A stretch of DNA of 64,000 bases from Thiohalospira halophila DSM 15071. GTDB taxonomy: Bacteria > Pseudomonadota > Gammaproteobacteria > Thiohalospirales > Thiohalospiraceae. Shown here piece by piece: positions 1 through 64,000 of the stretch. The DNA is taken from contig NZ_FOMJ01000001.1 of NCBI RefSeq assembly GCF_900112605.1, forward strand, positions 210,577 to 274,576, read 5' to 3'. The position numbers and the translations under genes were made by a program. The notes beneath the pieces are model-generated. The model ran no database searches, was not told the origin of the DNA, and was given only the letters and a program-made list of their open reading frames with translations. Each line of letters begins with the position of its first letter. Positions within the stretch are counted from its first letter, which is position 1.

Positions 1-342
1 CGTAAAAAGGCAGGCCGTGCGGTCCAGCACCGTCTGTGCCCCGGCATCGATGGCGAGATCGCGCTCGTCCCTCACCGCCCGGCGGAAGTTGCGCGCCAGC
101 CAGTCCCGCGCGGCGCGCGCACGGACCGGGGTTGCCGTGGCGTGTTCCGGCAACCCGGCGACCGCCCACGGTACGACGACCCGCGCCCGGGAAGGGGCGG
201 CAAAGGGATCCGCCTGGACGTGGTCGATGGACAGGGTGAAGCGGTCGAAGGCGTGGCGGCCGGCGATGTCCTTGTAGGCCTTGTAGCCCTTGCCGTCGAT
301 GCGGTGGAGCGTGTTCTCGAGTTCGTGCGGATTGTTTCCCAT
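1..342 (-). CDS. ABC-class predicted ATPase, N-terminal part (runs off window)
   Basis: The first 114 codons of a gene that leaves the window at base 1. ATG is at 342-340 on the minus strand and the frame has no stop. The visible protein has the opening typical of the COG3044 (predicted ABC-class ATPase) family: LHRIDGKGYKAYKDI near residues 12-26 and DHVQADPFAAPSRARV near 42-57. Members are large soluble P-loop proteins of unclear role; the Walker motifs would lie beyond the window. It is divergent from the hicBA pair to its right. The family call rests only on this N-terminus. Confidence 0.72.
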   Translation of the reverse strand, partial: MGNNPHELENTLHRIDGKGYKAYKDIAGRHAFDRFTLSIDHVQADPFAAPSRARVVVPWAVAGLPEHATATPVRARAARDWLARNFRRAVRDERDLAIDAGAQTVLDRTACLFT

Positions 343-459
343 GGGATCACCGTAACCTTCAGGGATATCAGCCGGAAAGCACTCGCTGTTCCAGCCGCTG
401 ATGCCCCTCTATACTGGCGGAGTTCGGATGAGTCTTACCGTGCCCGGAGAGAGAGCGGA

Positions 460-687
460 ATGAGTACTAACAGGCAGCTAACCGCAGTGATCGAGAAAGA
501 AGATGACGTCTACGTGGCATTCTGTCCCGAAGTCGATATCGTCAGCCAGGGGGAGAGCATCGAGTCTGCCCGAGCCAATCTGCGAGAGGCGCTGGAGCTG
601 TTTTTCGAGGGGGCTCCCGAAGAAGAGGTCCGGGGGCGGTTTCACGAGGATATCTTCGTGACCAGCGTAGGCGTGGCTGTTGGGTAA
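460..687 (+). CDS. hicB: HicB-family antitoxin
   Basis: A 75-residue protein with the HicB partial RNase-H-like fold: an N-terminal strand pattern (TAVIEKEDDVYVAFCPEV), the D-x-x-S-Q-G-E-S turn and a helix rich in AREALELFFE. HicB antitoxins bind and neutralise HicA mRNA interferases. ATG at 460 follows GAGAGAGCGG; a longer frame opens upstream but has no family similarity. The gene overlaps hicA by 8 bp, so translation is probably coupled. The order is antitoxin first, common in this subgroup. No C-terminal DNA-binding domain is visible, so self-repression would need another factor. Confidence 0.85.
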   Translation: MSTNRQLTAVIEKEDDVYVAFCPEVDIVSQGESIESARANLREALELFFEGAPEEEVRGRFHEDIFVTSVGVAVG

Positions 688-904
688 GCTCAGGCCGCTG
701 TCGGGGAAACAGGTCATGGCGATCCTGGCCAAGCACGGGTTCGAGGAGGTGCGTCGGCGAGGAAGCCATGTACTCATGCAGAAACAGGACGAAGGAGGGA
801 CGACAACCATCCCCGTGCCGGACCACAAGGAACTCAAGATCGGGACGATGCAGTCCATCGTGCGACAGTCCGGGCTGCCCCGAGCCGAGTTCGAGCAGGA
901 TTGA
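680..904 (+). CDS. hicA: HicA-family mRNA interferase toxin
   Basis: A 74-residue double-stranded-RNA-binding-fold toxin. KPLSGKxVxxIL-type opening (here LRPLSGKQVMAILAKHGFE) is followed by RRRGSHVLM, where His30 is the expected catalytic histidine, and then TTTIPVPDHKELKIGT, the typical C-terminal half. HicA cleaves mRNA and is neutralised by HicB. The start is a TTG at 680 inside the hicB 3' end; no ATG gives the full domain. Length and key residue are intact, so an active toxin is plausible. Confidence 0.87.
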   Translation: MGKLRPLSGKQVMAILAKHGFEEVRRRGSHVLMQKQDEGGTTTIPVPDHKELKIGTMQSIVRQSGLPRAEFEQD

Positions 905-918
905 TAGCAAGAACTCTG

Positions 919-947
919 TTGTTCACGCCGTGAACATATGCTCCAAT
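919..947 (+). promoter_or_regulatory. Promoter with palindromic operator, EPS-regulator type
   Basis: TTGTTC (919-924), a 17-bp spacer and TCCAAT (942-947) look like weak -35 and -10 boxes. The palindrome GTTCACGCCGTGAAC (921-935) overlaps the -35 box and the spacer. The same geometry recurs at 16580-16608 and 17548-17576, each time upstream of a MarR-type EPS regulator, so this is probably the autoregulatory operator. Confidence 0.6.
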
Positions 948-981
948 ACCCCCTCGACGGCCCCGGTACAGCCGGGGCCGG

Positions 982-3081
982 TTGCTTGGTAACCAACGGG
1001 AATCGGCCTTGGCGCTGGACGAGATCGCCTACAAGCTCCTGGTGCGGCTGGCCGAGCGGCCGGCGCTGACCCAGCGGCAGCTGGCGGGAGAGGTGGGGCT
1101 GTCGGTGGGCAAGACCCACAACGTCCTGCGCGAACTGGTGGCTGCGGGGCTGGTGGAGGCCGGCGACGCGCGCCGGCGCACCGGCACCGCCGGCTACCGC
1201 CTGACCCCGCAGGGGCGGCAGGAGAAGAGCCGGCAGACGCTGGGCTTCCTCCGCCGCAAGCGCGCCGAGTTCGAGGCCCTGCGCGCCGAGATCCACGACC
1301 TCTGGTCCCAGGCACCCGATTCCCCCGACCCATTCACCGGATTACCCACACGGACGGCAAGCACCATGGCACATTCCCTCATCGCTCCCCACGGCGGCTC
1401 CCTGGTGGACCGCATGCTCGACGACGCGGCGGCCGAGACCGAGCGGCGCGGCTCCCAGGACTACCCGGGCTGGACGCTGACCCACCGGCAGGCCTGCGAC
1501 CTGGAGCTGCTCATCACCGGCGCCTTCTCGCCGCTCATCGGCTTCATGACCCGCGCCGACTACGAGACGGTGCGCGATGACATGCGCCTGGCCGACGGCA
1601 CCCTGTGGCCCATGCCCATCACCCTGGACGTGTCCGAGGCTTTCGCCGAGAAGCTGAGCGAGGGCGACCGCATCGCCCTGCGGGACGAGGAGGGCGCCCC
1701 GGTGGCGGTGATGGATGTCCACGACATCTACCGCCCCCGCAAGGACCGCGAGGCGGAGGCCATCTTCGGCGCCGACGACCGCGCCCACCCGGCGGTGGCC
1801 TACCTCCACGACGAGGCCGGCCCGGTCTATCTCGGTGGCCCGGTCTACGGGGTGGAGCCGCCGGTCCACTACGACTTCAAGCACCTGCGCTACACCCCGG
1901 CGGAGATGCGCGCCCACTTCCAGAAGCTGGGCTGGTCCCGCGTGGTCGCCTTCCAGACCCGCAACCCCATGCACCGCGCCCACCAGGAGCTCACCTACCG
2001 GGCGGCGCAGCAGGTGGAGGCCAACCTCCTCATCCACCCCGTGGTGGGCATGACCAAGCCCGGCGACATCGACCACTACACCCGGGTGCGCTGCTACGAA
2101 CACCTGCTGGAGCGCTACCCGGAGCAGACCACCGCCCTGGCGCTGCTGCCCCTGGCCATGCGCATGGGCGGCCCGCGCGAGGCGCTGTGGCACGCCATCA
2201 TCCGCAAGAACTACGGCTGCACCCACCTCATCGTCGGCCGCGACCATGCCGGGCCGGGCAAGAACTCCGCCGGCGAGGACTTCTACGGCGCCTACGACGC
2301 CCAGGACCTGGTGACACGCCACGCCGACGAGCTGGGCATCGAGATGGTGCCCTTCCAGATGATGGTCTTCGTGGAGGAGCGCGGGCAGTACTTCCCCGCC
2401 GACGAGGTGGGCGAGGACGAGAACGTCCTCTCCCTCTCCGGCACCGAGCTGCGCCGCCGCCTCAAGGAGGGCGTGGATATCCCCGAGTGGTTCTCCTACC
2501 CCGAGGTGGTCAAGGAGCTGCGCCGGACCTACCCGCCGCGCCACCGCCAGGGGCTCACGCTCTTCTTCACCGGCCTCTCCGGCTCCGGCAAGTCCACCGT
2601 CGCCCGGGCCATCCAGGCCAAGCTCATGGAGATGGGCGACCGCCCCGTGACCCTGCTGGACGGCGACATCGTCCGCCGCAACCTCTCCAGCGAGCTGACC
2701 TTCTCCAAGGAGCACCGCGATCTCAACATCCAGCGGATCGGCTTCGTGGCCTCGGAGATCACCAAGAACGGCGGCATCGCCATCTGCGCCCCCATCGCCC
2801 CCTACGCCGCCACGCGGCAGAAGGTCCGGCGGATGATCGAGGCCGAGGGCGGCTTCCTGGAGGTCCACGTGGCCACGCCGCTGGAGGTCTGCGAGCAGCG
2901 CGACCGCAAGGGCCTCTACGCCAAGGCCCGCACCGGCGAGATCCCCGAGTTCACCGGGATCTCCGACCCCTACGAGGCGCCGGAAGAGCCGGAGCTGCGC
3001 ATCGACACCGCGACCATGACCCCGGACGAGGCGGCCCACAAGGCCATCCTCAAGCTGGAGAGCCTGGGCTTTATCCGCTAA
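982..3081 (+). CDS. sat-cysC: EPS-associated MarR-type regulator fused to ATP sulfurylase/APS kinase
   Basis: One open frame with three parts. Residues 1-115 resemble the EPS-associated MarR-family regulators (winged helix; TQRQLAGEVGLSVGKTHNVL) and match the separate regulator at 17667. Residue 129 onward (ATG at 1366) is ATP sulfurylase with QTRNPMHRAHQE and GRDHAGPG. From about residue 522 comes APS kinase with Walker A GLSGSGKST and DGDIVRRNLSSEL. Together the enzyme domains turn sulfate and ATP into PAPS, the sulfotransferase donor. No stop separates regulator and enzyme; there is no good ribosome site before 1366. The start could be TTG at 982 or TTG at 1009 (MALDEIAYKLL). Either a true fusion or two genes with internal initiation. 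Confidence 0.82.
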   Translation: MLGNQRESALALDEIAYKLLVRLAERPALTQRQLAGEVGLSVGKTHNVLRELVAAGLVEAGDARRRTGTAGYRLTPQGRQEKSRQTLGFLRRKRAEFEALRAEIHDLWSQAPDSPDPFTGLPTRTASTMAHSLIAPHGGSLVDRMLDDAAAETERRGSQDYPGWTLTHRQACDLELLITGAFSPLIGFMTRADYETVRDDMRLADGTLWPMPITLDVSEAFAEKLSEGDRIALRDEEGAPVAVMDVHDIYRPRKDREAEAIFGADDRAHPAVAYLHDEAGPVYLGGPVYGVEPPVHYDFKHLRYTPAEMRAHFQKLGWSRVVAFQTRNPMHRAHQELTYRAAQQVEANLLIHPVVGMTKPGDIDHYTRVRCYEHLLERYPEQTTALALLPLAMRMGGPREALWHAIIRKNYGCTHLIVGRDHAGPGKNSAGEDFYGAYDAQDLVTRHADELGIEMVPFQMMVFVEERGQYFPADEVGEDENVLSLSGTELRRRLKEGVDIPEWFSYPEVVKELRRTYPPRHRQGLTLFFTGLSGSGKSTVARAIQAKLMEMGDRPVTLLDGDIVRRNLSSELTFSKEHRDLNIQRIGFVASEITKNGGIAICAPIAPYAATRQKVRRMIEAEGGFLEVHVATPLEVCEQRDRKGLYAKARTGEIPEFTGISDPYEAPEEPELRIDTATMTPDEAAHKAILKLESLGFIR

Positions 3082-3107
3082 AAGTTCTTTGAGTGGAGAG
3101 AGCAGTG

Positions 3108-3272
3108 ATGCGTACCACCTACGATGAAGCCGACGACATCCTTACGGTGCATCTCTCGGAGAAGCCGATAGCCCGTGAGTGTTCGCAGGAGTTGTGTCGC
3201 GGTCTACGAGGGCTTCCCCCGTCCTCCGTGACGGTTGAAGCCCTCGGACACAACCAGCCCGAGTCCCGATAG
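3108..3272 (+). pseudogene. DUF2283-type small gene, 5' part, interrupted
   Basis: ATG at 3108 follows GGAGAG. The first 27 residues (RTTYDEADDILTVHLSEKP, then IARECSQ) match the opening of DUF2283-family proteins, of unknown function and often near TA genes. After codon 27 or so the frame reads into unrelated sequence and stops at 3272. A fitting 3' part (SEVVILEASKQGAWPLL) lies at 4885-4962, beyond the IscB element, so the element probably split this gene. Confidence 0.6.
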
Positions 3273-3455
3273 GGGCTATGGTCGATCGGAATACATAGGC
3301 ACTCCGGGGTGCTCTTCCAGCTCCGGACCCTGCGGGCAGGGATCATGAGACCGAAGGACCGTGAGGGTCGAAGGTCTCTGCCGAAAACCCGGTCGGCCCT
3401 GGGCGAGGAAGCCTGAACCGGCTCTTTGGAGCCGAGACGATGAGGTAACTCATCC
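3191..3455 (+). ncRNA. Probable omega RNA (HEARO-type) of IscB
   Basis: The 265 bases directly before iscB have no plausible gene but rich structure. GTTGTGTC (3191-3198) pairs with GACACAAC (3247-3254), GAGGGCTTC (3208-3216) with GAAGCCCTC (3237-3245), and CCGTC (3219-3223) with GACGG (3230-3234). Near the end GGCTC-TTTG-GAGCC (3420-3433) and GATGAG-GTAA-CTCATC (3439-3454) form hairpins, the last ending 2 bases before the iscB ATG. Position and size fit known IscB guide RNAs; the guide would be the flank just 5' of about 3191, inside the broken DUF2283 gene. Structure is seen; function is inferred. Confidence 0.55.
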
Positions 3456-4802
3456 ATGCAGCAACAGCGCGTGTTCGTGCAGGGCCGAGAGGGCTCACCC
3501 CTCATGCCCTGCCATCCGGCTCGGGCCAGACGCCTCCTCCGAGTGGGTCGGGCGAAGGTGGTCCGGCGCGTCCCTTTCACGGTCCGCCTGATCGACCGGG
3601 ACCAGAAAGACTCCGCCGTCCAGCCGGTGAGTCTGCGCCTCGACCCGGGGGCAAGGACGACCGGGGTGGCCCTGGTCGCCGAAGGCGGCCGGGGCGCCCG
3701 GGCCGTCTGGGCAGCGGAGCTCACCCACCGGAGCCAGAGCATCCGGTCAAGGCTCACCGACCGGCGGATGTACCGCCGGGGCCGGCGCAGCCGCAAGACC
3801 CGGCACCGGCCACCACGGCTCCAGAACCGCGCCCGGCCCAAGGGATGGCTCCCGCCTTCGCTCCAGTCCCGGGTGGACAACACCCGGACCTGGGCCGAGC
3901 GGCTGGCCTGTCGAGCGCCGGTCAGCACCGTGGTCGTGGAGACCACCCGCTTCGATGTCCACGCCCTGTCGGCGGGGAAACCGCTGGCCGGGGTGGAGTA
4001 CCAGCAGGGCACCCTCCAGGGTTGGGAGCTGCGGGAATACCTGCTCCACCGTCACGGGCACACCTGCGCCTACTGCCAGGGCGAGAGTCGGGACCCGGTG
4101 CTTGAAGTCGAACATGTCCACCCCCGGTCCCGGGGCGGCTCTAACCGGGTCGCCAACCTCGTCATCGCCTGCCAGACCTGCAACACCGCCAAGGGGAACC
4201 GCACCCCCGGCGAGTGGGCGGTTGCCCTGGGTAGAACGAAGTTCGACCAGGCCCGGGCGAAGACCGCCCCGGCCATCGAGGCCGGAAAGCCATCCAGCTT
4301 GCGGGACGCCGCCGCCATGAATGCCTCCCGGTATGCCGTGGGCCGGGCCGTAAAGACCCTGGGCCTGCCCGTGACCTTCACCAGCGGCGGCCGGACCAAG
4401 GCCAACCGGAGTAGTCAGGGCTACCGCAAGGCCCACTGGATCGATGCGGCCTGCGTCGGCCCGGCCGGCGACTCGGTCCATCTGGATCCGAACGCCCCGG
4501 TCCTGTCCATCACGGCCACCGGCCGAGGACAGCGACGGGTCACCAAGCCCGACCGCTATGGCTTTCCTCGCGGGGCCGCCGGGCGCGTGAAGCGTGTCCA
4601 GGGGCTGCAGACCGGCGACCGGGTGCGGGCCGTGGTGCCCACCGGGAAGTATCGAGGAAGCCATGTGGGTCGCGTGGCCGGCGTCCGGGCCGATGGCCGA
4701 ATGGACGTAGCCACGACCCGCCAGAAGTTCACGACCACGGCGGCCCGGCTGGCCCGCCTCCAGGCCGCCGATGGCTACCACTACGAAGGCGCTGGCTTGT
4801 GA
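3456..4802 (+). CDS. iscB: IscB RNA-guided endonuclease
   Basis: A 448-residue IscB, the ancestor-like relative of Cas9. In order: PLMP domain (SPLMPCHPARARRLLRVGRA, residues 14-33), RuvC-I with Asp63 in RLDPGARTTGVAL, an arginine-rich bridge helix (RRMYRRGRRSRKTRHR, near 103-118), RuvC-II Glu in VVVETTRFD, an HNH module with CAYC, VEHVHPRSRGG and ACQTCN, RuvC-III Asp in HWIDAACVG, and a C-terminal domain (LQTGDRVRAVVPTGKYRG). All catalytic residues seem present and length is normal, so it is probably active. IscB cuts DNA chosen by the 5' guide of its omega RNA. ATG at 3456 directly follows the RNA's last hairpin. Confidence 0.92.
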   Translation: MQQQRVFVQGREGSPLMPCHPARARRLLRVGRAKVVRRVPFTVRLIDRDQKDSAVQPVSLRLDPGARTTGVALVAEGGRGARAVWAAELTHRSQSIRSRLTDRRMYRRGRRSRKTRHRPPRLQNRARPKGWLPPSLQSRVDNTRTWAERLACRAPVSTVVVETTRFDVHALSAGKPLAGVEYQQGTLQGWELREYLLHRHGHTCAYCQGESRDPVLEVEHVHPRSRGGSNRVANLVIACQTCNTAKGNRTPGEWAVALGRTKFDQARAKTAPAIEAGKPSSLRDAAAMNASRYAVGRAVKTLGLPVTFTSGGRTKANRSSQGYRKAHWIDAACVGPAGDSVHLDPNAPVLSITATGRGQRRVTKPDRYGFPRGAAGRVKRVQGLQTGDRVRAVVPTGKYRGSHVGRVAGVRADGRMDVATTRQKFTTTAARLARLQAADGYHYEGAGL

Positions 4803-4862
4803 CCGACCGCGACGAGACACCCCCCAGCGAACGACCTCCTGCGCCGCAACGCTTGCCGATCG

Positions 4863-4880
4863 GTCGGCGGGTCCGCCGAC
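4863..4880. repeat. Perfect hairpin near the right end of the IscB element
   Basis: GTCGGCGG, GT, CCGCCGAC: an 8-bp perfect stem 61 bases after the iscB stop. Subterminal hairpins of this sort are TnpA binding sites in IS200/IS605 elements, so this may mark the right end. Confidence 0.4.
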
Positions 4881-4884
4881 TTCC

Positions 4885-4962
4885 TTGTCGGCGTCCGAGG
4901 TCGTCATCCTCGAGGCCTCCAAGCAGGGGGCATGGCCGCTTCTGCGCTCCGAAGTTGCTTGA
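4885..4962 (+). pseudogene. DUF2283-type small gene, 3' remainder
   Basis: The frame ending in TGA at 4960-4962 reads SASEVVILEASKQGAWPLL and a short tail, which resembles the C-terminal strand and end of DUF2283 proteins. It has no start of its own. Together with the 5' part at 3108 it reconstitutes one small gene interrupted by the IscB element; a few middle codons may be missing or altered. Confidence 0.42.
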
Positions 4963-6419
4963 ATCGCGATTCAGATAGAGGCCCGGATATCGCGCACACC
5001 ACCGCCCTCCAGCCGGTGATCCTCGCCGGCGGTGCCGGCACCCGGCTGTGGCCGCTCTCCCGGGCGGACCATCCCAAGCTCTTCCTGCGGCTGGACGGGG
5101 CCCAGAGCCCCTTCCAGGCCACGGTGCGCCGACTGGAGGGGCTGGATGCCGCCCCGCCGATTGTCGTCTGCAATGCCGCCCACCGCTTCCTGGTGGCCGA
5201 GCAGCTGGAGGCCATCGGGGTTACCGCCGCGGCCGTCCTGCTGGAGCCGGAGGGGCGGAACACGGCCCCGGCTGTCGCCCTGGCGGCCCTGCACGCCCGT
5301 GCAGACGGGGTGGATCCCGTTCTCCTGGCCCTGCCCGCCGACCATCGCATGGACCATCCCGCCGGCTTCCGGGCCGCGGTCCCAGCGGCGGGACGAGCGG
5401 CGGCGGAGGGCGGCTTGGTGACCTTCGGCGTCCCGCCCACCCGGCCGGAGCCCGGTTTCGGGTATATCCGCCCCGGGCTGGATGAGGGCGGGGCGGTGCG
5501 GTCGGTGGCCGAATTCCGGGAGAAGCCCGACCCGGCCACGGCCGCCGCCCTGGTGGAGGCCGGCGGCTGGTACTGGAACAGCGGGATCTTCGCCTTCCGC
5601 GCCAGCGCCTATCTCGTCGAGCTGGACCGCCACGCCCCGGCGGTGGCCCGCGCCTGCCGCGCCGCCATGGCCGGTTCCCGGGCCGATTTCGGCTTCCTGC
5701 GGCCCGAGGAGGGTGCCTTCCGCGATGGCCCCACGGCCTCGGTGGACCGTGCCCTCATGGAGCGCACCGACCGGGCCCGGATGATCCCGCTGGAAGGGCC
5801 GTGGTCCGCCGGCTGGGGCGACATCGGCTCCTGGGAGGCCCTGACGGGGCTCAATCAACCGGATGGGGCGGACAATGTCGCCACCGGCGACACCCGGCTC
5901 CGGGACTGCCGGGGGAGCCGGGTCCACGCCGAGAGCCGCCTGGTGGCCGCCATCGGCATCGAAGGGCTGGTGGTGGCCGAGACCGCCGACGCCGTGCTGG
6001 TGGCCCCCCGGGCGCGGGCCGAGGAGGCCGCGGCCATCGTGGCCGGGCTCCGAGCGGAGGGGCGCCCCGAGGCCGACCACCACCCGCGGGTCCACCGCCC
6101 CTGGGGCCGGGCCGAGACCCTGGCGGCCGGGGAGCGCTTCCGGGTCAAGCGGCTGGAGGTCCGGCCGGGGGCCGCGCTGTCCCTCCAGCGCCACCACCAC
6201 CGCGCCGAGCACTGGACCGTGGTCCACGGAACCGCCCGCGTCCACCTGGACGGCGCGACCTTCGACCTGGGCGAGGACCAGTCCACCTACATCCCCGTGG
6301 GCGCCACGCACCGGCTGGAGAATCCCGGCCCCGACCCCCTGGAGGTGGTGGAGACCCAGACCGGCAGCTACCTGGACGAGGACGACATCATCCGGCTGGA
6401 AGCGGGGCTTCCCGGCTGA
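4932..6419 (+). CDS. manC: Mannose-1-phosphate guanylyltransferase/mannose-6-phosphate isomerase
   Basis: A bifunctional sugar enzyme making GDP-mannose from mannose-1-phosphate and GTP, with a type II phosphomannose isomerase domain. The nucleotidyltransferase signature LAGGAGTRLWPLSR is at residues 31-44, FREKPD near 195-200 and WNSGIF near 216. The C-terminal cupin carries HRPWGRAE, a metal-site-like SLQRHHHRAEHW and VVETQTGSYL. The usual EDRYGR end is replaced by LEAGLPG. ATG at 4932 lies inside the DUF2283 remnant and lacks a well-spaced ribosome site; TTG at 4959 is an alternative. Product likely feeds the polysaccharide locus. Confidence 0.88.
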   Translation: MAASALRSCLNRDSDRGPDIAHTTALQPVILAGGAGTRLWPLSRADHPKLFLRLDGAQSPFQATVRRLEGLDAAPPIVVCNAAHRFLVAEQLEAIGVTAAAVLLEPEGRNTAPAVALAALHARADGVDPVLLALPADHRMDHPAGFRAAVPAAGRAAAEGGLVTFGVPPTRPEPGFGYIRPGLDEGGAVRSVAEFREKPDPATAAALVEAGGWYWNSGIFAFRASAYLVELDRHAPAVARACRAAMAGSRADFGFLRPEEGAFRDGPTASVDRALMERTDRARMIPLEGPWSAGWGDIGSWEALTGLNQPDGADNVATGDTRLRDCRGSRVHAESRLVAAIGIEGLVVAETADAVLVAPRARAEEAAAIVAGLRAEGRPEADHHPRVHRPWGRAETLAAGERFRVKRLEVRPGAALSLQRHHHRAEHWTVVHGTARVHLDGATFDLGEDQSTYIPVGATHRLENPGPDPLEVVETQTGSYLDEDDIIRLEAGLPG

Positions 6420-6495
6420 AGAAGGTTATCGGAGTGTACAGGCCGACCGGTAGATGGGGTGCTATTATCGGGAACATACGGAGTGCCGGAGGGTG

Positions 6496-6660
6496 ATGAT
6501 GGATAGCCAGAAGCAAGTCCATCAGGAACTGGTGCAGAACCGGGAGGCGGAGAGCGCCTTGTGGGACAGGCTGATGGCTGCCAAGTCGGCATCCGCTGGC
6601 CGTAGCAAGGAAGCCATTGATGCGGGCCTGTCAGATGAACGCGAGAGCTGGGACTGTTAA
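6496..6660 (+). CDS. Small hypothetical protein
   Basis: A 54-residue charged, probably helical protein (MMDSQKQVHQELVQNREAES at the start, C-terminal GLSDERESWDC). GGAGGG at 6488-6493 is a good ribosome site for ATG at 6496 or 6499. No family recognised. Its size and place next to a CopG-type gene would fit a TA-related protein, but nothing in the sequence proves it. It converges with the minus-strand antitoxin downstream. Confidence 0.4.
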   Translation: MMDSQKQVHQELVQNREAESALWDRLMAAKSASAGRSKEAIDAGLSDERESWDC

Positions 6661-6682
6661 CCGGGATGAGAGCTGAACATCC

Positions 6683-6988
6683 TCATTCCTCGTGCTGAGG
6701 AACGGGTTTTTCGGCCGACAGGTCCTTTAAGCCCCCCGAGACGTATTTGTGAAGGATGCTCGCCACCAGGGTCTGATAGGGGAGCCCTTCCTCCAGCGCC
6801 CGGCGCTGGAGAGCATTCAGATCGCGGCTGGACAGCCGGATGTTGATACGCCGGTCCTTGCGGAAGGTCGCTTCAGCGTCCGCGGCCAGAGAACGCCGAC
6901 GATCTTCGTCCAGATCGGACTGTAGTTCCTCGTTCTCGAAGGCCTCCAGCAAGGCCTGCTCTTCCTGATCCAGGTTTGGCTCGCTCAT
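6683..6988 (-). CDS. CopG/BrnA-like ribbon-helix-helix antitoxin, no partner seen
   Basis: A 101-residue protein with an acidic N-terminal half and a C-terminal ribbon-helix-helix: RINIRLSSRDLNALQRRALE then GLPYQTLVASILHKYVSG. This is the CopG/BrnA-like antitoxin pattern, related to the protein at 62514. ATG at 6988 has GGAGGTAAT just upstream. BrnA-type antitoxins neutralise BrnT ribonuclease toxins and repress their operons, but no brnT-like gene lies upstream; the next gene is a divergent ATPase. It therefore seems to be an orphan antitoxin. Confidence 0.75.
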   Translation of the reverse strand: MSEPNLDQEEQALLEAFENEELQSDLDEDRRRSLAADAEATFRKDRRINIRLSSRDLNALQRRALEEGLPYQTLVASILHKYVSGGLKDLSAEKPVPQHEE

Positions 6989-7155
6989 ATTACCTCCTGA
7001 GATACCGTCGCGTGGCCTTTTAGTCCGAATGATGGACGCCGGGAAGTTATCTGTCATGGGACATAGCGATAGCAGATGCGTGCCTGGCAGCGACCGGGTT
7101 CTCACGGCGCGCCCAGCGGGGTGATAATGACCGCTTTCCCCAACGGACACCGAGC

Positions 7156-8262
7156 ATGAGCGAAGAGAGCGGCCCCCATCCCCGGATCACCCGTCTGCGC
7201 CTGGCGGGCTTCCGCTCCATCGGCGAGGCGGAGCTGGAGCTGCGGCCCATCAACGTCCTCATCGGGCCCAACGGCTCCGGCAAGTCCAACCTGGTGGGCT
7301 TCTTCCGCATGCTCAGCCACATGATGACCCGGGAGCCGCGGCTGCAGGAGTACGTGGGCCGCACCGGCGGCGCCTCGGCCCTGCTCACCGATGGCCCGGC
7401 GGCCACGCCGCAGCTCTCCGCCGAGCTGGTCCTGCGCACCGAGAAGGGGGCCAACGAGTACGCCTTCCGCCTCTTCCACGCCGCGCCGGACCGGCTGGTC
7501 TTCGCCGAGGAGCGCTTCCGCTACCTCCCGGAAGACCACCCGCCGGAGGAGCGCAAGTGGTTCCAGATCGAGGCCGCCGGTCGCACGGAGCCGCAGATCC
7601 AGCGCATCGGTGAAGAGGGCAACCGCACCGCCCGGGTCATCCACGGCCTGCTGGGGCGATGCAAGGTCTTCCAGTTCCACGACACCTCGCCCCAGGCGCG
7701 GATCCGGCAGTACTGCCCGGCCCACGACAACCACTACCTGCGCGAGGACGGCGCCAACCTGGCCGCCTTCCTCCTGCGCATGGCCGGCGAGCACCCCGCC
7801 CACTACCGCGAGGTCATCGCCAACCTGCGCACCATCCTGCCGTTTTTCGACGACTTCGAGCTGGAGCCCGAGGCCAGCGGCGCCATCATGCTCAAGTGGC
7901 GGGAGCAGGGGGCCGACACCCTCTTCGCCGCCCACCAGGCCAGCGACGGCATGCTCCGCGCCATGGCCCTGGTGGCGCTGCTCTGCCAGCCGGCGGAGTG
8001 GCTGCCCGGCGTGGTGATCATCGACGAGCCGGAGCTGGGCCTGCACCCCGGCGCCCTGGACCGCATTGCCGACCTGGCCGCCACCGCCTCCCGGGACTGC
8101 CAGATCCTCATGGCCACCCAGTCCCCGGACCTGCTGGCCACCTTCGAGGCGGAGGATATCCTCATCGCCGAGCGCCAGGGCCGCCACAGCCACTTCCGCC
8201 GTGTCGGCGAGGACGAGCTGGAGCAGTGGCTGGGGGATTACAGCGCGGAAGGGGAGGGGTGA
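7156..8262 (+). CDS. AAA family ATPase, RecF/SMC-like (COG4637 type)
   Basis: A 368-residue soluble ATPase. Walker A is GPNGSGKSNL (residues 36-45), after an SMC-like opening ITRLRLAGFRSIGEAELEL. Walker B with the ABC-type D-E pair is VVIIDEPELGLHPGA (near 287-301), followed by the H-loop region ILMATQSPDLL. There is no long coiled coil, so it is a compact AAA_21 protein rather than SMC. Related proteins occur alone or in defence modules (Old, RloA, retron ATPases). No nuclease or toroidal partner lies beside it. ATG at 7156 follows CACCGAGC without a strong ribosome site. Confidence 0.82.
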   Translation: MSEESGPHPRITRLRLAGFRSIGEAELELRPINVLIGPNGSGKSNLVGFFRMLSHMMTREPRLQEYVGRTGGASALLTDGPAATPQLSAELVLRTEKGANEYAFRLFHAAPDRLVFAEERFRYLPEDHPPEERKWFQIEAAGRTEPQIQRIGEEGNRTARVIHGLLGRCKVFQFHDTSPQARIRQYCPAHDNHYLREDGANLAAFLLRMAGEHPAHYREVIANLRTILPFFDDFELEPEASGAIMLKWREQGADTLFAAHQASDGMLRAMALVALLCQPAEWLPGVVIIDEPELGLHPGALDRIADLAATASRDCQILMATQSPDLLATFEAEDILIAERQGRHSHFRRVGEDELEQWLGDYSAEGEG

Positions 8263-8272
8263 ACCCGGCCTT

Positions 8273-8303
8273 TTCTGGCTTAGCAGGCTCCAGGCAGCCA
8301 GAA
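8273..8303. terminator. Stem-loop after the AAA ATPase, possible terminator
   Basis: TTCTGGCT (8273-8280) and AGCCAGAA (8296-8303) form a perfect 8-bp stem with a 15-base loop, 11 bases after the ATPase stop. There is no T run, so intrinsic termination is uncertain. Confidence 0.25.
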
Positions 8304-8344
8304 TAGACGGGTAGAAGAGTCACCGGAGCCGGGAGACCTCGATC

Positions 8345-8563
8345 ATGAGTACGCCCAACGAGGCGGAAAACTCCGCTGAAGCCATCTATCAGCAGGCGCG
8401 GTTATTGCCGCCCGACCTACGCAAGGAAGTACTGGATTTCATCGGTTACCTGGAGAGTCGCTACCAGGAGAGTGACGAGTCGAGGGCATACCGAGAGGCG
8501 CAGATTCCGGCCATGGAAGCGGTCTGGGATAATGCCGAGGACGAGGTCTGGGATGACTGGTGA
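8345..8563 (+). CDS. DUF2281-type antitoxin
   Basis: A 72-residue acidic protein. AIYQQARLLPPDLRKEVLDF and IGYLESRY match the DUF2281 pattern (helical N-terminus, often annotated as a VapB-like antitoxin), and the tail is very acidic (WDNAEDEVWDDW), fitting a toxin-blocking peptide. It overlaps the MazF/PemK gene by 11 bp, so the two are probably a TA operon. ATG at 8345 follows CGGGAGACC. It lacks a clear DNA-binding motif. Confidence 0.72.
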   Translation: MSTPNEAENSAEAIYQQARLLPPDLRKEVLDFIGYLESRYQESDESRAYREAQIPAMEAVWDNAEDEVWDDW

Positions 8564-8900
8564 GCCGGGTTCGCTGGTTGCCATTCCCTTCCCCTACACG
8601 GATCTGAGTACCTCGAAGCGTAGACCGGCCCTTGTGCTTACATCACCGGATGAGCGGGAAGATTTCCTGGTGCTGGCAGTCACCTCCCGGGAGACAGAGG
8701 GAGCGGCCGAAGTCCTTGAGACACCGGATCTTGAGGAAGGTCGCTTGCCGCGGAGAAGCTGGGTGCGCGTGGACAAGGCATTTACCGTCAATTCAAGCCT
8801 TGTGCAGAAGGAGTACGGAAGGCTTACGGACGTGACCTTCAAGAGGGTGCACAAGGCCTTCTGCTACCAGATGGGGTGTGAGCGCATCGCGGTAGTGTGA
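8553..8900 (+). CDS. PemK/MazF-family endoribonuclease toxin
   Basis: A 115-residue MazF-fold protein: GSLVAIPFPYTDLSTSKRRP carries the start of the conserved barrel, with the K-R-R-P-A-L-V motif, then VLAVTSR, and LPRRSWVRVDKAFT near residues 69-82. MazF/PemK toxins cut mRNA at short sites. ATG at 8553 overlaps the DUF2281 antitoxin gene, which supports pairing. Length is normal and no disruption is visible. Just after its stop lies a copy of the rfaH 3' end. Confidence 0.88.
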   Translation: MTGEPGSLVAIPFPYTDLSTSKRRPALVLTSPDEREDFLVLAVTSRETEGAAEVLETPDLEEGRLPRRSWVRVDKAFTVNSSLVQKEYGRLTDVTFKRVHKAFCYQMGCERIAVV

Positions 8901-8915
8901 TGATAGAGGTCGCCT

Positions 8916-8972
8916 CTCACTCCATCCGCTGTACCTGCCCCTCCGGCAGCATCAGGGAGGTGCATTGGCCGC
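8916..8972 (-). repeat. Detached copy of the rfaH 3' end (copy R1)
   Basis: CTCACTCCATCCGCTG starts a stretch that matches the last 57 or so bases of rfaH (11229-11285) at most positions, in the same orientation. The TCA at 8917 equals the rfaH stop codon. No rfaH reading frame continues beyond. It is a remnant left at a cassette boundary. Confidence 0.75.
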
Positions 8973-9049
8973 CATCGCATCGAACTAATGCAGATGTGTG
9001 AGTCCAAAGAGTTCCACAAACTGCAGCCGCTAGTTTGACGGAGGCGGAC

Positions 9050-9337
9050 ATGATTGCCGTTGATGAGGCGAAACACGTCGAAGGCTACAAGATCTGGCTG
9101 CGGTTCTCCGACGGTGAAGAAGGCATTGTGGACTTCTCGGACATCATCGAGCGCTTTGCAGCGGCGCAGCCGCTCAAGGATCCGTCCGAGTTTCTCAGCT
9201 TCTACCTGGATGGCTGGCCAACGCTGGCCTGGCCCTGCGGATTCGATTACTCGCCGCAGGCGCTGTATTCCCTGGCTACCGGGAAAAACGCCTGGGATCA
9301 AGCGGAAAACGAGGCCGAACCGGCTTCGGTGGAGTAG
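9050..9337 (+). CDS. DUF2442 domain protein
   Basis: A 95-residue protein matching the DUF2442 pattern: an N-terminal strand pair (GYKIWLRFSDGEEGIVDFS), and WPCGFDYSPQALYSLA near the end. DUF2442 proteins usually pair with DUF4160 proteins in TA-like operons; function is not established. ATG at 9050 follows GGAGGC; TTG at 9035 is an alternative. No complete DUF4160 gene precedes it; the 60 bases before contain only a short unidentified open end. The gene lies between two rfaH 3'-end copies (8916 and 9363), like a cassette. Confidence 0.75.
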   Translation: MIAVDEAKHVEGYKIWLRFSDGEEGIVDFSDIIERFAAAQPLKDPSEFLSFYLDGWPTLAWPCGFDYSPQALYSLATGKNAWDQAENEAEPASVE

Positions 9338-9362
9338 TCGAACCTGGCGCTCGCGATCGGAC

Positions 9363-9385
9363 CTCACTCCATCCGCTGCACCTGC
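9363..9385 (-). repeat. Short copy of the rfaH 3' end (copy R2)
   Basis: CTCACTCCATCCGCTGCACC and three further bases repeat the rfaH stop-codon region (11229 onward). The match ends in CTGCACCTG, which is also present in AbrB-type antitoxin genes (the ALHL codons), and the sequence then continues as an AbrB antitoxin. The junction looks like recombination at this microhomology. Confidence 0.65.
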
Positions 9386-9519
9386 GTGCGGGCCAGCAGA
9401 TCCGGGTGATTACCTACGATGACCGGATCGAACTCATACCGCAGCGGCCCATGAGCGAGATGCGGGGCTTCCTCAAGGGTATCGATACGGACATCCCACG
9501 GGAGGAGGACCGCGTTTGA
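9376..9519 (+). pseudogene. AbrB-type antitoxin, C-terminal remnant
   Basis: In frame from 9376 the sequence reads LHLRAGQQIRVITYDDRIEL, then IPQRPMSEMRGFLKGIDTD and a short acidic end, stop TGA at 9517. This is the C-terminal two thirds of a SpoVT-AbrB (VapB/MazE-type) antitoxin. The N-terminal DNA-binding strand and the start are gone, replaced by the rfaH 3'-end copy. The same C-terminus recurs in a second wreck at 12166-12349. Confidence 0.7.
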
Positions 9520-9560
9520 ACGTTGTCGATTCCTCGGGGTGGCTGGAATACTTCGCCGAA
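9516..9560 (+). pseudogene. vapC: VapC/PIN toxin, first codons only
   Basis: TTG at 9516 overlaps the antitoxin stop and reads MNVVDSSGWLEYFAEP, the usual opening of VapC PIN-domain toxins with the first acidic residue (D5). Homology ends after about 15 codons where the 3' end of the convergent ERCC4 gene begins. The toxin is therefore lost. Confidence 0.6.
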
Positions 9561-9570
9561 CCAGTCTGGG

Positions 9571-10692
9571 TTAAGTCCGTTTCACCCACACCGCCCCGCG
9601 CCCCTGCCCCTCACGCTGCAGCACCCCCTCATCGCGCATCCGCGTGAGGACGCTGCGTAGCTCCCGGGCCTGCCGGTCCGGGAAGCGCTTGCGCAGCATG
9701 GCCATGGTAAAGCGCTCCGGCAGCTCCTGGAGCACCTCCCGGCGCACCGTCAGCGCCCAGCCGCCTTCCCCTCCGGATCGGGTATGCCGTCCCTGCACCT
9801 CGGCCACCGCCTCCGGCGCCGGCTCGGCGAGCCGCGCCGCCACCGCCCGGAAAAGGCCATGACACCACTCGTTGGCCTGCTTGCGGTTGCCGGCGAAGAT
9901 CACCGGCAGGGTGGGGTGCAGGGCCTGGATCTCCGCGATGAGCCGGGCGGTGTGGGTGGCGGGCCACGGCGCCACCCGCTTGGGATCCAGGAAGTCGCCG
10001 TACTCCGCCTCGATCACCAGGGCCGGATGGGGGTAGGTGGCCAGCTCGGCCAGCTGTTGATGGAGGATCTGGATCTGGCCGAAATCACTCAGGAGGTTGT
10101 CGAAGGTCTTGCGCTCCACCAGCGCCTGGATCCGGCCGTCCACCTCCAGGGCGTAGTCCCCGGCCGGTAGCGGCTCCCGCCGAGTCTCCGCCCCCGAGAA
10201 GCGCCAGGGATAGCGCTCGGCGCGGTCGATGAGCGCCGTGACCGGGTGGTCCCCGAAGAGCTGGGTCCGCCCCCGGGTCTTGTGCGCCTTCACCGCCCCC
10301 TGGGTGCGAAAGAAGATCTGCTCGTACTCGCCGGGCTTGTTCTTGTACGCCCGGGTGAGGAAGAGGAAGTCGCAGCGGCGCTGACGCCGGCGATCCAGGG
10401 TCACGGCCAGTTTCTTGCCGAAGCGGTTGAGCGAGGTCACCGGGACGTACTCCAGCTCCTCCACCGGTCCCTCCGGCGGCTCCTGCTCCCGCAGACAGAA
10501 GACATTGCCCTGCGGCCCCGGCCAGCGGTCCTTCGCCCGCAGCGCCAGGGTCACCTCGCCGTCGCTCTCCAGAGTGATCCGGTAGGGGAACTTGTCGTCG
10601 CCAGTGCGCTGGAGTCGCCAGTAGGTGCTCAAGGGCGTTTCCTGAACCGGTGAAAGGGGCCGATCGTAACCCTGGAGGCCACGGTTGCCCAT
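9571..10692 (-). CDS. ERCC4-domain nuclease-like protein
   Basis: A 373-residue protein. The centre holds an ERCC4 (XPF-type) nuclease core: LPAGDYALEVDG (near residues 175-186), then ALVERKTFDNLLSDF with the E-R-K catalytic triplet and LVIEAEYGDF. The C-terminal 70 residues look like a winged helix (FTMAMLRKRFPDRQARELRS). Such proteins cut branched or damaged DNA; the exact role here is unknown. ATG at 10692 is used; a TTG near residue 22 (LSTYWRLQRTGDDKFPY) is an alternative. The gene faces away from the RHH/ParE module and its 3' end cuts off a VapC remnant. Confidence 0.8.
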   Translation of the reverse strand: MGNRGLQGYDRPLSPVQETPLSTYWRLQRTGDDKFPYRITLESDGEVTLALRAKDRWPGPQGNVFCLREQEPPEGPVEELEYVPVTSLNRFGKKLAVTLDRRRQRRCDFLFLTRAYKNKPGEYEQIFFRTQGAVKAHKTRGRTQLFGDHPVTALIDRAERYPWRFSGAETRREPLPAGDYALEVDGRIQALVERKTFDNLLSDFGQIQILHQQLAELATYPHPALVIEAEYGDFLDPKRVAPWPATHTARLIAEIQALHPTLPVIFAGNRKQANEWCHGLFRAVAARLAEPAPEAVAEVQGRHTRSGGEGGWALTVRREVLQELPERFTMAMLRKRFPDRQARELRSVLTRMRDEGVLQREGQGRGAVWVKRT

Positions 10693-10749
10693 GTAATGAC
10701 GAAGTCTATACTACGTTCGTACTACAGGCCCGATGAGCTGGGAGATAGT

Positions 10750-11025
10750 ATGTCGAAGGACGCCGTCTTCACGATGAAGCTGGATGCCGATCTTCGCGAT
10801 GAGTTCATGGCTGTTGCAGCGGGGGAGGACCGGCCCGCTTCCCAGGTCATGCGCGAACTCATGCGGAGCTATGTCGAGCAGCAGCGGCAGGCTCGCGAGT
10901 ACGATGACTACCTACGTCAAAAGGTCGAGAACGCTCGCGCCTCCATGCGGACAGGGCAGGGGCGGACGAATGAAGAGGTCGAGGCTTCATTCAGTGCGCT
11001 TCGTGACAAGGTGACCCGGCAATAG
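10750..11025 (+). CDS. Ribbon-helix-helix antitoxin of a ParE/RelE module
   Basis: A 91-residue RHH protein. FTMKLDADLRDEFMAVAAGE then RPASQVMRELMRSYVEQQRQ shows the strand and two helices of the Arc/CopG fold; the C-terminal half is a charged helix that would wrap a toxin. Two bases separate it from the GTG of the ParE gene, so they formed one operon. Upstream are near-repeats of TACTAC (within 10710-10727), possibly operator half-sites. The partner toxin is truncated, so this antitoxin may now have no full-length partner. Confidence 0.8.
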   Translation: MSKDAVFTMKLDADLRDEFMAVAAGEDRPASQVMRELMRSYVEQQRQAREYDDYLRQKVENARASMRTGQGRTNEEVEASFSALRDKVTRQ

Positions 11026-11027
11026 AC

Positions 11028-11276
11028 GTGATCGTCTTCTGGACGCCTGAGGCCCAACGGGACCGCGCCGAGATATGGGAATTCATCTCGGCGGATGATC
11101 CGCTCGCGGCTATCGATATGGACGAGCGATTCAGCCGTGCTACTGCTCGTCTCGAGGACCATCCCGATATGGGTCGCACGGGCCAGGTGTCCGGCACGCT
11201 GGAATGGATACCGCACGAGAATTACCGCCTCACTCCACCCGCTGCACCTGCCCCTCCGGCAGCATCAGGGAGGTGA
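11028..11276 (+). pseudogene. ParE/RelE-family toxin, C-terminally truncated
   Basis: GTG at 11028 starts a ParE/RelE-type toxin (FWTPEAQRDRAEIWEFISAD, then HPDMGRTGQVSGT and WIPHENYRL). Family members continue with about 25 residues forming the last strands and the active end. Here homology stops at NYRL (about 11228), exactly where the rfaH 3' end begins on the other strand, and the frame reads on into TPPAAPAPPAASGR. The toxin is probably inactive. The junction matches those at 8916 and 9363. Confidence 0.75.
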
Positions 11277-11754
11277 ACTGGCCGGCGGCGTTGAGCATGA
11301 TGGTCACCCGCTCGCCGCTGTTGCGGGCCTGGCATATCCCCTCGTAACCGGCCATGACCCCCTCGGTGATCCGGATCCGGTCGCCAGGGGCCACCGGCGG
11401 GGCGTCCAGGTCGCAGATCCCGGTCTCGTCCATGGTGGCGCGGAAGGCCTCCACCAGCTCGTCCGGCACCCGCGCCGGCCAGGTGCCGAAGCGCACCAGC
11501 GTGCTCACCCCCAGGGTGGAGCGGATGGGGCTCCAGTCCTCCAGCCCCGCGGAGAGCCGCACGAAGAGATAGCGCGGGAAGAGCGGCTCCACCACCGTCT
11601 TGTAGCGCCCCTTCACCCGCTTGCGCTCGCGTACGAAGGGCAGCCAGGTGCGGTAGCCCTGACGCGTCAGGTTCTCCCGCGCCTGCTCCTCCGCCTGGGG
11701 CTTGGTGTAGACCAGATACCAGCCCTCGCCGCCGAAAACCGGCTCCTCGCTCAT
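11230..11754 (-). CDS. rfaH: Transcription antitermination protein RfaH
   Basis: A 174-residue NusG paralogue. GWYLVYTKPQAEEQARENLT opens the NGN domain; FPRYLFVRL and the residues IRSTLGVSTLVRFG are RfaH-typical. The C-terminal KOW part reads PGDRIRITEGVMAGYEGI. RfaH loads onto RNA polymerase at ops sites in long surface-polysaccharide and virulence operons and prevents Rho termination. A perfect ops-like element lies at 17638, 6 kb away, in the leader of the polysaccharide locus. ATG at 11754 follows GGAGCC. Its 3' end is the source of the partial copies at 8916 and 9363. Confidence 0.9.
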   Translation of the reverse strand: MSEEPVFGGEGWYLVYTKPQAEEQARENLTRQGYRTWLPFVRERKRVKGRYKTVVEPLFPRYLFVRLSAGLEDWSPIRSTLGVSTLVRFGTWPARVPDELVEAFRATMDETGICDLDAPPVAPGDRIRITEGVMAGYEGICQARNSGERVTIMLNAAGQFTSLMLPEGQVQRVE

Positions 11755-11884
11755 GGCTCCCTCCCTGACTCTCTCTACTCATTATCGCCCAGGGGGGGCA
11801 GGGCTTGGAACCGGCATCCATTGGTTGAGGGCGGTCCGTGCCCTATTCTGTCAGCGGGGTAGCGAGACGATGGGCGAGGCTCTC

Positions 11885-12130
11885 ATGGCCGAGGAAACGA
11901 CCAGGATCACCATTCGCCTGCCCAGGCAGGATGTGGAGTTCGCCAAGGCGTATGCCAAGGCGCACGGGCTCAGCATGACCGAGGTCATCGCTCGGCACCT
12001 GCGCCAGCTCAGGTCGCTGGAACGGCATTCGCCGAGCGCCGAGCTGGAGGCGATCACCGGCCTTTTGCCCCCTGAGCTGGATGCCGAGCAGGCCAACCGG
12101 GATCACCTTGTCGAGAAGCACGGCAAGTGA
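11885..12130 (+). CDS. Ribbon-helix-helix antitoxin (DUF6364-like)
   Basis: An 81-residue antitoxin: TTRITIRLPRQDVEFAKAYA is the RHH strand and first helix, KAHGLSMTEVIARHLRQLRS the second, and the tail ELEAITGLLPPELDAEQ would bind a PIN-domain toxin. ATG at 11885 or 11870 is possible. The following toxin starts at GTG 12127, overlapping the stop, but is broken after a few codons. The antitoxin is thus intact but orphaned. Confidence 0.78.
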   Translation: MAEETTRITIRLPRQDVEFAKAYAKAHGLSMTEVIARHLRQLRSLERHSPSAELEAITGLLPPELDAEQANRDHLVEKHGK

Positions 12131-12349
12131 TCATCCTCGACCTACAGGTGTCGGGGCTCAACCGGCGGTTTCCTCATTCCCAGGGCGGTACGCGAGGCCC
12201 TGCACCTGCATGCGGGACAGCCGTTCCAGGTTGTCGTCTACGAGGACCGGATCGAACTCATACCGCAGTGGGCAATGAGCGAGATGCGGGGTTTCCTCAA
12301 GGGCATTGATACAGAGGTCCGCCGGGAGGACGGCGGCATCGCCGACTGA
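12127..12349 (+). pseudogene. PIN toxin start joined to AbrB antitoxin remnant
   Basis: GTG at 12127 reads MIILDLQVSGLN, which looks like the beginning of a PIN toxin (MIILD). From about 12166 another frame reads FLIPRAVREALHLHAGQPFQ, VVVYEDRIELIPQWAMSEMR and GFLKGIDTEV, the C-terminal part of an AbrB antitoxin ending at TGA 12347. Two different TA modules have been joined with loss of the toxin body and the AbrB start. The AbrB part is a sister of the remnant at 9376. Confidence 0.62.
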
Positions 12350-12419
12350 TTACCCGGCCATGGCGGGCGAGCAACGCAACCAGCGCGTATACTATCCCGG
12401 ATAAAGGCTAGGGGATCTC

Positions 12420-12674
12420 ATGACAGAAACCATCGACATCGACGAAGCTAAGACCCATCTCGCGCGCCTCCTGGACAAGGTCAGCCAGGGTGAGCCGGTG
12501 ATCATCGCCCGGGCCGGGAAGCCGGTGGCCCGTCTGACCCAGTTTGACTCCCCTGAGCCGGACCGGGCTCGCCGGATCGGCTTCCTCAAGGGGCAGATCG
12601 AGGTGCCGGACGACTTCGACCGAATGGGAGAAGAGCCCAATGATGGGGGTGGCCAAGGGGTTGTCACTCCTTAA
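12420..12674 (+). CDS. Phd/YefM-type antitoxin, altered C-terminus
   Basis: MTETIDIDEAKTHLARLLDK then GEPVIIARAGKPVARL is the classic Phd fold that binds DNA and covers a toxin. The region RRIGFLKGQIEVPDDFDRMG is typical, but family members then end in a short E-E-I-x-x-L-F type tail. Here the end is PNDGGGQGVVTP, and no toxin gene follows. The change at about 12633 marks a junction with the next module. TATACTAT upstream (12387-12394) may be the -10 box. Confidence 0.75.
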   Translation: MTETIDIDEAKTHLARLLDKVSQGEPVIIARAGKPVARLTQFDSPEPDRARRIGFLKGQIEVPDDFDRMGEEPNDGGGQGVVTP

Positions 12675-12804
12675 CCTGAAAGTTAATGATACGCATCAGG
12701 CGCCCGCTGCCGAAATCCGCAAGGCAGCGACACGGCGGGAGGCCTACTTGAAGGCGCGTGCGGATCACACTCTGAAGATCGAAGAGGACGGGCACGATGA
12801 GTGA
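12640..12804 (+). CDS. Small hypothetical protein before XRE/SecB-like genes
   Basis: A 54-residue basic, helical protein (EIRKAATRREAYLKARADHT near the middle) in a different frame from the Phd gene it overlaps. ATG at 12640; the stop overlaps the XRE gene start (ATGA at 12797), which suggests co-translation. In toxin-antitoxin-chaperone operons this slot is held by the toxin, but the protein is too short for a known toxin and may be a C-terminal remnant. Function unknown. Confidence 0.4.
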   Translation: MMGVAKGLSLLNLKVNDTHQAPAAEIRKAATRREAYLKARADHTLKIEEDGHDE

Positions 12805-13075
12805 CTTCAAAGCGCTATTTCAGGAGTCCCGCAGTGGGGATGAACACTGGATGGCCCGTGCCACCCAGGAGTTTACCGAAGACCTGCACCGACTGATGCA
12901 GCGGCGAGCGATCAGCAAAGCCGAACTCGCTCGCCGTTTAGGGAGCAGCCCGGCCTACATCACCAAGGTTCTGCGCGGTGATGCCAACTTCACGGTCCGC
13001 TCCATGGTCCGGTTGGCCCGGGCGCTGGATGGGCGCCTCGTCCTCCACCTCGAGGCGGAAGAAGATACCGTTTGA
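12797..13075 (+). CDS. XRE-family (HigA-like) antitoxin
   Basis: A 92-residue protein with a helix-turn-helix at residues 37-62 (ISKAELARRLGSSPAYITKV, then LRGDANFTV) and a short C-terminal strand RLVLHLEAEED. The N-terminal 35 residues are helical. It resembles HigA-type antitoxins, and the SecB-like gene overlaps its 3' end, which fits a toxin-antitoxin-chaperone arrangement. No complete toxin is visible beside it. ATG at 12797 is set by the ATGA overlap with the upstream stop. Confidence 0.78.
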   Translation: MSDFKALFQESRSGDEHWMARATQEFTEDLHRLMQRRAISKAELARRLGSSPAYITKVLRGDANFTVRSMVRLARALDGRLVLHLEAEEDTV

Positions 13076-13475
13076 GGACTCCTTCCTCACGACGCTCTCG
13101 ATCCAGGCCAATCCCGATTACCGTCCGCCAGGGGCAGGGCAGCCAGTCCCGGGGCTGCGCGTGGTGCCCCGCGTCCAACTGGCAGCCCACGAGTCGGATG
13201 CCCATCACTATCAGCTCACGTTGACCGTGCAGGATGACCCGGACGCGGAGGATGAGCAGCCGTACGCACTGGACCTGCGGATGGTGGGGCAGTTCGTCGT
13301 GGACGAAGGTCTGGAGCATGATCGGGTGGAACACCTGGTCGCCGTCAACGGCGCTTCGCTGCTCTATTCCGCCCTCCGGGAGATCGTACTCATGGCCACT
13401 GGTCGAAGTGCCTGGGGGTCAGTCCAGCTCCCCACCATGAACTTCAATCGCCTTACCACGGAGCCGGTTGAATAG
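13029..13475 (+). CDS. SecB-like chaperone (TAC-type), start uncertain
   Basis: SecB-fold protein. LTTLSIQANPDYRPPG is the N-terminal strand region; YQLTLTVQDDPDAEDE the central strands; GASLLYSALREIVLMATGRS then WGSVQLPTMNF is the SecB C-terminal signature. Stand-alone SecB paralogues beside HigA or MqsA act as antitoxin-specific chaperones in toxin-antitoxin-chaperone operons. The homologous frame has no start after the XRE stop; ATG at 13029 inside the XRE gene is the nearest, giving an odd basic leader (SSSTSRRKKIP). Start loss or unusual initiation is possible. Confidence 0.68.
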   Translation: MGASSSTSRRKKIPFEDSFLTTLSIQANPDYRPPGAGQPVPGLRVVPRVQLAAHESDAHHYQLTLTVQDDPDAEDEQPYALDLRMVGQFVVDEGLEHDRVEHLVAVNGASLLYSALREIVLMATGRSAWGSVQLPTMNFNRLTTEPVE

Positions 13476-13507
13476 AACGGCCTGCGGAGGGCACAACGGA
13501 AACCCCC

Positions 13508-13585
13508 CGCAAGGAAGCCGTCGCATGCCCCACCAGCCCCCGCAACCTCGTCTTCTGCTGCGACGGCACCGGCAACATCGCCGAC
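13508..13585 (+). repeat. Remnant of the DUF2235 gene 5' end joined to an AbrB 3' end
   Basis: From 13508 the sequence repeats the ribosome site and first 20 or so codons of the DUF2235 gene (13994-14072) with small deletions that break the frame. At CATCGCCGA it switches to sequence also found at the end of the AbrB remnant (CATCGCCGACTGA, 12339-12349 region, followed by TACCCGG in both). A microhomology junction is likely. Confidence 0.6.
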
Positions 13586-13671
13586 TGACTACCCGGTTAT
13601 GTCGACGATCGTTGGTGGAGTGCCGAGCGATCCCTTTACGGACCCATTCGGCCGGCCTATCGTGAAAGCTA

Positions 13672-13690
13672 TATGGCAACCTTTGCCATA
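13672..13690. promoter_or_regulatory. Palindromic operator upstream of parD
   Basis: TATGGCAA (13672-13679), CCT, TTGCCATA (13683-13690): a perfect 8-bp inverted repeat 19 bases before the ParD ATG. RHH antitoxins repress their own operons through such sites. Confidence 0.55.
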
Positions 13691-13709
13691 AATCTAAGGA
13701 GGTAAGGGC

Positions 13710-13961
13710 ATGGCCACAATGAATGTATCGCTTCCAGACCGGATGAAGGAGTGGGTGGAGGAGCAGGCGGAGACGGGTCGTTACAGCAATGCCAGCGATT
13801 ACGTCCGGGACCTCATCCGCCACGACCAGGAGCGGGCGGAAAAGATTGAGAAAATGCAGCAACGGGTCACGGAGGGCCTGCAGAGTGGAACCGGCGAACA
13901 GAGCATGGATGAGCTGCGCGAGGACTGGGAGGGACAGGAGAGGCCCCCTGGAGCTGAGTAG
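13710..13961 (+). CDS. parD: ParD-family antitoxin, orphan
   Basis: An 83-residue ParD: MATMNVSLPDRMKEWVEEQA then GRYSNASDYVRDLIRHDQER is the RHH domain; the C-terminal half (IEKMQQRVTEGLQSG) is the toxin-binding helix. A strong AAGGAGG ribosome site precedes ATG 13710 and a palindromic operator lies upstream. ParE should follow, but the next gene is the DUF2235 protein; the last residues (EGQERPPGAE) may come from the junction. It is an antitoxin without its toxin. Confidence 0.83.
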   Translation: MATMNVSLPDRMKEWVEEQAETGRYSNASDYVRDLIRHDQERAEKIEKMQQRVTEGLQSGTGEQSMDELREDWEGQERPPGAE

Positions 13962-14009
13962 GACCCCACAAACGGACAAACAGGTCATCCCCGGCAAGGA
14001 AGCCGTCCC

Positions 14010-14924
14010 ATGCCCCCACCAGCCCCCCGCAACCTCGTCTTCTGCTGCGACGGCACCGGTAACATCGCCGAGGCCCCGGCGACCAACGTCGTCCACCTCC
14101 ATCGCCGCCTGCGGGACGCCCCTGCCACCCAGATCAGCCGCTACGAGCCCGGCGTGGGTACCTTCTCCGTGCTCACCCCCTGGCGGGGCGGGCCGGTGGG
14201 CCGCGCCCTGGGCCTGCTCTTCGGCTACGGCCTCCGCCGGAATATCGACAACGGCTATCGCTTTCTCACCGAGCTCTACCGCGAGGGGGACCGGATCTTC
14301 CTATTCGGCTTCAGCCGCGGCGCCTACGCCGTCCGCGCCCTGGCCGGCCGGCTGGAGGCGGAGCGCCGCCCCGTCCACTTCCTGGGCGCGTGGGACACCG
14401 TCGCCTCCCTGGGCTATCTCACCCGCCAGCGCACCTTTGACGCCCGCGCCACTCCCGGCGCGACCCCCAGCGCGACCCATCTCCGCCATGCCCTGGCGAT
14501 CGATGAGAAGCGACCGAAGTTCGAGCCCCTGCGCTGGACCGAGCCGCCCCTGGCAGATCACCAGACCCGGGAAGAGGTCTGGTTCCCCGGTGCCCACGCC
14601 GACGTCGGCGGCGGCTACCCCGAGCGCGGCCTGGCCGAGATCGCCCTGCAATGGATGCTGGACCAGGCCCGCGCCGCCGGCCTGCACCTGCGCGAGGACG
14701 GGCAACCGCGCCAGCCGCCGGACCCCGCCGGCCGCCTCCACCAACCCTGGAACACCTGGCAGGGCCGGGCGCTCAAGGCCCTCTTCGGCGGCCCCAGCCC
14801 CCGCACCATCCCCGAGGGCGCGGCCATCCACGCCAGCGCCCTCCAGCGCCGGGAGCAGACCGACTACGAACCCGACCTGCCCGAGGCGTACCGGGTGGAT
14901 GCCACCCCGCACGTACAGGAGTAG
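14010..14924 (+). CDS. DUF2235 alpha/beta hydrolase-like protein
   Basis: A 304-residue protein of the DUF2235 (Tle1-like) family. RNLVFCCDGTGN (residues 7-18) starts the domain; FLFGFSRGAYAVRALAG (near 97-113) holds the nucleophile elbow G-F-S-R-G; FLGAWDTVASLG and WFPGAHADVGGGY carry the expected Asp and His. Family members include T6SS phospholipase effectors, but most housekeeping ones have no known substrate. No immunity or VgrG gene is near. No signal peptide. A truncated copy of its 5' end lies at 13508. Confidence 0.85.
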   Translation: MPPPAPRNLVFCCDGTGNIAEAPATNVVHLHRRLRDAPATQISRYEPGVGTFSVLTPWRGGPVGRALGLLFGYGLRRNIDNGYRFLTELYREGDRIFLFGFSRGAYAVRALAGRLEAERRPVHFLGAWDTVASLGYLTRQRTFDARATPGATPSATHLRHALAIDEKRPKFEPLRWTEPPLADHQTREEVWFPGAHADVGGGYPERGLAEIALQWMLDQARAAGLHLREDGQPRQPPDPAGRLHQPWNTWQGRALKALFGGPSPRTIPEGAAIHASALQRREQTDYEPDLPEAYRVDATPHVQE

Positions 14925-14974
14925 GGGAAACGCCGCTCCATTGCTAGGCTAGGCGAGGAAAGGAGGGAGCCAAC

Positions 14975-15190
14975 ATGCGGAAGGCGGTCAAGCGAGTGGT
15001 TCTGGCCATGGGTTCCATCATGGAGATACGGCCGACCGGGGCGTACGCGGAGTACATGCCCAAGGGAACGGCAAGGCAGCGCATCGGCCAGCACTGGAAG
15101 GCGACCGGAGACTACCTCAAGGAAGCGGTGCAGCACTATGAGCGGGACTGTAAGCCGGACCGGGCTTCTCAGGAAGTGCGGAAGAATTAA
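14975..15190 (+). CDS. Small conserved-looking hypothetical protein
   Basis: A 71-residue basic protein: VVLAMGSIMEIRPTGAYAEY then MPKGTARQRIGQHWKATGDY. A very good ribosome site (AAAGGAGGG, 14960-14968) supports ATG at 14975. No known domain recognised. It sits 19 bases before the DUF4258/MqsA-like/SecB-like operon and in the same direction, so it may be transcribed with it. Confidence 0.55.
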   Translation: MRKAVKRVVLAMGSIMEIRPTGAYAEYMPKGTARQRIGQHWKATGDYLKEAVQHYERDCKPDRASQEVRKN

Positions 15191-15208
15191 CAGTGTGTTA
15201 AGTTTCCA

Positions 15209-15520
15209 ATGACCAAGGAAGGTATAGAACATCCGCTGGAACAGGGCGCTGCCACCAGCCTGATCCGTGAAATGGCACAGGATGCCAGCGCTACGCGTGT
15301 TTTTACTGGACACGCCCGACAGCGTATGGAGGAGCGGCAAGTCCCTGCAGACTGGGTGGACCACGTGCTTCGAGAAGGCAGTGTGGACCAGGTCCGCCAT
15401 GAGAATGGTAGTTGGCGCTACCGGGTCTCCCATGTCGACCAGTGGGGGCGCACGGCCGTGGTCACAGCGATCCCCGCGCCCAGGAAGCTGGTTATCGTAA
15501 CCGTTACTCGTTCGGAGTGA
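15209..15520 (+). CDS. DUF4258-family toxin of a TAC module
   Basis: A 103-residue protein with the DUF4258/RelE-like pattern: FTGHARQRMEERQVPADWVD (H-A-x-x-R-M-x-x-R) in the middle and strands WRYRVSHVDQWGRTAVVTAI at the C-terminus. DUF4258 proteins are probable ribonuclease toxins found with MqsA/HigA antitoxins. It is followed after 5 bases by an MqsA-like antitoxin and a SecB-like chaperone, giving a three-gene operon. ATG at 15209 has only a weak ribosome site. Confidence 0.76.
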   Translation: MTKEGIEHPLEQGAATSLIREMAQDASATRVFTGHARQRMEERQVPADWVDHVLREGSVDQVRHENGSWRYRVSHVDQWGRTAVVTAIPAPRKLVIVTVTRSE

Positions 15521-15525
15521 ATGCC

Positions 15526-16074
15526 ATGGAACAGTGCATGATCTGCGGATCCACCGAGGTCGAACGGGACACCGTCACGCATCATGCGACGGAGTTCGGC
15601 GTGCGCTCGGTCTATCTCCTCAATACGCCGGTTACGCGCTGTCGGGAGTGCGGCGACGAGGCGATTACCATCCCACACTACGGCCGCGTAGCCCGACAGA
15701 TCCGGGATCGGCTCTGTGCTCTCAACCGCGTTCTGGAGGGCAATGAATTCGCCCTGCTGCGGCGGGAGCTGGGGCTGACCGCTACCGAACTGGCACGGCG
15801 CATCAATGTTCACGCGGTCACCATCTCCCGCTGGGAACATGGGCACGTCTCACTCAGCCAGAGTGCGGACCGCCTCCTGCGCACCTGGACGCTGGCCGCA
15901 CTGGGATACAAATGGATGGATATGGATCGCCTGCTGGGCAGCCTCCCGGAAGGCGGCATTGACCATGTCGAGATTGACCTGGCTACGGGCCCTGATGGCG
16001 AATTCTGGATGGAAACCCACTACCGCTTTGGCGGTACGCAGTCCGCATGGAAGATGGTGCGAGGACGGAAATGA
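15526..16074 (+). CDS. MqsA/YgiT-type antitoxin with zinc finger and XRE domain
   Basis: A 182-residue antitoxin. The N-terminus has two Cys pairs (CMICG and CRECGDE), the YgiT/MqsA zinc module; residues 75-105 are an XRE helix-turn-helix (LRRELGLTATELARRINVHA then VTISRWEHG). The C-terminal 60 residues extend beyond MqsA and may be the chaperone-addiction segment known in TAC antitoxins (inference). The stop overlaps the SecB-like ATG (ATGA, 16071). ATG at 15526 is chosen because it starts just before the first Cys pair. Confidence 0.85.
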   Translation: MEQCMICGSTEVERDTVTHHATEFGVRSVYLLNTPVTRCRECGDEAITIPHYGRVARQIRDRLCALNRVLEGNEFALLRRELGLTATELARRINVHAVTISRWEHGHVSLSQSADRLLRTWTLAALGYKWMDMDRLLGSLPEGGIDHVEIDLATGPDGEFWMETHYRFGGTQSAWKMVRGRK

Positions 16075-16547
16075 CCGAGAACCAATCCGTTACACCGCCC
16101 GCGTGGACATCCCGGGCCGAACTGGTCGACGTCTACCTTGATGGCCTTCGGTATGACCGTGGCAACGCCCCCGTTCCCGAGGAGGGGCCCGGCATGCTGA
16201 CGGTCCGTCTGCACGCTACTGACGAGAGTGCCCCCGGTAGTCCGCATCTGCATCTGCACCTTGAGCTCACACTGCACGGCCTGCCGGCCGACGCGGAGCC
16301 GAGCTCCGGGGAAGGTGAGGGCGAGACCGTTTTCGAAGCGTCCTTGGCCTACCGAGCGGATTACCAGCTCTCGGGCGAGGAGCATCTGCCGCCGGCAGAG
16401 GAACGGCGGCAATTCATCAGCCATACCGCGATCCCGGGGATCTGGCTGCAGTTGCGTCAGATGGCGGATATCGTCACCTCCCAGACCCTCGCCGGACGTG
16501 TGCTTCTTCCCACGACGCCGCCACCGGTTGTGGAAAATCCTTCCTAA
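16071..16547 (+). CDS. SecB-like chaperone of a TAC module
   Basis: A 158-residue SecB-fold protein. Strand region AELVDVYLDGLRYDRG, central LHLHLELTLHGLP and FEASLAYRADYQLSG, then IPGIWLQLRQMADIVTSQTL and AGRVLLPTTPPPV, which corresponds to the SecB C-terminal helix and L-P-P motif. The start overlaps the antitoxin stop, so it is the third gene of DUF4258-MqsA-SecB. Such chaperones fold and stabilise the antitoxin. The similarity is weaker than for the copy at 13029, but the position is decisive. Confidence 0.72.
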   Translation: MTENQSVTPPAWTSRAELVDVYLDGLRYDRGNAPVPEEGPGMLTVRLHATDESAPGSPHLHLHLELTLHGLPADAEPSSGEGEGETVFEASLAYRADYQLSGEEHLPPAEERRQFISHTAIPGIWLQLRQMADIVTSQTLAGRVLLPTTPPPVVENPS

Positions 16548-16552
16548 GCACT

Positions 16553-16656
16553 TCCCGCCCGCCCGGTCAGCCCCCAATCTTGTTCAACGATTGAACCCGC
16601 GGTCCAATACCCCGCTCCATGACAGGGCCACCGGCCGGACGGCGCTTAGAAAAGAG
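16553..16656 (+). repeat. 104-bp direct repeat, copy 1 (promoter of EPS regulator)
   Basis: Identical to 17521-17624 except for about three transitions; spacing 968 bp. The repeat contains the TTGTTC-17-TCCAAT promoter, the GTTCAACGATTGAAC palindrome and the sequence down to AAAAGAG. In copy 1 a small gene (16663-16863) has been inserted between promoter and regulator. Confidence 0.9.
16580..16608 (+). promoter_or_regulatory. EPS-regulator promoter/operator, copy 1
   Basis: TTGTTC (16580-16585), 17 bp, TCCAAT (16603-16608), with perfect palindrome GTTCA-ACGAT-TGAAC at 16582-16596. Same geometry as at 919-947 and 17548-17576. It now drives the small gene at 16663 and a truncated regulator. 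Confidence 0.6.
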
Positions 16657-16662
16657 AGAGAC

Positions 16663-16863
16663 ATGATCGAACCCAAAGACGAGCGTGAGGACCTGACGAG
16701 CACGGCCTCCATCCAGCGCGCTCTGGAAAACGCCGTGGACAAGGCGCTCGAGCGCAAGCGCCGACTCGGGCAATACGCCGTCGTCTACCGCAATGGTCGT
16801 ACTGTGCGCCTCGGCATCGATCTCCCCTGGGACCAGGGGAGTAGTCCCGGGGAAGGGTCCTGA
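16663..16863 (+). CDS. Small hypothetical protein inserted in the regulator leader
   Basis: A 66-residue protein, basic in the middle: SIQRALENAVDKALERKRRL then GQYAVVYRNGRTVRLGIDLP. The end looks like a small beta hairpin. ATG at 16663 follows AAGAGAGAGA. It lies between promoter copy 1 and the truncated EPS regulator, replacing the leader that in copy 2 holds the ops site. No family recognised. Confidence 0.5.
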   Translation: MIEPKDEREDLTSTASIQRALENAVDKALERKRRLGQYAVVYRNGRTVRLGIDLPWDQGSSPGEGS

Positions 16864-16889
16864 ACGGCTGCGTGCCCAGAGCCATCCCC

Positions 16890-17015
16890 ATGCCCACCGA
16901 CGAATTCCACTACCAGCTCATGGAGCGCCTCGAGGCTGACCCCGAGGCCAGCCATCGGCAACTGACCGAGGAGCTGGGTGTGTCGGTGGGCAAGACCCAC
17001 TACACCTGGCCCTGA
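16890..17015 (+). pseudogene. EPS-associated MarR-type regulator, truncated copy
   Basis: The first 38 codons (PTDEFHYQLMERLEADPEAS, HRQLTEELGVSVGKTHYT) are nearly identical to the intact regulator at 17667, then TGGCCC and a stop at 17013 end the frame inside the recognition helix region. The bases before ATG (AACGGCTGCGTGCCC) are a damaged form of the ops-containing leader of the intact copy. It is a decayed duplicate. Confidence 0.8.
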
Positions 17016-17076
17016 ACCGCCCCCTGAGCCCCCTTCCCGGGATTCCACGTCCTCGAGAATGACAGGGTCACGAGCC

Positions 17077-17151
17077 ATGGAGGGGTATATGGAAAGTTAC
17101 AAGGAACGTGAGGACGAGCTGCGGGCCTGGCTGAAGGGAGGTACGTCATGA
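17077..17151 (+). CDS. Short ORF overlapping hicB start, doubtful
   Basis: A 24-residue frame (MEGYMESYKEREDELRAWLK plus four residues) whose stop overlaps the ATG of the HicB-type gene. It stands where a HicA toxin would be expected, but it shows no HicA feature. It may be a remnant or a leader peptide. No further support. Confidence 0.22.
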   Translation: MEGYMESYKEREDELRAWLKGGTS

Positions 17152-17519
17152 ATGCCCAGGATTACGGGATCACGGTGCGCCGTGTCATCGAAGAGGGTGA
17201 GCCCTGTTTCGAGGCGCGCGTGAGAGAGCTGCCGGATGTCGTCGAGTATGCCGACACATTCGAAGAGGCTTACGAACTCGCCATCGACACCATCGAAACA
17301 ACGGCAGAAGCACTGGCCGAGCAGGGACGGGCCATGCCCGGGCCACAGCCGCCGGCGGACGACTTCAGCGGCCGTATCACGCTCAGGGTGCCAAAGACGC
17401 TCCACCGAGCGTTGGCCCATCTGGCGGAGGACGAAGGGGTCAGCCTCAACCAGCACATCGTGACCGTGCTGAGCTATTGCCAAAACGCGCCGTACGGAGC
17501 AGGGACCCCCGAGTCCTAG
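17148..17519 (+). CDS. hicB: HicB-family antitoxin with C-terminal RHH domain, no HicA
   Basis: A 123-residue HicB. Residues 1-60 have the HicB fold (YGITVRRVIEEGEPCFEARV then RELPDVVEYADTFEEAYELA); residues 72-105 are a ribbon-helix-helix for DNA binding (GRITLRVPKTLHRALAHLAE, EGVSLNQHIVTVLS). Unlike the hicB at 460 it could self-repress. A complete hicA is missing on both sides: upstream is only a 24-codon frame, downstream the promoter repeat. It lies inside the cassette between the two leader repeats. Confidence 0.82.
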   Translation: MNAQDYGITVRRVIEEGEPCFEARVRELPDVVEYADTFEEAYELAIDTIETTAEALAEQGRAMPGPQPPADDFSGRITLRVPKTLHRALAHLAEDEGVSLNQHIVTVLSYCQNAPYGAGTPES

Positions 17520-17520
17520 C

Positions 17521-17624
17521 TCCCGCCCACCCGGTCAGCTCCCAATCTTGTTCAACGATTGAACCCGTGGTCCAATACCCCGCTCCATGACAGGGCCACC
17601 GGCCGGACGGCGCTTAGAAAAGAG
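17521..17624 (+). repeat. 104-bp direct repeat, copy 2 (promoter of intact EPS regulator)
   Basis: Second copy of the 16553-16656 repeat. Here it is followed directly by the ops element and the intact regulator, so this is likely the working leader of the polysaccharide operon. Confidence 0.9.
17548..17576 (+). promoter_or_regulatory. EPS operon promoter/operator, copy 2
   Basis: TTGTTC (17548-17553), 17-bp spacer, TCCAAT (17571-17576), and perfect palindrome GTTCAACGATTGAAC at 17550-17564. Probable binding site of the MarR-type regulator encoded 90 bases downstream. Confidence 0.62.
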
Positions 17625-17637
17625 TGCGCACCGTCCT

Positions 17638-17650
17638 GGCGGTAGCGTGC
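17638..17650 (+). promoter_or_regulatory. ops element (RfaH recruitment site)
   Basis: GGCGGTAGCGTGC matches the known ops consensus (GGCGGTAG-N-N-T) exactly. It lies downstream of the promoter, in the transcribed leader, 17 bases before the regulator ATG. RfaH is encoded at 11230-11754. Confidence 0.82.
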
Positions 17651-17666
17651 CCGGAGCCCCAGCCCC

Positions 17667-17996
17667 ATGCCCTCCGACGAATTCCACTACCAGCTCATGA
17701 AGCGCCTCGAGGCCGACCCCGAGGCCAGCCATCGGCAACTGGCCGAGGAGCTGGGTGTGTCCGTGGGCAAGACCCACTACAGCCTCAAGGCGCTCATCGA
17801 GCGCGGCTGGGTCAAGGCCGGCAACTTCCGCCGCAGCGACAACAAGCTCGCCTACGCCTACTACCTCACGCCCCAGGGCATGAACGAGAAGGCGCGCCTG
17901 GCCCTGCGCTACCTCCGCACCAAGCAGGCGGAGTACGAGCGCCTGCACGCCGAGATCGAGGCGCTGAAGCAGGAAGTGGAGCAGGGCGGGGAGTAA
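17667..17996 (+). CDS. EPS-associated MarR-family transcriptional regulator
   Basis: A 109-residue winged-helix protein: SHRQLAEELGVSVGKTHYSL (recognition helix), KALIERGWVKAGNFRRSDNK (wing), YYLTPQGMNEKARLALRYLR, and a C-terminal coiled coil (TKQAEYERLHAEIEALKQEV). It belongs to the EPS-associated MarR-type regulators usually found first in exopolysaccharide loci. It probably binds the palindrome in its own promoter. It is the first gene of the locus, after the ops site; the same domain is fused to Sat-CysC at 982 and truncated at 16890. Confidence 0.88.
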   Translation: MPSDEFHYQLMKRLEADPEASHRQLAEELGVSVGKTHYSLKALIERGWVKAGNFRRSDNKLAYAYYLTPQGMNEKARLALRYLRTKQAEYERLHAEIEALKQEVEQGGE

Positions 17997-18010
17997 CCTC
18001 CGGCTCCAAC

Positions 18011-18058
18011 CCCCGTCGTTCCGGATGGCGCGCAGCGCCAGTCCGGAACCTCGAGAAC
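18011..18058. repeat. REP-like palindromic repeat, left flank of the polysaccharide locus
   Basis: CCCCGTCGTTCCGGATGGCG, then a short loop and CGCCAGTCCGGAACCTCGAG: imperfect palindrome. The same 48-bp unit recurs in direct orientation at 47150-47198, at the other end of the locus, with a one-base difference in the loop. Confidence 0.75.
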
Positions 18059-18106
18059 GAAGCCCCAGAAGCAAAACAACTAAAGAACAACGATTAAGGA
18101 AGACTC

Positions 18107-19399
18107 GTGACCGACCCCTTCACCCCCCCGGAACAACCGCGCCTGGCCGTCATCGGCCTCGGCTACGTCGGCCTGCCGCTGGCTGCCGAGTTCGGTCGCC
18201 ACCTCGACGTGGTGGGCTTCGACGTCAACGCCGCCCGCGTGGCCGAGCTGCGCGCCGGCCGCGACTCCACCCGGGAGGTGGAGCCGGCCGAGCTGGCCGC
18301 GGCCACCGGCCTCACGGTGACCGACGACCCCGCCGCCCTGGCCGACTGCAACACCTTCATCGTCACCGTCCCCACCCCGGTGGACGAGTACAAGACCCCG
18401 GACCTCACCCCGCTCATCCGCGCCAGCGAGACCGTGGGCCCGCGCCTGGCCGCCGGGGACGTGGTCATCTACGAGTCCACCGTCTACCCCGGCGCCACCG
18501 AAGAGGCCTGCATCCCCGTGCTCGAGCGCACCTCCGGCCTCACCTACAACCAGGACCTCTTCGCCGGCTACAGCCCCGAGCGCATCAATCCCGGGGACAA
18601 GGAGCACCGCTTCACCACCATTACCAAGGTCACCGCCGGCTCCACCCCCGCCGTGGCCGATTATGTGGATGGCCTCTACGCCTCCGTGGTCACCGCCGGC
18701 ACCCACAAGGCCAGCTCCATCGCCGTGGCCGAGGCGGCCAAGGTCATCGAGAACACCCAGCGGGACGTGAACATCGCCCTGGTCAACGAGCTGGCGATCA
18801 TCTTCAACCGCCTGGGCATCGATACCGAAGAGGTCCTCAAGGCCGCCGGCACCAAGTGGAACTTCCTCCCCTTCCGGCCCGGCCTGGTGGGCGGCCACTG
18901 CATCGGCGTGGACCCCTACTACCTCACCCACAAGGCCCAGGCCATCGGCCACCACCCGGAGATGGTTCTCGCCGGCCGCCGCATCAATGACGGCATGGGC
19001 CCCTACATCGCGGACCGCCTGGTCAAGCGCATGGTCAAGACCGGCTTCCCCGTGGTGGGCTCCCGGGTCCTGGTCATGGGGCTCACCTTCAAGGAGAACT
19101 GCCCCGACCTGCGCAACACCCGCGTGGTGGACATCATCGAAGACCTCACCGACTACAACGCCCAGGTCACCGTCTGGGACCCGTGGGTGGACCCGCAGGA
19201 GGCCGAGCACGAATACGGCATCACCCCGGAGACCACCGTACCGGCCCCCGGCACCTTCGACGCCATCGTCCTCGCCGTGCCCCACCGGGAATTCCTGGAG
19301 ATGGGCCCGGAGGCCATCCGCGAGCTGGGGCGGGAGAATGCCGTCCTGTTCGACGTGAAATCGACGCTACCAGCCGGCAGTGCCACCCTCCGCCTGTGA
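18107..19399 (+). CDS. tviB: UDP-N-acetylhexosamine 6-dehydrogenase (TviB/WbpA type)
   Basis: A 430-residue nucleotide-sugar dehydrogenase that oxidises a UDP-HexNAc at C6 with two NAD to the uronic acid. The N-terminal Rossmann motif is [16 protein letters not shown] (residues 14-29); [13 protein letters not shown] is typical of the TviB/VipA subgroup; the catalytic Cys is in [12 protein letters not shown] (about residue 265), and the C-terminal domain has [20 protein letters not shown]. Length is normal. GTG at 18107 follows AAGGAAGA. First biosynthetic gene of the locus. Confidence 0.9.
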
Positions 19400-19426
19400 A
19401 AGGCGACACCTCTGTAAAAGGTTTGA

Positions 19427-22278
<2,852 letters not shown>

Positions 22279-22288
22279 GGCTGACCCT

Positions 22289-23446
22289 GTGATTCCGTAC
22301 GGACGCCAAGAAGTCATCGAAGACGACATCCAGGCCGTTGTCGATGTCCTGCGCTCCGACTTCCTGACGCAGGGCCCAGTGGTGCCGCGCTTCGAGCAGG
22401 CGGTAGCGGAAAAAGTGGGCGCAGCGCACGGTGTCGCCACCAACAGCGCCACCTCGGCCCTGCACATCGCCTGCCTTGCCTTGGACCTGGGCCCCGGCGA
22501 TTGGCTCTGGACCAGCCCCATTACTTTCGTCGCCTCGGCCAACTGCGGGCTGTACTGTGGCGCCCGGGTCGACTTCGTCGACATCGACCCGCGCACCTAC
22601 AACATGAGCCACGAGGCGCTGGCCGATAAGCTGGCCGTGGCCGAACGTGAAGGGCGGCTGCCCAAGGTCGTGGTGCCCGTCCACTTCGCTGGCCAATCCT
22701 GTGACATGGCCGCCATCCATGCGCTGAGTGAGCGGTACGGTTTTCGCATCATTGAGGACGCCTCCCACGCCATCGGCGGGCGCTACCACGGCGAACCCGT
22801 GGGCTGTGGTCGCTATAGCGATATCACCGTTTTCAGCTTCCACCCGGTGAAGATCATCACCACCGGCGAGGGCGGCATGGCCGTGACCAACGAGCCCGCA
22901 CTTGCCGAGCGCATGACGCGCCTGCGCTCCCACGGCATCACCCGCGATCCGGCGCAGATGACCCACGAACCGGATGGCCCGTGGTACTACCAGCAGATCG
23001 AGCTGGGCTTCAACTACCGGATGACGGAGATGCAGGCTGCACTGGGTATCAGCCAGCTGGGCCGGCTGGATGCGTTCATCGCGCGGCGACGGGAGCTGGT
23101 CGCCCGATACAATCGGGAGCTCGATTCACTGCCCGTGACCCGACCCTGGCAGGATCCGGACGCGGAATCGGCCTGGCACCTCTACGTTATCTGCTTGGGT
23201 GAGGGGGCCGGCCCCAATGACCGCGAGGAGGTCTTCAGGTCCCTTTGGGAAGCTGGCATCGGGGTGAACGTGCACTACATCCCCGTTCATACCCAGCCCC
23301 AGTACCAGGCGATGGGGTTCCGGGAAGGGGATTATCCGGTGGCCGAGAAGTACTATGCCACGGCCCTCAGTCTGCCGCTCTATCCCGCGCTCGAAGAGCC
23401 AGATCAGGAATACGTCCTGTCAGAACTACGAGGGGTTCTCCAGTGA
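22289..23446 (+). CDS. pseC: UDP-4-amino-4,6-dideoxy-N-acetyl-L-altrosamine transaminase, PseC
   Basis: PLP aminotransferase, second pseudaminic acid step. MIPYGRQEVIEDDIQAVVDV and LRSDFLTQGP are the DegT/DnrJ/EryC1 opening; THE PLP lysine is in FHPVKIITTGEGG (Lys188), with EDASHAIGGRY upstream of it. GNVHYIPVH-like VNVHYIPVHTQPQY is near the C-terminus. 385 residues, normal. GTG start at 22289. Its TGA overlaps the GTG of pseF. Confidence 0.93.
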   Translation: MIPYGRQEVIEDDIQAVVDVLRSDFLTQGPVVPRFEQAVAEKVGAAHGVATNSATSALHIACLALDLGPGDWLWTSPITFVASANCGLYCGARVDFVDIDPRTYNMSHEALADKLAVAEREGRLPKVVVPVHFAGQSCDMAAIHALSERYGFRIIEDASHAIGGRYHGEPVGCGRYSDITVFSFHPVKIITTGEGGMAVTNEPALAERMTRLRSHGITRDPAQMTHEPDGPWYYQQIELGFNYRMTEMQAALGISQLGRLDAFIARRRELVARYNRELDSLPVTRPWQDPDAESAWHLYVICLGEGAGPNDREEVFRSLWEAGIGVNVHYIPVHTQPQYQAMGFREGDYPVAEKYYATALSLPLYPALEEPDQEYVLSELRGVLQ

Positions 23447-24138
23447 AGATCGCCGTTATCCCCGCGCGCGGCGGGAGCAAGCGGATCCCGCGCAAGAACA
23501 TACGTCCCTTCTGCGGTAAGCCCATGATTGCCCGTTCGATTGATGCGGCTCGTGAAAGCGGTGTCTTCGACCGGATCATCGTCTCGACGGATGACGACGA
23601 AATATCCGAAGTCGGTGAGGCCTGGGGAGCGGAAGTGCCGTTCCGGCGCCCTGCGAGTCTCGCGGACGATCACGCCGGCACCATGGAGGTGATTGCCCAT
23701 GCTACGGAGTGGGCGCAAGCGCAGGGATGGCCGCTTGAGGCGGTCTGTTGTCTCTACGCGACGGCCCCGTTCGTCCGCTCGGAGGATATCCGGACCGGTC
23801 TCGAACAGCTCGGTGAAGGCGACTGGGATTACTGCTTTACCGCCACCGAGTACCCCTCGCCCATTTTCCGCGCCTTCCGGGAGACGCCGGAGGGGGGCGT
23901 GGAGATGTTCTTTCCCGATCAGTTCACGGCGCGCTCCCAGGACCTCCCGGAGGCCCTGCATGACGCCGGGCAGTTCTACTGGGGCCGGCCGGCCGCTTGG
24001 CTTGAGCAGGCCCCGCTGTTTGGCCCGCGCAGCCGCCCGCTACACTTGCCACGCTGGCGCGTCCAAGATATCGATAGTGAAGACGATTGGAAAAGAGCTG
24101 AATTGATAATGAATTCATTAGGAATCTCTAAAAAATAG
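23443..24138 (+). CDS. pseF: Pseudaminic acid cytidylyltransferase, PseF
   Basis: Activates pseudaminic acid with CTP to CMP-Pse, the last pathway step. KIAVIPARGGSKRIPRKNIR (residues 2-21) is the CMP-sugar synthetase nucleotide motif; CLYATAPFVR and DAGQFYWGR with the terminal WRVQDIDSEDDWKRAE are PseF-typical. 231 residues. The GTG at 23443 overlaps the pseC stop. The last 25 codons shift to AT-rich codon use, which continues into the next gene and suggests an acquired segment. Confidence 0.92.
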   Translation: MKIAVIPARGGSKRIPRKNIRPFCGKPMIARSIDAARESGVFDRIIVSTDDDEISEVGEAWGAEVPFRRPASLADDHAGTMEVIAHATEWAQAQGWPLEAVCCLYATAPFVRSEDIRTGLEQLGEGDWDYCFTATEYPSPIFRAFRETPEGGVEMFFPDQFTARSQDLPEALHDAGQFYWGRPAAWLEQAPLFGPRSRPLHLPRWRVQDIDSEDDWKRAELIMNSLGISKK

Positions 24139-24147
24139 GAGCAAAGA

Positions 24148-24794
24148 ATGTCAGAACGCAAAAGTTTTGAGACAGAACAAGAAGGCTTCTGGGCTGGCGA
24201 TTTCGGTTCCGAGTATATTGGGAGGAATAAAAGCCAAGATATTGTTGCTTCAAATATATCTTTTTTTCGCGCATATTGAATTCCGTTTCCGGGGATATTT
24301 CGAGCCTCTTAGAGGTTGGTGCTAATATAGGCCTTAATCTCAGGGCGCTCCATCAGTTGCTGCCAGAAGCATTGCTCTCTGGGATTGAGATAAATCCCGA
24401 TGCGGCTCAGACGTTACGAGAATGGCTGAGTGGTGTGGATAACGATGGTTGGGTTTTTGAAGGATCCATTTTGGACTGGTCGCCAGAAAAGCCTGTCGAT
24501 TTAGCTTTTACCAAGGGCGTTCTCATTCATATATCGCCAGACCACCTTTCGGTTGTCTATGACAAGTTATATCAGGCATCTAAGCGTTATATTCTTGTTT
24601 CAGAGTATTATAACCCGACCCCGATGGCGGTTCCCTATCGTGGCCACTCAGATCGTCTGTTCAAGCGTGATTTTGCCGGTGAAATGCTTGACTTATATCC
24701 GGATCTGAAGTTGATTGATTATGGCTTTGTTTACAAGCGAGACCCCTTGTTTCCGCTAGATGACGAAACGTGGTTCTTGCTAGAAAAACGATGA
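24148..24794 (+). pseudogene. Pseudaminic acid-associated methyltransferase, frameshifted in a T tract
   Basis: Frame 1 from ATG 24148 reads SERKSFETEQEGFWAGDFGS, EYIGRNKSQDIVASNISFFR and stops at TGA 24278. The next frame continues SGDISSLLEVGANIGLNLRA and runs to 24794 with the SAM-binding motif and a normal C-terminus. Reading 8 instead of 7 T at 24260-24266 would join them as NISFFSRILNSV. The family (class I methylase near pse genes) is clear. The break is one base: phase variation, slippage, mutation or sequencing error. The gene is AT-rich compared with neighbours. Confidence 0.75.
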
Positions 24795-25471
24795 AACGCG
24801 TTCTTGTGTTCAGTGCACATCCCGATGACGAGGCCCTAGGTTGCGGCGGCAGCATCGCCCGCTGGGCCGAGGAGGGTGTCGCCATCCACCTCGCGTTCAT
24901 CGCCGATGGTATCGGCGCTCGGAACGAACACTCCGCTGCCGAGAAAACGGCGCTGCAAAACCGCCGGGCGGCCGCCGAGTCGGCGGCCGGCATTCTCGGC
25001 GCTACTTCGGTGCATTTTGATGATCTGCCCGATAACCAGCTCGACAGCGTACCGCTGCTGGAGATCACGCAGCGAGTCGAGGCGCTAATCGTGGCCCACC
25101 AGCCCGACACCGTGGTAACCCATCACGCTGGCGATCTGAACATCGACCACCGCCGCGTCCATCAGGCCGTAATGACGGCCTGTCGGCCGCAGCGTGGCCA
25201 TCCCGTGCGGACCATTCTCTGCTTCGAGGTGGCATCCAGCACAGAGTGGCAACCGCCGGGCTCGGGGGCAGCCTTTGAGCCCGACTGGTTCGTGGATATC
25301 AGCGCTACGCTCCCGCGCAAGCTGGCGGCGCTGGATGCCTACGCCGCCGAGATGCGCGACTGGCCCCACCCGCGCTCGCGCGAGGGCGTCGAGCACCTGG
25401 CCCGGTGGCGCGGCGCCACTGTCGGCTGCGATGCCGCCGAGGCCTTCATGCTGGCGCGTGCACTGCGATGA
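24791..25471 (+). CDS. PIG-L family deacetylase
   Basis: A 226-residue LmbE/PIG-L zinc deacetylase: VFSAHPDDEALGCGGSIARW (residues 5-24) holds the AHPDDE metal site, and THHAGDLNIDHRRVH (near 111-125) the second metal motif. These enzymes remove N-acetyl groups from sugars. In this pathway it could deacetylate a pseudaminic acid precursor so that another group, such as formyl, can be added by the downstream enzymes (inference). ATG at 24791 overlaps the methylase stop; GC rises again from here. Confidence 0.87.
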   Translation: MKRVLVFSAHPDDEALGCGGSIARWAEEGVAIHLAFIADGIGARNEHSAAEKTALQNRRAAAESAAGILGATSVHFDDLPDNQLDSVPLLEITQRVEALIVAHQPDTVVTHHAGDLNIDHRRVHQAVMTACRPQRGHPVRTILCFEVASSTEWQPPGSGAAFEPDWFVDISATLPRKLAALDAYAAEMRDWPHPRSREGVEHLARWRGATVGCDAAEAFMLARALR

Positions 25472-26550
25472 AGGTCGCCATCCGCGTTGATGCCTCGGCC
25501 ACGATCGGCACTGGCCACCTGGTGCGCTGCCGGACACTGGCAAACGCGCTTCAGGCACGAGGAGCCTCGGTCCAGTTCATCGGCCGCGCCCATGCCGGCC
25601 ACGGTCTCGATGGGCTGCAAGAAGAGGGCTTTACGGCGGCCGCGCTTCCAGCACCGAATAAGGCGGCCGCGGCAGCAGCAAGCGAGGACTACGCCCACTG
25701 GCTGGGTGTCTCCCAGGAACAGGATGCCAAGGAGACCATTGCCGCCCTGGAAGGCTCGCCAGACTGGCTGGTGGTTGACCATTACGGTCTGGATGCCGAA
25801 TGGGAAAAGCGGCTTCGACCGCATACCGGCCAAATCCTCGCCATCGACGATCTGGCTAACCGCGCCCACGACTGCGATGCCCTGGTGGACCAGAACTATA
25901 GCCCGACGGCGGGGAACCGATACACCGACCTTGTGCCACCCGATACTACGCAGCTCCTCGGCCCGACTTACGCACTGCTGAGGCCCGAGTACGCCGAAGA
26001 AAGGCAAAAGCGCAGGCCCCACGGTGGCGTCATGGAGCGCATTTTTGTCTTCTTTGGCGGCACCGACCCGGACAACCTTACCGGCCGGGCCCTCTCGGCG
26101 TTGAGCGACCCGGTATTCACGGACGTAGCGGTGGATGTCGTCGTCGGTCCCAACAATCCCCACCGCGAAGAGCTGGAGGCGCAGGCCGGGGCCCGTCCGG
26201 GGATCACGCTTCATCCCCCGCGTCCGCATCTGGCCGACCTGATGGCCGCCGCGGATCTGGCCATCGGCGCCGGCGGGACCACGACCTGGGAGCGCTTCTG
26301 TGTAGGCTTACCGGCCCTGGTGGTGAGTATCGCCGACAACCAGCGCCCGGCTTGCGAGGCGCTGGCCGCCGATGACCTGATTGCCTATCTCGGTCATCAC
26401 GACCAGGTAACGGCAGCCGGCCTGCGGGAGGCGGTACAGGCGCTGCGCGGTAACCCCGAACACCTGCGCCAACTGGCTGAAGCTGGCAGGCGGACGGTGG
26501 ACGGGGCCGGTACACAGCGGGTTGTCGACCACCTCACGCGGACCCTGTAG
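25468..26550 (+). CDS. pseG: UDP-2,4-diacetamido-2,4,6-trideoxy-L-altrose hydrolase, PseG
   Basis: Releases UDP from the sugar before condensation. A 360-residue MurG/GT28-like protein: IRVDASATIGTGHLVRCRTL (residues 4-23) is the PseG signature with the G-x-G-H-x-x-R core; WLVVDHYGLDAEWEK and LAIDDLANRAHDCDALVDQN follow; the C-terminal half has FVFFGGTDPDN and GAGGTTTWERFCVGLP. The ATG at 25468 overlaps the deacetylase stop. All expected motifs are present. Confidence 0.92.
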   Translation: MKVAIRVDASATIGTGHLVRCRTLANALQARGASVQFIGRAHAGHGLDGLQEEGFTAAALPAPNKAAAAAASEDYAHWLGVSQEQDAKETIAALEGSPDWLVVDHYGLDAEWEKRLRPHTGQILAIDDLANRAHDCDALVDQNYSPTAGNRYTDLVPPDTTQLLGPTYALLRPEYAEERQKRRPHGGVMERIFVFFGGTDPDNLTGRALSALSDPVFTDVAVDVVVGPNNPHREELEAQAGARPGITLHPPRPHLADLMAAADLAIGAGGTTTWERFCVGLPALVVSIADNQRPACEALAADDLIAYLGHHDQVTAAGLREAVQALRGNPEHLRQLAEAGRRTVDGAGTQRVVDHLTRTL

Positions 26551-26565
26551 TTTGGAATCATATTG

Positions 26566-27783
26566 ATGCTGGAACCGCTCACCGAAGCCACTCGCGATCT
26601 CATCCTGCCCTGGCGCAACGCCCCCGAGGTGCGCCGGCAGATGTACACCCGGCACGAGATCCCCCTGGAGGAGCATCGCGCCTGGTTCGAGCGCATGCAG
26701 GCCGACCCGACCCGTTGCTGGTACCTCTGCCGCGATGCCAGCGACGACCCCGCGGGCGTGGTCTACTTCACCGACATCGAGCCGGAGGGGGGCAGCGCCT
26801 TCTGGGGCTTCTACGCCCGCCCGGATGCGCCAGCAGGAATCGGCATGCGGATGGAATATTCCGCCCTGGACCATGCCTTCCACGAACTGGGCCTGCACAA
26901 GCTCAATTGTGAGGTGCTGGCTACCAATACCGCCGTGGTCAATCTTCACAAGAAGTGCGGCTTCACCCGTGAGGGCACCTTCCGCGAACAGCACTTCGAC
27001 GGTGAACAGTACGTGGATATCATTCGCCTAGGCCTGCTGGCCCGGGAATGGCCGAAGCACCGCGAGCGCCTGCACGAGCGCATTGCGCAGCTGGATGCCC
27101 TCGCAGCGCGGAAGGCAGAAGGCGATACCCCCCCCCGCCGGATCGCGGTCCTCAGTGATGCGAACAGCTGGATTAACGAACATCTACTGGAGCTGGTCGA
27201 AGACTGGGAAGAGCTGGGCCATACCGTTCACTGGACCCACGAACCAGCCGACGCCGAGGAGGCCGACTTCTGCTTCTGCCTCGGCTTCGGTCGCCTGCTG
27301 CCCGAGACCGTGCGTGCGCGCTTCCGCCACACCCTGGTGGTCCACGAGAGTGACCTGCCGCGCGGCAAGGGCTGGTCGCCGCTTACCTGGCAGATCCTAG
27401 ACGGGGAGGACCGCATCCCCGTCACCCTCATTGAGGCGGCGGAGAAGGTGGACAGCGGCACGATCTACGCCCAGCGCTGGGTCGAGTTCGAGGGTCACGA
27501 ACTAGTGGATGAGTTACGGACCGCCCAGGCCGAGGCGACCCGCGCGCTGTGCCGCGAGTTTGTCGACGACTATCCCGTCTCCGCCGAGCGAGGCCGGGAG
27601 CAGCATGGCGAGGAGAGCTTCTATCCGCGCCGTGGCCCCGAGGATAGTCGGCTCGACCCGGAGCGGTCGCTGGCCGAGCAATTCAACCTGCTACGGGTAG
27701 TGGACAATGAGCGCTATCCCGCCTTCTTCGAGTGGCGGGGCAGACGATTCCAGTTGCACATTATCGGAACACGGGACACCTGA
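26566..27783 (+). CDS. pseH: PseH-type acetyltransferase fused to formyltransferase domain
   Basis: A 405-residue fusion. Residues 1-175 are a GNAT of the PseH type (ILPWRNAPEVRRQMYTRHEI; GIGMRMEYSALDHAFHELGL; ATNTAVVNLHKKCGFTREG), which acetylates the 4-amino sugar. Residues 185-395 match formyl-THF-dependent formyltransferases: TLVVHESDLPRGKGWSPLTW, the S-D-x-P-x-G-x-G motif, then VTLIEAAEKVDSGTIY. The pair predicts an N-acyl choice or double modification on pseudaminic acid. ATG at 26566 (not TTG 26563). The stop overlaps the next gene, which has the same two domains in opposite order. Confidence 0.86.
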   Translation: MLEPLTEATRDLILPWRNAPEVRRQMYTRHEIPLEEHRAWFERMQADPTRCWYLCRDASDDPAGVVYFTDIEPEGGSAFWGFYARPDAPAGIGMRMEYSALDHAFHELGLHKLNCEVLATNTAVVNLHKKCGFTREGTFREQHFDGEQYVDIIRLGLLAREWPKHRERLHERIAQLDALAARKAEGDTPPRRIAVLSDANSWINEHLLELVEDWEELGHTVHWTHEPADAEEADFCFCLGFGRLLPETVRARFRHTLVVHESDLPRGKGWSPLTWQILDGEDRIPVTLIEAAEKVDSGTIYAQRWVEFEGHELVDELRTAQAEATRALCREFVDDYPVSAERGREQHGEESFYPRRGPEDSRLDPERSLAEQFNLLRVVDNERYPAFFEWRGRRFQLHIIGTRDT

Positions 27784-28895
27784 TGGATTACGTTCTCGCC
27801 ACCTCACGCCCCTGGAACGAAATCATGGCCCGACGGCTGGAGGAGAAGACCGGCCACACCTTCCATCTCATCACCGGGAAGGAGGAACTGACCCCGGAGC
27901 GCCTGGCGGACATCGCGCCGCGCTATGTCTTCTTCCCCCACTGGTCGCACATCATCCCGGAGGCGGTACACACCGCCTACGAGTGTGTCGTCTTCCACAT
28001 GACTGACCTGCCCTACGGGCGTGGCGGTAGCCCGCTACAGAACCTGATCCAGCGCGGCCACCATGAAACCCAGCTCACGGCGCTACGCTGCGTCGCCGAA
28101 CTCGACGCTGGGCCGGTCTACATGAAGCGGCCGCTCTGTCTGGAAGGGGCTGCCTCGGAGATCTTCCTGCGGGCCGCCGGCGAGATCGAGTCAATGATCG
28201 AGGCCATTATCCGAGAAGAGCCCGAGCCGCAGGCCCAGGAGGGTGAAACGGTGAACTTCCGGCGCCGCACGCCGGGGGAGAGCGACCTGGCTCAGGCGCC
28301 GATACAGGACCTGAACGACTTCTTCGACTTCATCCGCATGCTCGACGCCGAGGGCTATCCACGCGCCTTTCTCGAACTGCACGGCCACCGCATGGAGCTC
28401 TCCCGCGTGCAACTGGAGCAGGACCGGTTGGTGGGCACTTTCGTGATCCATCGCCAGCACGCAATACCTGACAAGAATGGGGGGGGTATTAAGATGCTGC
28501 TGGACCGCTGCTACCCAAAACCGCCCCGCGATGTCTTCGAGCGTATGCAGGGTCTCTACAAACCGGGTGACCCGCTCTACACCGTCGAGCACGAGGGGCA
28601 GGCCGTGGGCATGGTCTACTGCGCCCACCACAGCAAGGGCGGCCATCTGGAGAACCTGGCCGTCGACCCCGACTACCGGGGCCTCGGCCTCGCCGACAAA
28701 CTGGTCGAGACCCTGATGCAGGACAACCCCGAAGTCATCACCCTGACTACGCGCATACCGGCCTACTTCGAGCGCTTCGGCTTCAAGGCCGTGGAGCAGT
28801 TGACGGACCAGTCAGTCTTCATGGCGGCCAAAAGCCCTGCAAGCACAGCAATCGGCACGAACACAGCAACCGCATCCGGGAATCAGCAACCATGA
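27783..28895 (+). CDS. Formyltransferase domain fused to GNAT acetyltransferase
   Basis: A 370-residue fusion with the order reversed relative to the gene before it. Residues 1-205: a short formyltransferase-like domain (YVFFPHWSHIIPEAVHTAYE; VVFHMTDLPYGRGGSPLQNL, again D-L-P-x-G-R-G-x-S-P) with VAELDAGPVYMKRPL. Residues 235-350: a GNAT with LENLAVDPDYRGLGLADKLV and VITLTTRIPAYFERFGF. Likely modifies the pseudaminic acid amino groups, substrate unknown. ATG at 27783 overlaps the upstream stop; the gene overlaps pseI by 4 bp. Confidence 0.8.
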   Translation: MDYVLATSRPWNEIMARRLEEKTGHTFHLITGKEELTPERLADIAPRYVFFPHWSHIIPEAVHTAYECVVFHMTDLPYGRGGSPLQNLIQRGHHETQLTALRCVAELDAGPVYMKRPLCLEGAASEIFLRAAGEIESMIEAIIREEPEPQAQEGETVNFRRRTPGESDLAQAPIQDLNDFFDFIRMLDAEGYPRAFLELHGHRMELSRVQLEQDRLVGTFVIHRQHAIPDKNGGGIKMLLDRCYPKPPRDVFERMQGLYKPGDPLYTVEHEGQAVGMVYCAHHSKGGHLENLAVDPDYRGLGLADKLVETLMQDNPEVITLTTRIPAYFERFGFKAVEQLTDQSVFMAAKSPASTAIGTNTATASGNQQP

Positions 28896-29947
28896 CAACG
28901 CCATTCCAGATCGCCGACCGGCCCATTGGCTCCGAGCATCCCCCGTTCATAATCGCCGAGATGTCCGGCAACCATAACCAGTCGCTGAACCGCGCCCTGG
29001 AGATCGTCGATGCAGCCGCCGACAGCGGTGCCCACGCCCTCAAGATCCAGACCTACACGCCGGATACCATGACCCTGGATATCAGCGAGGGCGATTTCTT
29101 CATCTCCGACGACAGCACTCCCTGGAAGGGCACCAGCCTCTATGACCTCTACAAGGTCGCCATGACAACGTGGGAATGGCACGCGCCCATCATGGAGCGC
29201 GCTCGAGAAAGGGGCCTCATCTGTTTCAGCAGCCCTTTTGATGCTACAGCGGTGGATTTCCTGGAAGAGCTGGATGTCCCGGCCTACAAGATCGCCTCTT
29301 TCGAGAATGCCGACATCCCGCTCATCCGCAAGGTGGCCGCCACGGGAAAGCCGATAATTCTCTCCACCGGCATGGCTACCCTGGCCGAACTCGACGAAAC
29401 CGTGCGCACCCTGCGCGAGTTTGGCTGCGAACAGTTCGTCCTGCTCAAGTGCACCAGTACCTACCCGGCGACGCCGGAGAACAGCAACGTGCTGACCGTG
29501 CCGCATATGCAGGAGTTGTTCGGCTGCCAGGTCGGGCTCTCGGACCATACCCTGGGCGTTGGCGCTGCCGTGGCCGCAGTGGCGCATGGGGCGACTGTGG
29601 TGGAGAAGCACTTCACCCTTGACCGGGCGGAAGGCGGCGTTGATTCCACCTTTTCCCTTGAGCCGGAGGAAATGCGCCAGCTCGTGATCGAGACCGAGCG
29701 GGCCTGGCAGTCACTGGGCTGTGTGCGGTATGGGCCCGGGGAGGCGGAGAAGCCGTCCATGCGGTTTCGGCGGTCGTTGTACATCGCCCAGGATATGAAG
29801 GCGGGAGATGTGCTGACGGAGGAGAACCTGCGGAGTGTGCGGCCGGGGATGGGGTTGGCGCCGAAGTATCTGGATCACTTGTTGGGACGGCGGGTCAAAG
29901 ATCATGTGGTAGCGGGGACGCCGATGAGTTGGGAGCTGTTGGGCTGA
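28892..29947 (+). CDS. pseI: Pseudaminic acid synthase, PseI
   Basis: Condenses 2,4-diacetamido-2,4,6-trideoxy-L-altrose with phosphoenolpyruvate to pseudaminic acid. A 351-residue NeuB-family enzyme: PPFIIAEMSGNHNQSLNRAL (residues 17-36), LKIQTYTPDTMTLDI, YKIASFENADIPLIR, LLKCTSTYPATPE and VEKHFTLDRAEGGVDSTFSL; the C-terminal SAF (antifreeze-like) domain starts near 290 (RRSLYIAQDMKAGDVLTEEN). The start ATG 28892 overlaps the preceding gene. It is the last pse gene, directly followed by an IS remnant. Confidence 0.94.
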   Translation: MTTPFQIADRPIGSEHPPFIIAEMSGNHNQSLNRALEIVDAAADSGAHALKIQTYTPDTMTLDISEGDFFISDDSTPWKGTSLYDLYKVAMTTWEWHAPIMERARERGLICFSSPFDATAVDFLEELDVPAYKIASFENADIPLIRKVAATGKPIILSTGMATLAELDETVRTLREFGCEQFVLLKCTSTYPATPENSNVLTVPHMQELFGCQVGLSDHTLGVGAAVAAVAHGATVVEKHFTLDRAEGGVDSTFSLEPEEMRQLVIETERAWQSLGCVRYGPGEAEKPSMRFRRSLYIAQDMKAGDVLTEENLRSVRPGMGLAPKYLDHLLGRRVKDHVVAGTPMSWELLG

Positions 29948-29960
29948 GGCGTAGCGGCTG

Positions 29961-30230
29961 TTGTACAAGTGCAGCTACAGCCGACCGAAGATTCAGCCCA
30001 AGGAGCCGCCCCTGGGCGTGCTGTCGATAAAGGAGCAGGACCGCAACCAGCGCATTGCCAGGACCCGCGCCCGGGTCGAGCACGTCTTCGGCGGCATGGG
30101 GCAGATGGGCGCCCAGGTGCTGAAGACCATCGGCCTTGGCCGGGCGCGCTTTCAACTGACTCTGCGTTGCGCGGTGTACAACATGCGCCGCGTGACGCAG
30201 CTCGAGGCGGCCGGGGTGAGGCCGTTCTAG
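29961..30230 (+). pseudogene. IS5-family transposase, C-terminal remnant
   Basis: An 89-codon open stretch whose protein ends like IS5-type DDE transposases: KEQDRNQRIARTRARVEHVF, then GGMGQMGAQVLKTIGLGRAR and LRCAVYNMRRVTQL. The final E-x-x-x-R-x-x-V-E-H motif includes the catalytic Glu region; the N-terminal two thirds (first two Asp) are missing. It lies 14 bases after pseI, so the insertion or deletion removed whatever followed pseI. Confidence 0.78.
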
Positions 30231-30532
30231 ACGGTTTCGAGGGTCTCGTGTGTCCGGAAGTCGGGCACACGAGCCGGAAACCGGGGAGAACGGCCTGATT
30301 CAGGCCGAAATCAGGGGCACCGAGGCACAAATCGGAGTCGGTGCGCCGGCCTCTGCGACGACGATAGCCTGACCTGCTGTTTATTGAGGTTCCCCTTAGC
30401 TGGGCGGGCTCACTTGCCCACAGGGTTCCGAACACAGTTTCATTGACTTTCCTCGGTCAACTCCCAAGTGCCAGGCGTTTTCCTGGCGCACCACACAGAT
30501 TTGGATAGCGCCGAGTAATCGAAGGGATCATT
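30231..30532. other. Non-coding gap with IS remnant end
   Basis: 302 bases without a supportable gene. The first part contains GTCTCGTGTGTCCGGAAGTC and GGGCACACGAGCC, an imperfect inverted repeat around 30244-30275 that could be part of the transposon end. The rest becomes AT-richer towards the asparagine-synthase-like gene. No clear promoter was identified; the downstream gene start has only a weak ribosome site (AAGGGA). Confidence 0.4.
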
Positions 30533-32449
30533 ATGCACAAGACTGTATATTCAGGATCAAAGCTGAAAGGTGAACAGCGGGTCGAGTTGTCCGTTCACGG
30601 TATGTTGATGGGCTGGACAGACGGCGACACCTCTATCAAATCGCGGCGCATACAGTCCACTGTAGAGAAAGAGTGGGAACGTGGAGGTGCGGATGCACTG
30701 GCCACTTTTATGAGGGGGGTCGTTGGTCCCTGTATGATTGAGGTGTCGACCGCTGATGCGGTTTGGCTCTTTGCTTCTTGTGCGAGTAGCGGATTTTATT
30801 GGATGCCGGTGGTTGGAGAAGGTGAGGAGCAGCACGAATACCTCGTGTCCAATCAAGAGGGTCGTTTTCTTCGAGCTGCGCTTCGCATGGGAGGTGAGCT
30901 GTCCGAGGGGGCGGTCATGAACGCTGTTCTCTCGCATCAGTCGGTGATCCGACCTCCATTTTCCGGGCTTGTCAAGGGAACGCATCGGTGCCCACCTGGA
31001 TTCTATGTGGAATTCTCTTCAGGAGAGGCCAGGCCTCAGACCTTTTTGATAAACAAGGAACCCAAAACGAGAAGGCGGCAGGATGCCGATCTGGGGAAAA
31101 AATGCCGGGCCGTTGCGGAAATTTACGAGTCTTATTGTAAAGACATTGGCGCGAATGCGACGATATCGTTTTCGGGCGGCGTGGACTCAACTGCACTCCT
31201 GCTTCTGCACAAGAGTGGATTGGATAGGAAGACGCAAGGATATTACATCGATCGAGGAAAAGTCTCAGAAAAGAAAATGGCATCCGATATAGCAAGACGT
31301 GCCGGGTGTGAAATCGATTTTATCAAGCCCCTCGAAGGCTTTTCATCTGCGGACGTAAGAAAAAGAGCGGGGACCGGATTGGCCGTATTGAACGGCGTTG
31401 GCTACATGAAACATAGCTTTCGATATTGTCCGATTGAAGGCGATAATGAAATACAACGACTGGTACTGACGGGACAGAACTCGGACATGATGTTCCATAT
31501 TGACCATTATGCGCCGAGCTCCTTTACGACCGGTCTGGTGCGTAACGTAAAGATGGCAGCGGGGATCCCTCGGCGATTTCGTAAAACCGTGGCGTATTAC
31601 GCATTCCTTTACTTATCAAATGAAAGTAATTTGAGCAGTGGGCTGCCGCCCGGTGTGGAGGAAAGCTTTATCGGTCTTAGTGAGCATGGTGCTGAAGGGG
31701 GGGGGCTTGAACACCGGGTTAAACATGTAGTAATGGACTACAAGCATGAGCATTATGTGGTGCCGACTTCCCGCTGGTTTCAGAGCGCAGTCTATCCGGA
31801 ATTGAGCAACAGCCGTCTCCATTCCGGGCTGAAGGTAAACCATGCCGCAAGGCTTGCGCGTTGGTTGAGGACAATCGGTAGTATTCATCAGCAGTTTCTC
31901 AACAACGGCACCCACGAGAATCTTGTAATTTGCACCCCGTTCTCGGAGGGACCCCTGGCCGTTGAGTTGCTGTCTTACCGCCTCGGTCTACGGGATGTCC
32001 TGATGCCCAAACGTTTTTTACACGGCGTTATCCGCAGTCAATTGGGAGTATCCTACAGCAGGATCCGGCATCAGGTTCTGGGTGGCGGTTGGATTGATCT
32101 TCCATCGCAGGTGGCGAGGTATAGTGCGCGATCGATAAAGCGTCTGGCAAAACGGTTTCTGAAAATACAGCACAATGAACAGGCCAAATCATCAACGACA
32201 CGCCATGCCATAGGAATTGATGATCTACGTAACCTGAGAGAGATCCTTGGTCATCAGGATGGGGTGGTGGAGCGTACCCTGTTGAATTATGTCAATGACG
32301 ACGAGTGCCGGACGTACCTGAATCGTCTTTATGACTGCCTTGAACTAAGGGTCGACCCCGATAGCTTGAGCAAGACAGATGGGATGCAGTTGTGCCGGCT
32401 GGTCAATCTTCAGGTCATGCTTGAGGCAGAAGAGACTTTTTCAGTATGA
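30533..32449 (+). CDS. Asparagine synthase-like protein of the polysaccharide locus
   Basis: A 638-residue protein. The middle carries the PP-loop ATP pyrophosphatase motif ATISFSGGVDSTALLLLHKS (near residues 214-233), as in AsnB. The N-terminal 190 residues correspond to the glutaminase half (HRCPPGFYVEFSSG) but lack an initial catalytic Cys2, so ammonia or another donor may be used. Such proteins in capsule loci amidate uronic acids or glycan-linked acids. It is a good match for the uronic acid expected from the TviB-like enzyme (inference). GC content drops here. Confidence 0.75.
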   Translation: MHKTVYSGSKLKGEQRVELSVHGMLMGWTDGDTSIKSRRIQSTVEKEWERGGADALATFMRGVVGPCMIEVSTADAVWLFASCASSGFYWMPVVGEGEEQHEYLVSNQEGRFLRAALRMGGELSEGAVMNAVLSHQSVIRPPFSGLVKGTHRCPPGFYVEFSSGEARPQTFLINKEPKTRRRQDADLGKKCRAVAEIYESYCKDIGANATISFSGGVDSTALLLLHKSGLDRKTQGYYIDRGKVSEKKMASDIARRAGCEIDFIKPLEGFSSADVRKRAGTGLAVLNGVGYMKHSFRYCPIEGDNEIQRLVLTGQNSDMMFHIDHYAPSSFTTGLVRNVKMAAGIPRRFRKTVAYYAFLYLSNESNLSSGLPPGVEESFIGLSEHGAEGGGLEHRVKHVVMDYKHEHYVVPTSRWFQSAVYPELSNSRLHSGLKVNHAARLARWLRTIGSIHQQFLNNGTHENLVICTPFSEGPLAVELLSYRLGLRDVLMPKRFLHGVIRSQLGVSYSRIRHQVLGGGWIDLPSQVARYSARSIKRLAKRFLKIQHNEQAKSSTTRHAIGIDDLRNLREILGHQDGVVERTLLNYVNDDECRTYLNRLYDCLELRVDPDSLSKTDGMQLCRLVNLQVMLEAEETFSV

Positions 32450-33828
32450 ATATCTATCAGCACGTTGAAATCGCCGCACGAGAGCTGGACAGCAAGTTGT
32501 TACTGGCGGTTATTGCCGCCTCGAGGGACCATGATGTACTAGTCTCCGAGATGAGCGCGATTATGAAAGGGGTTCAGAGCGGATCCCTGCCGCCGGGTGT
32601 GTTCCACACCAAGTCCTTGACGCCCAAGAATAAGAAGATCACTCGTCATCAAATCCTCGTAGATAATGGATTCCCGATCACGAGCATTGATGAAGAGGGT
32701 GGCCTTATCGATCACGGATACGACAAATTCGCTGAAGTTCGGTATTCGGAAGAGACCATAGCCCAGGCTTCGGCGGTCTTCGGGTGGGGAGCGGAGGATA
32801 CGGAAACGCTTGAGCGTGTCTACCCGAACTATTCGTCGAGGATGCACCAGACGGGCTCACCGCGAGCTGATCTGTGGAGGCCTTGTTTTAATCAGTACTG
32901 GGGTGCTCCAGGAGCGATGCCGGAGAAACCATACCTTCTGGTTTCGTCCAATATGGGCACAGCTAATAACATGCGCCCTTTTCATGAAAGCATTCGACTG
33001 GAAAGGCGTGCGGGATATTATCAGCGTGACCCGGAGATGTTCTTGAGGCGATTTGGTCTTATTGCGGAAGATTACCGTATGACGCTGGCCTTCATTGAGG
33101 CAGTTCGTCATTTGGCCGAATCCAATGACGAATATGACATTGTATTGCGGCCTCACCCGGTTGAAAGCATCGAGGCGTGGAAGGTCTATCTCGAAGGGAT
33201 TCCCAACGTGCATGTCATCAGGGAAGGCTCGATTACCGCATGGGTCAACAACGCCTTCGCCGTAATGCACAACGGCTGCACTACTGCGCTTGAAGCGACC
33301 GTTTTCGGAAAGCCTGTGGTGACGTATCTGCCCTTTGAGCAGGAGTATGCCCGGGAGCTTCCGAATGAACTGGGCGTGCGTGTCGAATCGCTAGAGGCGT
33401 TGTCGGATACGGTCAATGGACTTTTTCATGCCTCCCAGTCTGGTGTAGGCAGTGAAAAGGAGGAGGCGCTGCCCGTTTCGGTAGCCAAAAAGGTTCATCT
33501 GGATGACGCGGAACTGGCCGCCGAAAAAATCGTCAAGGTGTGGGAAAGCCTCGACAATGGTGAGTTATCTAGTCCGTGCAACTGGACGAAGTTTCATGCG
33601 CATCTGAAACTGGCCAAGCTAAGGAGTGTGGTCGGCACGGCACTCCGGAATGCTCTTCCAGGCAGGTTCGGGCCGGCCAAGGAGAACTACAAGTTCCCAC
33701 CCATGGATGCCGCTGATATCCGTGGGCGTATCAGCCGCCTCCAGCGTGTCCTTGGTCTTGATGAGGAGCTGGAGTGCAAGCTTCTTTCCGAGCGGACTGT
33801 TCTGATCCGACCCCGACGCCTGCTATAA
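32446..33828 (+). CDS. Surface carbohydrate biosynthesis protein (GT-B-like)
   Basis: A 460-residue soluble protein with the pattern of the 'surface carbohydrate biosynthesis protein' family, distantly related to CDP-glycerol glycerophosphotransferases and Kdo transferases: KPYLLVSSNMGTANNMRPFH, then DIVLRPHPVESIEAWKVYLE (R-P-H-P), VHVIREGSITAWVNNAFAVM and HNGCTTALEATVFGKPVVTY, the typical GT-B C-terminal nucleotide site. It likely transfers a sugar or polyol phosphate. ATG at 32446 overlaps the upstream stop. The 250 bases after it are GC-rich again and contain a fragmentary, unidentified coding stretch (33790-34026). Confidence 0.75.
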   Translation: MNIYQHVEIAARELDSKLLLAVIAASRDHDVLVSEMSAIMKGVQSGSLPPGVFHTKSLTPKNKKITRHQILVDNGFPITSIDEEGGLIDHGYDKFAEVRYSEETIAQASAVFGWGAEDTETLERVYPNYSSRMHQTGSPRADLWRPCFNQYWGAPGAMPEKPYLLVSSNMGTANNMRPFHESIRLERRAGYYQRDPEMFLRRFGLIAEDYRMTLAFIEAVRHLAESNDEYDIVLRPHPVESIEAWKVYLEGIPNVHVIREGSITAWVNNAFAVMHNGCTTALEATVFGKPVVTYLPFEQEYARELPNELGVRVESLEALSDTVNGLFHASQSGVGSEKEEALPVSVAKKVHLDDAELAAEKIVKVWESLDNGELSSPCNWTKFHAHLKLAKLRSVVGTALRNALPGRFGPAKENYKFPPMDAADIRGRISRLQRVLGLDEELECKLLSERTVLIRPRRLL

Positions 33829-34076
33829 CGCCGCCCTGGTCGCCGCCTACCGTCACTGGCGGAGGCTGGCCCCCGGACCTGCCGTGGGAGGCCCCCCCGC
33901 TGTTCGGGGTGATGCCGGACTGGAACCGGCCGAGTTCATCGGTACCGCCTCGGGGGCGCTGGCCGGGCGACTGCTCAATTTCTATCTTAACTGGCCCCGA
34001 GCGCGTCCGAGCATGCAGTTCCCCTGACGGGAAGCAAAAATAACAGGAATAGGAAAGTCGATCACGGGACGTGCTA

Positions 34077-34856
34077 ATGATTATTAGTCATAAAAACCAT
34101 TACATTTTTATTCACTGCCGAAAAACAGCAGGTAGTTCGATATCATTGATGTTGTCAGAAACACTCGGGCCTTGGGATGTGCAGCTCAGTGCAGTTTCTG
34201 AGACACTGCAAGCAGGAGGCACGATACCAGTCAGGATGTGGGCAGAAGCCATTGGCAGATCCGGAAGCTCGCTACTATTCCACTTGATGCGCGGAAAGGG
34301 CAAGAAAAAAGCAACTGATGCTTTGGCGGCAGGAGTTAAACGGGCGTATCAGCAGCGACTTGGGAGAAAGCCGCAGCACGCGGATGCCGAGAAGATAAAA
34401 CTCGCATTCCCGCGCGAGTGGGATTCCTACTCCAAATTCTGTGTTGTCAGGAATCCGTTTTCACTAGCTGTATCAGACTATATATGGCGCACGCGGAACC
34501 TTTCGATGAGACCAAGTTTTCCTGAGTATATAAAAGCGCTTGCGGCAGGAGATGATCTTGGCGGAGTCGTTCCAGTTGGTTTCTACAACAATTGGCGTCA
34601 GTATACGATTGACAACCGTATTGTGGTTGACCATGTGATTAAGTTTGAGAATCTGTCGCATGATCTCGGCAAGGTTCTGTCCACCTTGGGTGTACCCTTT
34701 TCTGGCCAACTTCCGCGGGTGAAAGATGTAAAGTCGAAAAACCGAGAGAACCCGCCCCTCACTAGTTATCGTGACTACTATACCAGAGAAGCTGTCGAGA
34801 TCGTTTCCAATCTCTACCGTTATGAAATTGACGCGTTTGGGTACACCTTCGCATGA
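34077..34856 (+). CDS. Sulfotransferase family 2 protein
   Basis: A 259-residue PAPS-dependent sulfotransferase: KNHYIFIHCRKTAGSSISLM near the N-terminus is the 5'-phosphosulfate loop (HCRKTAGSS), and FCVVRNPFSLAVSDYIWRTR near residue 120 is the 3'-phosphate motif (R-N-P-x-x-x-x-x-S). It would transfer sulfate to a sugar hydroxyl of the glycan. AT-rich codon use. ATG at 34077 is preferred to GTG at 34071. Its TGA overlaps the next sulfotransferase start. Confidence 0.85.
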   Translation: MIISHKNHYIFIHCRKTAGSSISLMLSETLGPWDVQLSAVSETLQAGGTIPVRMWAEAIGRSGSSLLFHLMRGKGKKKATDALAAGVKRAYQQRLGRKPQHADAEKIKLAFPREWDSYSKFCVVRNPFSLAVSDYIWRTRNLSMRPSFPEYIKALAAGDDLGGVVPVGFYNNWRQYTIDNRIVVDHVIKFENLSHDLGKVLSTLGVPFSGQLPRVKDVKSKNRENPPLTSYRDYYTREAVEIVSNLYRYEIDAFGYTFA

Positions 34857-35752
34857 GGGAAAATATGCAGGCTACACCGATTTTGCTTATTGGTGCACAG
34901 AAATCCGGAAGCAGTTATCTGTTCCGTCTGATCGCGCAGGAGCCGTGCATTGCCCGAGCGCCGCTGAAGGAGCCGAAAATCCTGTCCAAGCCCATGCACG
35001 ACGGCAGTGACTTCCTGTCGCATTTCAGCATCAGTCCCGATGATCGCTTCGCTCTCGATGGCTCTACTTCTTACTTACACGTGGCCGGGACCGCCGAACG
35101 GGCAGCAGCGCAATTAGGTACCGATATTCCGGTTCTTGTTGTTCTCCGAGACCCTGCTGAACGGGCAATTTCGGGCTATCTCCACGAAGTTAAGCACGGT
35201 CGGGAATTACGCGCGCCGGATGAGGTTTTCGATCTGCCGCTTGATCCGGCAGCTGCGATTGCCGCCGAGGACGAAGGGATAGAAGCTGCGTGGCGGCGTG
35301 GCTTGGTTCAGCCGCATAACACGGCAAGCGAGCGTTATCGCGATCCGGTCTTTGGGTTCCGCTACGTGGCGAATTCATGGTATCGGCACCAACTCGCCCC
35401 CTGGCTGGCTGCGTTTGACGACCTGCGACTTGTCGATTTTGAGGAGCTGCGTTCCGATCCGGGTGGCATTACAGCACAGGTGCGTGCTTGGCTGGGTCTG
35501 CCCGCTGCAGCAACCCTCAGCATCATTCAGGGCACTAACCCGACAGAGCTACACCCCTGGGTGGCCCTGCGCGAGAACCGGGCGCTTGCCCATGACCATA
35601 TCCGCCCCGGTCTGCTGGACGTATGGCGACGGCAGCGGGCGCTCTTTCGCAGTCTCAAGGCCGAGAAACCGAGGCTCCAAGCAGAGCTTGCCGAAGCGCT
35701 GCGCCGGGAATTCGATATTCTGAAACAGGAGGAGTTCGCTAGATGGCTCTGA
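34853..35752 (+). CDS. Sulfotransferase (type 1-like)
   Basis: A 299-residue sulfotransferase: ILLIGAQKSGSSYLFRLIAQ (near residues 10-29) has the P-loop-like G-A-Q-K-S-G-S-S, and VLVVLRDPAERAISGYLHEV (near 96-115) the R-D-P-x-x-R-x-x-S motif. This is the NodH/heparan-type pattern of carbohydrate sulfotransferases. ATG at 34853 overlaps the stop of the previous sulfotransferase; ATG at 34865 is a possible alternative. The GC content is higher than in its neighbours, suggesting a different origin. Confidence 0.87.
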   Translation: MRENMQATPILLIGAQKSGSSYLFRLIAQEPCIARAPLKEPKILSKPMHDGSDFLSHFSISPDDRFALDGSTSYLHVAGTAERAAAQLGTDIPVLVVLRDPAERAISGYLHEVKHGRELRAPDEVFDLPLDPAAAIAAEDEGIEAAWRRGLVQPHNTASERYRDPVFGFRYVANSWYRHQLAPWLAAFDDLRLVDFEELRSDPGGITAQVRAWLGLPAAATLSIIQGTNPTELHPWVALRENRALAHDHIRPGLLDVWRRQRALFRSLKAEKPRLQAELAEALRREFDILKQEEFARWL

Positions 35753-35804
35753 CACAGTTTAGATTTTACTGTAATGCTTTGTTTTTTGTGATTTAGGGGT
35801 AATT

Positions 35805-36635
35805 ATGGAAAAGCCGGTTTTGGTTCTGATAAGAGGGTTGGGCCATAGTGGAACGACCATTCTAGATATGGCGCTAAGTTCACACCCGAAAATTGCGGGC
35901 GTTGGTGAAGGATTCAGAGTTCTGTGCGGTGGAGATGGCGGACCACAGCGCGCCCGTTCTAAAACGCGACGTCATGAACAAGAGTGTTCATGTGGAGATA
36001 ATGCCGCAACATGTGAGCTCTGGGGTGAGTTGATGAACTGGCTTGAAGCCAATGATTCTTTGCCTTTTCCGGATAAGCTCAACAAACTTGTTGACCAGTT
36101 CGGTTTTGTGAATAGTGACAAAGAATTTCTTGTGGATTCTTCGCAGTCAAATGTTGATGGAATCAATGAGCTGACACCTGACTTCGAAGTACGCGCGATA
36201 TTTCTCGTCAGGGATTTTCGTTCCTGGGTCTTCTCAAGAATTAGCAAGACTGGAGACGGTGTTCTTCGTTGTATGTGGAATTGGTATCGCGGCAATAAGA
36301 AGATTGAGAAGAAATTGGTTGATAGCGGTGTAAGCTTTATGTTGGTTGGGTACGAAGAGTTTGCGCTGTACCCAGAGAAAGTCCTTAAGAAGGTATGTGA
36401 TCATTTGGGTGTTGGCTTTGATGAGAAAATGCTATGCCCCGCAAAGCATAATGAAAGCCATGCTTTGGTTGGTAATCGTGTGAGGCTGAGGGCGGGGGAG
36501 TTGGAAAGGGTTAAGTATGATGGTAGTTGGCTTGCCAGTTCCTCCGTCTTTGATTCGGTTCCTTTTATTAATTTCTTCCTAAAAAAACTGAACACCCGTT
36601 GGGTGTATTCTAACGATGTTCTGGTGCGGCGATAG
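35805..36635 (+). CDS. Sulfotransferase, third in the block
   Basis: A 276-residue protein: PVLVLIRGLGHSGTTILDMA (residues 4-23) is the phosphosulfate loop (G-L-G-H-S-G-T-T), and VRAIFLVRDFRSWVFSRISK (near 132-151) the second PAPS motif (R-D-x-R-x-x-x-x-S). It also has a Cys cluster (ECSCGDNAATCELW). Low-GC codon use differs strongly from the flanks. ATG at 35805 is preceded by GGGGTAATT. Acceptor unknown; with the two upstream genes it indicates a multiply sulfated glycan. Confidence 0.82.
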   Translation: MEKPVLVLIRGLGHSGTTILDMALSSHPKIAGVGEGFRVLCGGDGGPQRARSKTRRHEQECSCGDNAATCELWGELMNWLEANDSLPFPDKLNKLVDQFGFVNSDKEFLVDSSQSNVDGINELTPDFEVRAIFLVRDFRSWVFSRISKTGDGVLRCMWNWYRGNKKIEKKLVDSGVSFMLVGYEEFALYPEKVLKKVCDHLGVGFDEKMLCPAKHNESHALVGNRVRLRAGELERVKYDGSWLASSSVFDSVPFINFFLKKLNTRWVYSNDVLVRR

Positions 36636-36658
36636 GTATGTTTTGAGAGAGTTCAGGC

Positions 36659-36916
36659 TTGCTTCTCGCATACCTTTCCAGTTTTTGTATTCCCTCGCGC
36701 ACGGCCAACAGCATCCATGTGATGAAGATGTTCCAGGCCCTGGTGCTTTCCGGGCATGAGGTGTTGCTGTTTGCGCCGGACAAGACGTACGGGCGTGAGA
36801 CCGGCAGTACCGTTAAAGGGCAGAAGCTGGTGAAGCGTTTACTGAATGGAGTGTCGAGGCGCAACCGGGAGCGCCTAAGCGAGAGTATAGTACGCGCGTT
36901 TTTCCATGTCTCCTAA
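36659..36916 (+). pseudogene. Glycosyltransferase N-terminal fragment
   Basis: An 85-codon frame reading AYLSSFCIPSRTANSIHVMK then MFQALVLSGHEVLLFAPD, the beginning of a GT4-type glycosyltransferase (N-S-I-H-V-M-K-M-F-x-A-L). After about 45 residues homology is lost and the frame ends where the next complete glycosyltransferase begins (36906). It starts at a TTG without ribosome site. A decayed gene at the boundary of the low-GC block. Confidence 0.65.
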
Positions 36917-38039
36917 GTGGCTTTACATCGCCAGTGGGCCCATCGCTTCGGAGGCGGCCAACGCGGTGCACGTCGCTCATATGTGCGACGCGCTGAAGGG
37001 CCGTGGTCTAGCGGTGACCATTGGCCCGCCCGCTTCGTCGTTGCGATGTGCGTCGGATTCGGCCCTGAGTCTCTATGGGGTGGGGCGCGCGATCCCGATA
37101 TACTCCCTGTGGAGGCCGAAGATCCGAGGCGGCGGTCTGGTCTACCGTCTGGTGCTGCGCTGGCTTTTGCATATCGTTGCAGCGGACATCGTATATGGGC
37201 GTTCGCTGCAGGGGTGTTGCATTGCTGCGGAAACCGGAAGGCCGACGGTCTTTGAGATCCACAAGCCGGAGTGGGAAATCAACGAGCGCAATTACCGGGA
37301 GTTCCAGCGGCTTGTCGCGGGCGAGGGGTTTCGCGCCATCGTCTGTATTTCCGCTGCCCTGGAGGCCCACCTCCTGGCGGTCTTCCCGGAGCTGAAGGGG
37401 TGGACCATCGTGGCCCATGACGCGGCGCCGACCTTGGAGCGGCCGGAGGCCCCCGGCCAGGTGGAAGCGTTCGTTGTCGGCTACTTCGGCAGCCTCCACC
37501 CGGGGAAGGGGATCGAGACCCTGCTGGACGTCGCGCCTCGGTGCCCCTGGGCGAGCTTCCGCATCGTGGGTGGTGACGCCACCTCTATTCAGCGCTGGCG
37601 GGAAAGCCGCGACGTTCCGGCCAATGTCCACTTCCTCGGACATCGAGCCCACCACGACCTGCCGGCAATGATGGCCGAATGCCATGTACTGGTGGCCCCC
37701 TATCTGGAGAAGGTTTCGGTGCAAGGCGGCGGCGGGGATGTGGCGCGCTGGATGTCGCCGCTCAAGCTGTTCGAATACATGGCCATGGCGCGGCCTATCG
37801 TCTCGGCGGATCTGCCGGTGCTGCGCGAGGTGCTGCGCGAGGACGAGAACGCGCTGCTTGCCGCGCCGGGGGATGCGGCGGATTGGGCCCGGGCGCTGGA
37901 ACGGCTTCGGGATGATCCGGAGCTGGCGCGGCATCTGGGAGAGCAGGCCCGCGCGGACTATGAGCGGCACCACACCTGGGATGCCCGCGCCGGCCACATC
38001 CTCGCCGAGCTGCGGCGCCTTGAGGTGATCGACCCGTGA
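36906..38039 (+). CDS. Glycosyltransferase family 4
   Basis: A 377-residue GT-B enzyme. N-terminal IASEAANAVHVAHMCDALKG is the acceptor-domain loop; VGYFGSLHPGKGIETLLDVA (near residues 194-213) begins the donor domain, with FRIVGGD, NVHFLGHRAHHDLPAMMAEC and SPLKLFEYMAMARPIVSADL near the C-terminus (the E-x7-E-like nucleotide-sugar site). Cytoplasmic, probably adding a sugar to the lipid-linked repeat unit; donor unknown. The stop overlaps the GTG of the next glycosyltransferase. Confidence 0.87.
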   Translation: MSPKWLYIASGPIASEAANAVHVAHMCDALKGRGLAVTIGPPASSLRCASDSALSLYGVGRAIPIYSLWRPKIRGGGLVYRLVLRWLLHIVAADIVYGRSLQGCCIAAETGRPTVFEIHKPEWEINERNYREFQRLVAGEGFRAIVCISAALEAHLLAVFPELKGWTIVAHDAAPTLERPEAPGQVEAFVVGYFGSLHPGKGIETLLDVAPRCPWASFRIVGGDATSIQRWRESRDVPANVHFLGHRAHHDLPAMMAECHVLVAPYLEKVSVQGGGGDVARWMSPLKLFEYMAMARPIVSADLPVLREVLREDENALLAAPGDAADWARALERLRDDPELARHLGEQARADYERHHTWDARAGHILAELRRLEVIDP

Positions 38040-39151
38040 AGATCTTTTTCTACATCCACTCCCTCACCGGCGGCGGCGCCGAGCGCGTCACCGCCTCCCT
38101 GGTGCGCCACCTGGCCGATCAGGGCCACGAGGTCGGCGTGATCACCATGACCTCGGAGGAGCGCGACTTCTACCCGCTCGATCCCCGGGTGCGTCGCGTT
38201 ACCCTTGATCTCGCGGGGGTCAATCGGGGGCTCGGCAAGCTTACCGCCAACTACCGCCGCTGGCGGGCGCTGCGCCGCGCTCTGAAGGCGGAGCAGCCCG
38301 ATGTGGTGGTGGCGATGATGAACACCTCCATTGTACTCGCCATTCTCGCGGCGATCGGTCTGCCTGTACGGGTCTACGGGTCTGAGCGCAACTACCCTGG
38401 TCGCCAACGCATTGGCAGCGCTTGGGCGCTGCTGCGTCGGCTCGTCTATCGGTTTGCCGCCGGCCATGTCGCCCAGACCCGCGAGGCGGCCGCTTGGTTG
38501 GTGCGTCATGCCGGGGCCCGTAATGTACACGTGATCCCAAATCCGGTGGTCTGGCCAATCGCCAGCTTCCCCCCCGAGGTGGCTCCGGAGAGCGTGATTT
38601 CGCCGGAACGCAAGGTCATCCTGGCCGTGGGCAGCAAGCCGGTGCAAAAGGGCTTCGATCTGCTTGTGCGCGCCCTCGCCGGTCTTGCAGCGGATCGACC
38701 AGAGTGGGATCTGGTGATCCTCGGCGTCGACCCGGAATCGGATGCAGTCTGCGGTGGCGATGCATCGATCCAGCGGTTGGCCGAAGGGGAGGGAGTTGCG
38801 GGGCGGTTCCACCTTCCGGGCCGGGTCGGTAACGTCGCCGATTGGTATAAGCGGGCGAATATCTTCGTGCTCAGTTCACGCTATGAGGGCTTCCCCAATG
38901 TGTTGCTGGAGGCGATGGCGTCAGGCTGCCCGAGTATCGCATTTGATTGTGATACTGGGCCGCGGGATGTGATCGAGGATGGCGCGAACGGCCTTTTGGT
39001 CCCAGCAGAGGATTTTGAGGGGCTGCGGGCTGCGATGGCGTGCTTGACGGCGGACGAAGGTTTGCGCCAGAGGTTTGGTGAACAGGCTGTCGCGGTACGG
39101 GAAAAGTTTGCAGAGAAGAAAGTGATGGCACTATGGCAAGATCTTTTTTGA
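38036..39151 (+). CDS. Glycosyltransferase family 4
   Basis: A 371-residue GT4: IHSLTGGGAERVTASLVRHL (residues 7-26) is the G-G-G-A-E-R motif, ILAVGSKPVQKGFDLLVRAL (near 201-220) the donor-domain start and VLSSRYEGFPNVLLEAMASG (near 280-299) the E-G-F-x-N-x-x-x-E-A-M site. GTG at 38036 overlaps the previous stop. High GC returns here. It resembles GalNAc-alpha-1,4-GalNAc transferases such as PglH-type enzymes in motif style, but the specificity cannot be read. Confidence 0.88.
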   Translation: MKIFFYIHSLTGGGAERVTASLVRHLADQGHEVGVITMTSEERDFYPLDPRVRRVTLDLAGVNRGLGKLTANYRRWRALRRALKAEQPDVVVAMMNTSIVLAILAAIGLPVRVYGSERNYPGRQRIGSAWALLRRLVYRFAAGHVAQTREAAAWLVRHAGARNVHVIPNPVVWPIASFPPEVAPESVISPERKVILAVGSKPVQKGFDLLVRALAGLAADRPEWDLVILGVDPESDAVCGGDASIQRLAEGEGVAGRFHLPGRVGNVADWYKRANIFVLSSRYEGFPNVLLEAMASGCPSIAFDCDTGPRDVIEDGANGLLVPAEDFEGLRAAMACLTADEGLRQRFGEQAVAVREKFAEKKVMALWQDLF

Positions 39152-39343
39152 AAAAATAGAGAAACAAACAACATCCAGAAAAGCAAGGGACTATTGGAGT
39201 GCGGTCATCCAGGTGCATTTCGGTTGCGCTCGGCACTCGTGTTTTGTGGAAACATTAGTGTTCCTCGTGACTTTGTTATAAAACAAATTTAATTATCATT
39301 TAATTGTTTTCGAAGCGATGTGTTTGGGGTGAGGGGAGAGCCT

Positions 39344-40072
39344 ATGAATTCCGGTGAAACGTTGTTTGAAGTCGCAGCCTGTCTTGGTCAAGTAGTTGAG
39401 CGATCTAGCAAGATACTTGACTTCGGGTGTGGTAACGGGAGCCGTGTAAAGGCATTGCGAACACGTGGGTATGATGCCCTTGGCGTTGACATCAAGTTCA
39501 AAGACGGGCCGCACACCAATGAACTCCAAAAGCAAGGCTATATAAAGTGTATCGAGGAAGACCCCTATCGATTGCCATTTCCTGACGCCTATTTTGACTT
39601 CGTTTTTAGTGAGCAGGTGTTCGAGCACCTCAAAAATCCTGATGAAGTAGTGGCGGAATTGGCTAGAGTGATGAAACCAGGTGGGCTGGGTCTACACCGG
39701 TTCCCAGCTCGCTTGCGACCGTTGGAAAGTCACGTGCAGGTGCCTTTGTCATCTGTCTTCCGTCCCTCATGGTGGATGCTTTTTTGGACTTGGGCGGGGT
39801 TCCGTAAATCGTCACAAAAGTTCCAGCCTGTTCATGAAGTGGCGTTAAAGAATCGGGGGTATTTAGACGGGAACACTAACTACCTCTCAGGGCGAGAAAT
39901 TTCTTCTCTTTTCGTTCGTCGATTCAGTGCATTCGGTTATGCAGGGAAGTGCTGGTTGAACAGTTCTCCGAACAAAAGGGGCAGGAGCTTGGGGCGGGTT
40001 TCCAATAAGCTTCCTTTCCTGGCTTGGGTCTACCAGACTTTCTGGACAAGGGTTGTATACCATTTCAAGTAA
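39344..40072 (+). CDS. Class I SAM-dependent methyltransferase
   Basis: A 242-residue protein: ILDFGCGNGSRVKALRTRGY (motif I, near residues 26-45), then ALGVDIKF (acidic residue of motif II), LPFPDAYFDFVFSEQVFEHL and ARVMKPGGL (motif III). The C-terminal half is longer than the bare domain and may bind the sugar. It probably O-methylates a glycan sugar. GAGGGGAGAG before ATG 39344 decides the start over GTG 39320. AT-rich segment; the 190 bases before hold no gene. Confidence 0.83.
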   Translation: MNSGETLFEVAACLGQVVERSSKILDFGCGNGSRVKALRTRGYDALGVDIKFKDGPHTNELQKQGYIKCIEEDPYRLPFPDAYFDFVFSEQVFEHLKNPDEVVAELARVMKPGGLGLHRFPARLRPLESHVQVPLSSVFRPSWWMLFWTWAGFRKSSQKFQPVHEVALKNRGYLDGNTNYLSGREISSLFVRRFSAFGYAGKCWLNSSPNKRGRSLGRVSNKLPFLAWVYQTFWTRVVYHFK

Positions 40073-40224
40073 CTGTAGTGCCTTGAATGGCTATTGCTCG
40101 TCTAGTTTCAGAGCCAGCAGTAAGCGATGGCAATAGAGAATTCAGGAGGATGTGTTGGCTTTCTTGGTTTATCGGTGTTCCTAGGGCGAGTCGTAGCGCG
40201 GATCAGTTGTGGGGGAGGGGGGTA

Positions 40225-41364
40225 GTGAGAAAAAGAAATAGTCGTTCGGCCTGTTCGGGGAAAGAGGATAAACTAGCATTATATCTCCCCTCCTTGCGTG
40301 GTGGCGGGGCAGAACGCGTGATGGTGACCTTGGCCAACTCCTTCGCGGAGCGTGGCTACGAGGTGGATCTAGTGCTTGCTAGTGCCGAGGGCCCTTACCT
40401 CGATGAGGTGGAGGACGGTGTTCGCGTCGTGGACCTCGGTTGTCCGCGGGTGCGCAGGAGCCTCCCCGGTCTGGTTCGTTACCTTAAGCGCGAGCGGCCT
40501 CGTGCCATGTTGTCGGCCATGGGGCACGCGAATGCCATTGCTCTGGTCGCCCGAATGATTGCAAGAGTTCCTACTAGGTTGATCGTTAGTGAACGCACTC
40601 ATTTCTCGGTTTCACTAGAACAGGCGGGCGGATTCTGGGCGCGGTTGACTGGTCACCTTGGACGCCGGATTTACCGGAGAGCCGATGGCATTATTGCAGT
40701 CTCGGAAGGGGTGTCGGACGACTTGGCAGTTCGCGCCGGGCTACCGCGGGAAAGGATCGAGGTTGTGTTCAATCCCGCTGTTGGTCGGTGGCTTGAGGCA
40801 TTGGCAGCCGAGCCGGCTAATGAATTTTGGTCCTCGACTAACGGAGGGCCTTTAGTCGTGGCTATGGGTCGGTTGACCGAGGCAAAGGATTTTACGACAT
40901 TAATTCGTGCCTTCGCTTTGTTGCGCGAGCAACTGAGTGCGAGGTTGGTCATATTGGGTGAGGGGCCGTTGCGGGGTGAACTGGAGAAGGAGGCGGAAAA
41001 CCTTGGAGTATCTTCGAATGTCTATCTCCCGGGGTTTGTCGATAATCCCTTCCCGGTTATCACTCGCGCAGACCTGTTCGTGCTCTCGTCGGCTTGGGAA
41101 GGTCTGCCCAATGGATTAATCCAGGCAATGGCATGTGGTACGCCGGTGGTGTCGACGGATTGCCCCTCTGGTCCCGACGAGATCCTCGAAGGCGGGCGCT
41201 GGGGTCATCTGGTTCCTGTGGGTGATGAGACAGCGCTTGCCGAGGCGATGGTGGCGACGCTCGATGAATGTACCCCGCCGGATGTTGTGGCGAGGGCCGC
41301 CGAGTTCAGTGTGGATAGGGCGGCCGATGGGTACCTCGCGGTCATGCTCAGCAATAAGGAGTGA
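40225..41364 (+). CDS. Glycosyltransferase family 4
   Basis: A 379-residue GT4: YLPSLRGGGAERVMVTLANS near the N-terminus, VVAMGRLTEAKDFTTLIRAF (donor domain) and VLSSAWEGLPNGLIQAMACG then VVSTDCPSGPDEILEGGRWG at the nucleotide-sugar site. The pattern resembles the GalNAc/Gal transferases of capsule loci. GTG at 40225 is favoured by GGGGGAGGGG just upstream; the frame is open to 40087 but the extra 46 residues are not family-like. Confidence 0.85.
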   Translation: MRKRNSRSACSGKEDKLALYLPSLRGGGAERVMVTLANSFAERGYEVDLVLASAEGPYLDEVEDGVRVVDLGCPRVRRSLPGLVRYLKRERPRAMLSAMGHANAIALVARMIARVPTRLIVSERTHFSVSLEQAGGFWARLTGHLGRRIYRRADGIIAVSEGVSDDLAVRAGLPRERIEVVFNPAVGRWLEALAAEPANEFWSSTNGGPLVVAMGRLTEAKDFTTLIRAFALLREQLSARLVILGEGPLRGELEKEAENLGVSSNVYLPGFVDNPFPVITRADLFVLSSAWEGLPNGLIQAMACGTPVVSTDCPSGPDEILEGGRWGHLVPVGDETALAEAMVATLDECTPPDVVARAAEFSVDRAADGYLAVMLSNKE

Positions 41365-42171
41365 TGGGTGAGCGTCAGTCAATTGACCCTGAAAGGCGTA
41401 AGGGAGTGCCCGCGAGTTACCGTGATTGGTAGTCCGAGAACTCCGGTCATCTGGGGGCCGTGTATCCATTCCAGGACACTCGGGTGCCAGCAGCCGGTTT
41501 TCTCGATATAGGCCCGATCGTAGAGGTGCGATTGGCGAGGGGTGAGTCGGTGAGGCTCGACCCAGTGGGGCTGGTTGAAAAGGGGACGCGGCCGCATTTG
41601 CTTATTAATAGAAGGCTCTTGAAGGATGTTCAGCGCGCACCCTGGATGGCCCTTCCGGATAAGAAAGGCGATTGCCAGTCGCGACATTATCTATGCGCGC
41701 CATACCGCCGAGTGGTTTGGCCGGATGTGGCGCTTGAAGTGAAAGCCCGAAATGATGCTTGGTACGCACGCGTGTTGCGTTGCCTGCCGGGGAAGCTTCT
41801 AGATATTCCATGGGTCCGTGCAGCGCGCCGTTATTATTCTTCGGATGAAGCGCCGGACGAGTACGATTGCCAGCGCCATACGTACAGGATACAGGATGCG
41901 TGGCGAATTGCGGAAAGATGTGTTGTCACATTCTAACAACTGGCTTATCCGTGAACCGTAGGTTTCAACGAGTCGACGTCTGAGCGGGCCCTTAAGAACT
42001 GGAAACGGGCGGAAACTGCGGGTACTAATAGCCTGAACGAGATTATGGCCTTGCTCGATAGCGTTCACGATTTTAAGGAGACATATGAGTTCCAGCCGGG
42101 CACAAAGATGGGCGGGCCCTTATGGGTGGATGTGGTGAACGGGATACACGGGTCGATATACGGGAAATCGT
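41365..42171 (+). pseudogene. Decayed, unidentified coding region between glycosyltransferases
   Basis: About 800 bases with no convincing intact gene. The longest frame (41460-41936) has no family-like sequence, while short stretches in different frames look coding: MFSAHPGWPFRIRKAIASRD then IIYARHTAEWFGRMW (41628-41740), a piece ending RRYYSSDEAPDEYDCQ (about 41780-41870), and ALKNWKRAETAGTNSLNEIM, LWVDVVNGIHGSIYG (41970-42200). Together they suggest one or two genes broken by several frameshifts. The original function is not recognised. Confidence 0.4.
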
Positions 42172-43338
42172 ATGTCGGGGATCGGGAGCTCCTTCGTGGC
42201 TGAAAAAGTGCTTCACGTCATTACCGGCTTGAATATCGGTGGTGCAGAGCGGGCTCTTTATAATATTCTTGCGGGTGGGTTGGTGGAAAGATTTGACTCC
42301 GCCGTTCTAGCGCTTGGTGATACAGGAGCTTTTGAGGAACGTCTCCGGGGGCTTGGGATCCCCGTTCATGCGCTTGGGATGCGGCCGGGAATGCCGAACC
42401 CTTTAAGCCTGCTTCATTTGCGAAGGGTTGTGCGAAAGATCCAGCCGGACCTGATTCAGGGTTGGATGTATCACGGTAACCTCGCCGCTAGCGCAGCAAC
42501 GGCCGTGACATCAGGCAGTTCGCCCGTGGTCTGGAATGTTCGCCATAGCCTCTACGACCTAGATGACGAAAAGCGTTCCACGCAATGGGTGATAAGGGCC
42601 GGGAGGTGCTTATCATCCAGGCCGGAGGCCGTCATCTATAATAGCCGCTTGGCTAGGGAGCAGCATGAGGCGTTCGGTTTTGCTTCTGCGCGTGGGCGTG
42701 TGATTCCCAACGGGTTTGAGGTATCGGCCCTAGGGCCGGATGCCGATCTACGTGCGCGGATGCGTCAGGCCATCGGTATTTCGTACGGGGCTATTGTGGT
42801 CGGCCACGTGGCACGTTTCCATCCCATGAAGGACCATGTGGGGTTCCTTCGCGCTAGTGTGGCTGTGGCTCGTGCGGTACCAAGGGTCCACTTTCTCCTC
42901 GCGGGGCGGGAGGTTTACGCGGACAATCCGGAGTTAACCGGGATCGTGCCTGCAGAGCTTATGGGTCGGTTCCATTTTCTGGGGGGGCGCGATGACGTTC
43001 CGGATCTGATGCGGGTGATGGACGTTTTTTGTACCAGCAGTGCATGGGGCGAGGCCTTCCCGAATGTAATCGGAGAGGCAATGGCCAGTGAGGTGCCCTG
43101 TGTGGTGACCGACGTGGGGGACAGTGCGGAGATCGTTGGGGACACGGGAATGGTTGTTCAGCCGCGGAACGAAAAAAGTCTCGAAAAAGCTCTGCGTGCC
43201 ATGCTTGAAAAGCCGGATGAGGAACGGCGGGCGATGGGAAAAGCGGCTCGCAGCCGTGTAGTTGATCAGTATGCGTTATCCGCGATAGTAGATGCCTATA
43301 GCGGTGTTTATGAGGGACTGCTTGGTGGTTGTAAGTGA
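42172..43338 (+). CDS. Glycosyltransferase family 4
   Basis: A 388-residue GT4: HVITGLNIGGAERALYNILA (residues 15-34), IQGWMYHGNLAASAA, VVWNVRHSLYDLDDEKRST, VGHVARFHPMKDHVGFLRAS (donor domain) and FPNVIGEAMASEVPCVVTDV (nucleotide-sugar site). This matches the common glycosyltransferases acting late in O-antigen repeat synthesis. ATG at 42172, or GTG at 42196 closer to the domain start. Its stop overlaps the GTG of the membrane protein. Confidence 0.87.
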   Translation: MSGIGSSFVAEKVLHVITGLNIGGAERALYNILAGGLVERFDSAVLALGDTGAFEERLRGLGIPVHALGMRPGMPNPLSLLHLRRVVRKIQPDLIQGWMYHGNLAASAATAVTSGSSPVVWNVRHSLYDLDDEKRSTQWVIRAGRCLSSRPEAVIYNSRLAREQHEAFGFASARGRVIPNGFEVSALGPDADLRARMRQAIGISYGAIVVGHVARFHPMKDHVGFLRASVAVARAVPRVHFLLAGREVYADNPELTGIVPAELMGRFHFLGGRDDVPDLMRVMDVFCTSSAWGEAFPNVIGEAMASEVPCVVTDVGDSAEIVGDTGMVVQPRNEKSLEKALRAMLEKPDEERRAMGKAARSRVVDQYALSAIVDAYSGVYEGLLGGCK

Positions 43339-44594
43339 TAGCCCCTGAAGTTCTTGGGTGGTTGAGCCTGGCTTCGGCAGGTTTTGGCAGCTTTTTTCTG
43401 GCTCTTAAAAATAGTTGGGTTTGGGATGTCGTATTGGTTGCATTCGGGGTCCGCGCCTTGGCGGCGTTGTTCCATTTTTATGTGGCACCACTCCCGGATG
43501 GTACAGCAGACGCGATTTCCTTTGAGGCACAAGCGTGGGAGTGGGCACGGGCTGGCTTATGGTCAGCTCTCTCTGCATTTCCCGGTATCGATTCCTACTT
43601 CTATGCATGGTGCGCTGCTCTCATCTATGCGCTTACGGATCGAAGCCTGCTGCTTCTCCAGTCCATCAATGTGTTCGCCGGTGTCCTCGGGGTTCTCGTG
43701 ACCTGGATGGTTGCCAGGGAACTCTGGGGAGAGCGAGCTGCAAGGAAGGTCGCCTGGGTCATGGCTCTGTTCCCCATGGTCGTCCAGTACGGGGCGCTGC
43801 CCATGCGGGAGGTCTGGTTCGTCCTCTTCTTCATGGTTGGGGCACTGGGGGCGATCCGGTGGGCGCGCGGTGGCGGAGCTACAGCCATGGGTCTGACGGT
43901 TGGCGGGTTCGTCGCAGCGACCTTCTTCCATGGGGGCGCCATTGTCGGGCTTCTTGGGTTCTTCGGTGTCCTGGGGGCAGGAGCCTTTCGCCGTTGGTGG
44001 GCGGGGGTTGCTCGAGGTCGGCTTCGGGTGGTCGCCAGCCTGGCGATTCTAGGGGTTCTCGGCTTGGCAGTTGCCTACGTCGTGACCGGGGTATCCATTC
44101 ACAAGCTGGGGACCGCGGAGCAGATGGTCAGCACTGAGCGCTGGATGTTCTACTTCGAGAGTCGTGTGGTAGGAGGGGCGCGTTACCCGGAGTGGACGCA
44201 ACCACAAGGTGCAACCGACTTTATCTGGGCCGTGCCATTGCGTGCGGCCTACCTGCTTTTTGCGCCCTTCCCCTGGGACTTGCGGGAACCGGCCCTTGTT
44301 ATCGGTCTGATCGATGCGCTGTTCTATCTGGCGCTCGTCGTTCTTGTGTGGCGAGGGAGGCGAGCAATCTGGAATGATCCCGGGGGGCGGATGCTGTTCC
44401 TGATTCTGGTCCCGCTTATCTTTGCCTATGGGGTCGGTACTGGGAACTTCGGAACCGGCCTGCGCCATCGGGCGAAGTTCGCCGGCGCCCTCATTGCGCT
44501 TGCCGCGCCCCACCTTCCCCGACTTATCTGGTGGCGGCGTAGCGTTCCTTCCAGCCGCTCGGCCGCCGTTCCCCGGGAGCTGGCTGCTCGATGA
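43335..44594 (+). CDS. Polytopic membrane protein, candidate polymerase or GT39-like enzyme
   Basis: A 419-residue protein with about ten hydrophobic segments, among them LGWLSLASAGFGSFFLALKN, VVLVAFGVRALAALFHFYVA, VVASLAILGVLGLAVAYVVT and LFLILVPLIFAYGVGTGNFG. A motif GTGLRHRAKFAGALIALAAP near the end is reminiscent of O-antigen polymerase-like proteins, and the early region (YAWCAALIYALTDRSLLLLQ) of GT39/PMT enzymes. It is the only good candidate for the Wzy polymerase in the locus. GTG at 43335 overlaps the previous stop. Confidence 0.6.
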   Translation: MIAPEVLGWLSLASAGFGSFFLALKNSWVWDVVLVAFGVRALAALFHFYVAPLPDGTADAISFEAQAWEWARAGLWSALSAFPGIDSYFYAWCAALIYALTDRSLLLLQSINVFAGVLGVLVTWMVARELWGERAARKVAWVMALFPMVVQYGALPMREVWFVLFFMVGALGAIRWARGGGATAMGLTVGGFVAATFFHGGAIVGLLGFFGVLGAGAFRRWWAGVARGRLRVVASLAILGVLGLAVAYVVTGVSIHKLGTAEQMVSTERWMFYFESRVVGGARYPEWTQPQGATDFIWAVPLRAAYLLFAPFPWDLREPALVIGLIDALFYLALVVLVWRGRRAIWNDPGGRMLFLILVPLIFAYGVGTGNFGTGLRHRAKFAGALIALAAPHLPRLIWWRRSVPSSRSAAVPRELAAR

Positions 44595-45721
44595 GCGCAC
44601 GCCTGCTCTTTGTTGTTAATGCCCATGAGTTTACCGCAGCACATCGCCTGCCATTGTTGCGCGGGGCGCAGGCGGCCGGCTTCAAGGTGGAGGTGGTGGC
44701 GCCAGGCGGTTCCCCGGCAGCGGAACGACTGGAGGGGGAGGGCTTCGTCACTCATCCTGTGCGGCTGAGTCGGCAAGGGCTGCGGGTCTGGGAGGAGTGG
44801 GGCGCTCTGCGAGAATTGACCCGGCTCTATCGCCGGCTGGCGCCGGATCTGGTCCACCACGCAACCATCAAACCGGTCCTTTACGGCACTCTGGCCGCCC
44901 GCCGTGCTGGGCGGCCAGCGGTGGTGAATGCCATTACCGGTCTGGGCTACGTCTATACCGGCACGGACTGGCGGTCCCGCCTTCTGCGCCACGGTGTGGA
45001 TGCGCTCTACCGCCGCGCCCTGCACTATTCCCCCCAACGGATCATCTTCCAGAACCGCGATGATTGGGCAGTCCTCCAGGATATTGGGGCCGTGGACCCG
45101 GAACAGGCGGTCCTCATCCCCGGCTCTGGAGTGGACGTCGCTACGTTTACTCCCGCACCCGAGGCCGAGGGGCCGCCGGTGGTGGTGCTGCCGGCTCGAC
45201 TCATTCGGGACAAGGGTGTGGACGAGTTCGTGGCTGCCGCACGGGCCCTCCATGCCCATGGTGTGGAGGCCCGCTTTGCCCTGGTGGGTGGGCTGGATAC
45301 CGGCAACCCCGCCGGCATTACCGAGGCGGAGGTCCGCGGCTGGGTGGAGGAGGGCATCGTGGAGTGGTGGGGCCAGGTGGATGACATGCGCACCGTCTAT
45401 GAGGCTGCGCATGTGGTCGTTCTACCCTCTTATCGGGAGGGGCTACCCAAGGTCGCCCTGGAGGCCGGTGCCACCGGCCGTCCGGTGATCACCACCGATG
45501 CTCCCGGCTGCCGGGATGCGGTGGTCGACGGCGAGACCGGCTACCTGGTGCCGGTGCGCGACAGCGTGGCTCTCGCCGAGCGTATCGGTGATTTGCTGGC
45601 CGACCCGGCCCTGCGCCAGCGCATGGGCAGCGCCGGACGCGAGCGAGTGGTTCACGAGTTCTCCACCGAGAAGGTCGTCGCGGATACCTTGGCGGTGTAT
45701 CGGCAGCTTCTTAGTTCGTGA
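44591..45721 (+). CDS. Glycosyltransferase family 4 (PglA/WbpX-like)
   Basis: A 376-residue GT4: LLFVVNAHEFTAAHRLPLLR at the N-terminus, DLVHHATIKPVLYGTLAARR then NAITGLGYVYTGTDWRSRLL, a region typical of enzymes adding the second sugar to a undecaprenyl-linked HexNAc (PglA, RgpA-like), and VVLPSYREGLPKVALEAGAT at the donor site. It follows the membrane protein with a 4-bp overlap. Probably an early-acting transferase of the repeat unit. Confidence 0.86.
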   Translation: MSARLLFVVNAHEFTAAHRLPLLRGAQAAGFKVEVVAPGGSPAAERLEGEGFVTHPVRLSRQGLRVWEEWGALRELTRLYRRLAPDLVHHATIKPVLYGTLAARRAGRPAVVNAITGLGYVYTGTDWRSRLLRHGVDALYRRALHYSPQRIIFQNRDDWAVLQDIGAVDPEQAVLIPGSGVDVATFTPAPEAEGPPVVVLPARLIRDKGVDEFVAAARALHAHGVEARFALVGGLDTGNPAGITEAEVRGWVEEGIVEWWGQVDDMRTVYEAAHVVVLPSYREGLPKVALEAGATGRPVITTDAPGCRDAVVDGETGYLVPVRDSVALAERIGDLLADPALRQRMGSAGRERVVHEFSTEKVVADTLAVYRQLLSS

Positions 45722-45843
45722 GGAGCTTGGCAGACGGTTTTTGCCAGGGACGGTAGAATGGCGCCATGTGGTTGCCGCCGATCAAGGGGGCCATTCGGGG
45801 TACGTGGCAGCATAGCCCAACTAGGGTTTACGGGCAGGAAGAC

Positions 45844-47139
45844 ATGAGCCGGACAATCTTTTTGGAACTCAACGAGATCAACTTCGACTACGTTGAGCAC
45901 TACATCCAGCAGGGGCGGCTGCCCGGCTTCAAGGCGCTCATGGAGGAGCACGGCGTCATCGAGACGGAGGCGGAGCAGCGCTACGAGGAGCTGGAGCCCT
46001 GGATCCAGTGGGTGACGGTCCACAGCGGTCGCGCCTACCGCGACCATGAGATCTTCCGGCTGGGGGATATCGTCGGCCGGCCGGTGCCGCAGTTCTTCGA
46101 GGAGCTGGAGTCCAAGGGCCATACCGTCGGCGCCATCTCCCCCATGAATGCGGAGAACCGGCTCCAGAACGCCCCGTACTTCGTGCCGGACCCCTGGACG
46201 CCCACCGAGGCCTCCGGCTCGCCCTTCGTCCGGCGGCTGGCGCGGGCCGTCTCCGAGGCGGTGAACGCCAATGCCCACGGCAGGGTGGGGGCGGGGACGC
46301 TGGCCACCGTCCTGGCCGGGCTGGCCCGCTTCGCCAGCCCTCGCCACTATGGGCGCTACGCCTCCCTCATCGCCCGCGGCCTGCGCCACCACTGGCCGCG
46401 CGCCATGCTGCTGGACCTGCTGCTCTTTGACGTCCACAACGCGCTCTTCCGCAAGCACCGGCCGGATCTCTCCGTGCTCTTCCTCAATGCCGGGGCGCAC
46501 ATCCAGCACCACTACTTCTTCAATTCCCCGGCCTGCGAGGCCGACCGGCGCAACCCGGACTGGTACGTGGAGCCGGAGGCCGACCCGGTCTACGAGATCT
46601 ACGAGCTCTACGACATGATGCTCCGGGATGTGCGCCAGCGCTTCCCCGAGAGCCGGCTCATCGTGGCCACCGGGCTGCGGCAGGTGCCATATCCGGAGGT
46701 TACCTACTACTACCGCTTCACCGACCACGCGGACTTCCTCCAGCGCGCCGGGATCCCCGGCGTGACCGGGGTGGAGCCGCGCATGTCCCGGGACTTCCTG
46801 GTCCACTTCGACAGCGCCGAGTCCGCCGCCGAGGCGGAGCGACTGCTGCGCGCGGCCACCGACGACGAGGAGCGCCCGCTCTTCGAGGAGGCCGACAACC
46901 GCGGCACGGACATGTTCGTGACCCTGACCTACCCCCACGAGATCACCCCCGGCACCACCGCCCACATCAATGGCCGCACCATCGAGGACCTGGCCGCCCA
47001 CACCGCCCTGGTCGCCATCAAGAACGGCCACCACCACACCACCGGCTACGTCATCGACACCGCCGAGACCGCCGCCTCCACCCGCGACCGCACCATCCCG
47101 CTGCCGGAGCTGCACGACCGGATCGTCGGGGCTGTGTAA
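45844..47139 (+). CDS. Alkaline phosphatase-superfamily protein
   Basis: A 431-residue soluble protein. IFLELNEINFDYVEHYIQQG replaces the usual D-G first metal site with an E-x-N-E-x-N variant; WIQWVTVHSGR holds the Thr nucleophile position (T-V-H-S-G); LSVLFLNAGAHIQHHYFFN carries further metal histidines. Related proteins (type I phosphodiesterase-like) occur at the ends of capsule loci; the substrate may be a phosphorylated or sulfated glycan. ATG at 45844 follows CAGGAAGAC. Last gene before the right-flank repeats. Confidence 0.7.
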   Translation: MSRTIFLELNEINFDYVEHYIQQGRLPGFKALMEEHGVIETEAEQRYEELEPWIQWVTVHSGRAYRDHEIFRLGDIVGRPVPQFFEELESKGHTVGAISPMNAENRLQNAPYFVPDPWTPTEASGSPFVRRLARAVSEAVNANAHGRVGAGTLATVLAGLARFASPRHYGRYASLIARGLRHHWPRAMLLDLLLFDVHNALFRKHRPDLSVLFLNAGAHIQHHYFFNSPACEADRRNPDWYVEPEADPVYEIYELYDMMLRDVRQRFPESRLIVATGLRQVPYPEVTYYYRFTDHADFLQRAGIPGVTGVEPRMSRDFLVHFDSAESAAEAERLLRAATDDEERPLFEEADNRGTDMFVTLTYPHEITPGTTAHINGRTIEDLAAHTALVAIKNGHHHTTGYVIDTAETAASTRDRTIPLPELHDRIVGAV

Positions 47140-47149
47140 GTAGGGGGCT

Positions 47150-47198
47150 CCCCGTCGTTCCGGATGGCGCGAAAGCGCCAGTCCGGAACCTCGAGAAC
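47150..47198. repeat. REP-like palindromic repeat, right flank of the polysaccharide locus
   Basis: Direct-orientation copy of the unit at 18011-18058, with GCGCGAAAGCGCC in place of GCGCGCAGCGCC at the loop. It lies 10 bases after the last gene of the locus. Confidence 0.75.
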
Positions 47199-47240
47199 AG
47201 GCCGCGAAGGGGTTTCAGTCCTGGAGGCAGGGTTTGCGAG

Positions 47241-47260
47241 GTTCCCGCGTTCGCGGGAAC
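47241..47260. repeat. Second type of palindromic repeat
   Basis: GTTCCCGCGTTCGCGGGAAC, a perfect palindrome with TT at the centre, within a longer unit (GGCAGGGT...CGAGG before, GACGGTG after) that recurs at 52664-52683 with a different centre. An interspersed intergenic repeat. Confidence 0.65.
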
Positions 47261-47376
47261 GACGGTGGGTGGTTCTTGGACGGTAGCTCCGTAATAAGGG
47301 GTCAAGTCTTTCGTGATAGTTCAGTGGCGGTAATCGTTTGGAGTAGGGTGGTGCGTCCGTCTCTCTGGGAGGTCGA

Positions 47377-48540
47377 ATGACGCAATCGCCCCATCTGCTG
47401 GCCGCCGTATCCGCCCACGGCCTGGGCCATCTCGCCCAGATCGCCTCGGTCATCAATGCGCTGCGCAGGCACCGGCCGGAGGTCGCCGTGACGGTGCGCA
47501 GTGGCCATCCCCGGGAGGTGGTGGCCGACTGGCTGGAGGGGCCCTTTGCCCATCAGCCGGTGAGCGATGATTTTGGGCTGGTGATGCACGATGCCGTGAC
47601 CGTGGATGCCGAGGCGAGTCTGGCGCGGTATCGCGCCCTCCATGCGGACTGGGAGGCGCAGGTGGAGGCGGTGGCCGCGGACCTGGCGGCAGCCGCGCCG
47701 GATCTCGTGCTCGCCGATATCCCCTATCTCACGCTAGCCGCCGCGCACCGGCTTGGCCTCCCCTCCGTGGCAATGTGCTCGCTGAACTGGCGGGACATCC
47801 TGGCGCCCCTGGCGCCGGAAGATTCGGACATGCGCGCCATCCTGGCGACCATGGAGGCGGCCTATAACGGTGCCCGCGCCTTCCTGCAGCCGGCGCCGGC
47901 CATGCCCATGCCGAGTATCACCAACGGGCTGGCCATCGGTCCGGTGGGGCGGGTGGGCCGGGGGCGCTCGGCGGAGCTGCGCCAGTGGCTGGGCGCCGAG
48001 GATGGGGAGCCGGTGGTGCTGGTGGCCATGGGCGGGATCCAGCCGTCGCCCCTGCCGGTAGCGCCGGACTGCGGTCGGCCCATCCACTGGCTGCGGCCGC
48101 CGCGAGCAGGGGAGGCGCCCGCCCCGCGCCAACACGATCCGGCCACGCTGGGCTGGCCCTTTCCCGACTTGCTGGCCTCGGTGGATGCGGTGGTCACCAA
48201 GCCGGGGTACGGCACCTTCGTGGAGGCGGCGGCCGCCGGCTGCCCGGTGGTCACGTTGGACCGCGCGGGCTGGGCGGAGGCGCCGGCGCTGCTCGCCTTC
48301 CTGCGCGAGCGTGGGGGCGGGGAGGTGGTCCCGGCCGATGCGGGGCCGGCGGCCATCTGCCGGGCCCTGGACGCCGTCCTGGAGCGCGACCGCCCTGAGC
48401 CCCAGGCGCTCACCGGCAATGAGGAGGCGGCGGAGCAGTTGTGGATGGAGCTTAGGAGGGGGTCGAGAGAGGGGGAGGGCGGCCAGGTTTCGTCCGTGGG
48501 GGAGCCGGAGCGGATGGACCAGGAGCATTATTCAAACTAG
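47377..48540 (+). CDS. Glycosyltransferase-like protein (GT-B, MurG/GT1 type)
   Basis: A 387-residue protein: LLAAVSAHGLGHLAQIASVI (residues 7-26; G-x-G-H loop), DLVLADIPYLTLAAAHRLGL and DAVVTKPGYGTFVEAAAAGC (near 269-288), the nucleotide-sugar side of MurG/GT28-like enzymes. Similar proteins are stand-alone predicted transferases with unknown substrate. The C-terminal 30 residues (RRGSREGEGGQVSSVGEPER) look like junction sequence. A diverged copy of the gene's 3' end lies at 49671-49770, beyond a TA cassette. Confidence 0.75.
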   Translation: MTQSPHLLAAVSAHGLGHLAQIASVINALRRHRPEVAVTVRSGHPREVVADWLEGPFAHQPVSDDFGLVMHDAVTVDAEASLARYRALHADWEAQVEAVAADLAAAAPDLVLADIPYLTLAAAHRLGLPSVAMCSLNWRDILAPLAPEDSDMRAILATMEAAYNGARAFLQPAPAMPMPSITNGLAIGPVGRVGRGRSAELRQWLGAEDGEPVVLVAMGGIQPSPLPVAPDCGRPIHWLRPPRAGEAPAPRQHDPATLGWPFPDLLASVDAVVTKPGYGTFVEAAAAGCPVVTLDRAGWAEAPALLAFLRERGGGEVVPADAGPAAICRALDAVLERDRPEPQALTGNEEAAEQLWMELRRGSREGEGGQVSSVGEPERMDQEHYSN

Positions 48541-48541
48541 A

Positions 48542-48568
48542 GTAGTTAGAGGTATTACCTCTGACTAC
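48542..48568. promoter_or_regulatory. Palindromic operator upstream of the RHH antitoxin
   Basis: GTAGTTAGAGGTA (48542-48554), T, TACCTCTGACTAC (48556-48568): 13-bp half-sites with one mismatch, 10 bases before the antitoxin ATG. Probable autorepression site. Confidence 0.65.
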
Positions 48569-48578
48569 GGAGTCCGCT

Positions 48579-48857
48579 ATGGCTACCCCCACCTCCATCA
48601 AGCTCGATGAGGAACTCAAGGGTCGAGTACAGGAGCTGGCAGACGCCCGCCGGCGCTCGGCGCACTGGCTGATGCGCGAGGCCATCGAGCAGTACGTCGA
48701 GCGCGAGGAAAGGCGCGAGGCCTTCAAACAGGATGCAGTGAGAGCCTGGGAGGAATATCAGGCGACCGGCCAGTATGTTCACACTGACGCGGTGGAACAC
48801 TGGCTGACCGGTTGGGGCACGGAACACGAGACGCCGCCCCCGAAATGCGACAAGTGA
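48579..48857 (+). CDS. CopG-family ribbon-helix-helix antitoxin
   Basis: A 92-residue protein: TPTSIKLDEELKGRVQELAD is the RHH strand and helix, RRSAHWLMREAIEQYVEREE the second helix; the C-terminal part (AWEEYQATGQYVHTDAVEHW) is the toxin-binding segment seen in antitoxins paired with ParE-type toxins. It overlaps the toxin gene by 13 bp. A near-perfect 27-bp palindrome immediately upstream is the likely operator. The module looks complete. Confidence 0.87.
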   Translation: MATPTSIKLDEELKGRVQELADARRRSAHWLMREAIEQYVEREERREAFKQDAVRAWEEYQATGQYVHTDAVEHWLTGWGTEHETPPPKCDK

Positions 48858-49135
48858 TCTTCTCCCCGGGAGCGCTCCGGGACCTGGAACGATTGCGCGA
48901 GTTCCTCCACTCCAGGGATCCGGAAGCCGCGGCGCGGGCAGCGGGGGCGATCCTCCGGGGTATCGGGGCACTCAAGGAGCAGCCTGCTATCGGACGCCCT
49001 GTTGATGACCTGCCCGAGGAGTACCGGGACTGGTTCATCGAATTCGGTACTAGTGGCTACGTCGCTCGATATCGCCTCGACGGGGAGTTCGTCGTGATCC
49101 TGGCCATTCGCCATCAGAAAGAGGCCGGGTTCTGA
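48845..49135 (+). CDS. ParE/RelE-family toxin
   Basis: A 96-residue toxin: VIFSPGALRDLERLREFLHS then AAARAAGAILRGIGALKEQP and IGRPVDDLPEEYRDWFIEFG; the C-terminal strands VARYRLDGEFVVILAIRHQK with R-H-Q-K-E are intact, unlike in the copy at 11028. ParE proteins poison gyrase, RelE proteins cut mRNA; the sequence is closer to ParE. ATG at 48845 overlaps its antitoxin. Likely functional. Confidence 0.87.
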   Translation: MRQVIFSPGALRDLERLREFLHSRDPEAAARAAGAILRGIGALKEQPAIGRPVDDLPEEYRDWFIEFGTSGYVARYRLDGEFVVILAIRHQKEAGF

Positions 49136-49143
49136 AAAGGGTC

Positions 49144-49302
49144 GGGTCTCAGGCTCGCCAGATCGCGGCTGCCGCCGTCGTCGTGGATGCCAAGGATGAG
49201 CAGGCTCGAAGCTTCTACGAGGTCTACGAGTTCCGGCGCTTTCCCCAACAGCCTGGCCGGCTCTTTCTGCCCATGAAGCGGGTGGCCCGTCTCTTCGAGT
49301 AG
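49144..49302 (+). pseudogene. GNAT toxin (TacT/AtaT-like), C-terminal remnant
   Basis: The frame ending at TAG 49300 reads IAAAAVVVDAKDEQARSFYE, VYEFRRFPQQPGRLFLPMKR, the last third of acetyltransferase toxins paired with DUF1778 antitoxins. It has no start and the acetyl-CoA loop is absent. A DUF1778-like remnant lies at 49870 as part of a hybrid antitoxin, so one DUF1778-GNAT module was probably broken up here. Confidence 0.65.
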
Positions 49303-49330
49303 GGGGCGAGGAGGGTCGGGTAATCCTCCA

Positions 49331-49573
49331 TCAGTCCCACTCTTCTCGCAGGACCGCAAGTGTCTCAGTGGGCGTGTCACCCCAGAGCCCCGCCCCCGAG
49401 CCGCGTAAACCGAGCAGGCCGCCCCGGGTGGACGGGATCCGGCACTGCTCTGGGGAGGCGAGGACGGCGTAGGGCTTGCCCCGTTTCATGATGACCAAGG
49501 GCTCACCGCCGTGGGCGCGGTCCAGTAGCTCCGGCAAGTGTCGGCGGGCGGCTTCGGAACCGATGTTTTTCAT
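49331..49573 (-). CDS. Phd/YefM-type antitoxin, orphan
   Basis: An 80-residue Phd-fold antitoxin: MKNIGSEAARRHLPELLDRA then GGEPLVIMKRGKPYAVLASP. The C-terminal part (DTPTETLAVLREEWD) is a plausible toxin-binding tail. ATG at 49573 has GGGAGG upstream and a perfect TGTAC-N5-GTACA palindrome beyond. The following sequence on this strand holds no toxin, only the GNAT remnant on the other strand. Confidence 0.8.
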   Translation of the reverse strand: MKNIGSEAARRHLPELLDRAHGGEPLVIMKRGKPYAVLASPEQCRIPSTRGGLLGLRGSGAGLWGDTPTETLAVLREEWD

Positions 49574-49590
49574 GGCGTTCCTCCCTTGAA

Positions 49591-49605
49591 TGTACTTACT
49601 GTACA
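49591..49605. promoter_or_regulatory. Palindromic operator of the Phd-type antitoxin
   Basis: TGTAC-TTACT-GTACA, a perfect inverted repeat 18 bases upstream of the minus-strand ATG, typical of Phd/YefM autoregulatory sites. Confidence 0.6.
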
Positions 49606-49670
49606 GGGGGATTGGTTGGGACAATAAGGGAATGGGGCCCGAGGAGGAAGAAGGCAATACCTCGTTCTCA

Positions 49671-49770
49671 ACCGCCCCGAGCCCCTGGCGCTCACCGGCA
49701 ACAAGGAGGTGGCGAAGTGGTTTCAGACGGAGCTCAGGAGCGGGCCGAGAGAGGGCGAGCACGACCGGGG
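49671..49770 (+). repeat. Diverged copy of the 3' end of the 47.4 kb glycosyltransferase
   Basis: CGCCCCGAGCCCCTGGCGCT and the following 80 bases align with 48391-48487 at most positions (GAGCCCCxGGCGCTCACCGG, then GAGCTCAGGAGCGGGCCGAG against GAGCTTAGGAGGGGGTCGAG). No gene is open. The copy and the original bracket the RHH/ParE and Phd cassettes. Confidence 0.65.
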
Positions 49771-49869
49771 TTTCGGACCCATTGATTTCCTCTGGTTTGT
49801 ATTCATTCTGGCACTGTCTGAACCCACAGACTGAGAACACGTATGCCGGGTCAACAATGAGAGGCCGCA

Positions 49870-50190
49870 ATGACAGGAGCAACGGATGAAGATGCGGCCC
49901 CGGAGGGGGTCAGCGAGGTAACCGAGCGGGCCACGCGGATCAATACCAGCCGCGAGGCGTTCGAGAGCATGCTGGAGGCACTGGACCGGCCCCCACGCCC
50001 GTTGTCCCGTCTACGGCAGGCAGCGCGGCGGTACAAGGAAGCGGATGAGGTCGTGATCGAGAAGCGGGGGGATGCCCTGATCCTCCGGCCGAAGCCGCGT
50101 TCCTGGGGCGACTATTTCAAGGGCTCGGCGCAGACGCTCCCGGAGGATTTCCCGGACTCCCTCGAGGATGAGGTGCCGCAGGACCGCTAG
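49870..50190 (+). CDS. Hybrid antitoxin: DUF1778-type C-terminus joined to AbrB-type C-terminus
   Basis: A 106-residue open frame made of two antitoxin parts. Residues 24-55 (INTSREAFESMLEALDRPPR then PLSRLRQAARRYKEA) match the toxin-binding end of DUF1778 antitoxins; residues 57-106 (DEVVIEKRGDALILRPKPRS, WGDYFKGSAQTLPEDFPD) match the end of AbrB/VapB antitoxins. Neither DNA-binding domain is present. It keeps an ATG at 49870 but only a weak ribosome site. A truncated VapC follows. Probably a recombination product; expression is uncertain. Confidence 0.6.
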   Translation: MTGATDEDAAPEGVSEVTERATRINTSREAFESMLEALDRPPRPLSRLRQAARRYKEADEVVIEKRGDALILRPKPRSWGDYFKGSAQTLPEDFPDSLEDEVPQDR

Positions 50191-50198
50191 GCGCTGTA

Positions 50199-50270
50199 GT
50201 GCGGTACATGCTCGATACGAACATCCGAGTTCCCGTATTGCAGGTCGAGAACTGGATGCCGGCGCATTAG
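50199..50270 (+). pseudogene. vapC: VapC toxin, first codons only
   Basis: GTG at 50199, 8 bases after the hybrid antitoxin, reads RYMLDTNIRVPVLQVENW and stops at 50268. MRYMLDTNI is the usual VapC opening with the first catalytic Asp; the rest is unrelated. The PIN toxin body is missing. Confidence 0.65.
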
Positions 50271-50287
50271 GAGATGGGGGCAAGGTT

Positions 50288-51553
50288 TTAGGCGTCCTGG
50301 CTCGGATCAGGGGCGGCAGGCGGGAGCAGGTCTTCGATCCGCTGAAGGGCGGGCAGGGGGCCGTAGGCGGTTTCGAACTCCGCCCGGGTAGCGGCGCAGG
50401 CCGTCGGCAGTTGCGCTGTCATCTCGGCCCGGAGTTCGTCCACTAGCCGCGGGCGCAGGCCGCTGGCCCGGGCGAGGGCGTGCCAGTGTTCCGCCGTGAC
50501 CTGCTCCGGCTCCCACTCCCCGCCGATGCTCATGGCCAGGCGGGTATCGATGCCGTCAATGGCACGGGTGCAGACGAGGTCGTAGAAGGGGGCCAGGCGC
50601 CACCGATTGCTCCCGGGCACCACCTGCATCAGGGCCAGGTTCTTGGCGTGGCCATCGGCATTACCGGCCAGGGTATTGAAGATCTGCCATCGCAGCAGGT
50701 TCCGGAGATCGGTAATCGGATCCTCGCTCACTTCGCGGACGAGGCCGGCGCATTCCGGGAAACCGGGGCCACCCTCGGCCTCGTACTTGCCACGAAAGCG
50801 TTCCGGCCCGAGTGCCTGCAGGAGGTCCTCCTGGTGGAGGCGCCGGAGGGTGCCGTCTTGCCAGGTTCGGTCGAACCGCTGGATGACCAGGAAGGCCTCC
50901 TCTTCGCTCTGCTCCAGATGGGTTTCCGGGGTGGGCACGCCCACCCGCTGCGCCAGCCGGTTCATGAAGGCCTCGTAGAGGGGGACATTGGCGAATTCGT
51001 CCACCCGGAATTTGAGGATGTGGCTGGAGGCGGCGGTGCCCGTGGGCAGGGCGTAGTGGCCGTCGGCGCCGCGAAAGATGGGGCATTTGTCCTGTGCGCC
51101 GGCCAGGGACAGTCGGGGTTGTGGGCCGCCGTGACGGGGAGCGTAGGCCGCGCGGCCGTGCTGGAGGACCAGTTGGTGCAGCTCCGTGCTCGACAAGGGG
51201 GCGTATGCTCCCGCTGTCGCGGGATCGGCCTCCACCGGCAGGAGAGAGAGGGCGCCCGCGCAATCCCCGCCGAATTCCCGAAGGAGCAGGAAGTCGTTGT
51301 CGGAGAGTCGGCGACTGCGGACCAGCCGCTCTCGCGCGCCGCCCTCCGGTAGCAGATTGGCGAAGAAGGCGTGGGCGGAGCGGCCCTCGGGCGGGAAGGG
51401 TTCGGCTTGCAGGGGCAGGCGGACCGACAACCGGAAGCCGTCCTCGAGCCATGCCGCGTCGTACTGGAATCCCATCCGGCCGTCGGCATTGCACCAGAGG
51501 TAGCCTAGTAGTCGCTCGCCGTACCAGACATTGAGTGCGTCGGGGTCAATCAC
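50288..51553 (-). CDS. hipA: HipA-family serine/threonine kinase toxin
   Basis: A 421-residue HipA: LNVWYGERLLGYLWCNADGR (N-subdomain), LSLAGAQDKCPIFRGADGHY (ATP-binding loop, S-L-A-G-A-Q-D-K), HILKFRVDEFANVPLYEAFM, FLVIQRFDRTWQDGTLRRLH and NTLAGNADGHAKNLALMQVV with the catalytic D and H-A-K-N metal site, then LAPFYDLVCT. HipA phosphorylates a tRNA synthetase (GltX in E. coli) and causes growth arrest; HipB neutralises it. GTG at 51553 overlaps the hipB stop by 8 bp; the longer frame to 51628 lies inside hipB. Full length. Confidence 0.9.
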   Translation of the reverse strand: MIDPDALNVWYGERLLGYLWCNADGRMGFQYDAAWLEDGFRLSVRLPLQAEPFPPEGRSAHAFFANLLPEGGARERLVRSRRLSDNDFLLLREFGGDCAGALSLLPVEADPATAGAYAPLSSTELHQLVLQHGRAAYAPRHGGPQPRLSLAGAQDKCPIFRGADGHYALPTGTAASSHILKFRVDEFANVPLYEAFMNRLAQRVGVPTPETHLEQSEEEAFLVIQRFDRTWQDGTLRRLHQEDLLQALGPERFRGKYEAEGGPGFPECAGLVREVSEDPITDLRNLLRWQIFNTLAGNADGHAKNLALMQVVPGSNRWRLAPFYDLVCTRAIDGIDTRLAMSIGGEWEPEQVTAEHWHALARASGLRPRLVDELRAEMTAQLPTACAATRAEFETAYGPLPALQRIEDLLPPAAPDPSQDA

Positions 51554-51848
51554 GCTCGTCCTCCGCCGCCTGATCGAGGAGCTGCTGCACCCGATCCGCC
51601 ATGCCGCGGGGGACGACGACGACCTCAAGGCCCAGCAGGCGGAGGGTCTCCAGGGTCTTGCCCAGCTGGGCGGTGGCCTTGCCGCGCTCCAGCTCCGAGA
51701 GAAATCGGATCCCGGTGCCCCCGACGTCGGCCGTTTCCTCCAGTGTCAGGCGGCGTCCCTTGCGGTGGGCGCGCATGACGCGACCCAGCTCTTCGGGGCT
51801 GCGGACGATACCGTAGTGGCGGGGAGCTTTTTTACCTATCGGGATCAT
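51546..51848 (-). CDS. hipB: HipB-family XRE antitoxin
   Basis: A 100-residue XRE protein: HYGIVRSPEELGRVMRAHRK, then LTLEETADVGGTGIRFLSEL (helix-turn-helix) and LGLEVVVVPRG, a beta strand used for dimerisation in HipB. The start may be ATG 51848 (MIPIGKK) or 51860. It overlaps hipA. Three copies of a TATCGGGAT-type site lie at the start and upstream, which fits its role as operon repressor. Confidence 0.87.
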   Translation of the reverse strand: MIPIGKKAPRHYGIVRSPEELGRVMRAHRKGRRLTLEETADVGGTGIRFLSELERGKATAQLGKTLETLRLLGLEVVVVPRGMADRVQQLLDQAAEDERD

Positions 51849-51945
51849 TTCGGAGCCCATCTACTCTACGCGGACAATTTTTCCTTATCGGGATAATTAT
51901 AGCCGGAAGGGCCATCAAGACAACTCAATTATCCCGAAAGGGAAA
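51831..51945. promoter_or_regulatory. Three HipB-type operator sites
   Basis: TTTACCTATCGGGATCA (51831-51847, reaching the hipB start), TTTCCTTATCGGGATAA (51880-51896) and the inverted TTATCCCGAAAGGGAAA (51929-51945). They share TATC(G)GGAT/TATCCC halves like E. coli HipB operators. Site 3 lies towards the divergent higBA operon, so one repressor could act on both. Confidence 0.6.
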
Positions 51946-52022
51946 ATTCGAGAGATAAAATGGGGCGCAAGTATTGGGAGAAAGGCCTTTACGCTTTACG
52001 TATCCTGTACGATAGTGGATTC

Positions 52023-52274
52023 ATGATAAGGACGTTTGCCGACAAGACGACAGCGGCGCTGTTCGACGATCGGCCTGTGCGATCCGTTGCGCCTCCGCTG
52101 CGGCGGAAGGCTCGCCGGAAGCTCCTGCAACTGGACGCTGTGGACCGTGTTGAGGAGTTGCGTGTACCGCCGGGTAATCATCTCGAGAAACTGAGCGGGC
52201 AAAGGTCGGGTCAGTGGAGCATTCGAGTGGATGCCCAGTGGCGTTTGTGCTTCCGCTTCTGCGATTATCACTAG
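52023..52274 (+). CDS. higB: HigB-family toxin with shortened C-terminus
   Basis: An 83-residue HigB (plasmid maintenance killer): MIRTFADKTTAALFDDRPVR, LRRKARRKLLQLDAVDRVEE, LRVPPGNHLEKLSGQRSGQW and SIRVDAQWRLCFRF. Family members continue with a W-x-D-G-x-A-x-x-V-E-I-V-D-Y-H end; here C-F-R-F is joined directly to C-D-Y-H, so about ten residues are missing in frame. The deleted strand is part of the active site, so activity is doubtful. ATG at 52023. higA follows 9 bases later. Confidence 0.82.
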   Translation: MIRTFADKTTAALFDDRPVRSVAPPLRRKARRKLLQLDAVDRVEELRVPPGNHLEKLSGQRSGQWSIRVDAQWRLCFRFCDYH

Positions 52275-52283
52275 GGGGTGGCC

Positions 52284-52631
52284 ATGACTATCGAACGGGA
52301 CGAATTGTCCAGCCTGGTGCTCGAGGAGGATGCCGGTGCGGAACGCGAGGATCCGATCACGCCGGGGGAGATCCTGCGGGAGGACTTCATGGACCCGCTG
52401 GGCCTGTCGGCGGCCGCGCTGGCTCGGGCCCTCGGTGTTCCGGCCAATCGGATCACGGCCCTGCTCAAGGGGGAGCGTGGTGTTACCGCGGATACCGCGC
52501 TGCGGCTGTCCCGCTATTTTGGCACCACGCCGGAATTCTGGATGCGGCTGCAGTCCGAGTACGAGTTGCGGCGGGCGCGGCAGACCATCGCAGGGGAGAT
52601 CGAGCGGACCGTCTCGCCAAGGGTCGCGTAG
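52284..52631 (+). CDS. higA: HigA-family XRE antitoxin
   Basis: A 115-residue protein: DPITPGEILREDFMDPLGLS then AALARALGVPANRITALLKG (helix-turn-helix), TADTALRLSRYFGTTPEFWM and LQSEYELRRARQ, the complete HigA signature. It represses the operon and binds HigB. TAGGGGG upstream supports ATG 52284 rather than GTG 52278. The 34 residues before the domain form an acidic extension (SSLVLEEDAGAERED). Confidence 0.9.
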   Translation: MTIERDELSSLVLEEDAGAEREDPITPGEILREDFMDPLGLSAAALARALGVPANRITALLKGERGVTADTALRLSRYFGTTPEFWMRLQSEYELRRARQTIAGEIERTVSPRVA

Positions 52632-52663
52632 GGCTTTGGCGGGACGGTGGCAGGGTCAGCGAG

Positions 52664-52683
52664 GTTCCCGCATGCGCGGGAAC
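52664..52683. repeat. Palindromic intergenic repeat, second copy
   Basis: GTTCCCGCATGCGCGGGAAC, perfect palindrome; sister of 47241-47260 with the same outer context (GCGAGG before, GACGGTG after). Confidence 0.65.
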
Positions 52684-52754
52684 GACGGTGTCTCGCTAAA
52701 GGGGTCGGGTCTTAAAAGAGCATTGAATCGGGGCCGTAGCAAAGCTCGAGACCC

Positions 52755-53171
52755 TCAATCAGTGAGCCTGCTCGAGACGATTCGGGCGAAGAGGCGGAAG
52801 TCATCCAGGTGGCGGGCGCAGATGGAGTGGACGATATTCCAGTCGATGCGTTCGTAGTTGTGGACAGCAATGTTACGAAAGCCGACGGCCTTCTTGAGCC
52901 CGAGTGCCAGGGGTTCCTCGATGATCCCGGCCTCGGCCAGTCGGTCGAAGGTCTCACCCATGGTATTGGGGGGTGGTAACTCCAGGGAGGCCAGCAAATG
53001 AGCGCCGATGTCGACGCACTGCTGCACGGCGCGCGAGAGGTTCAGGGCAAGGATGTCCTGAGTGTCGGCATCCTGTTGTAGCTCGCCCGGCGTCTCCGGG
53101 CAACGCTGCGCCACGCGTTGAACGCAGTAGCGCAGGCTCTCCAGCTTCTGCTCGACTACCCGTCGATCCAA
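52755..53171 (-). CDS. hepT: HepT-type HEPN toxin
   Basis: A 138-residue all-helical HEPN protein: VVEQKLESLRYCVQRVAQRC, ILALNLSRAVQQCVDIGAHL, and the R-x4-H-x-Y motif in GFRNIAVHNYERIDW near residue 100. HEPN toxins are RNases and are neutralised by the MNT nucleotidyltransferase, which AMPylates the motif's Tyr. It is co-directional with and downstream of the mntA gene and overlaps it by 16 bp. The module is complete. Confidence 0.88.
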   Translation of the reverse strand: MDRRVVEQKLESLRYCVQRVAQRCPETPGELQQDADTQDILALNLSRAVQQCVDIGAHLLASLELPPPNTMGETFDRLAEAGIIEEPLALGLKKAVGFRNIAVHNYERIDWNIVHSICARHLDDFRLFARIVSSRLTD

Positions 53172-53554
53172 GCCTGCCTCCGTTCCGCCAGGATCCGGTC
53201 GCGGTAGGGGAGAAAGTCGGCCTTATCAAAGAGGTGCCTCGTCACCAGGCTAGCGTAGGCCTCATCGCTCCCCGTCAGGCGCCGACCATTGCTCACGATC
53301 TCGCCGAGGAGCGGCTCACCCGCCAGGGTGAGGTCCACCAGATCCACCGGGCGACCCGTGGCCGCGGCCAGCTCTTCGATGAGCGCGATCCGTGCCTCGG
53401 TGGAGAGGGGGCTACCGGCGCTGACGGCCAGGTCGAGGTCGCTGTCGGCCCGTGCGGATCCGCTCGCCACCGAGCCGAATACGATGGCGAGTTCCAGTTC
53501 CGGATGGCGTTCCAGAACGCCTCGTACGGCCTCAATGTCGGTTCCGGGCATCAT
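53156..53554 (-). CDS. mntA: MntA-type nucleotidyltransferase antitoxin
   Basis: A 132-residue minimal nucleotidyltransferase: LAIVFGSVASGSARADSDLD (G-S-x10-D-x-D motif near residues 23-42), LAVSAGSPLST, then PVDLVDLTLAGEPLLGEI with the third Asp. It antagonises HepT by AMP transfer. ATG at 53554 or 53551. It is followed by hepT with a 16-bp overlap, the standard order. Confidence 0.87.
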   Translation of the reverse strand: MMPGTDIEAVRGVLERHPELELAIVFGSVASGSARADSDLDLAVSAGSPLSTEARIALIEELAAATGRPVDLVDLTLAGEPLLGEIVSNGRRLTGSDEAYASLVTRHLFDKADFLPYRDRILAERRQAWIDG

Positions 53555-53582
53555 GGGCCGATTCTAGCAGAGTGCGCGCGGC

Positions 53583-54416
53583 TCAGTGCTGCCCGCCCTT
53601 CCAGCGCTGCAGGTAGCTCTTGAGCAGGTCCAGGACCTCGGTGGGGGTGTTCTCCGGGTCCATCTGCTGCAGGCCCTCGGCGAAGAATTCCGGGGCGTCG
53701 TCGGGGAGCCACTGGCCCAGGTCGTGGAAGGCGGACTCCATGGCGGCGGGGTCGTGGGAGCGGGTGGCGCAGATGCTGCGGTTGAGCAGGAGCACGCGCC
53801 AGGGCCGGGCGGGGTTGGCGCGGTCCAGGTCCTGCTTGATGGCCGGCGAGGCGGCGTGGGCGATCTCGCCCATGGCGTTGGCCAGCTCGCGCAGGCGGTC
53901 CGGGTCGGCGGTGCGGTTGGCCACCGAGGCGAGGACGTTGACGATGCCGTCGATCTGGTTGAGCTCGCCGCCGTGGCGGGCCACCCACAGGGCGATGGCG
54001 ACGTTGAGGCCGTTGAGCCGCTCGGCGGCGGCCTCCAGCCCCAGGCGCCGGGCCCACTCGGACTGGTCGTGGAGCAGGGAGAGGCCGTAGTCCCCGAGCT
54101 GGGTGATGTCGTCGGGATCGGCGCCGGTAGTGTTGCTGCTCATGCCGCCGGTGGTCACCGGCTCGCCGGCCTTGCGGCCGCCGCCGGCGGTGGCGATGGT
54201 GTCGAAGATGGAGTCGGACTCCGGCGGCTCGCCGCCCACGCCCTCCACCTTGCGCAGGATCTCCACGTACTGGCCCAGCGCCTCGGAGAGCAGCTCCGGG
54301 CTGACCTCGTCCGGGCCCACGCCGGGGCCGCGCTCGGTCCACGCCTCGATGATGATGTGGTTGGCGTCCTCGATGGCGCCGGCCAGGGTCTCGACGTCCG
54401 ATGAACCGAGCTGCAT
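53583..54416 (-). CDS. Hypothetical helical repeat-like protein
   Basis: A 277-residue soluble, strongly helical protein: HIIIEAWTERGPGVGPDEVS, LSLLHDQSEWARRLGLEAAA, NGLNVAIALWVARHGGELNQ, GIVNVLASVANRTADPDRLR. No recognised domain; the spacing of W, L and A residues suggests alpha-alpha repeats. GGAGG before ATG 54416 decides the start (the frame is open to 54614). The segment TTGGMSSNTTGADPDD is low-complexity. It lies between two MNT-HEPN modules, perhaps by chance. Confidence 0.6.
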   Translation of the reverse strand: MQLGSSDVETLAGAIEDANHIIIEAWTERGPGVGPDEVSPELLSEALGQYVEILRKVEGVGGEPPESDSIFDTIATAGGGRKAGEPVTTGGMSSNTTGADPDDITQLGDYGLSLLHDQSEWARRLGLEAAAERLNGLNVAIALWVARHGGELNQIDGIVNVLASVANRTADPDRLRELANAMGEIAHAASPAIKQDLDRANPARPWRVLLLNRSICATRSHDPAAMESAFHDLGQWLPDDAPEFFAEGLQQMDPENTPTEVLDLLKSYLQRWKGGQH

Positions 54417-54579
54417 GGGGCCTCCGTATTCCTGGGTGATTAAGTAGGGTAATCCGGAAGACGCGGTTGACGCCAGAGTCATCAAGGATCGAGTGCCGTC
54501 GTGGGCGGACAGTGTCGGCCCTTGTGCGCTATTCTCGGCTAGTATCGACAAAGACCAGCGATCGGGCGAGGAATATCCG

Positions 54580-54894
54580 GTGCATCCGCTCATTCGGGAA
54601 AAGCGTGGGGCCATTGAGGCGGTGTGCCGCCAGTTTGGCGTGCGAAGGCTCGAGGTCTTCGGCTCGGCGGCGCGGGGCAGTGATTTCGATGCCGAGCGTT
54701 CGGATGTCGACTTCCTCGTGGAGTTCGCCCCCGATAGCGAAGCAGAGACCTCGTTGAGCGCCTACCTGGCCCTTCGCGAGCAGTTGAGTGACATCCTGCA
54801 GCGGCCCGTGGATCTCGTGACCAGCGAGAGCGTTGAAAATCCCTTCGTCCGGGCGGAGATCGAACGAAGCCGCGAGCCGGTCCATGCACCGTGA
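54580..54894 (+). CDS. MNT-type nucleotidyltransferase antitoxin
   Basis: A 104-residue protein: AIEAVCRQFGVRRLEVFGSA then ARGSDFDAERSDVDFLVEFA (G-S-x-A-R-G and D-x-D) and RPVDLVTSESVENPFVRAEI. It belongs to the MNT domain antitoxins paired with DUF86/HEPN proteins. GTG at 54580 is used; the frame is open upstream. It overlaps the HEPN gene by 11 bp. This is the second MNT-HEPN pair within 2.5 kb, in the opposite orientation to the first. Confidence 0.85.
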   Translation: MHPLIREKRGAIEAVCRQFGVRRLEVFGSAARGSDFDAERSDVDFLVEFAPDSEAETSLSAYLALREQLSDILQRPVDLVTSESVENPFVRAEIERSREPVHAP

Positions 54895-55231
54895 TCCACG
54901 CGCCTATCTCTGGGATGCCCGTGAGGCCGCATTGCGAGTTGCGGAATTTACCGAGGGGGCAAGTGAGGAGCGCTATCTCGGTGATGCGCTGTTGCGCTCG
55001 GCCGTTGAACGGCAGTTGGAGATCGTTGGAGAGGCGCTGGGCCAGCTGGAAAAGCACTTCCCCGGAGTGGCTGAATCCATTCCTGACCTGCGGGCGGCTG
55101 TAAACCTCCGCAACATCCTGATTCATGGTTACGCTAAGCTGAACCACCGGATCGTGTGGCGGACTGTCCACGAGGATCTCCCGCGCATGGCAGGCGAGTT
55201 GTCGCGTCTCCTGGAGAACTGGGAAGGGTAG
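54884..55231 (+). CDS. DUF86 HEPN-domain toxin
   Basis: A 115-residue helical HEPN protein: RDPRAYLWDAREAALRVAEF, LLRSAVERQLEIVGEALGQL, and the R-x4-H-x-Y motif in NLRNILIHGYAKLNHRIVW. Typical DUF86 length. Neutralised by the MNT partner upstream. ATG at 54884 overlaps the MNT gene. All motif residues are present. Confidence 0.87.
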   Translation: MHRDPRAYLWDAREAALRVAEFTEGASEERYLGDALLRSAVERQLEIVGEALGQLEKHFPGVAESIPDLRAAVNLRNILIHGYAKLNHRIVWRTVHEDLPRMAGELSRLLENWEG

Positions 55232-55360
55232 GGACGCAGGCTTGTCTCCTGTCCAAGCTGTACCCGGGCAATAAGCAGTTGGCATTCGCTGGAGCAGTCG
55301 CACGGGAGCGTCCACCATTATTGGGGACAACTCCGCCCGATATGCGATATTCTGGGAGGT

Positions 55361-56230
55361 ATGAGCCTGAACTACGACCTCCACTGCCATTCCACCGCCT
55401 CGGACGGGACGCTGCGCCCGGCGGAGCTCGCCACGCTGGCCGCCGAGCGGGGGGTGGATGTGCTCGCGCTCACCGACCACGACGCCACCGAGGGGCTGGA
55501 AGAGGCGGCGGCGACGGCCGAGGAGTACGGCATCGGCTTCGTGCCCGGGGTGGAGATCTCGGTGACCTGGGAGCGCCAGACGGTGCACATCGTCGGCCTC
55601 GGCATCGATCCGGACAATGCCGTCCTCCAGGCCGGGCTGGCCCGGCTGCGGGAGTTCCGGGTCTGGCGCGGGGCGGAGATCGGCCGCCGGCTGGAGGCCG
55701 CCGGGGTGGAGGGCGCCTACGAGGGGGCGGTGGCGCGCAGCGGCGGGGATACCCTGAGCCGCACCCACTTCGCCCACTTCCTCATCGATAACGGCTACGC
55801 CAAGGACGTGAAGGACGTCTTCAAGCGCTACATGAAGTCGGGCAAACCCGGCCATGTAGCCGGCCAGTGGGCGGAGCTCGGCGAGGCCGTGGCCTGGATC
55901 CATGCCGCCGGGGGCGAGGCGGTCATCGCCCACCCGGCGCGCTACGATCTCACCGCCCGGCGCATGCGCCGGCTCTTCGGCCAGTTCCAGGAGGCCGGCG
56001 GCGAGGCCATCGAGGTGGTCTCGGGCAGCCACGGTCGCGGCGAGGCGGTGGCCATGGCGGCGTGGGCGCGGGAGTTCGGCTTCCGCGCCTCCCGCGGGTC
56101 GGATTATCACGGCCCGGAGCGCACCTGGGCGGAGCTGGGCCGGGTGGCCGAGCTGCCCGAGGGCTGCGAGCCGGTCTGGTCCACCTGGGGCGAGCGCTAC
56201 CTTCCCCGCACCTGCGAGGAGGTAACATGA
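55361..56230 (+). CDS. rnaM: PHP-domain phosphatase, RNase AM/YciV type
   Basis: A 289-residue PHP-domain enzyme: YDLHCHSTASDGTLRPAELA (residues 5-24; D-L-H-x-H-S-x-x-S-D-G), LALTDHDATEGLEEA, FVPGVEISVTW and SRGSDYHGP near the C-terminus. E. coli YciV (RNase AM) is a 5'-3' exonuclease and 3',5'-nucleoside bisphosphate phosphatase that matures rRNA 5' ends; the family match is good. The gene overlaps yciO, as in many gammaproteobacteria. It starts the housekeeping operon; the 130 bases before hold GGAGG at 55353. Confidence 0.9.
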   Translation: MSLNYDLHCHSTASDGTLRPAELATLAAERGVDVLALTDHDATEGLEEAAATAEEYGIGFVPGVEISVTWERQTVHIVGLGIDPDNAVLQAGLARLREFRVWRGAEIGRRLEAAGVEGAYEGAVARSGGDTLSRTHFAHFLIDNGYAKDVKDVFKRYMKSGKPGHVAGQWAELGEAVAWIHAAGGEAVIAHPARYDLTARRMRRLFGQFQEAGGEAIEVVSGSHGRGEAVAMAAWAREFGFRASRGSDYHGPERTWAELGRVAELPEGCEPVWSTWGERYLPRTCEEVT

Positions 56231-56856
56231 GCCAGTACTTCCAGATCCATCCGGAGACGCCGCAGCAGCGGCTCATCCACCAGTCGGTGGAGATCCTGAA
56301 GAAGGGCGGGGTCATCGCCTATCCCACCGATTCCGCCTACGCCCTGGGCTGCCGGCTGGACGACAAGCAGGCCATGGACCGGATCCGCCAGATCCGGAAT
56401 CTGGACGAGCGCCACCACTTCACCCTGGTCTGCCGCGATCTCTCCGAGATCGGCGTCTACGCCCGGGTGAACAATACCGCCTTCCGCCTGCTCAAGGCCC
56501 ACACGCCGGGACCGTACACCTTCATCCTGGCCGCCACGCGGGAGGTGCCGCGTCGGCTGCTGCATCCCAAGCGCAAGACCATCGGTCTGCGCGTGCCGGA
56601 CAACAACATCGCCCAGGCGCTGGTGGCCGGCATGGGCGAGCCCCTGGTCAGCACCACCCTGCAGCTCCCCGGTGACGACCTGCCCCTGGCCGATCCGGAG
56701 GAGATCCGGGAGCGGCTGGAACGGCAGGTGGATCTCGTCATCGACGGGGGCCACGGGCTGGTGGAGCCCACCACGGTGGTGGACTTCGTCGAGGAGGTGC
56801 CGGAGGTGGTCCGGCGCGGGGCGGGAGATCCGAGCGCCTTCGAGGGACAGGGGTAG
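56227..56856 (+). CDS. yciO: YciO/Sua5-family protein
   Basis: A 209-residue YrdC-domain protein: SVEILKKGGVIAYPTDSAYA then LGCRLDDKQAMDRIRQIRNL, HFTLVCRDLSEIGVYARVNN, PGPYTFILAATREVP and KRKTIGLRVPDNNIAQALVA. It is the YciO branch of the TsaC/Sua5 fold; threonylcarbamoyl-AMP synthase activity is likely known for the fold but weak for YciO. It overlaps rnaM by 4 bp and is followed after 3 bases by the M50 protease gene, all one operon. Confidence 0.9.
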   Translation: MSQYFQIHPETPQQRLIHQSVEILKKGGVIAYPTDSAYALGCRLDDKQAMDRIRQIRNLDERHHFTLVCRDLSEIGVYARVNNTAFRLLKAHTPGPYTFILAATREVPRRLLHPKRKTIGLRVPDNNIAQALVAGMGEPLVSTTLQLPGDDLPLADPEEIRERLERQVDLVIDGGHGLVEPTTVVDFVEEVPEVVRRGAGDPSAFEGQG

Positions 56857-56859
56857 CCG

Positions 56860-57525
56860 GTGCTCGACCAGCTCAGCGTTGTCCAGACCATTGCGGTGGT
56901 CGCCCTGCCGCTCCTGTTTGCCATCGTGGTCCACGAGGTCGCCCACGGCTGGGCGGCCCTGGCTCTCGGTGACCGCACCGCCGAGATGCTCGGCCGCCTC
57001 TCCCTGAACCCCGTCCGCCATATCGACCCCTTCGGCACCGTGATCCTGCCCCTGGGGCTGGTGATCACGGCCAGCCTCGCCGGGGCGCCGCCCTTCGTCT
57101 TCGGCTGGGCCAAGCCGGTGCCGGTCACCTGGGAGAACCTGGCCCGGCCGCGCCGGGACATGGCGCTGGTGGCCCTGGCCGGGCCGAGTTCCAATCTGAT
57201 CATGGCCCTGCTCTGGGGCCTGGTGGCCAAGGCCGGCTACGCCCTGGGCCCCGGCATCGGCGATTTCCTGGTGCTGATGGGGATGAGCGGGGTGGTGGTG
57301 AACCTGGTCATCGGCCTGCTGAATCTCGTCCCCATCCCGCCGCTGGACGGCAGCCGGCTGGTGAGCGCGGTGCTGCCGGCCTCGGCGGTCGCCACCTACA
57401 ACCGGGCGGAATCCTGGGGGGTGGTGGTATTGTTGCTGCTGCTCATCTTCGGTTTCCTGGACCCCATCCTCGGGCCGGCCGTCACCGGCCTGCGCCACGG
57501 TATTCATCAGTTCATCGGACTCTAG
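56860..57525 (+). CDS. Site-2 protease-like M50 metalloprotease
   Basis: A 221-residue inner-membrane protein with about six hydrophobic segments. HEVAHGWAALALGDRTAEML (residues 28-47) carries the HExxH zinc site; GLLNLVPIPPLDGSRLVSAV (near 147-166) is the N-P-D-G-like third metal motif. Compact form without PDZ domain, so not RseP. Members are conserved between yciO and trpS in many gammaproteobacteria; the substrate is unknown. GTG at 56860. Confidence 0.9.
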   Translation: MLDQLSVVQTIAVVALPLLFAIVVHEVAHGWAALALGDRTAEMLGRLSLNPVRHIDPFGTVILPLGLVITASLAGAPPFVFGWAKPVPVTWENLARPRRDMALVALAGPSSNLIMALLWGLVAKAGYALGPGIGDFLVLMGMSGVVVNLVIGLLNLVPIPPLDGSRLVSAVLPASAVATYNRAESWGVVVLLLLLIFGFLDPILGPAVTGLRHGIHQFIGL

Positions 57526-57553
57526 TCTTCGGATCCCAAGCCAAGGTAACGAC

Positions 57554-58774
57554 GTGAGCCCCAATTCCACTCAGAATCCCCGCGTCCTTTCGGGCATGCG
57601 GCCTACCGGCCGTCTGCACCTGGGCCACTACCACGGCGTGCTCAAGAACTGGGTGCGGCTGCAGCACGAGTATGACTGCTACTTCTTCGTGGCCGACTGG
57701 CACGCGCTGACCACGGAGTACGAGAATCCCCGCGGCATCGCGGAGGCGAGCTGGGAGATGACCATCGACTGGCTGGCCGCCGGCGTGAATCCCAATGCCG
57801 CCACGCTCTTCGTGCAGTCCCGGGTCATCGAGCATGCCGAGCTGCATCTGCTGCTCTCCATGATCACGCCGCTGGGCTGGCTGGAGCGGGTGCCGAGCTT
57901 CAAGGATCAGCAGGAGCAGCTGCGGGAGAAGGACCTGGCCACCTACGGCTTCCTGGGCTATCCGCTGCTGCAGAGCGCGGACATCCTCATCTATCGCGCC
58001 GGCCTGGTGCCGGTGGGCGAGGACCAGGTGGCCCACGTGGAGCTCACCCGCGAGGTGGCGCGGCGCTTCAACCACCTCTATGGCCGCGAGCCCGACTTCG
58101 AGGAGCGCGCCGAGGCGGCGGTGAAGAAGATGGGCAAGAAAAACGCCAAGCTCTACCACCAGCTGCGCAAGCGCCACCAGGAGGAGGGCGATACCGAGGC
58201 GGTTGAGACCGCCCGCGCCCTGCTGGAGACGCAGCAGAACATCACCCTGGCCGACCGCGAGCGGCTCTTCGGCTACCTGGAGGGCGGGACCAAGATCATC
58301 CTGCCGGAGCCGGAGCCGCTGCTCACCGAGGCGCCGCGCATGCCGGGGCTGGACGGGCGCAAGATGTCCAAGTCCTACGGCAACTTCATAGGCCTGCGCG
58401 AGGAGCCGGCAGAGGTGGAGAAGAAGCTGCGCACCATGCCCACCGACCCGGCCCGGGTGCGGCGCAACGACCCCGGCGATCCGGAGAACTGCCCGGTCTG
58501 GCCGCTGCACCAGATCTACTCCGAGGAGTCCACCCGGGAGTGGGTGCAGGAGGGCTGTCGCTCCGCCGGCATCGGCTGCGTGGAGTGCAAGCAGCCGGTT
58601 ATCGACGGCGTCCTGGCCGAGCTGGCCCCCCTGCGTGAGCGGGCCCAGGGCTTCGAGGAGGACCCCGAGCTGGTGCGCAAGATCATCCACGACGGCTGCG
58701 AGGCCGCCCGGGATACCGCGCGGGACACCATGGAGGAGGTCCGCCACGCCATGGGGCTGACCTGGCGCCAGTGA
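57554..58774 (+). CDS. trpS: Tryptophan-tRNA ligase
   Basis: A 406-residue class Ic aminoacyl-tRNA synthetase. [20 protein letters not shown] (residues 13-32) holds the HIGH-like H-L-G-H motif, and [16 protein letters not shown] (near 270-285) the KMSKS loop. [20 protein letters not shown] is the Trp/tRNA site. An insertion of about 50 charged residues ([20 protein letters not shown] and following) before KMSKS makes it longer than E. coli TrpS. GTG at 57554. The stop overlaps scpA. Confidence 0.95.
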
Positions 58775-59661
58775 TGGGTCCGGAGGAGGCAGCGGAGGCC
58801 GCGCCGGAGACTGCACCGGATACGGAGGCCGGCGCCCAGCAGGAACTCCCCCTGGCGATGGTGGAGGGGGAGCCGGTTACCGAGCTGCCCCAGGACCTCT
58901 ACATCCCGCCGGATGCCCTGGAGGTCTTCCTGGATACCTTCGAGGGGCCGCTGGACCTGCTCCTCTACCTCATCCGGCGCCAGAACCTGGATATCCTGAA
59001 CATCCCCATCCTGACCATCACGCGCCAGTACATGGAGTACGTGGAGCTGATGAAGGCGCTGCGGCTGGAGCTGGCCGCCGAGTACCTGGTCATGGCCGCC
59101 ATGCTTGCCGAGATCAAGTCGCGCATGCTGCTGCCGCGGCCGGCCGCCAGCGACGAGGAGGAGGGCGAGGACCCCCGCGCGGAGCTGGTGCGCCGGCTGC
59201 AGGAGTACGAGCGCTACAAGCAGGCCGCCGAGGATCTGGACGCCCTGCCGCGCATGGAGCGCGACGTGGTCGCCGCCACCGCCGAGGTGGCCGCCGTGCA
59301 GGCGGAGAAGCCCCAGCCGCAGGTGGGGCTGGACGAACTCCTGGAGGCCTTCCGGGCGGTCCTCCAGCGCGCCGATCTCCACGCGACCCACCACGTGGAG
59401 CGCGAGGCGCTCTCCGTGCGCGAGCGCATGTCCGGCGTCCTGGCGAGCCTCTCCGAGTCCGGCCATACCGCCTTCATCGCCCTGTTCGACCCGGAAGAGG
59501 GCCGCGCCGGGGTGGTGGTGACCTTCCTGGCGGTGCTGGAGCTGCTCAAGGAGGGGCTGGTGGAGGCCATCCAGCACGACATCAATGCGCCCATCCACCT
59601 GCGCGCCAGCGGTGCCGGTGCCCTGGCCGGCGAGGCGGAGGAAGCCGACGGGGAGGCCTGA
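58774..59661 (+). CDS. scpA: Segregation and condensation protein A
   Basis: Kleisin subunit of the SMC-ScpAB condensin. 295 residues: an acidic 45-residue leader, then [20 protein letters not shown] and [40 protein letters not shown], the ScpA N-terminal SMC-binding helices; the C-terminal winged helix ([20 protein letters not shown]) binds the SMC head. ATG at 58774 (or GTG 58771) overlaps the trpS stop. scpB follows after 3 bases. Confidence 0.94.
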
Positions 59662-59664
59662 GCC

Positions 59665-60312
59665 ATGGACGCGGAGATCGAACGACTCAAGCCCGAGGTG
59701 GAGGCCCTGCTCTTTGCCAGCGAGCGGCCCCTCACGGTGGCGCGGCTGCAGCAGCTGCTGGCCGACCGACCCGCGGAAGAGGGCGACGAGGGGCCCGCGA
59801 GCCAGGCGCTGGAGGCCGCGCTCCGGGCCCTGGCCGCCGACTACGAGGGCCGCGGCGTCGAGCTGGTGGAGCTGGCCGGGGGCTGGCGCTTCCGCACCCG
59901 ACCGGAGCTGGGGCCCCGGGTGAGCCGGCTGTGGGAGGAGAAGCCGCCGCGCTACTCCCGCGCACTGCTGGAGACCCTGGCCATCATTGCCTATCGCCAG
60001 CCGGTAACCCGGGGCGAGGTGGAGGAGGTGCGGGGCGTGACCGTCTCCAGCTCCATCATGAAGACCCTGCAGGAGCGCGAGTGGGTCCGCACCGTGGGGC
60101 ATCGGGAGGTGCCCGGCCGGCCGGCGCTCTACGCCACCACGCGCGCCTTCCTGGAACACTTCAATCTCAACGGCCTCGAGGACCTGCCCCCGCTGGCCGA
60201 GCTGCGCTCCCTGGACGAGATCGGGGCGGAGCTGGACAGCGGCAGCGAGGCCAGCGCCCCCGATCCCTTCGAGGGCGACGAAGAGCAACCACCCCGAGGA
60301 GGGGACGAATGA
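59665..60312 (+). CDS. scpB: Segregation and condensation protein B
   Basis: Kite subunit binding ScpA. 215 residues with two winged helices: [20 protein letters not shown] at the start; [37 protein letters not shown]-type sequence (here [20 protein letters not shown]) and [20 protein letters not shown] with the family motif; [20 protein letters not shown] near the end. The C-terminal tail is acidic and variable. It overlaps rluB by 4 bp. Confidence 0.94.
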
Positions 60313-61133
60313 GCGAAAAGCTCCAGAAGGTCCTGGCCCGCGCCGGGTACGGCTCCCGCCGGGAGCTGGAGCAGTGGATCACGGACGGGCGCGTGCGCCT
60401 CAACGGCCAGACCGCGACCCTGGGCGATCGCGCCGGGCCCGAGGACCGGATCCAGGTGGACGGCCGAGCCGTGCACCTGGCCGAGGCGCCCCGGATCCGG
60501 GTGCTGGCCTACTACAAGCCGGAGGGCGAGGTGGTCAGCCGTCGCGACCCCGAGGGCCGACCCTCGGTCTTCGACCGCCTGCCGCGCCTGCCCGGCGGGC
60601 GCTGGGTGGCCGTGGGCCGGCTGGACCTCAACAGCCAGGGCCTGCTGCTCTTCACCAACGAGGGGGAGCTGGCCTCCGCGCTGATGCACCCCTCCAGCGA
60701 GATCGAGCGCGAGTACGCCGTCCGGATCTTCGGCGCCGTGCCGCCGGCCACGCTCGAGGAACTCACCCGCGGGGTGGAGCTGGAGGACGGCCCGGCCCAC
60801 TTCGACAGCGTCACCGACGCCGGTGGCGAGGGCCGAAACCACTGGTACCGCGTGGTCCTGCGCGAGGGCCGCAACCGCGAGGTCCGCCGCCTCTGGGAGG
60901 CGGTGGGCCACCCCGTGAGCCGTCTGCTGCGGGTGCGCTACGGCCCGGTCCAGCTCCCTCGCTGGCTCCAGCGCGGCCGCTGGGAGGAGCTGACCCCCGA
61001 AGCGGTGGCGGAACTCCTCATCGCCGCCGGCCTGGAAGACCGCACCGACCGCGCCCACCCCCCGAAGAAGACCCGCGCCCGCGGCAAGGCCAGCACCGGC
61101 GGGCGGCGCAAGAAGGGTGGGCGGTACCGCTGA
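60309..61133 (+). CDS. rluB: 23S rRNA pseudouridine synthase B
   Basis: A 274-residue RsuA/RluB-family enzyme; E. coli RluB makes pseudouridine 2605 in 23S rRNA. An S4 domain comes first ([35 protein letters not shown]), then the catalytic domain with [20 protein letters not shown] (G-R-L-D with the catalytic Asp) and [20 protein letters not shown]. The C-terminal tail is a basic, Lys/Arg-rich extension ([20 protein letters not shown]) typical of RluB. ATG at 60309. Last gene of the operon from rnaM. Confidence 0.92.
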
Positions 61134-61158
61134 ACGATGTTCAAGGGCAGGGAGGCCG

Positions 61159-61362
61159 ATGAGCATGATTATCCTGAACGAGGCACAGTCTCGCCATCTC
61201 GCCGGTTCGTTTCGAGCCTACGGGCTGGGGCAGCTGGCCGCCTTCGGCTATAGTGGAATTCAGGCCGAAGCCTGGTGGACGGTCGCGCTTTCTGCCTCGT
61301 TCCTTCTGATCTTCGAGATGGCTGCGTTGATCGCGCTTAAAGACGTGGAGAATCTCCAATGA
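61159..61362 (+). CDS. Small single-pass membrane protein
   Basis: A 67-residue protein with a soluble N-terminus (ILNEAQSRHLAGSFRAYGLG) and one hydrophobic segment (WWTVALSASFLLIFEMAALI). GGGAGG at 61149-61154 supports ATG at 61159. Its stop overlaps the start of a second tiny membrane protein. No family recognised; the pair may form a small membrane complex. Confidence 0.55.
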   Translation: MSMIILNEAQSRHLAGSFRAYGLGQLAAFGYSGIQAEAWWTVALSASFLLIFEMAALIALKDVENLQ

Positions 61363-61469
61363 ATGCCGTTGCCTACTTCATGCTAGGGATTACGGGTGTA
61401 CTCGCACTCCTGGGGCTGGCTGTGGCCTGGAGTAGCCACAAGGCCCATCAGCGCGAACGTCGTCGGTAG
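61359..61469 (+). CDS. Tiny membrane protein, 36 residues
   Basis: MNAVAYFMLGITGVLALLGL then AVAWSSHKAHQRERRR: one membrane helix and a basic cytoplasmic tail. The ATGA overlap at 61359-61362 with the upstream small protein strongly suggests a translated pair. Too short for most gene finders. Confidence 0.55.
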   Translation: MNAVAYFMLGITGVLALLGLAVAWSSHKAHQRERRR

Positions 61470-61507
61470 ATTCAGGGATCCATTACGGCGAGCGCCGATC
61501 AACTTTC

Positions 61508-62188
61508 GTGAGTAACTTCCGCACCGTCTTCGACACCCTGCTGGCCGCCCACGGGCCCCAGGACTGGTGGCCGGCGGAGGAGGGCGCCTTCGAGGTGATG
61601 GTGGGGGCCGTCCTCACCCAGAATGCGGCGTGGACCAACGTCGAGCGCGCCATCGCCAATCTTCGGGAAGCAGGCGCCCTCGACCCCGAGGCGATCCTGG
61701 CCGCCGATCACGACGACCTGGGCGGCTGGATCCGGCCCTCGGGCTACTTCAACGTCAAGGCGGACCGGCTGCGGGCGCTCTGCCGCTGGTATCTCGACGC
61801 CGGCGGTTATCACGCCCTGGCCCGATGGCCCACCGAGGATCTGCGCACCGGCCTGCTCTCCGTGAAGGGGGTGGGGCGGGAGACCGCCGACGACATCCTC
61901 CTCTACGCCTTCCATCGACCCGTCTTCGTCATCGACGCCTACACCCGCCGGATCTTCGCCCGCCTGGGGCTGGTGACCGGCGAGGAGGGCTACGAGGCCC
62001 TGCGCGAGACCTTCGAGGCCGCCCTGGCGGAACAGCCGGAGCCGGTGGCGCTGTTCAACGAATACCACGCCCTCATCGTCGCCCACGGCAAGGACATCTG
62101 CCGGCCCCGGCCGCGCTGCTCGGAATGTGTCCTGGTTCAACGCTGTTCGCATGCGGAGCCGGTCCCGGAGATGGCGGAGAATGCTTGA
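61508..62188 (+). CDS. Endonuclease III-like DNA glycosylase
   Basis: A 226-residue HhH-GPD protein: FEVMVGAVLTQNAAWTNVER near the N-terminus, LLSVKGVGRETADDILLYAF (helix-hairpin-helix with G-V-G-R-E-T) and FVIDAYTRRIFARLGL with the catalytic Asp; the C-terminal C-x6-C-x2-C-x5-C cluster (CRPRPRCSECVLVQRC) binds 4Fe-4S. The Lys of bifunctional Nth (L-P-G-V-G-R-K) is replaced in K-G-V-G-R-E, so this is the Nth-like/MjaMIG-type group rather than Nth itself. GTG at 61508. Confidence 0.87.
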   Translation: MSNFRTVFDTLLAAHGPQDWWPAEEGAFEVMVGAVLTQNAAWTNVERAIANLREAGALDPEAILAADHDDLGGWIRPSGYFNVKADRLRALCRWYLDAGGYHALARWPTEDLRTGLLSVKGVGRETADDILLYAFHRPVFVIDAYTRRIFARLGLVTGEEGYEALRETFEAALAEQPEPVALFNEYHALIVAHGKDICRPRPRCSECVLVQRCSHAEPVPEMAENA

Positions 62189-62202
62189 AGGGCACGCCAT
62201 AT

Positions 62203-62223
62203 TGTATATGCTGGAAATATACA
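62203..62223. promoter_or_regulatory. Palindromic operator of brnTA
   Basis: TGTATAT (62203-62209), 7 bases, ATATACA (62217-62223): perfect inverted repeat ending 4 bases before the brnT ATG. Likely bound by the BrnTA complex. Confidence 0.6.
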
Positions 62224-62227
62224 GAGA

Positions 62228-62530
62228 ATGATCGACTGGACGCAGGTTACTGGCTTTCAGTGGGACGACGGCAATAGTCGCAAGAATGTTGATAAGCATG
62301 GTGTCACTCAGGGAGAGGCGGAGGCCATCTTCTTCCAGGCGCCACTGCTGGTTGCTCCTGACCCACGCAATAGCCAGCAAGAGGCCCGGTATCACGCCCT
62401 GGGCAGGACGTTGGAAGGTCGCCGGCTCCATGTCCCTTTCACCCTGCGTGGCGAAGGGGCGCTCATCCGGGTCATCTCGGCGCGCGACATGCATCGGAAA
62501 GAGAGGGCGCACTATGAACAGCACCGCTAA
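62228..62530 (+). CDS. brnT: BrnT-family ribonuclease toxin
   Basis: A 100-residue BrnT: FQWDDGNSRKNVDKHGVTQG (F-x-W-D-x-x-x-x-x-x-N-x-x-K-H-G) opens the domain; ARYHALGRTLEGRRLHVPFT and GALIRVISARDMHRKERAHY (I-R-x-I-S-A-R-x-x-x-x-K-E-R) complete it. The toxin cuts RNA; BrnA neutralises it. ATG at 62228. It overlaps brnA by 17 bp. Confidence 0.92.
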   Translation: MIDWTQVTGFQWDDGNSRKNVDKHGVTQGEAEAIFFQAPLLVAPDPRNSQQEARYHALGRTLEGRRLHVPFTLRGEGALIRVISARDMHRKERAHYEQHR

Positions 62531-62798
62531 GCTGCCGGGAGACAATGCTTCCGAGGAAGAGGAGAGGGCCTTCTGGGAAGAGAACGATTCCAGTGAGGTG
62601 ATCGATTGGGGTCAGGCAGAGTCGGTCACACTGCCCAATCTCAAGCCCTCCACGCGGACCATCTCCTTGCGCCTGCCAGAAGGACTGCTCGATCGGATCA
62701 AGGTGGAGGCTCATAGGCGCGATATTCCGTATCAATCCCTGATCAAGGCCTGGCTGGCCGAGGCTGTCGAGCATTCGGGTGAGTACGGGGGGCGCTAG
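62514..62798 (+). CDS. brnA: BrnA-like CopG antitoxin
   Basis: A 94-residue protein: acidic N-terminal half (EEEERAFWEENDSSEVIDWG) and a C-terminal RHH (STRTISLRLPEGLLDRIKVE, HRRDIPYQSLIKAWLAEAVE). It is the partner of BrnT and probable operon repressor. Similar in layout to the orphan antitoxin at 6683. ATG at 62514 inside brnT. Confidence 0.88.
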   Translation: MNSTAKLPGDNASEEEERAFWEENDSSEVIDWGQAESVTLPNLKPSTRTISLRLPEGLLDRIKVEAHRRDIPYQSLIKAWLAEAVEHSGEYGGR

Positions 62799-62839
62799 GT
62801 CGGCGTTCTCGACCCAAGCAACCTGCAACGGATATAGCC

Positions 62840-63139
62840 ATGCGCCTGTCCGATGAACACAAGGCCCGGATCCGGGAGCTGGTCCACGAAACGGCCGGCG
62901 AACGCGCTGAAGTTCGTGTCTTCGGTTCCCGCCTTCGGGACGATGTCCGCGGCGGCGACCTGGATCTTCTGGTCACCGTGGATGAGCGCGTGGCGAATCC
63001 GGCCCTCTTGAGGGCTCGACTGGAAGCGCGGATCAGTCGGGCCATGGACGGGCGTTCCGTGGATGTGGTGCTCCAGGCACCGAATCTCCAGGAAGGCGCT
63101 ATTCACCGCGTTGCAGCGGAAGAGGGGATTGCACTGTGA
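62840..63139 (+). CDS. MNT-type nucleotidyltransferase, orphan
   Basis: A 99-residue minimal nucleotidyltransferase: ERAEVRVFGSRLRDDVRGGD then LDLLVTVDERV (G-S-R-x-R and D-L-D) and GRSVDVVLQAPNLQEGAIHR with the third Asp. Family members pair with HEPN toxins, but the next gene is a Nudix hydrolase, 26 bases downstream. Either an orphan antitoxin or an unusual partner. ATG at 62840. Confidence 0.78.
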   Translation: MRLSDEHKARIRELVHETAGERAEVRVFGSRLRDDVRGGDLDLLVTVDERVANPALLRARLEARISRAMDGRSVDVVLQAPNLQEGAIHRVAAEEGIAL

Positions 63140-63165
63140 TTCTGGTAACGAGCTAGGAAGCCTTC

Positions 63166-63582
63166 ATGCCCGCCCCCGAGACCCCGAACCTGGCCGCCGA
63201 CTGCATCATCGAGGTCACCGACCGCGAGGGGCCGGCCATCGTCCTCATCGAACGGCGCAACGAGCCGGCCGGCTGGGCGCTGCCCGGCGGCTTCGTGGAC
63301 GTGGGGGAGACGGTGGAGGCCGCGGCGGTGCGCGAGGCGGCCGAGGAGACGGGGCTCGCGGTCACCCTGGAGGGGCTGCTGGGGCTCTACTCGGCTCCGG
63401 ACCGCGACCCGCGGGGCCATACCGTAAGCGCCGTCTACATCGCCCGCGCCACCGGCGAGCCGGAGGGGCGCGATGACGCCCGTGCTGCCGCGGTGGTGGA
63501 TCCGCGCCACCCGCCGCGGCCGCTGGCCTTCGACCACGACCGGATCCTCGCCGACTACTGCAGTATTCGATTACCTTCTTGA
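63166..63582 (+). CDS. Nudix hydrolase
   Basis: A 138-residue protein with the full Nudix box GGFVDVGETVEAAAVREAAE-ETG (residues 44-66), preceded by IVLIERRNEPAGWALPGG. It splits a nucleoside diphosphate linked to another moiety; the sequence is close to ADP-ribose pyrophosphatase-like members but the substrate is uncertain. The end (LAFDHDRILADYC) is typical. ATG at 63166. Confidence 0.88.
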   Translation: MPAPETPNLAADCIIEVTDREGPAIVLIERRNEPAGWALPGGFVDVGETVEAAAVREAAEETGLAVTLEGLLGLYSAPDRDPRGHTVSAVYIARATGEPEGRDDARAAAVVDPRHPPRPLAFDHDRILADYCSIRLPS

Positions 63583-63674
63583 ATATCGACTGCGGTGGCT
63601 CCATAGTAGGTCATCGACCGCTGGCGGGACCCGTCCCACCGACCCCACACCTTTCGTCTTCAAGGAGCGCACCC

Positions 63675-64000
63675 ATGGCCACCGTCGAACTCACCAAGGA
63701 CAACTTCGAGCAGACCATCGAGGACAACGACATCGTCCTGGTGGACTTCTGGGCCTCCTGGTGCGGCCCCTGCAAGAACTTCGCGCCCATCTACGAAGAG
63801 GCCTCGGAGAACCACTCCGACATCGTCTTCGGCAAGGTGAACACCGAGGAGGAGCAGGAGCTGGCCGCGAGCTTCCAGATCCGCTCCATCCCGACCCTGA
63901 TGCTCTTCCGCCAGAAGGTGGTGCTCTTCTCCCAGGCCGGGGCCCTGCAGGGCTCCCAGCTGGAGGAGCTGATCCAGAAGGCGCGCGAGGTGGACATGGA
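63675..64000 (+). CDS. trxA: Thioredoxin, C-terminus beyond the window
   Basis: The first 108 codons of a thioredoxin: VELTKDNFEQTIEDNDIVLV then DFWASWCGPCKNFAPIYEEA with the W-C-G-P-C redox site (Cys33, Cys36 region) and IRSIPTLMLFRQKVVLFSQA with the cis-Pro. The protein reduces disulfides in the cytoplasm. ATG at 63675; GGAGCG upstream. The window ends within the last helix or just beyond. Confidence 0.92.
   Translation, partial: MATVELTKDNFEQTIEDNDIVLVDFWASWCGPCKNFAPIYEEASENHSDIVFGKVNTEEEQELAASFQIRSIPTLMLFRQKVVLFSQAGALQGSQLEELIQKAREVDM

What the first reader, a model, noticed from the sequence alone, without database searches (positions are those of the whole stretch)
3108..4962. Complete IscB with its omega RNA region splitting a DUF2283 gene
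All IscB catalytic motifs are intact (RuvC-I/II/III, HNH, PLMP, bridge helix), the 265 bases before it are strongly structured, and the two halves of a small DUF2283-like gene flank the unit. This lets one predict the guide: the flank just 5' of about 3191, i.e. the broken gene itself, so the nuclease would cut the empty site. No tnpA is present.
Basis: partly seen in the sequence, partly recalled or inferred. Interest (0 to 1): 0.72.

Follow-up and report, generated by a model that had tools for sequence, protein, structure and literature searches.

The report
Complete IscB mobile element, imperfectly inserted
This is an intact copy of a known kind of bacterial mobile element that carries its own RNA-guided DNA cutter (IscB, a relative of Cas9), sitting in a small broken gene that it is probably programmed to recognise; it is an ordinary but clean example, except that about 34 bases of the target gene are missing at the insertion site.

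Summary
Window 3191-4887 (1697 bp) is a complete ISC/OMEGA element. It has an omega-RNA scaffold (HEARO RF02033, 66.9 bits, E 8e-13; below Rfam's curated score, but 28 of 46 pairs covary in seven relatives), an intact iscB (NCBIfam guided_IscB, 383 bits against a cut-off of 175; all five catalytic residues present) and a right-end hairpin. Both ends were fixed by comparison with sister copies elsewhere, whose flanks diverge exactly at GTTGAGTC (left) and after ...TCCTTC (right). The element lies inside a DUF2283 gene, so the predicted 16-nt guide is the gene's own sequence, 3175-3190.

Two corrections. First, the split is not clean: intact homologues carry 11 codons plus a base (about 34 bp) that are absent here, and the partner DUF4258 gene survives only as its last codons. 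Second, this sublineage is followed by NNGG at its right end (five insertions), unlike the TGATGA of canonical HEARO relatives. NNGG fits the known IscB TAM (NNRR) and occurs at the predicted site in intact homologues. The element's own left end reads GTTG, so it should not cut itself. No tnpA and no second iscB were found in the genome. New member of a known kind; cleavage is inferred, not shown.

The parts
3175..3190 (+). Predicted 16-nt guide of the omega RNA (GTGAGTGTTCGCAGGA), part of the broken DUF2283 gene
   Evidence: Lies directly 5' of the left end; 16-17 nt guide length from OgeuIscB (PMC9640706). No other site in the own genome with NNGG and 2 or fewer mismatches to a 15-nt core
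3191..3430 (+). Omega RNA (HEARO) scaffold; guide-adaptor hairpin arms 3191-3198 and 3247-3254
   Evidence: RF02033 E 8.3e-13; fold z -5.15; inverted repeat; 28 of 46 pairs with compensatory change in 7 relatives, 0 of 500 shuffles. The 3' end is approximate
3456..4802 (+). iscB, 448 aa: PLMP, RuvC-I/II/III, bridge helix, HNH, C-terminal TAM-interacting region
   Evidence: AlphaFold model with best PDB matches IscB/IsrB (VIA Z 20.1)
4803..4887 (+). Right end of the element; hairpin GTCGGCGG-gt-CCGCCGAC at 4863-4880 followed by TTCCTTG
   Evidence: same hairpin-TCCTTC layout at the right ends of L038, L044, L047 and L039
4888..4891 (+). NNGG motif (TCGG) next to the right end: predicted TAM and insertion-site motif
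   Evidence: Sister insertions are followed by TAGG, GCGG, GTGG and TCGG
3108..3190 (+). 5' piece of the DUF2283 gene (codons 1-28)
   Evidence: Homologues L024 to L027; Pfam DUF2283 weak match 0.0011 to 0.0053
4888..4962 (+). 3' piece of the DUF2283 gene (about codons 40-63 and stop)
   Evidence: Residues 43-63 match L024 and L025; the exact start is uncertain by up to 3 codons
3088..3108 (+). Remnant of the upstream partner gene (DUF4258): last six codons FEWREQ and stop, overlapping the DUF2283 ATG
   Evidence: L024 has a DUF4258 gene (1.4e-10) ending HHFEWEDE-stop at the same place

Best explanation
It is a complete IscB (OMEGA) element of the ISC/HEARO kind, single copy and apparently without its own transposase. 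Shown by sequence: ends, intact nuclease gene, covarying omega RNA, placement in a DUF2283 gene. Inferred from the family: a transcript starting in the DUF2283 5' piece supplies a guide of about 16 nt (3175-3190) joined to the scaffold. IscB with this RNA would cut DNA that carries the guide sequence followed by NNGG, which means an allele of this gene lacking the element, or the joint left after excision. The cut would be repaired from an element-bearing copy, so the element is retained. The element does not cut its own site, because the guide sequence there is followed by GTTG, not NNGG. The element probably inserted just before the invariant Trp codon (NTGG) of DUF2283; the 34 bp on its right side were lost in that event or later, leaving the right end against another NNGG.
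For: guided_IscB 383 bits; catalytic residues conserved; structure matches IscB/IsrB, Z 20. HEARO E 8.3e-13 with covariation far above shuffles and slid controls. Three sister copies in one other genome share one element and differ in flanks exactly at GTTGAGTC and after TCCTTC, followed by TAGG, GCGG and GTGG; L039 has TCGG. OgeuIscB TAM is NNRR and its guide 16-17 nt (PMC9640706). Intact homologues read TGG right after codon 28, giving NTGG at the predicted site. No second guide match with NNGG at 2 or fewer mismatches.
Against: No expression, RNA or cleavage data. No closely related genome with the empty site is held (genus has only this genome), so the 34-bp loss is judged from homologues about 55-72% identical. 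The sublineage TAM rests on five junctions, three of them from one genome. No sigma-70-like promoter was found upstream. The late-loss part of the statement is much less certain (about 0.5) than the identity of the element.
Confidence: 0.85

Rival explanations
1. The element is a stranded relic: intact by chance, no longer mobile because no transposase is present and the target gene is damaged; IscB has no present role.
For: No tnpA in the vicinity, only one Y1_Tnp in the genome and that REP-associated in look; single copy; target and partner gene are remnants.
Against: IscB and omega RNA are fully preserved, including the compensatory U-A for A-U change in the first stem; both ends are intact. 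Only a few HEARO/IscB nucleases are found with tnpA (PMC9755519), so its absence is usual.
Confidence: 0.3
2. The host gene had already lost its middle 34 bp and the element then inserted cleanly at the resulting joint, before TCGG.
For: TCGG at the right end is the expected NNGG motif; the L044 insertion is clean; the partner DUF4258 gene is also truncated, so the locus was decaying.
Against: Does not explain why the left end coincides with the NTGG site of intact homologues (chance about 0.1).
Confidence: 0.35
3. Host-domesticated IscB with a role unrelated to transposition, such as gene regulation or defence.
For: No transposase; single chromosomal copy.
Against: Both transposon ends are present; the guide matches only its own insertion gene, as for a self-maintaining element; no close IscB in the other genomes of the order.
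Confidence: 0.05

Closest known systems
ISC elements / OMEGA IscB systems (HEARO RNA, RF02033; OgeuIscB, KraIscB)
   Same: RuvC-HNH nuclease with PLMP, guide plus omega RNA 5' of iscB, guide taken from the flanking DNA, tnpA absent from most loci
   Different: HEARO score below the curated cut-off, long guide-adaptor hairpin, left end GTTGWGTC and right-flank motif NNGG instead of GTCAAC and TGATGA
   Same: Same sublineage: GTTGAGTC left end and covarying omega RNA in all; hairpin-TCCTTC right end and NNGG flank in L038/L044/L047 and L039
   Different: 46-56% protein identity; other insertion genes; the L044 insertion shows no target loss
IS200/IS605 TnpB elements
   Same: RNA-guided nuclease that uses flanking DNA as guide and promotes element retention or drive (PMC11870625)
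   Different: TnpB is Cas12-like, with guide at the 3' end and TAM 5' of the target (own knowledge)

Membership tests
IscB (NF040563) | Score over curated cut-off, full profile | tested here: met
   383.4 bits against 175, profile 1-314 of 314
IscB (NF040563) | PLMP motif, RuvC D/E/H/D and HNH His | tested here: met
   PLMP 15-18, D63, E162, H220, H327, D330; OgeuIscB counterparts D61, E193, H247, H340, D343
HEARO / omega RNA (RF02033) | Match at Rfam's gathering score | tested here: not met
   66.9 bits against 83
HEARO / omega RNA (RF02033) | Significant match over the whole model with covarying structure 5' of iscB | tested here: met
   E 8.3e-13, model 1-211; covariation. Sister loci score 40-77 bits, one 101.6, so this is a diverged branch
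ISC transposon | Defined ends, different flanks in copies | tested here: met
   By homology with L038/L044/L047; the window copy itself is single
ISC transposon | Clean insertion in a target present in relatives | tested here: not met
   About 34 bp of DUF2283 missing compared with L024 to L027; a later or earlier deletion would explain this without changing what the element is
OMEGA system | RNA-guided cleavage of guide plus TAM DNA | not testable with these tools
   Needs biochemistry
IS200/IS605 with own transposase | tnpA in the element | tested here: not met
   None in 3191-4887; one Y1_Tnp match elsewhere in the genome

The most novel reading that the evidence does not exclude
In this IscB sublineage, insertion or re-cutting is tied to loss of flanking target DNA between two NNGG motifs: 34 bp here, and about 35 profile positions (about 100 bp) of a CheW domain in L039. 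This would mean that the nuclease or the transposase shapes the target beyond simple insertion.
Probability: 0.12. Interest if true: 0.5.

Novelty: new member of a known kind. Interest (0 to 1): 0.3.

Why it matters
It gives a compact IscB (448 aa) with defined ends, a predictable guide and a short predicted TAM (NNGG), from a branch whose RNA mostly scores below the standard HEARO cut-off. The broken target gene makes the retention model of IscB directly testable. Otherwise it adds one example to a well-studied class.

Tried and rejected
An apparent antisense omega RNA downstream of iscB in L037 and L039 was my error: those loci are given on the opposite strand, and the arrangement is ordinary. 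A scan of genome contigs with the protein gave only one relative; the same scan of viral contigs gave none. A viral pattern scan for the left-end stem gave 23 contigs, of which L058, L063 and L076 carry an IscB match and L072 is cut at the contig end. L058 and L076 gave no clear right end, and neither did L037. An empty site for L039 was not found in its genus. The model is of moderate confidence (pLDDT 68.7), so the fold matches only confirm the family. The second-look structure list was not used to exclude any family. Promoter and terminator scans gave nothing.

Full report
Observation. The ORF at 3456-4802 (448 aa) is an intact IscB: Pfam RRXRR 6e-64 and HNH, NCBIfam guided_IscB 383 bits with cut-off 175 over the whole profile. 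In an alignment with 12 relatives (45-54% identical) D63, E162, H220, H327 and D330 are invariant. They correspond to OgeuIscB D61, E193, H247, H340 and D343 (PMC9640706; alignment). An AlphaFold model (pLDDT 68.7) matches IscB and IsrB structures best (Foldseek E 4e-21; VIA Z 20.1, 235 residues, 3.5 A).

Omega RNA. The leader folds far better than shuffles (z -5.15) and matches HEARO over the whole model with E 8.3e-13. At 66.9 bits it is below the gathering score of 83. Sister loci L037, L038, L039, L044, L058 and L076 score 40-77 bits, and L063 101.6. Seven such leaders give a consensus with 28 of 46 pairs showing compensatory change, 89.5% of cells paired, 0 of 500 shuffles as high and a sharp drop when partners are slid. 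The cmscan alignment starts late at 3234, because the guide-adaptor hairpin is longer here (arms 3191-3198 and 3247-3254).

Ends. Three copies in one other genome (L038, L044, L047) are 95-99% identical inside and unrelated outside. The left end is GTTGAGTC; the right end is a hairpin followed by TCCTTC; next come TAGG, GCGG and GTGG. L039 ends the same way before TCGG. In the window the left end is GTTGTGTC at 3191, and the right end is an 8-bp hairpin plus TTCCTTG ending at 4887, followed by TCGG. A perfect 8-bp hairpin arose in 23 of 2000 shuffles of the right-end stretch. The right ends of the window and of L039 were placed by looking for this layout, so their NNGG is weaker evidence than that of the three sister copies. 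Canonical relatives (L023, L040, L042, L048 to L051) instead start GTCAAC (one GTCAAT) and end before TGATGA or a close variant. The NNGG motif fits the NNRR TAM of OgeuIscB (PMC9640706). NNGG occurs at about 10% of positions in the window.

Target. The flanks match DUF2283 proteins. The homologue query was a composite: the two window pieces joined by a middle that I supplied from memory of the family, so its score is not evidence for the middle. The homologues found with it (L024, L025, L026, L027) are independent sequences. L024 reads MRTTYDEADDILVLHLSDKHTVKEVSQD-WNTHISYAGDG-TITEIVILDASKQGAWPLLKSQAA. The window has codons 1-28 before the element and about codons 40-63 after it, so about 34 bp are missing. 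Directly after the left flank, intact homologues carry the Trp codon, giving NTGG. The upstream partner is also a remnant: L024 has a DUF4258 gene (1.4e-10) ending FEWEDE, and the window keeps only FEWREQ-stop just after the sulfate gene. A paper on RelE/ParE-superfamily toxins mentions DUF4258 (PMC11980606, found, not read), so this may be a decayed toxin-antitoxin pair (inference).

Is target loss usual? L044 interrupts a radical-SAM gene without visible loss: the joined flanks give one continuous Pfam match. L039 interrupts a CheW gene whose joined product lacks the first 35 profile positions. With the window, loss is seen in two of three testable insertions, too few for a rule, and no empty sites were found.

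Mechanism. By the established model for IscB and TnpB, the guide is the flank of the element. The predicted guide is 3175-3190. The own genome has no other NNGG site within two mismatches of a 15-nt core (the resident site itself appears there with one mismatch, because it is followed by GTTG and lacks the motif). The nuclease should thus cut element-free alleles or the excision joint (guide followed by TCGG) and spare itself. TnpB of IS200/IS605 has been shown to act as a drive in this way on plasmids (PMC11870625, abstract). For this IscB it is inference. No transposase is encoded; the only Y1_Tnp match is on another contig, in an ORF that looks REP-associated (not tested further), and only a few HEARO/IscB loci carry tnpA (PMC9755519).

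Conclusion. A complete, single-copy IscB element of a diverged HEARO branch, with its guide in the gene it broke. The additions are the exact ends, the NNGG motif, and the loss of about 34 bp.

Noticed in passing
window 982-3081: One 699-aa reading frame joins a MarR-type EPS-associated regulator (TIGR04176, 78.1 bits, below its cut-off of 88) in frame to a bifunctional sulfate adenylyltransferase/APS kinase; in related genomes the match starts only at the enzyme. Gene fusion or missed stop.
   Followed up: partly
window 526-904: HicA toxin gene (680-904) preceded by a HicB-like fragment.
   Followed up: no
window 17661-17981: Second copy of the MarR-like domain, 47% identical to the N-terminus of the 699-aa frame.
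   Followed up: no
L039: IscB element in a multi-CheW gene whose joined flanks lack about 35 positions of the first CheW domain.
   Followed up: partly
L058 3495-3592: IscB element of the same branch starts a few bases after the 3' end of a tRNA gene on a viral contig.
   Followed up: no
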